In this document: piece by piece, positions 1-22,295 of the stretch
How positions within the stretch are numbered: the stretch's first letter is position 1
How the letters are laid out: every line of letters starts with the position of its first letter
Source of the DNA: a virus
Virus record (IMG/VR): IMGVR_UViG_3300022871_000129
Coordinates: 1 to 22,295 of that record
Length of the DNA stretch: 22,295 bases
Reading direction: 5' to 3' (one strand)
Translations under genes and position numbers: made by a program
Notes under the pieces: generated by a model
The model's input: only the letters and a program-made list of their open reading frames with translations
Told to the model about the DNA's origin: nothing
Databases searched by the model: none

Positions 1-44
1 GACCCTAATAAAATCTGTGATATACGAAAAAGGAAGTTTTAATA

Positions 45-881
45 ATGAATATATTTATTGGTTCTTTAATTAGAAATTGTGAATGGATTCTTCCTGAATT
101 TTTAAAAAGAATACTTGACCTTAATTATTCTAAGAAAGATTTAACATTATGTTTTATTTTAAACGACAGTATTGATAAATCAGAAATGATATTACATGCA
201 TTTGCTGAAAGATTTCAGAATGATTATAACAAAATTATTATTGCGAAAAGTGATTTTAAAGAAGATGCAATAGGAGCAGGTTCATCAAGACTTAATGGTT
301 CTGACCCTCTTGGTCGTCATACAAATGCTTCAACTGGTGACAGAGGTAAACTTTATGTAAACCTTGCAGACCTTAGAAATTTAATGATGAAGATTTTTAC
401 TGAAAGGTCTGAAGCTGAATGGATGATAAGTATTGACAGTGATATATTAATAAATCCTGAAACTGTCAATTTATTGATTGATGGAGAAAAACCTAGCATG
501 AGAGGTGCTATGGTTATTAATGATTTCCTTCTCAATCCAGACATGGAATTTAACCCTTTATATCGACATTGCAATGTAGGAATAGAAACCGAAAAAGGGA
601 TAATTAGACATAAAATAAATTACGAACTTAATAAAATTTATGATGTAGATGTAACAGGTGCATGTTTTTCAATACATAGAAAAATAGTTCCTTTAAGCTC
701 ATATAAATATCATACATGGGGTGAAGACGCAGGATATTGTGTTGACCTCCCCGAAGATACTAAAATTGAATGGGATACTCGTTGCGTCCAGTTTCATGTT
801 ATGGAAAAAGCAATGATTTCTCAAGAAGAAGAATTTTGGAAGGAACTTGAAAATGTCAGGCTTTGCAGCAGTATTTCCTAA
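45..881 (+). CDS. Glycosyltransferase-like protein (GT-A fold, Anp1-like)
   Basis: A 278-residue protein. The N-terminus (MNIFIGSLIRNCEWILPEFL) resembles nucleotide-sugar glycosyltransferases that begin with a short beta strand and list several acceptor-side residues. A DSD motif in a hydrophobic context (SIDSDILI, about residue 131) fits the metal-binding DxD of GT-A enzymes, and WGEDAGYC near residue 225 fits the downstream acidic motif. The likely reaction is sugar transfer to a virion protein, host surface glycan or DNA; the substrate cannot be read from sequence. The start is supported by AAGGAAG about 9 nt upstream of the ATG. The last ~29 nt overlap the next gene, so it sits inside the tail operon. 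No signal peptide or membrane segment is seen. Family call is from motifs only. Confidence 0.6.
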   Translation: MNIFIGSLIRNCEWILPEFLKRILDLNYSKKDLTLCFILNDSIDKSEMILHAFAERFQNDYNKIIIAKSDFKEDAIGAGSSRLNGSDPLGRHTNASTGDRGKLYVNLADLRNLMMKIFTERSEAEWMISIDSDILINPETVNLLIDGEKPSMRGAMVINDFLLNPDMEFNPLYRHCNVGIETEKGIIRHKINYELNKIYDVDVTGACFSIHRKIVPLSSYKYHTWGEDAGYCVDLPEDTKIEWDTRCVQFHVMEKAMISQEEEFWKELENVRLCSSIS

Positions 882-1482
882 TATAACTGGAACTACAGGA
901 AGAATTAAAAAAACCTTGTCAGGTAGGTCAAGTGTCGGAGTTTTAAATATTAGTTTTGATGCACCCGACCTTCAAGCTCTTTTGGATATGTTAGCAAGAG
1001 TTAAAGCTAAAACTAATGATATGTTCCCTGTGATGTATGATATATCAAAGGAACTCGCTGAAATAGTTGATAGACACTTTGACAGACAACAAGGACCTTA
1101 TGGTAAGTGGAGTCCTCGTTCTCCTATGACTCATTTGATGGCACAGAGAAGCAGAGGATTAAAAATTCATACTGGACCACTATTAAATGCTACTGGTAAA
1201 TTAAAAGGTTCATTTAAACCAAAAGCATATACTAAAAAAGCTTCAATAGGAAGTAGACTTAAAACAAAATCAGGAGAAAATCTTGGTGCGATACAACATT
1301 TTGGTTCATTGATACGTGTGACTCCTAAGATGCAAAAATGGTTTAAAGCTAATTTCTGGTTAAATTTAGAAGTTGGATTTTTAATTATTCCGTCAAGGGA
1401 AATGTTATATATGACTCAATCTGATAGAAAAAAAATGCTTAATATGGTTCAGGAATATATTATGGAAGGATTTGAAAGATGA
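853..1482 (+). CDS. Phage virion morphogenesis / tail completion protein (gpS/gpG-like)
   Basis: About 209 residues from the ATG at 853. That start is preferred over the in-frame TTG at 847 because GGAAGGAA lies at an ideal distance upstream of 853. The centre carries the pattern typical of the Phage_tail_S / Mu gpG family: a helical N-terminal part, then G-x-W-S-P near residue 85, a basic stretch, and LLNATGKLKGSF near residue 115. Members of this family help complete the head-tail joint or the tail end. The gene overlaps the glycosyltransferase upstream and the next gene downstream (ATGA overlap), indicating translational coupling. The family is inferred from pattern, not from an alignment. 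Confidence 0.7.
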   Translation: MSGFAAVFPNITGTTGRIKKTLSGRSSVGVLNISFDAPDLQALLDMLARVKAKTNDMFPVMYDISKELAEIVDRHFDRQQGPYGKWSPRSPMTHLMAQRSRGLKIHTGPLLNATGKLKGSFKPKAYTKKASIGSRLKTKSGENLGAIQHFGSLIRVTPKMQKWFKANFWLNLEVGFLIIPSREMLYMTQSDRKKMLNMVQEYIMEGFER

Positions 1483-1934
1483 TAAGTGACGCAATTGAAG
1501 GAGCATATGCTTTATTTAAAGCAGACCCTCGTTTGAATAATGATATAGGAACAAATACAAAAGTTCTATTTTTCAGTAAAACAGTTGAAGATGAACCTAC
1601 TTGTTATCCTTTTATTACTTTTTCTATTGACCCAATAACAGAGGTTAAAGTAGTTTCTCTTGGTAAAAAAAATCAGAGAAACACACCTCTTAAAATATTA
1701 TGTGGAATTTCTGATTATAATGATGTTTGGGATGCTCAACTTGAGATTGATGCTTTAATAAAAAATATCGAAGCTATTCTTATGGAAAATCCTAAACTTG
1801 ATGGAAAAGTATATACTAGTCAAGTGATACAAGAAACTTATGGATACATACTTGATAATGACGGTAATCCATTTGCAAAAGTTTGTGAGATAACATTACA
1901 AGTTTCAGAACTATTCAATACAAATTTATGTTGA
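1479..1934 (+). CDS. Tail terminator / neck-type structural protein, putative
   Basis: A 151-residue protein whose start overlaps the previous stop by ATGA. Its length, the alternation of short helices and strands, and its position between a gpS-like gene and the major tail gene fit a tail terminator or head-tail joining protein, which caps the tail tube before head attachment. No diagnostic motif is visible. The call rests on gene order, which is conserved in siphovirus tail modules, so another minor tail function is possible. Confidence 0.5.
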   Translation: MISDAIEGAYALFKADPRLNNDIGTNTKVLFFSKTVEDEPTCYPFITFSIDPITEVKVVSLGKKNQRNTPLKILCGISDYNDVWDAQLEIDALIKNIEAILMENPKLDGKVYTSQVIQETYGYILDNDGNPFAKVCEITLQVSELFNTNLC

Positions 1935-1986
1935 GAAGAAAGAAATTATAAATATATTTTAAAATAAAGAAAGGAAGGTTTTTATT

Positions 1987-3192
1987 ATGGGCGTTCAAGG
2001 TATTACAAGTAAAACAGCGATTATTGAAGAAGTAGCATACGGTGTTTTTCCGGGAACTCCGGGAATGAAACGTGTTGAGGTTTCTGATGATAGTATCGGA
2101 CCTGATTACGGATATTCTGACCCTGAGACTATTACGGGAAATCTCGTAAAGACTGCAAATATCAGAACAAGAAAGACTGTCGGAGGTTCAATTAATGTAA
2201 TTGGTGGACCTGAAAATGGATTCGGAAATTTTCTGAAATTTTCAGCTGGAAAAGTTACAACTCTTAATGGCTATCATTGGAGAGAACATTTTACACTTAT
2301 AGCAGCTCAGACAGAAATTACTGTAGCTAATCCAACTGTAGTGAGTGCAAGCGAAAGAGTGTGGTATTACACTAAATTAACCAACATATGGAGACTTCTT
2401 GTTGACACAACAGATTATACTCTTGTTGACGGAACAGGTGTGGTTACTCTGGTTGTAGCAGCTGCAACTGATGATGAGCTTATCGTAAGTTATGCGGAAG
2501 ATGTTGCTGGCGTTTATTCTCACATTATTCAGAGTTCAACTGACATACCTTCATTCCAGTATTGGAATACAGAGGGTGGAATAGAACTTTTTGAATATAC
2601 AGGAGCAAAAGTAAATACAGCTACATTCACAGTGAACTCTGAAGATTTCCTTCAGGCTTCCGTTGACCTTATCTGTCAGGATGAAAAATATGGAACAATT
2701 ACAGGTCATACATTTCCACCTGCATTAGTATTATCAAATCTTGAGCCTTTCCTTTTCAAACAGGCACAGGTTATTATTAATCATGTTGCTAATGTTGATT
2801 ATGAAAGTATCGAAGTAGGAATTGATAATGCTCTCGACCCTGTTTATACAATTCGTTGTGACGACACTGTAAAAGATTTAACACCGACTATTCAGACTGT
2901 ATCACTCTCAGGAGAAATTGAGTTCAATGACATGGTTGAATATAATCAAGTTGACCAAGGAACATTTTTCTTTTTGCAGATTGATTATGGAAAATGTCAG
3001 GGTGTTGAAATTGGAACTACAGGCAAAAATTATGCACTTGAATTTTTTGCACCAAGAGTAAGAAATGAAGTTCCAGATTTACCAACAAACAGAGATAGAA
3101 TGATTTTTTCAGTTGAAGGTTTTGCAAATTATGATTCTCAGTTTGATATGGCTTACGAATGGGTTCTCATTAATTCTGAATCAAGTATTTAA
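1987..3192 (+). CDS. Major tail tube protein
   Basis: A 401-residue protein with a strong ribosome binding site (AAAGGAAGG) before the ATG. The first 75 residues, with VAYGVFPGTPGMKRVEVSDDS and a following GxxKTANIRTRKTVGGSINV region, look like the phage tail tube proteins that begin with an 'aygtfpg' segment and a beta-rich core. The middle part (about residues 105-175) contains a strand-rich insertion that may be an extra surface domain and makes the protein longer than many tube proteins. It lies directly upstream of the frameshifted chaperone gene, the normal position for the tube gene. It is followed by a stable hairpin at 3211-3234 that could raise the level of this mRNA segment relative to downstream genes. 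Confidence 0.75.
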   Translation: MGVQGITSKTAIIEEVAYGVFPGTPGMKRVEVSDDSIGPDYGYSDPETITGNLVKTANIRTRKTVGGSINVIGGPENGFGNFLKFSAGKVTTLNGYHWREHFTLIAAQTEITVANPTVVSASERVWYYTKLTNIWRLLVDTTDYTLVDGTGVVTLVVAAATDDELIVSYAEDVAGVYSHIIQSSTDIPSFQYWNTEGGIELFEYTGAKVNTATFTVNSEDFLQASVDLICQDEKYGTITGHTFPPALVLSNLEPFLFKQAQVIINHVANVDYESIEVGIDNALDPVYTIRCDDTVKDLTPTIQTVSLSGEIEFNDMVEYNQVDQGTFFFLQIDYGKCQGVEIGTTGKNYALEFFAPRVRNEVPDLPTNRDRMIFSVEGFANYDSQFDMAYEWVLINSESSI

Positions 3193-3210
3193 ATAAATTC
3201 ACAATAACCA

Positions 3211-3234
3211 AGAGGGGAACTTCGGTTCTCCTCT
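3211..3234 (+). promoter_or_regulatory. Intercistronic hairpin with TTCG tetraloop
   Basis: AGAGGGGAAC (3211-3220), loop TTCG, then GTTCTCCTCT (3225-3234) form a 10-bp stem with one G-T pair. UUCG loops are exceptionally stable in RNA. It lies between the abundant tail tube gene and the chaperone gene. It has no proper T tract, so it is more likely an mRNA-stabilising or partial attenuating structure than a full terminator. Confidence 0.6.
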
Positions 3235-3259
3235 CTTAACAAAATAGGAGTGGTCAACA

Positions 3260-3664
3260 ATGTCAGTAATTAAATTAAGTTCTTTTAAGAAAACAAAAGT
3301 GGTAGAAATTAAAACAATAGAAGGCAATCTCACAATTGAAGTGAAAACTTTAACAGCAGGAGACGAAATGGAAGCTAACCAAGTTTCAACAAAACTTGTA
3401 GATATTGGAAAACTTGCAGAAAAAAGACGCAAGGGCGAAGAAATTGTAATGACAGAGCATATCAAAATAGACCAAGTTAAACTTAGTATTCTCAGAGTAA
3501 TAAAGGGTATGGAAAATTGGAATCTTGCAGATGATAAAGGTAAAGTTCTTCCTATTGATGAAGATACATTGAAACTCGTTCCTCAGACAATATTTGATGA
3601 GATAAATAAAGCTATTGAGGATTGTTCTTATATTCCTAAAGAAGACCAGTTAAAAAACTCATAG
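3260..3664 (+). CDS. Tail assembly chaperone, short (G-type) product
   Basis: A 134-residue protein starting at an ATG with GGAG upstream and ending at TAG 3662-3664. It is the unshifted product of the tail assembly chaperone pair that lies between tube and tape measure genes in most long-tailed phages. The N-terminus (SSFKKTKVVEIKTIEGNLTIEVKTLTAGDE) resembles the beta-rich start of gpG-like chaperones. Its last codons contain the A AAA AAC slippery heptamer, so a fraction of ribosomes bypasses the stop and makes a longer protein. These chaperones hold the tape measure and recruit tube subunits during tail assembly. Confidence 0.8.
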   Translation: MSVIKLSSFKKTKVVEIKTIEGNLTIEVKTLTAGDEMEANQVSTKLVDIGKLAEKRRKGEEIVMTEHIKIDQVKLSILRVIKGMENWNLADDKGKVLPIDEDTLKLVPQTIFDEINKAIEDCSYIPKEDQLKNS

Positions 3665-3936
3665 AGGTCGGAAAGTCTCATGCTTACCACCGTGAGCGTG
3701 AGACTTCCCCGACCAATCTTAAAATAGACCCTCGAAATGAAAATTTTTTAGAGCTTTTGGCATTATGTAGAAATTTTAATGCATTACCAGTAGCTGGTGG
3801 AATATTAGACCAGCCAAAATGGTTTATCGAAATGTCAAAAGTTTATTTAAATGCAGAAAGAGAGGGAGCAAAAAAAGCACAAAAGGGAAAAGACAGACAG
3901 AGTCGAATCAATAGAGCAAAGCAAGCTAAGAAATAA
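3260..3936 (+). CDS. Tail assembly chaperone, frameshifted fusion (G-T type) product
   Basis: Reading 3260-3658 in frame 0, slipping -1 on A AAA AAC (3652-3658) and continuing from 3658 gives an open frame to TAA at 3934-3936, about 225 residues in total. The T part (LIEVGKSHAYHRERETSP then NENFLELLALCRNFNALP, QPKWFIEM and a lysine/arginine-rich tail) has no start codon or ribosome binding site of its own, so it is only made by the shift. A hairpin at 3666-3714 begins 7 nt after the heptamer, the canonical spacing. In lambda, gpGT bridges tape measure and tail tube protein; the same role is inferred here. Confidence 0.85.
3652..3714 (+). promoter_or_regulatory. -1 programmed ribosomal frameshift signal
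   Basis: The heptamer AAAAAAC (3652-3658) lies in the correct phase (tta aaa aac). After a 7-nt spacer, a long hairpin follows: GGTCGG (3666-3671) pairs with CCGACC (3709-3714), AAGTCTCA (3673-3680) with TGAGACTT (3699-3706), and TGCTTAC (3681-3687) with GTGAGCG (3692-3698, two G-T pairs), closing a CACC loop. Small bulges are at 3672 and 3707-3708. The zero-frame TAG is at 3662-3664, inside the spacer. Confidence 0.9.
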
Positions 3937-3958
3937 AGCATGAAGTGAGGGAAATATT

Positions 3959-6900
3959 ATGGCAGTTGACAATTTTGAAATGATTATTAAAGCTGTAGAT
4001 GAAGCAACAAAAATCATTAATACGGTTGAAGGTTCTGTCAAAAGTTTAAAACTTACGACAGAATCAGGAGCTAAATTTGATGTTAATTTTGATACAAAAG
4101 GCACTGAAAAAGAAATCGGAGGTCTTGAAAAACTTATGGGTTCTTTTGGAGAATCCTTTAAAGCAGCTGGATTGTCAGCCGGTTCTGCTCTCACTACTAT
4201 AACATCTGGTCTTGGTTCAATGTTAAGTCCGCTTAATATTGTTATGTTGGCTTTCTCTCCTCTCATTGGAATTGCAAAAATATTTCTTACACTTCTTAAT
4301 CCTATCAATCTAGTAAAAGCTGCATTAAGTGCTGCTTCTGCCGTTGTTTCAACTTTTGTAAGTGTAGCTTCGGCAGGATTTAATCTTATTAAGAGTGTAA
4401 TTGCTTCAGCTTTCAATGCAGCGATAGCGGTATTTAACACGTTTAAAAATGCGATAAGTTCAGTCATTGGTTTTGTAAAAACATTATTTTCCACCTTCTC
4501 ACAACTCACGCTGACAATCAGTGCAGCGATACAAATTATTAAAGATATTTCCAACGCTTTCATAGCAATGGGAAAAGCAGTTTATGATGCTTTCTCAAGT
4601 ATAATAAATACAACAGCGGATTTTGAGCAACAAATGAGTGCTGTGGCAGCTGTTACAGGTGCTACTACTGAAGATATGATAAAATTAAGATCAGCTGCTC
4701 ACGATATGGGTAGAACTACCTCGAAAACAGCTACAGAGAGTGCCCAAGCATTATATCTTTTAGGTCAAGCAGGTCTAAACGCTGAAGAATCAATGGGAGC
4801 TTTAGCAGGAACTGTTAAACTTGCTGAAGCAACAGGTTCAGAATTGAATCTTGCCACAATAGCCACGGTCGGAACTCTTAAACAATTTGGACTCGAAGTT
4901 GAAGAATCTTCCAGAGTTGCAAATGTTTATGCAGCAGCAGTTTCAAATTCTATGATTACTCTTGAAGATATGACACAATCTATGAAATATGCAGGTCCAG
5001 TTGCAGGAGCTTTAAACGTATCTCTCGAAGATACTACTGGAATATTAGAAGTTCTTGCAAACCGAAATATCAAAGGTTCTCAGGCAGGAACAGCATTAAG
5101 AAAAAGTTTTACAGCTCTTATAACACCTTCAGACAGAACAAATGGAATTCTTTCAGCTTTGAGTTTAACAATGAAAGATGTAAATCCAGAAACAAAATCA
5201 TTTGCGAAAATTCTTGATACACTTAACAAAGCAGGTATAACAACTACACAAACAATGGCACTTTTCGGATTAAGAGCTGGTCCTTCGATGATTACTCTTC
5301 TGAAAGCTGGCGGAGATGAAGTAAGAGAATACACAGAAAAAGTAACTGGCACTCAGGAAGCTTTCCGACAAGCAAAATTAAGACTTGATAATCTCAGAGG
5401 TTCTATAACATTATTCAAATCAGCAGTTGAAGGTGTAACTATAAGTTTAGGAACTCCTTTCCAGAAATCTTTTACAGATATAATAAGACTTGCGACTGAT
5501 ACTGTGAGAGCTTTTGACGCTTTTATAACCACAACTGGACTTGTAGAAGACGCAACAAAAGTCTTGACATCATCAACAAATTTACTCGTAACTTCTTTCA
5601 GAATTTTCGGTCAAATAATAGCAACTGGAAAACCTGCACTTGATTTATTTGCAGAGGGGATTGTAACTATCGGTGAAGCTTTTGCAGAGTCAATTATATG
5701 GGTTACAGAGTTCTTTAATGAAAATCAAAGAATACAATCAATTATAACGGTTACTCAAGGATATATTAAAACCTTTACAGATACCGCATCCACACAGTTT
5801 GATAGCATCACAGAAAGTATATATTCAATTACAGAGGAATTTTATGGACTCTCTGAGGGTTTTAGCAAAGCGGTGGGGAATATAGTTCAATGGATAAGCT
5901 TGGTTATTATTAGATTTTCTGATTGGGTAACAAGTGGCGAAGCTGTAAAAAACATGGTAGATGCAATAGCTAAAGTGGGAAAAGGATTCCAAAACTTTCT
6001 CAAAGCTTCTGGAGAGCTTATTAAAATAGTTACCGGTTACATGGGTAAGTTTACAATATCCAGCGAAACTTTTTCAAAAATTGTTAAGACTGCGGGAAGC
6101 ATTGGGGGAAAAGCATTTGACCTAATAGCTAAAGCTATCAGAACTGCAATATCTGTTCACAATACAATTGTAAAATTAATTCCGAATATAGTTGGTGCAT
6201 ACAAGTCTTTGAAAACTGGAATCAATTCTGTAATAGGAGTTATTAGAGAACTTATCGCACGATATATAGAATTTATAACTATCACAGAAAAAGGAATGAC
6301 GATAGATTTTGCAGGAGCTCTCAAGAAAGCTTTCAACGCTGCTCTTGACGTGATAAAAACTCAGGGACAAAATTTATTAAGTGCTATTGAAAAATTGTTC
6401 GATAGTCTTGATCCTGCTAAAGTGGTAAAGAGTTTACAAAAGTTTTTCAATTCCGCTTTTACAACTTTATCTTCAACCATATCTCAGGGTGGGGGCACAC
6501 TTAAACCAGCGATATTATCCATTTTTAATTTTCTTGATGGTTTAGCCAATGAACTCAGTCCAAAACTCGATAAATTTGCAACAGATTTTTATTATCAAAT
6601 GGAAACTTATCTCGCAATTAATTCGGGAACTATTGGAAAATCCATAGGGGAATCTATGGTGAAGGTATTAGAATTTATCAGTTCTGGACTCGACCTTCTT
6701 ATTGACGGGATGATAGCACTTATTGAGGGTAAAAAAGGCGGTGCTGGTTCTCCCTCTCAAATACTTGGAGATTTTTTCGGTGGTATTGGTGAAAAAATTA
6801 AACCGGTATTAACCACAATGTTTCAGAAAGTTTTGACTGCCTTTACAACAGGGTGGGCTCTTTTAGTTAGTGGAATAGATAAGCTCATTGGTGGTAGTGG

Positions 6901-9733
6901 AATATCTTCAAATCTTATAACGACTCTCAAAACTGCATTTGAAACAGGAGACTATGAACCTTTACAAACAGCAATTGGTCAGGTAATTCTTAAAGCAATT
7001 GATACAGGTCTTAGTATAGGTCTTAATCTTGCTTTCGCAGGTGTCGGTATGTTACTTGAAACGGTCTGGAATAATTTAGGAACGACAGCAATAATACTCG
7101 CCAAAATAGCAACTCTCATAACAATAGTGTCGGCAGGACTCGGAGTTTTAAAAGTCTTTGCTATTTTCGGTATGGCTGTGATGAACTTCGTAGCGACAGG
7201 TATTGCACTTATGGCGAAAACTAAACTTGCTACGATGCTCGGAGTTCAAGCTGGGGGAAGTATTCTAGCTGCTCTGAAAACTTTTTTAATGACCTCTGTT
7301 ATTGCACCAGTTACAGCTTACTTGAGTCCTATATTATTTGCTCCGTGGGCGACAGCTATCTCAAGTGGAGTTATAGCTTCTTTTGCCACGGCTTTTGTTG
7401 TTGGCGGTGCCGTCGGAGTTGCAATAGGACTTGTAATCAATTCTATGTTAAGCGACGCTTGGAAGGACTCTATTGGGAAATTTGTTGACAGTATGGTTAA
7501 TTGGATTCCCTTCATTGGTAAAGCAGTATCTGACGCAAGTCAAACAGTTATTGATGATAATAGGTCGGAAATGGCGTTGAAGTGGGCTAAGCTCTACGGT
7601 CCTGAAGTTGGTCAGGCTATTCTTAACGGGGAAAAAATATCTGACGTTATAGTCAAATTTGGACTCAAGACGAAAAAAAATATAGACGGGTCTATTGAAC
7701 ATTTTAAAGAAATTCCAAAGAAAGTAACTAAAGCTGCAGAGGATACTGCAAAAGCTGTTAAAAAAATTGGGGACGCATACATTGACCCAACTGCCGCATC
7801 TAAAGCACGAGAGGGTGCAACTGAAGTAGTTGACGCATACAGACAAACAAAAAAAGAGAAACTTGATTTAGCTTATAATGAAGTTTCAAATAAAGTTCAA
7901 GAATTTGGTAAATTGTATGGTGACCCAAAACTAATTGAAGATGTTAGAAACGGTGCTACCAAGACCATAAACGCTTATAATACCACATTAATACAGAAGA
8001 TAGCCGATAAAAAAGCAACTCTGGAAACAGCTATCAGAGAAAATGTTGTGGACGCTTTCACAAAAGCGGAAGTGATAAAAGAGAGAGCTTCTCAAATAGG
8101 AAGCAAAGCTATTGAAAACATGGCTAAGGGTATTCAGGATAATATTTTAGTTCTTGAAACCGCTATGACTCAGGCAACTAAGCAAGGTCTCGAAAATCCT
8201 TTGACAGAGTCTCAGGTAAAATCTCTCGCAACTATGAAAACCACTCTGGACAATCTTGAAAAACAACTCATTGACCAAGCTGGACCAATGAAACAGGCTG
8301 CAAATACAGTTTATCAAACTATTCCTGATACAATTAAGGAACAAACTACTGAATCTGTTACCAATGCTGAGGACTTGGCGAATAAAACAGCTGATGGTTT
8401 CATCAATAAAATGGATGAAAAAACTGCCGAAATAGAAGAAAAATCAAAAAAAATAGGTAAAACATTGATGGAAGGTATCGGTAAAGGAATTGACGAGGGC
8501 AAGGTTCAGACAGAGGAAAAATTTGGTAATACTGTCGATACTATGCAGAAAAAAACTGAAGAAATTAATAAAATTATTAAAACATCAAGTGACGGTATCG
8601 CTCCTGCCGTTGGAGCAGCTCTTGACCAGACTGCAAAAGTCGTAGGAGAAAAAACTGACGTTCTGAAACAGGTTACAGTCGATGGTATAAAAGTGACCAC
8701 AGACTTAGCACTCGGAGAACTCAGTAACCAACATTCACTATTAAAAGCGGAACAAGATAGATACTGGTCTGAAAGAATAGCAGACGAAGCGAAAAATGGA
8801 GTTACATGGGGTCAGGTCATGGGTGCTACTATGGCGAAGGAATCTCTTTCTTTAATGGATTCTCATAAAAAACAATTAACAGACATCTTCTCTCAACCTG
8901 CACTTTCGTCTCAGTTAGCCGAAATTAATGCAAACACATATTCAAGCGTATTCGGGACTACAATTAGGGGAAGTAGTAAGTCAATTTCTGATTCTTTTAA
9001 AGAAGTTGTAATGTCGTCATCGAGTGCTGTAGAAATGTCAATAAATCAGAGTGCTTATGAGCAAGGTTCAAAATGGGCCTCAACTGTTGGAAAAGGAATG
9101 ACAGATAATCTTGCATCAAATAAAGCTATGGTAAAAACTGCTTTCGATAATTTCTTGACTGAACTTAATCCTGATTCAACTCAGATGCAAACTTACGGTG
9201 AAAAAACCGCTAAGTCTTTCATAAACGGAATGGCAGCTTCATTAGGAAGCGGTAAATCTCAGTTAATCAATGCTCTTCAAAATAGTATCGGGTCATTGAT
9301 GGAAGCTCATTCTCCACCAAAAGAAGGTCCTCTTTCTCAGATAGGCGTTTGGGGTGCTGGTGTAGGTTCTACCTTTATGGGTGAACTTGCAAAGTCTTTG
9401 ACGGATACTAGCATGATGCAAAGTGCTTTAGGGAATTTTTCAGATATTTACGCTAAAACAAGCGGAGCTTTATCATTATCAAATGGAAATTCCATCGGTG
9501 CCGGAGGACTTTCAAGGAATGGGTTGACCACTCCTGCCCTTGAAGTTCCCGGTGTCTCCGGTGGTTCTTCTAGTCAAAATGTAACGGTGGGATTTAGTGG
9601 ACCAATAACAATTAACGACCCTATGGATGCTCAGCAATTAGGAGATATTATGGGAAATACTATAAGAGAAAAACTTAATCAGCAACGTCAAAGAGGGGTA
9701 ACTTCTAGTCGTTCTTTAGGATTTACGAGGTAA
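3959..9733 (+). CDS. Tail tape measure protein (TP901 family)
   Basis: At 1924 residues this is by far the largest gene. Residues about 225-430 match the TP901-type core: alpha-helical, with TTEDMIKLRSAAHDMG, SAQALYLLGQAGLNAEE, a run LEDTTGILEVLANRNIKG and SQAGTALRKSF. Hydrophobic stretches near residues 87-200, 1054-1085 and 1137-1164 could insert in the host membrane. A long helical, lysine/glutamate-rich region spans about 1190-1560. AHSPPKEGPLSQIG near 1783 is the SP(S/P)-type motif common in the C-terminal third of tape measures. It sets tail length and helps DNA entry. By the usual ~1.5 angstrom per residue rule the tail would be long, around 280-290 nm (an estimate). No peptidase or lysozyme motif was recognised. 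The start is supported by GTGAGGGA upstream. Confidence 0.92.
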   Translation: MAVDNFEMIIKAVDEATKIINTVEGSVKSLKLTTESGAKFDVNFDTKGTEKEIGGLEKLMGSFGESFKAAGLSAGSALTTITSGLGSMLSPLNIVMLAFSPLIGIAKIFLTLLNPINLVKAALSAASAVVSTFVSVASAGFNLIKSVIASAFNAAIAVFNTFKNAISSVIGFVKTLFSTFSQLTLTISAAIQIIKDISNAFIAMGKAVYDAFSSIINTTADFEQQMSAVAAVTGATTEDMIKLRSAAHDMGRTTSKTATESAQALYLLGQAGLNAEESMGALAGTVKLAEATGSELNLATIATVGTLKQFGLEVEESSRVANVYAAAVSNSMITLEDMTQSMKYAGPVAGALNVSLEDTTGILEVLANRNIKGSQAGTALRKSFTALITPSDRTNGILSALSLTMKDVNPETKSFAKILDTLNKAGITTTQTMALFGLRAGPSMITLLKAGGDEVREYTEKVTGTQEAFRQAKLRLDNLRGSITLFKSAVEGVTISLGTPFQKSFTDIIRLATDTVRAFDAFITTTGLVEDATKVLTSSTNLLVTSFRIFGQIIATGKPALDLFAEGIVTIGEAFAESIIWVTEFFNENQRIQSIITVTQGYIKTFTDTASTQFDSITESIYSITEEFYGLSEGFSKAVGNIVQWISLVIIRFSDWVTSGEAVKNMVDAIAKVGKGFQNFLKASGELIKIVTGYMGKFTISSETFSKIVKTAGSIGGKAFDLIAKAIRTAISVHNTIVKLIPNIVGAYKSLKTGINSVIGVIRELIARYIEFITITEKGMTIDFAGALKKAFNAALDVIKTQGQNLLSAIEKLFDSLDPAKVVKSLQKFFNSAFTTLSSTISQGGGTLKPAILSIFNFLDGLANELSPKLDKFATDFYYQMETYLAINSGTIGKSIGESMVKVLEFISSGLDLLIDGMIALIEGKKGGAGSPSQILGDFFGGIGEKIKPVLTTMFQKVLTAFTTGWALLVSGIDKLIGGSGISSNLITTLKTAFETGDYEPLQTAIGQVILKAIDTGLSIGLNLAFAGVGMLLETVWNNLGTTAIILAKIATLITIVSAGLGVLKVFAIFGMAVMNFVATGIALMAKTKLATMLGVQAGGSILAALKTFLMTSVIAPVTAYLSPILFAPWATAISSGVIASFATAFVVGGAVGVAIGLVINSMLSDAWKDSIGKFVDSMVNWIPFIGKAVSDASQTVIDDNRSEMALKWAKLYGPEVGQAILNGEKISDVIVKFGLKTKKNIDGSIEHFKEIPKKVTKAAEDTAKAVKKIGDAYIDPTAASKAREGATEVVDAYRQTKKEKLDLAYNEVSNKVQEFGKLYGDPKLIEDVRNGATKTINAYNTTLIQKIADKKATLETAIRENVVDAFTKAEVIKERASQIGSKAIENMAKGIQDNILVLETAMTQATKQGLENPLTESQVKSLATMKTTLDNLEKQLIDQAGPMKQAANTVYQTIPDTIKEQTTESVTNAEDLANKTADGFINKMDEKTAEIEEKSKKIGKTLMEGIGKGIDEGKVQTEEKFGNTVDTMQKKTEEINKIIKTSSDGIAPAVGAALDQTAKVVGEKTDVLKQVTVDGIKVTTDLALGELSNQHSLLKAEQDRYWSERIADEAKNGVTWGQVMGATMAKESLSLMDSHKKQLTDIFSQPALSSQLAEINANTYSSVFGTTIRGSSKSISDSFKEVVMSSSSAVEMSINQSAYEQGSKWASTVGKGMTDNLASNKAMVKTAFDNFLTELNPDSTQMQTYGEKTAKSFINGMAASLGSGKSQLINALQNSIGSLMEAHSPPKEGPLSQIGVWGAGVGSTFMGELAKSLTDTSMMQSALGNFSDIYAKTSGALSLSNGNSIGAGGLSRNGLTTPALEVPGVSGGSSSQNVTVGFSGPITINDPMDAQQLGDIMGNTIREKLNQQRQRGVTSSRSLGFTR

Positions 9734-9737
9734 TTAA

Positions 9738-10100
9738 ATGTCATTAACAATAAACGATAATATAACAATAGGTTCTTACCAATTTCCTTATAATCCTGGT
9801 TCATATCAAGTAAGTTTTGAGAAGTTTCAATACAAGAAACGCTCAATAAACGGGACTCTTCAGAAAACCACTGTTTCTAATGGTGCAGGAAAAGCTTTGC
9901 TCAAAAGAAATTTTTCTATGGGTGGTTTAAGCTTTAATATGATAGACTCTATACTTGCAGAGTTTGAAAAAGATGATGAGCTCCCTTTCATTTCTCCAGA
10001 AAGTAAAACTTATACCATAGTTTTTTCTGATTTTGGATATGATATGAATCAGGATAATCCTCTTCACCCAACCTATACGATAACTTTAACGGAGGTATGA
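9738..10100 (+). CDS. Small tail protein, putative distal tail component
   Basis: A 120-residue protein starting 4 nt after the tape measure stop, with GAGGTAA as ribosome binding site. The N-terminus (ITIGSYQFPYNPGSYQVSFE) and the central KYKKRSINGTLQ-like stretch resemble small baseplate or distal-tail proteins that open with a strand followed by NPxxY-type sequence. It is predicted to be beta-rich. In siphoviruses the gene right after the tape measure normally encodes the distal tail ring, but those are usually longer (200+ residues), so this could be another hub component. The function is inferred from position. Confidence 0.5.
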   Translation: MSLTINDNITIGSYQFPYNPGSYQVSFEKFQYKKRSINGTLQKTTVSNGAGKALLKRNFSMGGLSFNMIDSILAEFEKDDELPFISPESKTYTIVFSDFGYDMNQDNPLHPTYTITLTEV

Positions 10101-10101
10101 T

Positions 10102-11532
10102 ATGGCAACTCCATCAATAATACTTGAATGTTTATTACAGGATATTTACGAAGCTGAACAGGTTGCAGAAGTTGGTGGTCTGTCTGAGGAATTTTCTAAT
10201 AAACTTAAAGTGAATATCCTTGACAGTGAATACTTTCAAGAGGGCAAAAGACAAAAAGGAATTATATTAGATGGTGAAGAGGGACTTGATGCTTACCGTG
10301 TTCTTGGAACTGGTTCAGATGGAGATGCAAATTACATCCTCGTGGACCCACCTTTAAGAGAAACTTATGCCAGAGGGGAAATATACTCTTGTAATCTAGT
10401 GGTTCATCCTCAGACATTACCAATAATCATGACAACTGATGCTTTTGATAATACTAATAATTGTGGTGAACTCAGGATTCAAACAATATTAGGAACACCT
10501 TTATATGCTTCAGCTGGTCCGATATTCGGGAATCAAATAAGTGTTGCTGATGATTTTATCACAAATGGATCGTTTGTAAAAACTTATATAAACGATACAA
10601 ATATTTATGAGATGGGGACTACAACTTCTAATAAAATCAAAACAGGTTGTTTTTTGAAAATGGACCCATGTAATCCTGATACTCTTTTTAAATGTTTAGA
10701 GGTTATAGTAGATGAGAATGACCCTAATTTAAAATATGCGGCACTTTCTCCTCGTCCTCAACCTGCACTTATTGGTGTAGTGGACGGAGATATTCTTGGT
10801 TATGTTCCTCCTCTGACAGGAGGAGAAACTGACAATAATACCGATGCTTTAATTACAAAACCGAAACAATTTCTCACAACTCTTGACGCAGACGGTTCAG
10901 TAGGTCAACATAGTCATGATGTAAACGACCACACTCATATAATCGAATCGCATACTCATGACTTGGATAACTTCAATTATACTTTGAAATTTAAGGACAT
11001 GACAATTATAATCCTTGACAATGATAAAATCACTCTAGGTGGTCAAGAATATTCAATTTTGAGTATTGTTTATGACCAACTTATCGCTCCACCTTATTCA
11101 GGAACAATGACGGTCAACGAACCTCTCAAAGCTGTTTTATACGACGAAGAACCTATTCGTTATCCTTATGTTTACGGAGATTATCAACTCGCTTTATATC
11201 GTAATCAGGGAATAGCTTACTTGCCTCCAATTCAGTCTATTAGTCCAGATGTTCATCAAGTGAGAATACACGCCACAGCTCCGGGAGAAGCACTTCCTTC
11301 AGCAACTTTAGAATACAATTTTTTGTTTGCACCTTCAGATGTTCAAGCTTCAATTATAATGACTCAAGGTGCTACAAGAACCAAAAAAGTTGGAGTTGGA
11401 TTTTATTATTTATTACCCGGATATATTTGGGAAATGGGAGTAACTGGTATTAAAAATCATTGGGATACACAAACTATTCAAGACACAGCTGAATTTAGTC
11501 AACCTGATTTTCCTGGTAGTGATTCGGTGTAG
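10102..11532 (+). CDS. Tail tip / baseplate protein with HxH metal-binding-like motifs
   Basis: A 476-residue protein with a strong site (CGGAGGT) before its ATG, starting 1 nt after the previous gene. It is the last plus-strand tail gene. Residues near 270-290 read GQHSHDVNDHTHIIESHTHD, giving three HxH motifs spaced 7-8 residues apart. HxH motifs in trimeric phage fibres and spikes (for example T4 gp12 and P2 gpV) coordinate a metal ion on the threefold axis. Here they sit mid-protein rather than at a tip. The C-terminal 150 residues are strand-rich with proline and tyrosine. It probably forms part of the tail tip or receptor-binding complex; enzymatic motifs were not seen. It ends in TAG directly before the strand switch. 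Confidence 0.55.
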   Translation: MATPSIILECLLQDIYEAEQVAEVGGLSEEFSNKLKVNILDSEYFQEGKRQKGIILDGEEGLDAYRVLGTGSDGDANYILVDPPLRETYARGEIYSCNLVVHPQTLPIIMTTDAFDNTNNCGELRIQTILGTPLYASAGPIFGNQISVADDFITNGSFVKTYINDTNIYEMGTTTSNKIKTGCFLKMDPCNPDTLFKCLEVIVDENDPNLKYAALSPRPQPALIGVVDGDILGYVPPLTGGETDNNTDALITKPKQFLTTLDADGSVGQHSHDVNDHTHIIESHTHDLDNFNYTLKFKDMTIIILDNDKITLGGQEYSILSIVYDQLIAPPYSGTMTVNEPLKAVLYDEEPIRYPYVYGDYQLALYRNQGIAYLPPIQSISPDVHQVRIHATAPGEALPSATLEYNFLFAPSDVQASIIMTQGATRTKKVGVGFYYLLPGYIWEMGVTGIKNHWDTQTIQDTAEFSQPDFPGSDSV

Positions 11533-11553
11533 ATTCTTCGGAGCAATGAATCT
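11531..11553 (+). terminator. Weak terminator-like hairpin at the convergent gene junction
   Basis: AGATTC (11531-11536) pairs with GAATCT (11548-11553) immediately at the stop of the last tail gene and 15 bp before the end of the converging methyltransferase gene. The stem is only 6 bp with an 11-nt loop, and the following TATTGTG is not a good T tract, so this is tentative. Confidence 0.3.
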
Positions 11554-11568
11554 TATTGTGTTCGATAC

Positions 11569-12404
11569 TCATAACATCACCTCCTGCACAACGTGATTTT
11601 TAATTCTTTCTAAAGATTGTTTATAATACGTTTCATCTTGTTCAATGCAGATATAATTCCGATTGGTATTCAAACATGCTATTGCAGTGGTGCCTGAGCC
11701 TGAAGTAAAGTCAAGAACTGTTTCATTTTCTTGCGTGTATGTCTTGATTAAGTATTCGATTAGTTTTACTGGTTTTTGGGTTGGGTGGAAACCTTTATCT
11801 CTGCTAAATTCTAAAATGTTTTTGGGATAATTAGTAAATTCTTGAGTATATTCATTTTTATGTGAAGGTCTGTTACCAAATGCACTTTCTTCTTTTTTCC
11901 TTTTACAATTCTTTTGAATTTTATTCACCTTTTTTAAATCTTGAGGATTGTAAGGAACTCTATTTTTTATTTGCTGAATGTGTCCAACTTTTGCTTTTGA
12001 AAAGACCATAATATTTTCAATATACTTCAAAGGCATATTTTTAGCATGTGCAAAACCCCCTGGTGTTTTCTTATTCCAAACCCAATCATACTTATAATTC
12101 TTAATATTAGACATTCTTAAAGCAGAAGAAAACGGTTCGGAACCAAATAGAACGATAGCCCCATTAGGCTTGATAACCCGATGCAGTTGTTCCCACATTA
12201 ACTCAAAGTCTATTACAGAATCCCATTTGCAGGCTGTAGTAACAATATTTACCCATAGGGAGGATCGGTAATTATAGCATCAATACTATTATCTTCAATA
12301 AACTTCATGGCTTTTAAGCAATCAGCATTTATTAAAGAATTACAAGTGATTCTCCCTATGGATTTTACCTCCTCTATTGAATTATATCTTTTAATTTCCC
12401 TCAT
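11569..12404 (-). pseudogene. Beta-class DNA methyltransferase, disrupted by a frameshift in the DPPY region
   Basis: An N-terminal fragment (12404 to the TAA at 12251-12249; ribosome binding site GGAGA upstream of the ATG) ends ...IIDPPYG-like: residues 47-51 are DPPYG, the catalytic motif IV. The C-terminal part is open from about 12252 to 11569 in the -1 frame and continues TTACKWDSVIDFELMWEQL, then GSEPFSSALRMSN, a variable target-recognition region, and DFTSGSGTTAIACL plus CIEQD (S-adenosylmethionine-binding motif I). Motif IV before motif I defines the beta class (N4-cytosine or N6-adenine methylation). In related phage enzymes DPPYG is followed directly by TTACKWDS, so about 11 extra bases (12251-12241) or a single lost base explain the break. 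The C-terminal ORF can restart at ATG 12198 but lacks the catalytic motif. Its function would be self-methylation against host restriction. Confidence 0.85.
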
Positions 12405-12419
12405 TTTTTTAATTCTCCT

Positions 12420-13037
12420 TTAAAGAAAATAACTTAATATTTTTAATTTTTTATTATTCCATTCTTCTTGTGACATAGCTCTTTTATTTTTATTTTCAAA
12501 CCATGTTAAAACTTGTAAATTTGATAATTCATTAGTTCCACCTTTACTTCTTGGTATTATATGGTCTATTGAGGGTTTCATGAAGGGATCTTTATCAATT
12601 AACCATTTATTATAAATTAGATTAAAATCTTTATCATTATAAAATTTGTTTATATAAGACATATACCAAGTTGTATTTTCTGCATACCTACCACCTTTAT
12701 TAGTAATCATATCATTTAATAATTTAAGTTTTTCAATTTCTTCAAATTGCGTAACCCATTCCAAATCAATATTAAATCTTATATGCGAAATCATATTTTT
12801 ATAAAGACTAATTTTTGGCATTTTTTTACCTTTTGACCACCCTTTTCTTCCTTTACAACTGATACTAATATTTTTTTTATGATCTTCTGTTATAGGTTTT
12901 TTTCTACCATAAATTATCTCTATATTATTTTTTAATAATCTTCTTTTTACCCAATGGTGGTCTCTCCCTATTTCATCAGCAATCATTCTTAAACTATATT
13001 TTTTATTAACATATAAATCTTTTATTATATTTTCCAT
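12420..13037 (-). CDS. Free-standing HNH homing endonuclease-like protein
   Basis: About 205 residues from the ATG at 13037 (MENIIKDLYVNKKYSLRMIA). A longer reading from TTG 13076 has no support. The first ~50 residues look like a helix-turn-helix DNA-binding unit, followed by a basic segment (GRKKPITEDHKKNISIS, NUMOD3-like) and a C-terminal HNH nuclease: SIDHIIPRSKGGTNELSNLQ then W-x-N-x-K, with the DH, GG and N residues typical of the family. Such genes spread by cutting alleles that lack them. It is very AT-rich compared with the terminase-like gene upstream, which suggests separate acquisition. It lies between that gene and the broken methyltransferase. Confidence 0.85.
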   Translation of the reverse strand: MENIIKDLYVNKKYSLRMIADEIGRDHHWVKRRLLKNNIEIIYGRKKPITEDHKKNISISCKGRKGWSKGKKMPKISLYKNMISHIRFNIDLEWVTQFEEIEKLKLLNDMITNKGGRYAENTTWYMSYINKFYNDKDFNLIYNKWLIDKDPFMKPSIDHIIPRSKGGTNELSNLQVLTWFENKNKRAMSQEEWNNKKLKILSYFL

Positions 13038-13076
13038 ATTAAAACAATACCATCTAGTTGTTGAAATGTAAAGCAA

Positions 13077-13106
13077 TTATCTATTAGTATATGGTTCCCC
13101 ATTCAT
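13077..13106 (-). other. Orphan ribosome binding site and start codon (possible truncated gene)
   Basis: At the end of the terminase-like gene, GAGGTGA is followed 4 nt later by an ATG (13106-13104) that overlaps the stop as ATGA, the arrangement used for real gene pairs in this window. The frame, however, runs only nine codons (MNGEPYTNR) to a TAA at 13079-13077, right where the very AT-rich HNH region starts. This may be the remaining start of a gene displaced by the HNH insertion, or a tiny leader peptide. Confidence 0.4.
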
Positions 13107-13741
13107 TCAATCACCTCAACATCCCTCATGATTATCTTTCTTGCTTTATCGAGCGGAATCCCCTCACGTTTGGCAAGGTCATTAATTTTCTCGATTATCT
13201 TCATAACTCTTATCGACGACTTCGGACTATAATTTGCGTCCATCGGATTTGTTGTCGTGTTCGAACCATCAGACTGAAGATGCAAGCTCCGAATCTGGAT
13301 ATTATCGACCTCGGAACGAATCTCCCTCAACAATCCAATAAGCTTAAAAACGGTATCAGGGTCGCTCCGACTGAACTCATATTCCTTATCCAACGCCATA
13401 TCCGACACCTTCTTACTCATCTTATGCGTCATATTCACGATTGCACCCATCAACACGCCCATAACATTAGCTCCCCTAAGCAAAGTGTCATCAGCTTTGA
13501 TTTTCGCCTGCTCAAGCTTGATTAAACGACCCTGTATCAAATTCTCGACCATCCCCTTGAACTTCTTATCGTTCATCCATCTCTCTATCTGCTCTTCAGT
13601 TATTCCAACGCCACGCATAACCTGCTTTGCACTCAGACCCCTCGCAATAAGCTCAGCTGTTACTTTCTGCTTCTCGTCCTCGCACAATTCGTCAAGAGAG
13701 ATTTTCTTAAACTCTTTATTATTATTGGTTTCATTACTCAA
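13103..13741 (-). CDS. Terminase small subunit-like protein
   Basis: 212 residues starting at a TTG with AAAGGGG upstream. Residues about 20-60 (LCEDEKQKVTAELIARGLSAKQ then GITEEQIERWMNDKKFKG) look like the helix-turn-helix of phage small terminase subunits, which recognise packaging sites. A helical middle (IKLEQAKIKADDTLLRG) and a long helical region with REIRSEV fit an oligomerisation domain. No large terminase gene follows, and the strand is opposite to the tail genes, both unusual, so a regulatory DNA-binding role remains possible. By eye, GC is clearly higher than in the genes on both sides, consistent with a distinct origin. Confidence 0.5.
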   Translation of the reverse strand: MSNETNNNKEFKKISLDELCEDEKQKVTAELIARGLSAKQVMRGVGITEEQIERWMNDKKFKGMVENLIQGRLIKLEQAKIKADDTLLRGANVMGVLMGAIVNMTHKMSKKVSDMALDKEYEFSRSDPDTVFKLIGLLREIRSEVDNIQIRSLHLQSDGSNTTTNPMDANYSPKSSIRVMKIIEKINDLAKREGIPLDKARKIIMRDVEVIE

Positions 13742-13784
13742 AAGTTAATGCCCCTTTCTATTTATTACTTCAATCATCTTATAT

Positions 13785-13913
13785 TCACTCAAACAACGCC
13801 TTTAAATCTTCCATACTCATCTTCTTTCCCAATACATCCTTTTTACAACGGTTCTCTACAAAATCAACCCACAATTTCTCAGTCTTGCTATTCACCTGTT
13901 TTTCATCTTTCAA
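13785..13913 (-). CDS. Hypothetical small protein (42 residues)
   Basis: Starts at TTG 13913-13911, which overlaps the stop of the DUF5662 gene (TTGA). AAAGGAGAG lies about 6 nt upstream, inside the end of that gene. The frame reads LKDEKQVNSKTEKLWVDFVE and ends DLKALFE at TGA 13787-13785. The composition is that of a soluble helical protein. It fills what would otherwise be a gap between two genes. No family recognised. Confidence 0.55.
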   Translation of the reverse strand: MKDEKQVNSKTEKLWVDFVENRCKKDVLGKKMSMEDLKALFE

Positions 13914-14437
13914 GTTTTGCACTCTCCTTTTTCTTCAAGCATTTCAAACAATTCATAAATAAATTTAACAGCCCAATCAGGAAGTTTAATCTTATTTTTA
14001 TTGCTCTCATAGTATTCTCTCGCTGTATCTCCAAATTTATACCCCATCGCAGTCCAATCAATAACCATATGGATACATTGATAATAACCATATTCAGTGC
14101 ATTCCTTTTCAATTCTCTCCCAGTGGTGGTCATTGTTTTCTTTATGATGCTCCCACGCTTCTGACATGGGATATTTTCCATATTTTTCCATTTCTATGTC
14201 AGTGGGATAAAAAGATTTTCTATATTGAACAAATTCTCCCTCTGATAGTTTAGATTTATCATGCCCCATTATCATATCTTTTAATCTGAAAAAATTAAAA
14301 TCATCATAACAGAAATGAGTTTGTTGAAATCCCTTTGAATCATTCAATTCCTTAAACGCCTTTTGAATATTCAATATATGCTCTTCAATGTAATCCAGGT
14401 ATTCCCTTGTTTTTTTTATTATTTCTAATGTTTCCAT
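13910..14437 (-). CDS. DUF5662 family protein
   Basis: 175 residues from an ATG with AAAAGGGGT upstream. The pattern HDKSKLSEGEF-x2-YR-x2-FYP, then AWEHHKENNDHHWE and IDWTAMGYKFGDTAREYYE, followed by KIKLPDWAVKFIYELFE, matches the DUF5662 family common in phages of Firmicutes. The many His, Asp and Glu residues (HD, HH, HH) suggest a metal-dependent fold reminiscent of HD-type hydrolases, but no activity has been assigned as far as I know. The gene is the upstream partner of the 42-residue ORF and the terminase-like gene. Confidence 0.75.
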   Translation of the reverse strand: METLEIIKKTREYLDYIEEHILNIQKAFKELNDSKGFQQTHFCYDDFNFFRLKDMIMGHDKSKLSEGEFVQYRKSFYPTDIEMEKYGKYPMSEAWEHHKENNDHHWERIEKECTEYGYYQCIHMVIDWTAMGYKFGDTAREYYESNKNKIKLPDWAVKFIYELFEMLEEKGECKT

Positions 14438-14440
14438 TTT

Positions 14441-14578
14441 TTACCCCTTTTCGCTCCGTAATTTAAAACCATCAATACAAGCCTTGCTCATATCTTGCCC
14501 GACATTCTTTGTCGTTTTATTCGGTTTAACTTCAATTTTAATTTCCTGCCTATCTTTCCAACTTTCCAACAATCTCAT
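14441..14578 (-). CDS. Hypothetical small protein (45 residues)
   Basis: ATG at 14578 to TAA 14443-14441, with MRLLESWKDRQEIKIEVKPN and a C-terminus KACIDGFKLRSEKG. The frame is also open further upstream to about 14634 (KKRKWIMRLL), so the true start may be a non-ATG codon; the ribosome binding site at the ATG is weak. Its stop sits in the AAAAGGGGTAA that serves as ribosome binding site for the DUF5662 gene, a compact phage arrangement. No family recognised. Confidence 0.5.
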   Translation of the reverse strand: MRLLESWKDRQEIKIEVKPNKTTKNVGQDMSKACIDGFKLRSEKG

Positions 14579-14635
14579 TATCCACTTTCGTTTTTTAATA
14601 AGCTCTGGACGGAAATTATATTCATTTAACAGATA

Positions 14636-14905
14636 TTATCCATATTTTCTTTTGCCATCTCCATATATAATATCTTTATCGCTGCATATATACTCACAAA
14701 GAGTTTCCAATGAGTTCAAATAGGTTTCTGTTAGCACTTTCGTGTGATTTTTGTAAGCTTGTTTTATATCTATGTGAATTTTTCTATTGTGCTTTTTACC
14801 CAATAGTATAACTTCGTGCGTTAATTTATCAATTTCATGTTTATATTTTCTGACATCTTGCTCTAACAAAACCTCAACTGTTGTCATTTTTCTAGTTTCT
14901 CTCAT
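14636..14905 (-). CDS. Hypothetical protein (89 residues)
   Basis: ATG at 14905 with AAAAGGGGT 6 nt upstream. The protein is helical and rich in Lys, Glu and His (VRKYKHEIDKLTHEVILLGK, heptad-like), suggesting a short coiled coil. An in-frame ATG six codons later is an alternative start but lacks a comparable ribosome binding site. No recognised domain. It follows the ribbon-helix-helix-like gene closely and is probably in the same operon. Confidence 0.6.
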   Translation of the reverse strand: MRETRKMTTVEVLLEQDVRKYKHEIDKLTHEVILLGKKHNRKIHIDIKQAYKNHTKVLTETYLNSLETLCEYICSDKDIIYGDGKRKYG

Positions 14906-14919
14906 ATTTTACCCCTTTT

Positions 14920-15165
14920 CTATTTCGTAGCATCGTCCATCCTATCAACAAGACCACCAAGCTCGCAATCCTCAATCTTATCCCAAACTTCCTCTGAATA
15001 ACTTTCTCGTATCTCCTCGTTCACAAACTCCTGAAGTATTCGTTTCGCAAACCGAGTAGCACTCAAACCCCGACGGTTAGCTGCATCATTGAAATATTTA
15101 TAGAAACATGGGTCAACCTTAAATGTAATACTTTTATCCTTGCCATAAAATCTTCCCTTTTCCAT
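14920..15165 (-). CDS. Ribbon-helix-helix-like DNA-binding protein, putative
   Basis: 81 residues from an ATG with a very strong GGGAGGAA site. DKSITFKVDPCFYKYFNDAANRRGLSATRFAKRILQEFVNE fits the CopG/Arc layout: a short strand (SITFKVD) that would enter the DNA major groove, then two helices with a G-L-S turn. Such proteins act as dimers on short direct repeats and often repress their own promoter. Two direct ATACCAGAT repeats overlap the promoter upstream of this operon (15527-15547), so autoregulation is a reasonable guess. Higher GC than its neighbours. Confidence 0.55.
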   Translation of the reverse strand: MEKGRFYGKDKSITFKVDPCFYKYFNDAANRRGLSATRFAKRILQEFVNEEIRESYSEEVWDKIEDCELGGLVDRMDDATK

Positions 15166-15230
15166 ATTTCCTCCCTATGAGCTTATTCAATTAGAACAAT
15201 TCCTCTTGGATTTGCTGGTTTTTAATTCTT

Positions 15231-15488
15231 TCAAAGAATCTTTAAAGTATTTTTCGCATCTTTATACTTTTTGAAAAATTCATCTTCCGCTTTTGACATA
15301 TCGAGGTGGTATGAAGTGATTACTGAAAATTCACAGAACTTCTTAGACAACCGAAAACTTAGACACCCCCAAATCCAGTGATAATCTACTGTTACATCTT
15401 CGATTAACTCACTGTGTCGTATATTCTCCTTTACGGGAAATTGAGATACATGTTCTTGTATTGTATTCATCCAGTCTTTTTTATTCAT
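15231..15488 (-). CDS. Hypothetical protein (85 residues)
   Basis: First gene after the promoter at 15524-15553; GAAAGGGGC is the ribosome binding site. Aromatic-rich protein (DYHWIWGCLSFRLSKKFCEF) with a helical C-terminus. No family recognised. Lies upstream of the ribbon-helix-helix-like gene across a 65-bp gap that contains one exact TGAGCTTA octamer (15178-15185). Confidence 0.6.
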   Translation of the reverse strand: MNKKDWMNTIQEHVSQFPVKENIRHSELIEDVTVDYHWIWGCLSFRLSKKFCEFSVITSYHLDMSKAEDEFFKKYKDAKNTLKIL

Positions 15489-15852
15489 TATCGCCCCTTT
15501 CTTTATTCGACATTTATTCTTTCATTATACCAGATAAAATACCAGATTACCAAACCTCCACAAAAATACACATTATCGACCCCTGCAACAAAAGCTTACT
15601 AATGTATTGATATATGGCAACGATAACACGCCTTTTTAAGCATCAGGCAGGTCACACCCCCATTTTCTCCTATCAAGAAAAGTTCACGTTGATGTTATCC
15701 ATTTTCTTAAAAATACTTGTATTCTTTGATATTTCGCCAATTATTGCTATTTTAGCTAACTATTTAATTAATGCTTTGCCTTGCTCTTTATAAAGATGAA
15801 TTGCTCTGGGAACATCTTTAATTTCTAGTGTTATATATCCAGCTGATAAGTT
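15489..15852. other. Intergenic region with promoter and possible decayed coding sequence
   Basis: 364 bp without a convincing gene. The right-hand start of the minus operon (promoter and direct repeats) is at 15524-15553. Next to the zinc-ribbon gene, its own minus frame stays open for 30 codons after the stop (15852-15763; includes EIKDVPRAIHLYKEQGKALI), then meets a TAG and continues open for 28 more codons. It has no start codon or ribosome binding site, so it may be a gene remnant. TAAAGATG (15791-15798) and CATCTTTA (15813-15820) form an inverted repeat without a T tract. Confidence 0.4.
15524..15553 (-). promoter_or_regulatory. Sigma-70-like promoter with direct-repeat operator candidates
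   Basis: On the minus strand TTGGTA (15553-15548), an 18-nt spacer and TATAAT (15529-15524) lie about 40 nt upstream of the ATG at 15488. ATACCAGAT occurs twice on the plus strand (15527-15535 and 15539-15547, 12-bp period), covering the -10 and spacer, and a third partial copy TACCAA coincides with the -35. This layout suits a repressor binding in tandem. Confidence 0.6.
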
Positions 15853-16059
15853 TTATTCGTTAATATTCATTTCAACTTCTAATTTGCTGTCGAAATAAAA
15901 GAATTTTCTGCAATTTACGCATTCGAGGATGCCGTCTTTTGTGTTTCCTTCTATTGTTGGAGGATGAGATGAGTAGCAATTCCAAGATTTGCAGAGAGGG
16001 CATTTAACTTCGAGGTCGTAAGATTCGTCTTTGGATACATTTGAATACCATGAGCTCAT
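15853..16059 (-). CDS. Small zinc-ribbon protein
   Basis: 68 residues with CPLC near residue 20 and CVNC near residue 47, the two knuckles of a zinc ribbon separated by about 24 residues. Such small proteins bind nucleic acid or protein partners; no enzyme domain is present. Its ATG overlaps the stop of the upstream membrane-protein gene (ATGA), so translation is coupled. Last gene of the 17281-to-15853 operon. Confidence 0.65.
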   Translation of the reverse strand: MSSWYSNVSKDESYDLEVKCPLCKSWNCYSSHPPTIEGNTKDGILECVNCRKFFYFDSKLEVEMNINE

Positions 16060-16295
16060 TGAGTGACCTCTTTTTTGTCGGGGGATTTAATGTGCTTTAG
16101 AAATTCTCTCTGAAACTCTGGGTCTTTTGTTCCAATTAAATCAAGGGCAATCGTTGTTACTTTACCTTGATAATCAGATTGTTTTTTTATCTTATCAAAT
16201 CTCGCTTGTAACCCCATAATCATACAAAACATAAAGAAGAACATGCCACAGATGCCGAATAAGAAAGTTTGAGTCATTTCCATATCTTTAATCAC
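16056..16295 (-). CDS. Small single-pass membrane protein
   Basis: 79 residues. TFLFGICGMFFFMFCMIMGL (about residues 10-29) is a clear transmembrane helix, followed by a charged cytoplasmic or external tail. The start is GTG at 16295, overlapping the previous stop as GTGA; an internal ATG four codons in is an alternative. Function unknown. A small phage membrane protein in an early-type operon could act in superinfection exclusion or host takeover, but nothing here proves it. Confidence 0.6.
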   Translation of the reverse strand: MIKDMEMTQTFLFGICGMFFFMFCMIMGLQARFDKIKKQSDYQGKVTTIALDLIGTKDPEFQREFLKHIKSPDKKEVTQ

Positions 16296-16519
16296 TTCAG
16301 ACTTTCCAGGTAATCATTATATTCATTTTTCTTTTCTTCAGTAATAATTCCATTGTCATAAAATTCTGAGATAATCATTTGAAGAGTTATGAGAATTCCT
16401 TTTTCTCCATGTTGCTCATATTCTCCAATTAACATAATAGCTTTATCTCTTTTCCTTGCGAAATCTTCATCCTCGATAACCAGTGCCTGTAACTCTGTTT
16501 TCATAATATCTAATGTCAT
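16292..16519 (-). CDS. Hypothetical protein (75 residues)
   Basis: The start ATG shares one base with the upstream stop (TAATG) and is preceded by AAGGAG located in the end of the upstream gene. Acidic, helical protein (ALVIEDEDFARKRDKAIMLI). No family recognised. Coupled on both sides in the operon. Confidence 0.6.
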   Translation of the reverse strand: MTLDIMKTELQALVIEDEDFARKRDKAIMLIGEYEQHGEKGILITLQMIISEFYDNGIITEEKKNEYNDYLESLK

Positions 16520-17058
16520 TATCTATTTCTCCTTCGTTTTTTACTTGATGTTTTATTATTGTTATTTTTATCTTCCTTCTTTTCAGGAATTTCTTCATCG
16601 TTCTTATCTGATTCTTTACTTTCCTTGCTGTAATTATAAGCTTCATCCAAGTGATACATATTATAATCATCAGGAGTCTTGCTTATTTCCTTCAGGCCAT
16701 AATAGGATTTATTCATAACAGTAATTTCTTCGTCAACTCCCATAAGATAATCTTGAACTTCGGACGAGACCCTGTCTAACTCTATCCTTCGTTCATTAGA
16801 GAGTGCTAATATTTCTCTCTTTGAAATCGTCCAAAATCCTAAACCTCCGACAATCGAATTAAGTTTTGTTAAGACTTCCAAGGCTTCAAACTTACTCTCG
16901 ACTCTAGCGATAAGGTCAATCTTTCTTCCCTTAATTAAACCGAAACATTTTCCGTCACCGAATCCAGATTTTTTCCAAACGACTCTTAGACCATTTGAAA
17001 TGAACAAAACTCCACACGCTCCATGACCTTTTACATCTACTTCAAAATTACTTTTCAT
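16519..17058 (-). CDS. Hypothetical protein with charged low-complexity C-terminus
   Basis: 179 residues. The first ~125 residues look globular (HGACGVLFISNGLRVVWKKS, then FGLIKGRKIDLIARVESKFE). From about residue 140 the protein becomes low-complexity: KESDKNDEEIPEKK, an asparagine run and a basic SSKKRRRNR end, probably disordered and nucleic-acid binding. The start at 17058 is supported by AGGAG upstream, and it overlaps the end of the upstream gene by 11 nt. No known domain recognised. Confidence 0.6.
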   Translation of the reverse strand: MKSNFEVDVKGHGACGVLFISNGLRVVWKKSGFGDGKCFGLIKGRKIDLIARVESKFEALEVLTKLNSIVGGLGFWTISKREILALSNERRIELDRVSSEVQDYLMGVDEEITVMNKSYYGLKEISKTPDDYNMYHLDEAYNYSKESKESDKNDEEIPEKKEDKNNNNKTSSKKRRRNR

Positions 17059-17281
17059 GATTTTTCTCCTGTTCTAATTTCCACTTAAATTCAATAGCAT
17101 TTTCAAAATGATTTTTTAAATCTTCATAATCATCCCCATACTTTTCATCATCAAGACATCTTAATGCTAAAAACTGTAATGCTTTCTCATACTTAAATGT
17201 AAGCTTATCAAGTTCACTATCTTTCTTCTCCAAAGGTTTACCGATTCCAGCACACTCAATTTCTAATCCATTTTCTCTCAT
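17048..17281 (-). CDS. Hypothetical protein (77 residues), first gene of operon
   Basis: ATG at 17281 with AAAGGGGTGAT upstream and a good promoter at 17303-17331. Helical, acidic (LDKLTFKYEKALQFLALRCL, then DDEKYGDDYEDLKNHFENAI). No family recognised. Leads a five-gene run of overlapping genes down to 15853. Confidence 0.65.
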   Translation of the reverse strand: MRENGLEIECAGIGKPLEKKDSELDKLTFKYEKALQFLALRCLDDEKYGDDYEDLKNHFENAIEFKWKLEQEKNHEK

Positions 17282-17302
17282 GATTTATCACCCCTTTATC
17301 CA

Positions 17303-17331
17303 ATTATGAACCATATCACTCAAAATGTCAA
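17303..17331 (-). promoter_or_regulatory. Sigma-70-like promoter
   Basis: On the minus strand TTGACA (17331-17326), a 17-nt spacer and CATAAT (17308-17303) sit just upstream of the ribosome binding site of the 17281 gene. A degenerate octamer AGAGCTTA (17334-17341) touches the upstream edge of the -35 box, so the octamer-binding factor could act here. Confidence 0.75.
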
Positions 17332-17438
17332 ACAGAGCTTATCATAATCAACATAACGACAACTAACCATAAACTATTTATAAACATCAATATAATAGTG
17401 AGAGAGTGGCTGAAATATGAACGAGGCAGGCTTTCGGT

Positions 17439-17680
17439 TGAGCTCAAAAAAGTCGCCCATAAAAATGACCCCTCCCCCCCCTTGAGCTTACTCGTGAGCT
17501 TGTAGCATAATGCAACACAAATATATCGTGAGCTTATTGCCTTGAGCTTATTGGCATTGACTTACTTAATAGCAGCTGTGAGCTTAAGAGATATGAGTGG
17601 AGAGCTTAGCTGTGAGCTGAGCGTGTCGACGGCCTGAGCTTAACAGCTGAGCTTAAGAGGAAAATAATTGACTGAGCTTA
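17439..17680 (+). repeat. TGAGCTTA octamer cluster
   Basis: Exact TGAGCTTA at 17483, 17529, 17543, 17579, 17635, 17648 and 17673, all in the same orientation. Degenerate copies include TGAGCTCA (17439), TGAGCTTG (17495), AGAGCTTA (17601), TGAGCTGA (17613) and a TGACTTA at 17558. Spacing is irregular (13-56 bp). The same octamer recurs in the two other control regions (21097, 21116, 22112, 22132) and at 15178. Isolated exact copies also fall in coding DNA (2475; reverse strand 6890 and 13648), giving a feel for background. Confidence 0.75.
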
Positions 17681-18083
17681 CTGTCATTGAGTCGATGATA
17701 TGGCTGAATAATAAATTGATTGATTGTATGTTATTGTATCGCTTCCTTGTTCCTTATCTTATCTTATCCTGTGCTATCCTATCCGGTTCTTATCCTCATT
17801 CTAATTGTAATTAAGATTAATATTTAAAATTATATTCTATAATAAATTTAAGTTTCAAAATCTCTTATATGCAACTGTCACAGCTAAGTATGAGAGCAGC
17901 TTAATAACGTCGATATGATACTGTATCATTGAGATATAGCTATCATGATAACATTATATTGTAATTAATAATTAAGTTTCCTTGCTTTGATTCTATAATG
18001 AGATTGAATTACTTAATATGATTGTATAGATTGTATTAAGATATATTACAATCGTTTTATATTGACTATATGATTAATAATTG

Positions 18084-18112
18084 AAAAAAAAAAAAGCTGG
18101 AAAGAATCCAGC
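18084..18112 (-). terminator. Rho-independent terminator of the 19948-to-18141 operon
   Basis: On the minus strand GCTGGA, a 5-nt loop and TCCAGC (18112-18096) are followed by twelve T (18095-18084), 28 bp after the last gene. Confidence 0.9.
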
Positions 18113-18140
18113 CGATTAAAATTAAAATATCTTATTATAT

Positions 18141-18299
18141 TTATTTTTCATATACTACTCTATAGACTTTATCCTTGACGCTTATTAGCTCACCGACCTC
18201 ATAAAAGCTAGGTTCAAGGTCTTCTAAGTTATCCTCTATTTGTATTTCTGCATCAAATGGTATTTGCTTATTAGTTAATTTTTTAAATAAATGTTTCAT
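18141..18299 (-). CDS. Hypothetical protein (52 residues)
   Basis: I place the start at ATG 18299 (MKHLFKKLTNKQIPFD) because AGAAAGGAT lies at proper distance. The frame extends 14 codons upstream but without a good ribosome binding site. Ends just before the terminator. Acidic middle (QIEDNLEDLEPSFYEVGEL) and a strand-rich C-terminus (LISVKDKVYRVVYEK), perhaps a small SH3-like barrel. No family recognised. Confidence 0.55.
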   Translation of the reverse strand: MKHLFKKLTNKQIPFDAEIQIEDNLEDLEPSFYEVGELISVKDKVYRVVYEK

Positions 18300-18315
18300 A
18301 TTGTTTGATCCTTTC

Positions 18316-18639
18316 TTATTTGTATATATTTTCCCATTCATTTTTTTTATTCAATTCTTTTCTTATTCTTATTTTTTCTACATATCTTTGCATATCGTTG
18401 AATTCTCCTATTATATCAATGGTCCCGAAGTTATACCAGTATTTCCCATTTTCTATAGCCGTGGCCTTGCATAGCACGCCCCATCTATTCAACTGAGCTA
18501 TTCTATTTTTCTGATGATCCATTACGTTGATTATTTTCTTGTATCGTTTCGCATATCCTACGCATGTTTGATTTGTGAATACAGAGTCGACGAATTCTTT
18601 TTCAGTTTCAGCAAATTTTTTGTTATTAATTATTATCAT
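18316..18639 (-). CDS. Hypothetical protein (107 residues)
   Basis: ATG at 18639 preceded by GGAAGGTATCGCA, an initiation region shared almost exactly with the gene starting at 19353. The protein is lysine- and aromatic-rich (GYAKRYKKIINVMDHQKNRI, then NGKYWYNFGTIDIIGE). No domain recognised. Ends 17 bp before the next gene. Confidence 0.6.
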   Translation of the reverse strand: MIIINNKKFAETEKEFVDSVFTNQTCVGYAKRYKKIINVMDHQKNRIAQLNRWGVLCKATAIENGKYWYNFGTIDIIGEFNDMQRYVEKIRIRKELNKKNEWENIYK

Positions 18640-18660
18640 TGCGATACCTTCCTTCTATTT

Positions 18661-19044
18661 CTACAATGAGAAATATAACTTAGTTTTTTGTTCAAGAGTT
18701 TTCTGCAACATATCGAAGTATAAGCCTGATATAGTTTCTTTCTTCGTCATCTTGAGACCCTTGCCTTTGTATGTGGTCACGTCGTATAAGTCCATAGAGT
18801 TAAGTCGAATTTCTATATGTGATATCGCCTCCGGATTAGTTCCAGGACGAAAAGCTAAACCGTTCTTGATTGCCATTATAATCTTAGTCCCTGTCATGTA
18901 TCTCCAGCCTTTTGGTAGTTGGTTGATAATTGTAGTAGCTATTGATTTGTTTCTTTGTTCTTCTTGGATTTTATTAATTTCTTTCGATAAGAAATCTTTG
19001 ATATTATTTGTTACGTTGTTTAATTTTGTTTCTTGTTCAGTCAT
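18661..19044 (-). CDS. Hypothetical protein (127 residues)
   Basis: Start at ATG 19044 with AAGGAAGG upstream. A polar helical N-terminus (NNVTNNIKDFLSKEINKI) leads to a central part with LPKGWRYMTGTKIIMAIKNG and LYDVTTYKGKGLKM. The look is that of a conserved phage accessory protein, but I cannot name the family. Sits mid-operon. Confidence 0.6.
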   Translation of the reverse strand: MTEQETKLNNVTNNIKDFLSKEINKIQEEQRNKSIATTIINQLPKGWRYMTGTKIIMAIKNGLAFRPGTNPEAISHIEIRLNSMDLYDVTTYKGKGLKMTKKETISGLYFDMLQKTLEQKTKLYFSL

Positions 19045-19062
19045 TATTTAATCCTTCCTTTA

Positions 19063-19353
19063 TTATTTCAACCCGTAATTAATATTAATTGCTTTTATTT
19101 CTGAAAGTAATTGAATATAATTAAGATATTCCGTATTAAACCAAGCGATAGTTTTTTCGTAAACTTCATGAATAATTTTGAAAATTACAGCGTTTTTGTG
19201 TCTATAATATTCTTGTTTAATAATTATATTTTCTATTTCATCATCACATAAAAATAAGTTTTTCAATAAATAATTAAATTTTTCATTCGCTGCTTTTAAG
19301 TTTCCTTCAGCAAATTCTTGTTTATATTGTTTGTATATTTTTTCTTGGTTCAT
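19063..19353 (-). CDS. Hypothetical helical protein (96 residues)
   Basis: Start chosen at ATG 19353 (MNQEKIYKQYKQEFAEGNLK) because GAAGGTATCGCA precedes it, as at 18639; the longer in-frame reading from 19371 overlaps the end of the upstream gene. Predicted all-helical (KAANEKFNYLLKNLFLCDDE). No family recognised. Confidence 0.6.
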   Translation of the reverse strand: MNQEKIYKQYKQEFAEGNLKAANEKFNYLLKNLFLCDDEIENIIIKQEYYRHKNAVIFKIIHEVYEKTIAWFNTEYLNYIQLLSEIKAININYGLK

Positions 19354-19367
19354 TGCGATACCTTCTT

Positions 19368-19508
19368 TCATAATTCTATAACTTGTTTGATTATGTCATC
19401 AGTAAGATCTTCGATTATGTCATCATGTTTCAGAGTTACGATTTGATAATTTTGTATAAGGTTAATTAGTTCTTCTTTGCTTTTCGCTTGGAGTTCTTTA
19501 AATTTCAT
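19368..19508 (-). CDS. Hypothetical small protein (46 residues)
   Basis: ATG at 19508 with GAAGGGGT upstream; reads MKFKELQAKSKEELINLIQN, then LKHDDIIEDLTDDII, to TGA 19370-19368. Helical and acidic, resembling the N-terminal helical segments seen in other phage small proteins. It fills the gap between the zinc-ribbon gene and the 96-residue gene, and its stop lies a few bases before their ribosome binding site, so I consider it real. Confidence 0.6.
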   Translation of the reverse strand: MKFKELQAKSKEELINLIQNYQIVTLKHDDIIEDLTDDIIKQVIEL

Positions 19509-19528
19509 ATTGATTTTACCCCTTCAGT

Positions 19529-19717
19529 TTATAAATTCCCTAGCCCATGAATATTGTTATCAAAAATATTGTCTTCGTTTTCCATTCTTTTATAATAACT
19601 TTGACTTTTATTCCTTGAGTCATGACCACATTTTTCGCATACTTTATATTTTTTATTTTCTTCGGTTATAAAATTCTTGTATTTTTTTTCCTTGCATTTG
19701 GGACATTTATTACTCAT
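19529..19717 (-). CDS. Small zinc-ribbon protein
   Basis: 62 residues from ATG 19717; the in-frame TTG at 19726 abuts the AGGGG site, too close to be the start. CPKC near residue 5 and CEKCG near residue 28 form a classic zinc ribbon; the rest is polar and ends LGNL. Probably a nucleic-acid or protein-binding accessory factor; no catalytic domain. Confidence 0.65.
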   Translation of the reverse strand: MSNKCPKCKEKKYKNFITEENKKYKVCEKCGHDSRNKSQSYYKRMENEDNIFDNNIHGLGNL

Positions 19718-19738
19718 TTTATTCAACCCCTATTCTTA

Positions 19739-19948
19739 TTAATATAATATATATGTAGTTTCACTTTCAGCGATTCCAGCGTTATTGAGATGGTCCATTA
19801 TAATTTCCTTGTCTTCTATTTCCGGGTATTTTTCTTCTAATTTTTCAAGATTTCTGTGGAAAGTTTCACGGTAACAATTCATAATAGTTTCATCGTTATT
19901 AAGATACTCTTCTATTCCATCGGTTAATTTTTCAAGTGCTTTTTCCAT
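19739..19948 (-). CDS. Hypothetical acidic helical protein (69 residues)
   Basis: ATG at 19948 with AGAAGGAA upstream. Acidic and helical (MEKALEKLTDGIEEYLNNDE, then RNLEKLEEKYPEIEDKEIIM). No family recognised. First gene after the terminator at 20002-20025, so it either has its own promoter (candidate at 19970-19998) or depends on read-through. Confidence 0.6.
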   Translation of the reverse strand: MEKALEKLTDGIEEYLNNDETIMNCYRETFHRNLEKLEEKYPEIEDKEIIMDHLNNAGIAESETTYILY

Positions 19949-19969
19949 TTTAATTCCTTCTTTCTTATA

Positions 19970-19998
19970 ATTATGTTTTACTCATACTCATTTTGTAA
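19970..19998 (-). promoter_or_regulatory. Weak promoter candidate
   Basis: Minus strand TTACAA (19998-19993), 17-nt spacer, CATAAT (19975-19970), between the terminator of the upstream operon and the gene at 19948. The -35 is poor; support is mainly the need for a promoter here. Confidence 0.35.
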
Positions 19999-20001
19999 GC
20001 T

Positions 20002-20025
20002 AAAAAAGAAGTCCCGAAAGACTTC
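20002..20025 (-). terminator. Rho-independent terminator after the pentapeptide-like gene
   Basis: Minus strand GAAGTC, loop TTTCGG, GACTTC (20025-20008) followed by TTTTTT. A second, 11-bp hairpin (AGAACTCATCC 20032-20042 with GGATGAGTTCT 20049-20059) lies just upstream and spans the stop codon, making a double-hairpin 3' end. Confidence 0.9.
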
Positions 20026-20042
20026 CTCTTTAGAACTCATCC

Positions 20043-20489
20043 CTATAAGGATGAGTTCTCCATACTACATCGTATTAATCGCACCTGTTCACCTCCTTCC
20101 TGATACAACTGAGTGTTTTTAATACTCGAACTTGTCAGTTCGAACTTTTTGAAGCTCGTTCTTGTGAACGAGGTCTCACTGATTTCGCTTGTATCTAGCC
20201 TGAGTGCCAGGCTACAGTCGTGGAAGTCCACCCGTGTAAATCCTACATATCTACCCATTACTTCTATACTACAATTTTCGAAGTTCGAGTCTGTCACATC
20301 GACTTCGTGGAAGTTGCACCCTGTGAAGGTGCAATTGACGAACGTGCAATCCTTGAAATAAAGGTTTTCTATATGGAATTTTTCGAAAACCTCATTCCTA
20401 AAGGTTTTCTGAGAAATCTCTTTCAATATACCCCCACTTAAGTCTAGGGCTTCTTGGAAGTTCATTTTTTTTCTTATTATTGTTCTCAT
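20043..20489 (-). CDS. Pentapeptide-repeat-like protein encoded by hairpin-rich DNA
   Basis: 148 residues from ATG 20489 (site GGGGGA). From about residue 40 the sequence shows five-residue spacing with central F/L and preceding A/C/T/N: NLYFKDCTFVNCTFTGCNF, then DSNFENCSIE, RVDFHDCSLA, TSFTRTSFKKFE. This fits a right-handed beta-helix of the pentapeptide repeat type, known for DNA mimicry toward gyrase, among other roles. The repeat is imperfect and short. The coding DNA holds many inverted repeats: 7-bp stems at 20126-20143, 20155-20172, 20196-20214 and 20314-20334, an 8-bp one at 20362-20392 with a competing partner at 20402-20409, and 11 bp at the stop codon. Confidence 0.65.
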   Translation of the reverse strand: MRTIIRKKMNFQEALDLSGGILKEISQKTFRNEVFEKFHIENLYFKDCTFVNCTFTGCNFHEVDVTDSNFENCSIEVMGRYVGFTRVDFHDCSLALRLDTSEISETSFTRTSFKKFELTSSSIKNTQLYQEGGEQVRLIRCSMENSSL

Positions 20490-20499
20490 TTTTTCCCCC

Positions 20500-20580
20500 T
20501 TAGTTTTTCTTACCGAAAGTTTTAGTTGTTGTTTCTATGATTTTTGCATCCCAATTTTTTATAACTTTGTAAGTTTTCAT
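20500..20580 (-). CDS. Very small hypothetical protein (26 residues)
   Basis: ATG 20580 with AAAAGGGGC upstream reads MKTYKVIKNWDAKIIETTTK and ends at TAA 20502-20500, a few bases before the ribosome binding site of the pentapeptide-like gene. Its good ribosome binding site and tight fit support translation, either as a small protein or as a leader peptide for the next gene. Confidence 0.5.
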   Translation of the reverse strand: MKTYKVIKNWDAKIIETTTKTFGKKN

Positions 20581-20600
20581 TTGCTTGCCCCTTTTTTTGT

Positions 20601-20620
20601 GGCCGGTATCTCAACCGGCC
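20601..20620. promoter_or_regulatory. Perfect 7-bp GC-rich hairpin between genes
   Basis: GGCCGGT (20601-20607), loop ATCTCA, ACCGGCC (20614-20620). The T-rich tract follows on the plus strand (TTTTTATTTTATTT), so as a terminator it would stop transcription running opposite to the local genes. On the minus-strand mRNA it is an intercistronic hairpin just upstream of the ribosome binding site of the 26-residue ORF. Confidence 0.6.
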
Positions 20621-20632
20621 TTTTTATTTTAT

Positions 20633-20833
20633 TTATTTCTGGATTGTTCTTGTTACAATCCAGCCGTTTTTTATTTCTGTTTCTAATATTTCGATATCTT
20701 TGTCAGTATGTATATACATTTTATCTTGAGTTCCATTTTTTTCTATTGTAGCGATGATGCATTCGGAAGCCATTTTTAAATCCCATTTTATGTTATTTAT
20801 TGTTATTTCTGTGTTTGTGTTTGTGTTTGTCAT
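20633..20833 (-). CDS. Hypothetical protein (66 residues) with Thr-Asn repeat start
   Basis: First gene after the promoter at 20880-20908; GGGAGAAAA precedes the ATG. The protein begins MTNTNTNTEITINN, encoded by a hexanucleotide ACAAAC repeat, then a compact domain (WDLKMASECIIATIEKNGTQ, KDIEILETEIKNGWIVTRTI) likely of alternating strands and helices. The 3' end carries a perfect 9-bp hairpin (CTGGATTGT 20639-20647 with ACAATCCAG 20655-20663). A 12-bp palindrome ATGTATATACAT lies at 20708-20719. No family recognised. Confidence 0.6.
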   Translation of the reverse strand: MTNTNTNTEITINNIKWDLKMASECIIATIEKNGTQDKMYIHTDKDIEILETEIKNGWIVTRTIQK

Positions 20834-20855
20834 TTTTATTTTCTCCCTTTGTTTG

Positions 20856-21154
20856 TTTTGCCTTTGTTTCTATACCTTAATTCTATCAAATGTATAGACT
20901 CTTGTCAAGTATATATACTATCTATTATACACGTATCATACAATATATAGCTGTATCCCTTTGTTTCTAGGGGTTACGTCGATGTCAATAAATTTTAATA
21001 AGTTTCTGGAAAAAATCAATATTTTCTTGTATCTAAGTGGTGTATTATAGCTCGATACCTTGCTATCATTGAGTTATAAGGTGTTATTATATAATTTGAG
21101 CTTAACGATATTGTTTGAGCTTATTGGCTTTCCTGAATTGACATGAAAAAAGAC
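20856..21154 (-). repeat. Control cassette copy A (299-bp direct repeat)
   Basis: Near-identical to 21871-22169. The first ~150 bp (promoter, ATACACGTATCATAC and ACGTCGATGT motifs) differ at about four bases; ~47 bp in the middle have diverged without net length change; then over 60 bp are identical, including TATCATTGAGTTATA and TGAGCTTA. This fills the non-coding stretch 20834-21183 together with the terminator at its right end. Confidence 0.9.
20880..20908 (-). promoter_or_regulatory. Sigma-70 promoter of the 20833 operon
   Basis: Minus strand TTGACA (20908-20903), 17-nt spacer, TAGAAT (20885-20880), 47 nt upstream of the first ATG. A TATAAT (about 20924-20919) upstream could be a second, weaker start. 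Identical promoter in copy B. Confidence 0.85.
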
Positions 21155-21169
21155 TGGAAATTAATCCAG
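21146..21169 (-). terminator. Rho-independent terminator after the 21184 gene
   Basis: Minus strand CTGGA, short AT loop, TCCAG (21169-21154), then TC and TTTTTT. Lies 15 bp after the gene end, inside the edge of control cassette A. Confidence 0.75.
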
Positions 21170-21183
21170 CCTTGATAATCTTA

Positions 21184-21711
21184 TTATGTTGTTATTCTAT
21201 CTTGTTGCACCTTTTCGGCCGCAACAATGGAAGCATCCGCATCTTCTCTTGCTTCCATTGTTTTTCTTGCTTCATGTTCGCAAGAAATTCTTTCATTTCT
21301 TGCGATTTCTTCTACTTTTGTAGAAGAAATCCATTTTGTGTAGATGATGCGTCCTTTTTCATCTACACAAATAACTTTCTTAGAGGCCTTTTGAATTTCC
21401 TCCTGGATTTCTTCCCGTTGGGAAGACAGTGTTTCGCTGTCTTCCCAGGAAACGTCGTCCCATTGGGCATCTGTCATGCCCATTTTTTCCTGAATTGCAT
21501 AATTCAGGAATTCGGCTCTTCCATAAATCTCTTCGTATCCTTCACAAGGAACCCATGAGTTCCCCCATTCACCCCCTGTTTCGGTCACGATGACCGTCAA
21601 AACGCCTTTTTCGGCGTTATTTTTTTTTATTTTTGCAATTGTTGCAACTCTTTGAGCTGCAACTCTCTGCAATCTTTCGTTCCTAGTTTCTTTTCCTTCT
21701 ATTTTTTTCAT
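21184..21711 (-). CDS. Unknown protein encoded by a chain of DNA inverted repeats
   Basis: 175 residues from ATG 21711 (AAGGAG upstream). Basic N-terminus (MKKIEGKETRNERLQRVAAQ), central VLTVIVTETGGEWGNSWVPC, an acidic helical middle (EDSETLSSQREEIQEEIQKA) and a charged end rich in E-A-R-E. No domain recognised. The DNA is exceptional: perfect stems of 13 bp (21223-21235/21250-21262), 11 bp (21278-21288/21295-21305), 11 bp (21305-21315/21320-21330), 13 bp (21335-21347/21359-21371), 11 bp (21419-21429/21437-21447), 7 bp (21464-21470/21476-21482) and 10 bp (21487-21496/21501-21510), with shorter ones up to 21663. Adjacent stems abut, so nearly every base of 21223-21371 can pair locally. The protein reading may be only one of its roles. 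Confidence 0.6.
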   Translation of the reverse strand: MKKIEGKETRNERLQRVAAQRVATIAKIKKNNAEKGVLTVIVTETGGEWGNSWVPCEGYEEIYGRAEFLNYAIQEKMGMTDAQWDDVSWEDSETLSSQREEIQEEIQKASKKVICVDEKGRIIYTKWISSTKVEEIARNERISCEHEARKTMEAREDADASIVAAEKVQQDRITT

Positions 21712-21745
21712 TTTTTTTCTCCTTAGTTTTTTTATTCTTTTTTTA

Positions 21746-21850
21746 TTATTCTTTTTCTATTCCTTCAATGCATTGCGTGCAATTCCATGCACAGAAATTA
21801 CCATGACAATAAGGGCACATTCTCCCAGTTGTTTTAGTTTCTTTTTTCAT
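21746..21850 (-). CDS. Tiny cysteine-rich (zinc-binding-like) protein, 34 residues
   Basis: ATG 21850 with AAGGAG upstream, using an initiation region nearly the same as that of the gene at 21711. It has four to five closely spaced Cys and a His: CPYCHGNFCAWNCTQC, residues 12-27, suggesting a zinc knuckle. Ends at TAA 21748-21746. First gene after promoter B. Confidence 0.65.
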   Translation of the reverse strand: MKKETKTTGRMCPYCHGNFCAWNCTQCIEGIEKE

Positions 21851-21870
21851 TTTTTTTCTCCTTAGTTTCT

Positions 21871-22169
21871 TTTTGCCTTTGTTTCTATACCTTAATTCTA
21901 TCAAATGTATAGACTCTTGTCAAGTGCATATACTATCTATTATACACGTATCATACAATATATAGCTGTATCCCTTTGTTTATAGGGGTTACGTCGATGT
22001 CAATAAATTTTAAAAAGTTTTATAGTTTCACTGATATTTTGCCCTTGTTTGGTGGTTATAATTTGCTCGATACCTTGCTATCATTGAGTTATAAGGTGTT
22101 ATTATATAATTTGAGCTTAACGATATTGCCTTGAGCTTAATGGTTTCCTGAATTGACGTGAAAAAAGAC
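21871..22169 (-). repeat. Control cassette copy B (299-bp direct repeat)
   Basis: Second copy of the cassette at 20856-21154, offset about 1015 bp throughout. Carries promoter B, the same ACGTCGATGT and TATCATTGAGTTATA (22079-22093) motifs, and TGAGCTTA at 22112 and 22132. It accounts for the non-coding stretch 21851-22231 with the terminator at 22161-22188. Confidence 0.9.
21895..21923 (-). promoter_or_regulatory. Sigma-70 promoter of the 21850 operon
   Basis: Minus strand TTGACA (21923-21918), 17-nt spacer, TAGAAT (21900-21895), identical to promoter A, 45 nt upstream of the ATG at 21850. Confidence 0.85.
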
Positions 22170-22188
22170 GGGTTGAAGTCCCCGTCTT
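22161..22188 (-). terminator. Rho-independent terminator of the operon entering from the right
   Basis: Minus strand AAGACGGG, 8-nt loop, CCCGTCTT (22188-22165), then a T run to 22161. Ends the transcript of the partial gene at 22232. Confidence 0.9.
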
Positions 22189-22231
22189 GCTGGTATTATT
22201 ATGTTATTTTTATTTGCTTATTTCATCTTTC

Positions 22232-22295
22232 TTAATATTTGTTATCTTCTAGTATTTCTCTGATAGTTTCAATTTCATTTTCTGCTTCTACCGCC
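22232..22295 (-). CDS. C-terminal end of a gene cut by the window edge
   Basis: An open minus frame enters from the right edge and ends at TAA 22234-22232, about 45 bp before the terminator. The 20 visible residues (AVEAENEIETIREILEDNKY) are acidic and helical. Too short to identify. Confidence 0.5.
   Translation of the reverse strand, partial: AVEAENEIETIREILEDNKY

Follow-up and report, generated by a model that had tools for sequence, protein, structure and literature searches.

The nearest published case of protein genes filled with palindromes is that of the Nematomorpha mitochondrial genomes, in which coding palindromes with a mean length of 43 bp, and arms of up to 142 bp, lie within conserved genes (PMC6649704). 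Both arms of these repeats are coding, the genes are expressed, and template switching has been discussed as their origin (PMC6649704). The nearest functional analogue is provided by the genomes of ssRNA phages, where the coding RNA folds more strongly than its synonymous shuffles, with z scores of -5 to -13 for genes of MS2, Qbeta, GA and AP205. Other palindromes are of a different kind: REP, Rickettsia palindromic and Correia elements are interspersed, sometimes within genes, as copies of one family, and a transcription attenuator consists of a short leader with a single switch, made of alternative hairpins that share an arm. Template-switch or quasi-palindrome mutation needs a single event to leave perfect inverted copies that are short and have short loops, and accounts of it concern isolated events or hot spots rather than the tiling of a whole gene (PMC8794818, PMC3820800).

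The window considered here, the whole of a 22,295-base IMG/VR record, is a tailed dsDNA phage contig, with tail genes on the + strand, among them those for the tape measure (3959-9733) and the tail tube (1987-3192); the - strand bears numerous small genes. One - strand gene, at 21184-21711, is tiled with hairpins. Like the genes of Nematomorpha, it contains many perfect inverted repeats which overlap with competing hairpins (PMC6649704), but the phage arms measure only 6-13 bp, they are tiled along the genes, and the main genes carrying them are without relatives. As in ssRNA phages, its coding RNA outfolds synonymous shuffles; unlike in those phages, the carrier is dsDNA, only a few genes are affected (other window genes have z near 0) and the stems are far more perfect. 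Each hairpin of the window has its own sequence, unlike REP, Rickettsia palindromic and Correia elements, and while alternative hairpins share an arm as in attenuators, here they are many and occupy a full gene. The open-licence literature searched yielded no account of hairpins tiling a gene of a dsDNA phage, an absence that is weak evidence.

The hairpin gene

The ribosome binding site, open frame and terminator read from the sequence in the original prediction were all borne out (Table 1), and the protein is probably made. The frame is the top-scoring of the three on the sense strand, and the promoter and position of the gene suggest that it is an early one. The protein gave no match of weight in Pfam, PHROG or NCBIfam, and no homologues were recovered by tblastn against phages and plasmids or by scanning viral and genome contigs for patterns; its AlphaFold2 model has a mean pLDDT of 50.5, too low to use. 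The small ORF between promoter and hairpin gene likewise has no family match. An Rfam scan of the locus returned chance-level matches only, none of them at gathering score. Three other viral contigs come from nearly the same phage, but they cover the window's first 11 kb only and end before the hairpin gene.

Table 1. Features of the hairpin-rich part of the window
Feature	Position	Strand	Description
Promoter repeat, copy 2	21850..22190	-	sigma-70-like TTGACA-17-TAGAAT at 21923-21895 (11/12)
Small ORF between promoter and hairpin gene	21746..21850	-	34 aa, four Cys, zinc-ribbon-like
Hairpin-chain ORF	21184..21711	-	175 codons, open frame, RBS TAAGGAG before ATG; orphan
Hairpin GTTGCAGCTC-AAA-GAGTTGCAAC	21641..21663	-	10 pairs, one G·U in mRNA
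Hairpin	21601..21618	-	6-bp perfect arms, loop 6
Hairpin	21582..21596	-	6-bp perfect arms, loop 3
Hairpin	21487..21510	-	10-bp perfect arms, loop 4
Hairpin	21464..21482	-	7-bp perfect arms, loop 5
Hairpin	21419..21447	-	11-bp perfect arms, loop 7; one arm also pairable with 21410-21416
Hairpin	21335..21371	-	13-bp perfect arms, loop 11
Hairpin	21304..21331	-	12-bp perfect arms, loop 4
Hairpin	21278..21305	-	11-bp perfect arms, loop 6; abuts 21304-21331; one arm also pairable with 21263-21270
Hairpin	21223..21262	-	13-bp perfect arms, loop 14; arm part also pairable within 21202-21227
Intrinsic terminator, downstream of hairpin-gene stop codon	21150..21173	-	
Promoter repeat, copy 1	20835..21170	-	88% identical to copy 2; same promoter at 20908-20880
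66-codon ORF, second operon	20633..20833	-	9-bp hairpin at 20639-20663; then 7-bp hairpin 20601-20620
Pentapeptide-repeat gene (20043-20489) with dense 7-11-bp hairpins	20032..20489	-	
Hairpins of pentapeptide-repeat gene	20032-20059, 20126-20143, 20155-20172, 20196-20214, 20314-20334, 20362-20392, 20385-20409	-	

The inverted repeats had been placed correctly to within 1 bp. The count of at least ten perfect ones holds, in that 11 are found when arms no shorter than 7 bp and a loop of 3-16 nt are required, although several of these overlap; similarly, the proposed chain of abutting hairpins exists as about ten compatible hairpins, but it is not strictly linear, some repeats sharing an arm (the competing ones lie at 21202-21227, 21263-21287, 21282-21311 and 21410-21426). 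The claim that almost every base of a 150-nt stretch is paired was overstated: perfect stems make up about two-thirds of 21223-21371, the remainder being loops and the segment 21263-21277. Some arms are present three times in alternating orientation. The arms have no common sequence, and no repeat family joins the hairpins. The codon phase of the stems is uneven, yet it matches that of the gene's shuffles.

Pairing in excess of chance

The local pairing in this gene far exceeds what its protein, codon usage or dinucleotides require. The 11 repeats compare with a mean of 1.63, and a maximum of 6, in 2000 synonymous shuffles, and for arms of at least 10 bp there are 6 against 0.17 expected (maximum 2). 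The mRNA folds at -179.9 kcal/mol, against about -117 to -119 kcal/mol for synonymous shuffles (-117.2 +/- 7.0; z -9.0), and is thus 61-72 kcal/mol more stable than its codon-shuffled versions; dinucleotide shuffles give z -13.5 for the coding strand and -14.2 for the complement. The idea that the structure itself is selected, which shuffles preserving protein and composition could have overturned, therefore comes through this comparison. Inverted repeats are in excess and direct repeats are not, which points to a process or a filter specific to inverted copies. A survey across the tree of life counts as perfect inverted repeats those with arms of 10 or more and a spacer of at most 8 (PMC13155455); by this rule, four repeats of the gene span about 206 bp per kb, where the viral average in that survey is 1.93 bp per kb (PMC13155455).

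Across the window, per-gene z runs from -2.4 to +1.6 once the hairpin gene (-9.0) and its two neighbours are set aside, and 220 random ORFs from other phage contigs have a mean codon-shuffle z of -0.81 (sd 1.42, minimum -6.65). A survey of 3,551 phage ORFs for further cases, as had been proposed, found two others as extreme: the lowest composition-corrected folding energies belong to two ORFs of a single contig, L051/L056 (z -9.3 and -9.0), followed by the window gene (z -5.9) and then by an ORF at z -4.1. A chimera of assembly or amplification is an unlikely origin, as it would yield long inverted blocks instead of an intact frame tiled with 6-13-bp hairpins.

The neighbouring operon and the promoter repeats

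Nearby genes had been judged unremarkable by eye, and this stands for 18661-19044 (z 0.0), but the two nearest genes are themselves enriched, with z -3.3 for the pentapeptide-repeat gene at 20043-20489 and z -2.6 for the 66-codon ORF at 20633-20833. The stop codon of the pentapeptide-repeat gene lies inside one of its seven hairpins, and a search of viral contigs and phages brought up no relatives of this gene. The same gene contains the 12-nt direct repeat AGAAAACCTTTA, its two copies being read in different frames, with a partial inverted copy between.

Each of the hairpin-rich units is preceded by a copy of a 340-bp promoter repeat, so that the feature is common to two transcription units, each standing behind a copy of a duplicated strong promoter. 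In the dinucleotide-shuffle profile there are two enriched zones, at about 19,900-20,700 and 21,100-21,700; the promoter repeat between them is near background, and the enrichment stops at the promoter repeats. The 5' leader of the hairpin-gene transcript is without a protective hairpin, which speaks against the reading, set out below, of an mRNA shielded by its fold. The promoter-repeat motif is absent from the other viral contigs searched.

Two further features of these repeats were observed. The palindrome TCTATAC-16-GTATAGA overlaps the promoter in both copies (20869-20898 and 21884-21913) and is a possible operator. The octamer TAAGCTCA occurs 16 times in the window against 1 expected: seven copies lie within 200 bp (17483-17680) of an 860-bp stretch that has no obvious gene, and each promoter repeat has two (21097-21123 and 22112-22139). 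Such an array is perhaps one for a regulator, or a set of replication iterons.

A second contig with hairpin genes

The strongest cases of the survey lie at 9785-11888 of L056, within IMGVR_UViG_3300033149_002390 (41.4 kb; L051/L056), a contig chosen solely for its shared type of DNA methyltransferase. Consecutive ORFs of 147, 358 and, past a small ORF, 135 codons have codon-shuffle z scores of -11.6, -16.1 and -6.1, and nearly all ORFs of L051 outside this group are near zero. Directly upstream of the 147-codon ORF is TTGACT-18-TATAAT, the region's best promoter-like site. The proteins of these ORFs are orphans too, with no relatives found, and they show no significant similarity to the hairpin-gene proteins of the window (best BLASTP E 0.05 in a five-protein set), so the hairpin style recurs independently of detectable protein homology. 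Hairpin-chain genes may thus be a real, little-noticed style of phage gene.

Candidate hairpin ORFs in L006, L055, L062, L063, L194 and L138 were rejected, having either a weak codon-shuffle score or spurious frames over terminators or intergenic palindromes.

RNA or DNA: irregularities in the stems

If pairing is kept at the level of the mRNA, stems should accept G·U pairs but not A·C or other mismatches. When imperfect stems are scored by a strand-symmetric definition, the irregularities of the four hairpin genes in the mRNA sense add up to 13 G·U, 2 A·C and 1 other (one-sided binomial for G·U versus A·C, p = 0.004), of which L051 alone contributes 12, 2 and 1. Background quasi-helices (2,978 ORFs reaching 300 nt, plus shorter ones) have 1147 G·U, 967 A·C and 4467 other. 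By the same measure ssRNA phage genes, which do have selected structure, show no G·U excess, at 17, 17 and 30, and this calls for caution. In L051 ORF B the coding strand is also more stabilised (z -16.7) than its complement (z -11.5). These observations favour pairing in L051 that is kept at the mRNA level, although strong transcription, by way of strand-biased C-to-T changes on the non-template strand, could be an alternative source of the G·U excess. In the window gene both strands are equally stabilised (z -9.1 each) and the stems have one G·U in about 80 pairs, being otherwise Watson-Crick; strand-specific selection may be supposed there by analogy with L051 only. The original prediction had offered selected structure and repeated template switching side by side, and each now has indirect support, the former from the G·U pairs of L051 and the latter from the Watson-Crick stems of the window.

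Proposed origin and maintenance of the hairpins

The explanation we lean towards, with a confidence that stops a little short of even, is that the hairpins come from template switching and persist through a preference for tightly folded mRNA. Short-range switching during replication would create each hairpin in one step, acting on a strongly transcribed and weakly constrained orphan gene, and the hairpins would then be retained because a tightly folded mRNA is favoured. The most plausible advantage would be that little of the mRNA is exposed to single-strand-specific endonucleases, be they of the host, the phage or a defence system, while ribosomes could still open the fold. Template switching can create and repair perfect RNA stems (PMC8794818), and in yeast quasi-palindrome mutation is tied to strong transcription (PMC3820800). 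The folding strength per base of the window gene matches that of MS2 and Qbeta genes. More tentatively, we suggest that there may be a class of strongly transcribed orphan genes in some dsDNA phages whose mRNAs are selected to fold end to end, resisting RNA-cleaving defences or phage-induced decay while being translated.

The rival that survives best is purely mutational, and we regard it as a serious one, though less likely: transcription-promoted template switches (quasi-palindrome mutations) would pile up in weakly constrained orphan genes, and the fold would be functionless and would decay. The window stems, almost entirely Watson-Crick and with no partly decayed long stems among them, speak for this, as do a perfect-repeat score of 85 units per kb against 1-19 in ssRNA phages, the triplicate arms of alternating orientation, which iterated switching could yield, the strong promoters before both affected operons, the lack of detectable relatives of the hairpin-gene protein, and the association of such mutation with transcription known from yeast (PMC3820800). 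A steady process should nevertheless leave stems of all ages with all types of mismatch, whereas the irregularities of L051 are almost only G·U; copying slips should also have given an excess of direct repeats, which is not seen; and the pattern is missing from other ORFs in contigs chosen for strong promoters.

That the hairpins act in the DNA, as single-stranded hairpins or cruciforms in replication, recombination or packaging, or as protein-binding sites, appears improbable. Nearly pure Watson-Crick stems and the equal stabilisation of the window's two strands would suit such a role, but the arms, having no common sequence, are not sites of one protein, the hairpins are limited to transcribed units and missing from the promoter repeats, and L051, read as mRNA, has irregularities of the G·U type. 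The idea that the product is a non-coding or bifunctional RNA, for instance one that sequesters RNase III or a double-strand-binding protein as a sponge or decoy, has similarly poor prospects: the very stable fold would suit it, as would the strong promoter and the terminator that delimit the transcript, but no Rfam family matches at a sensible score, a 175-codon frame with a ribosome binding site has stayed open and outscores the two other sense frames, and the hairpin-rich neighbour encodes a recognisable pentapeptide-repeat protein. The sponge RNA and the packaging or recombination substrate that had been guessed at for this gene found no support. Least credible of all is an array of terminators halting antisense transcription: hairpins do often precede T runs on the + strand, which has nine of the ten terminator-like sites in 19900-22295 (1.3 expected on both strands), but an A-rich coding strand makes T runs after hairpins likely on the opposite strand, T runs in the sense direction would be purged as self-terminating, and L051 has no antisense bias.

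Implications and other structured loci

If the fold is selected, DNA phages would armour certain messages by folding them, against RNA-cleaving immunity or mRNA decay, and such armour would be invisible to annotation by protein homology, while a simple shuffle test would find the genes. If it is purely mutational, these genes would document template switching in coding DNA at a very high natural density, along with a route that writes new protein sequence from the complement of the old. Either way, two unrelated phages provide a testable and searchable signature.

Strong folding of coding RNA was also seen without perfect hairpins, in L102 2366-2968 and L106 3927-4529 (codon-shuffle z -7.6 and -6.0). 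By eye, we take both to resemble T4 gene 59, the helicase loader, and T4 gene 59 itself (L252 3444-4097) has a codon-shuffle z of -3.9; ORFs of this kind possibly have a conserved mRNA structure. In a 130-kb viral contig (L138 and L194), many strong promoters have nearby intergenic palindromes built on TGCACAAA/TTTGTGCA; these are possibly operators.
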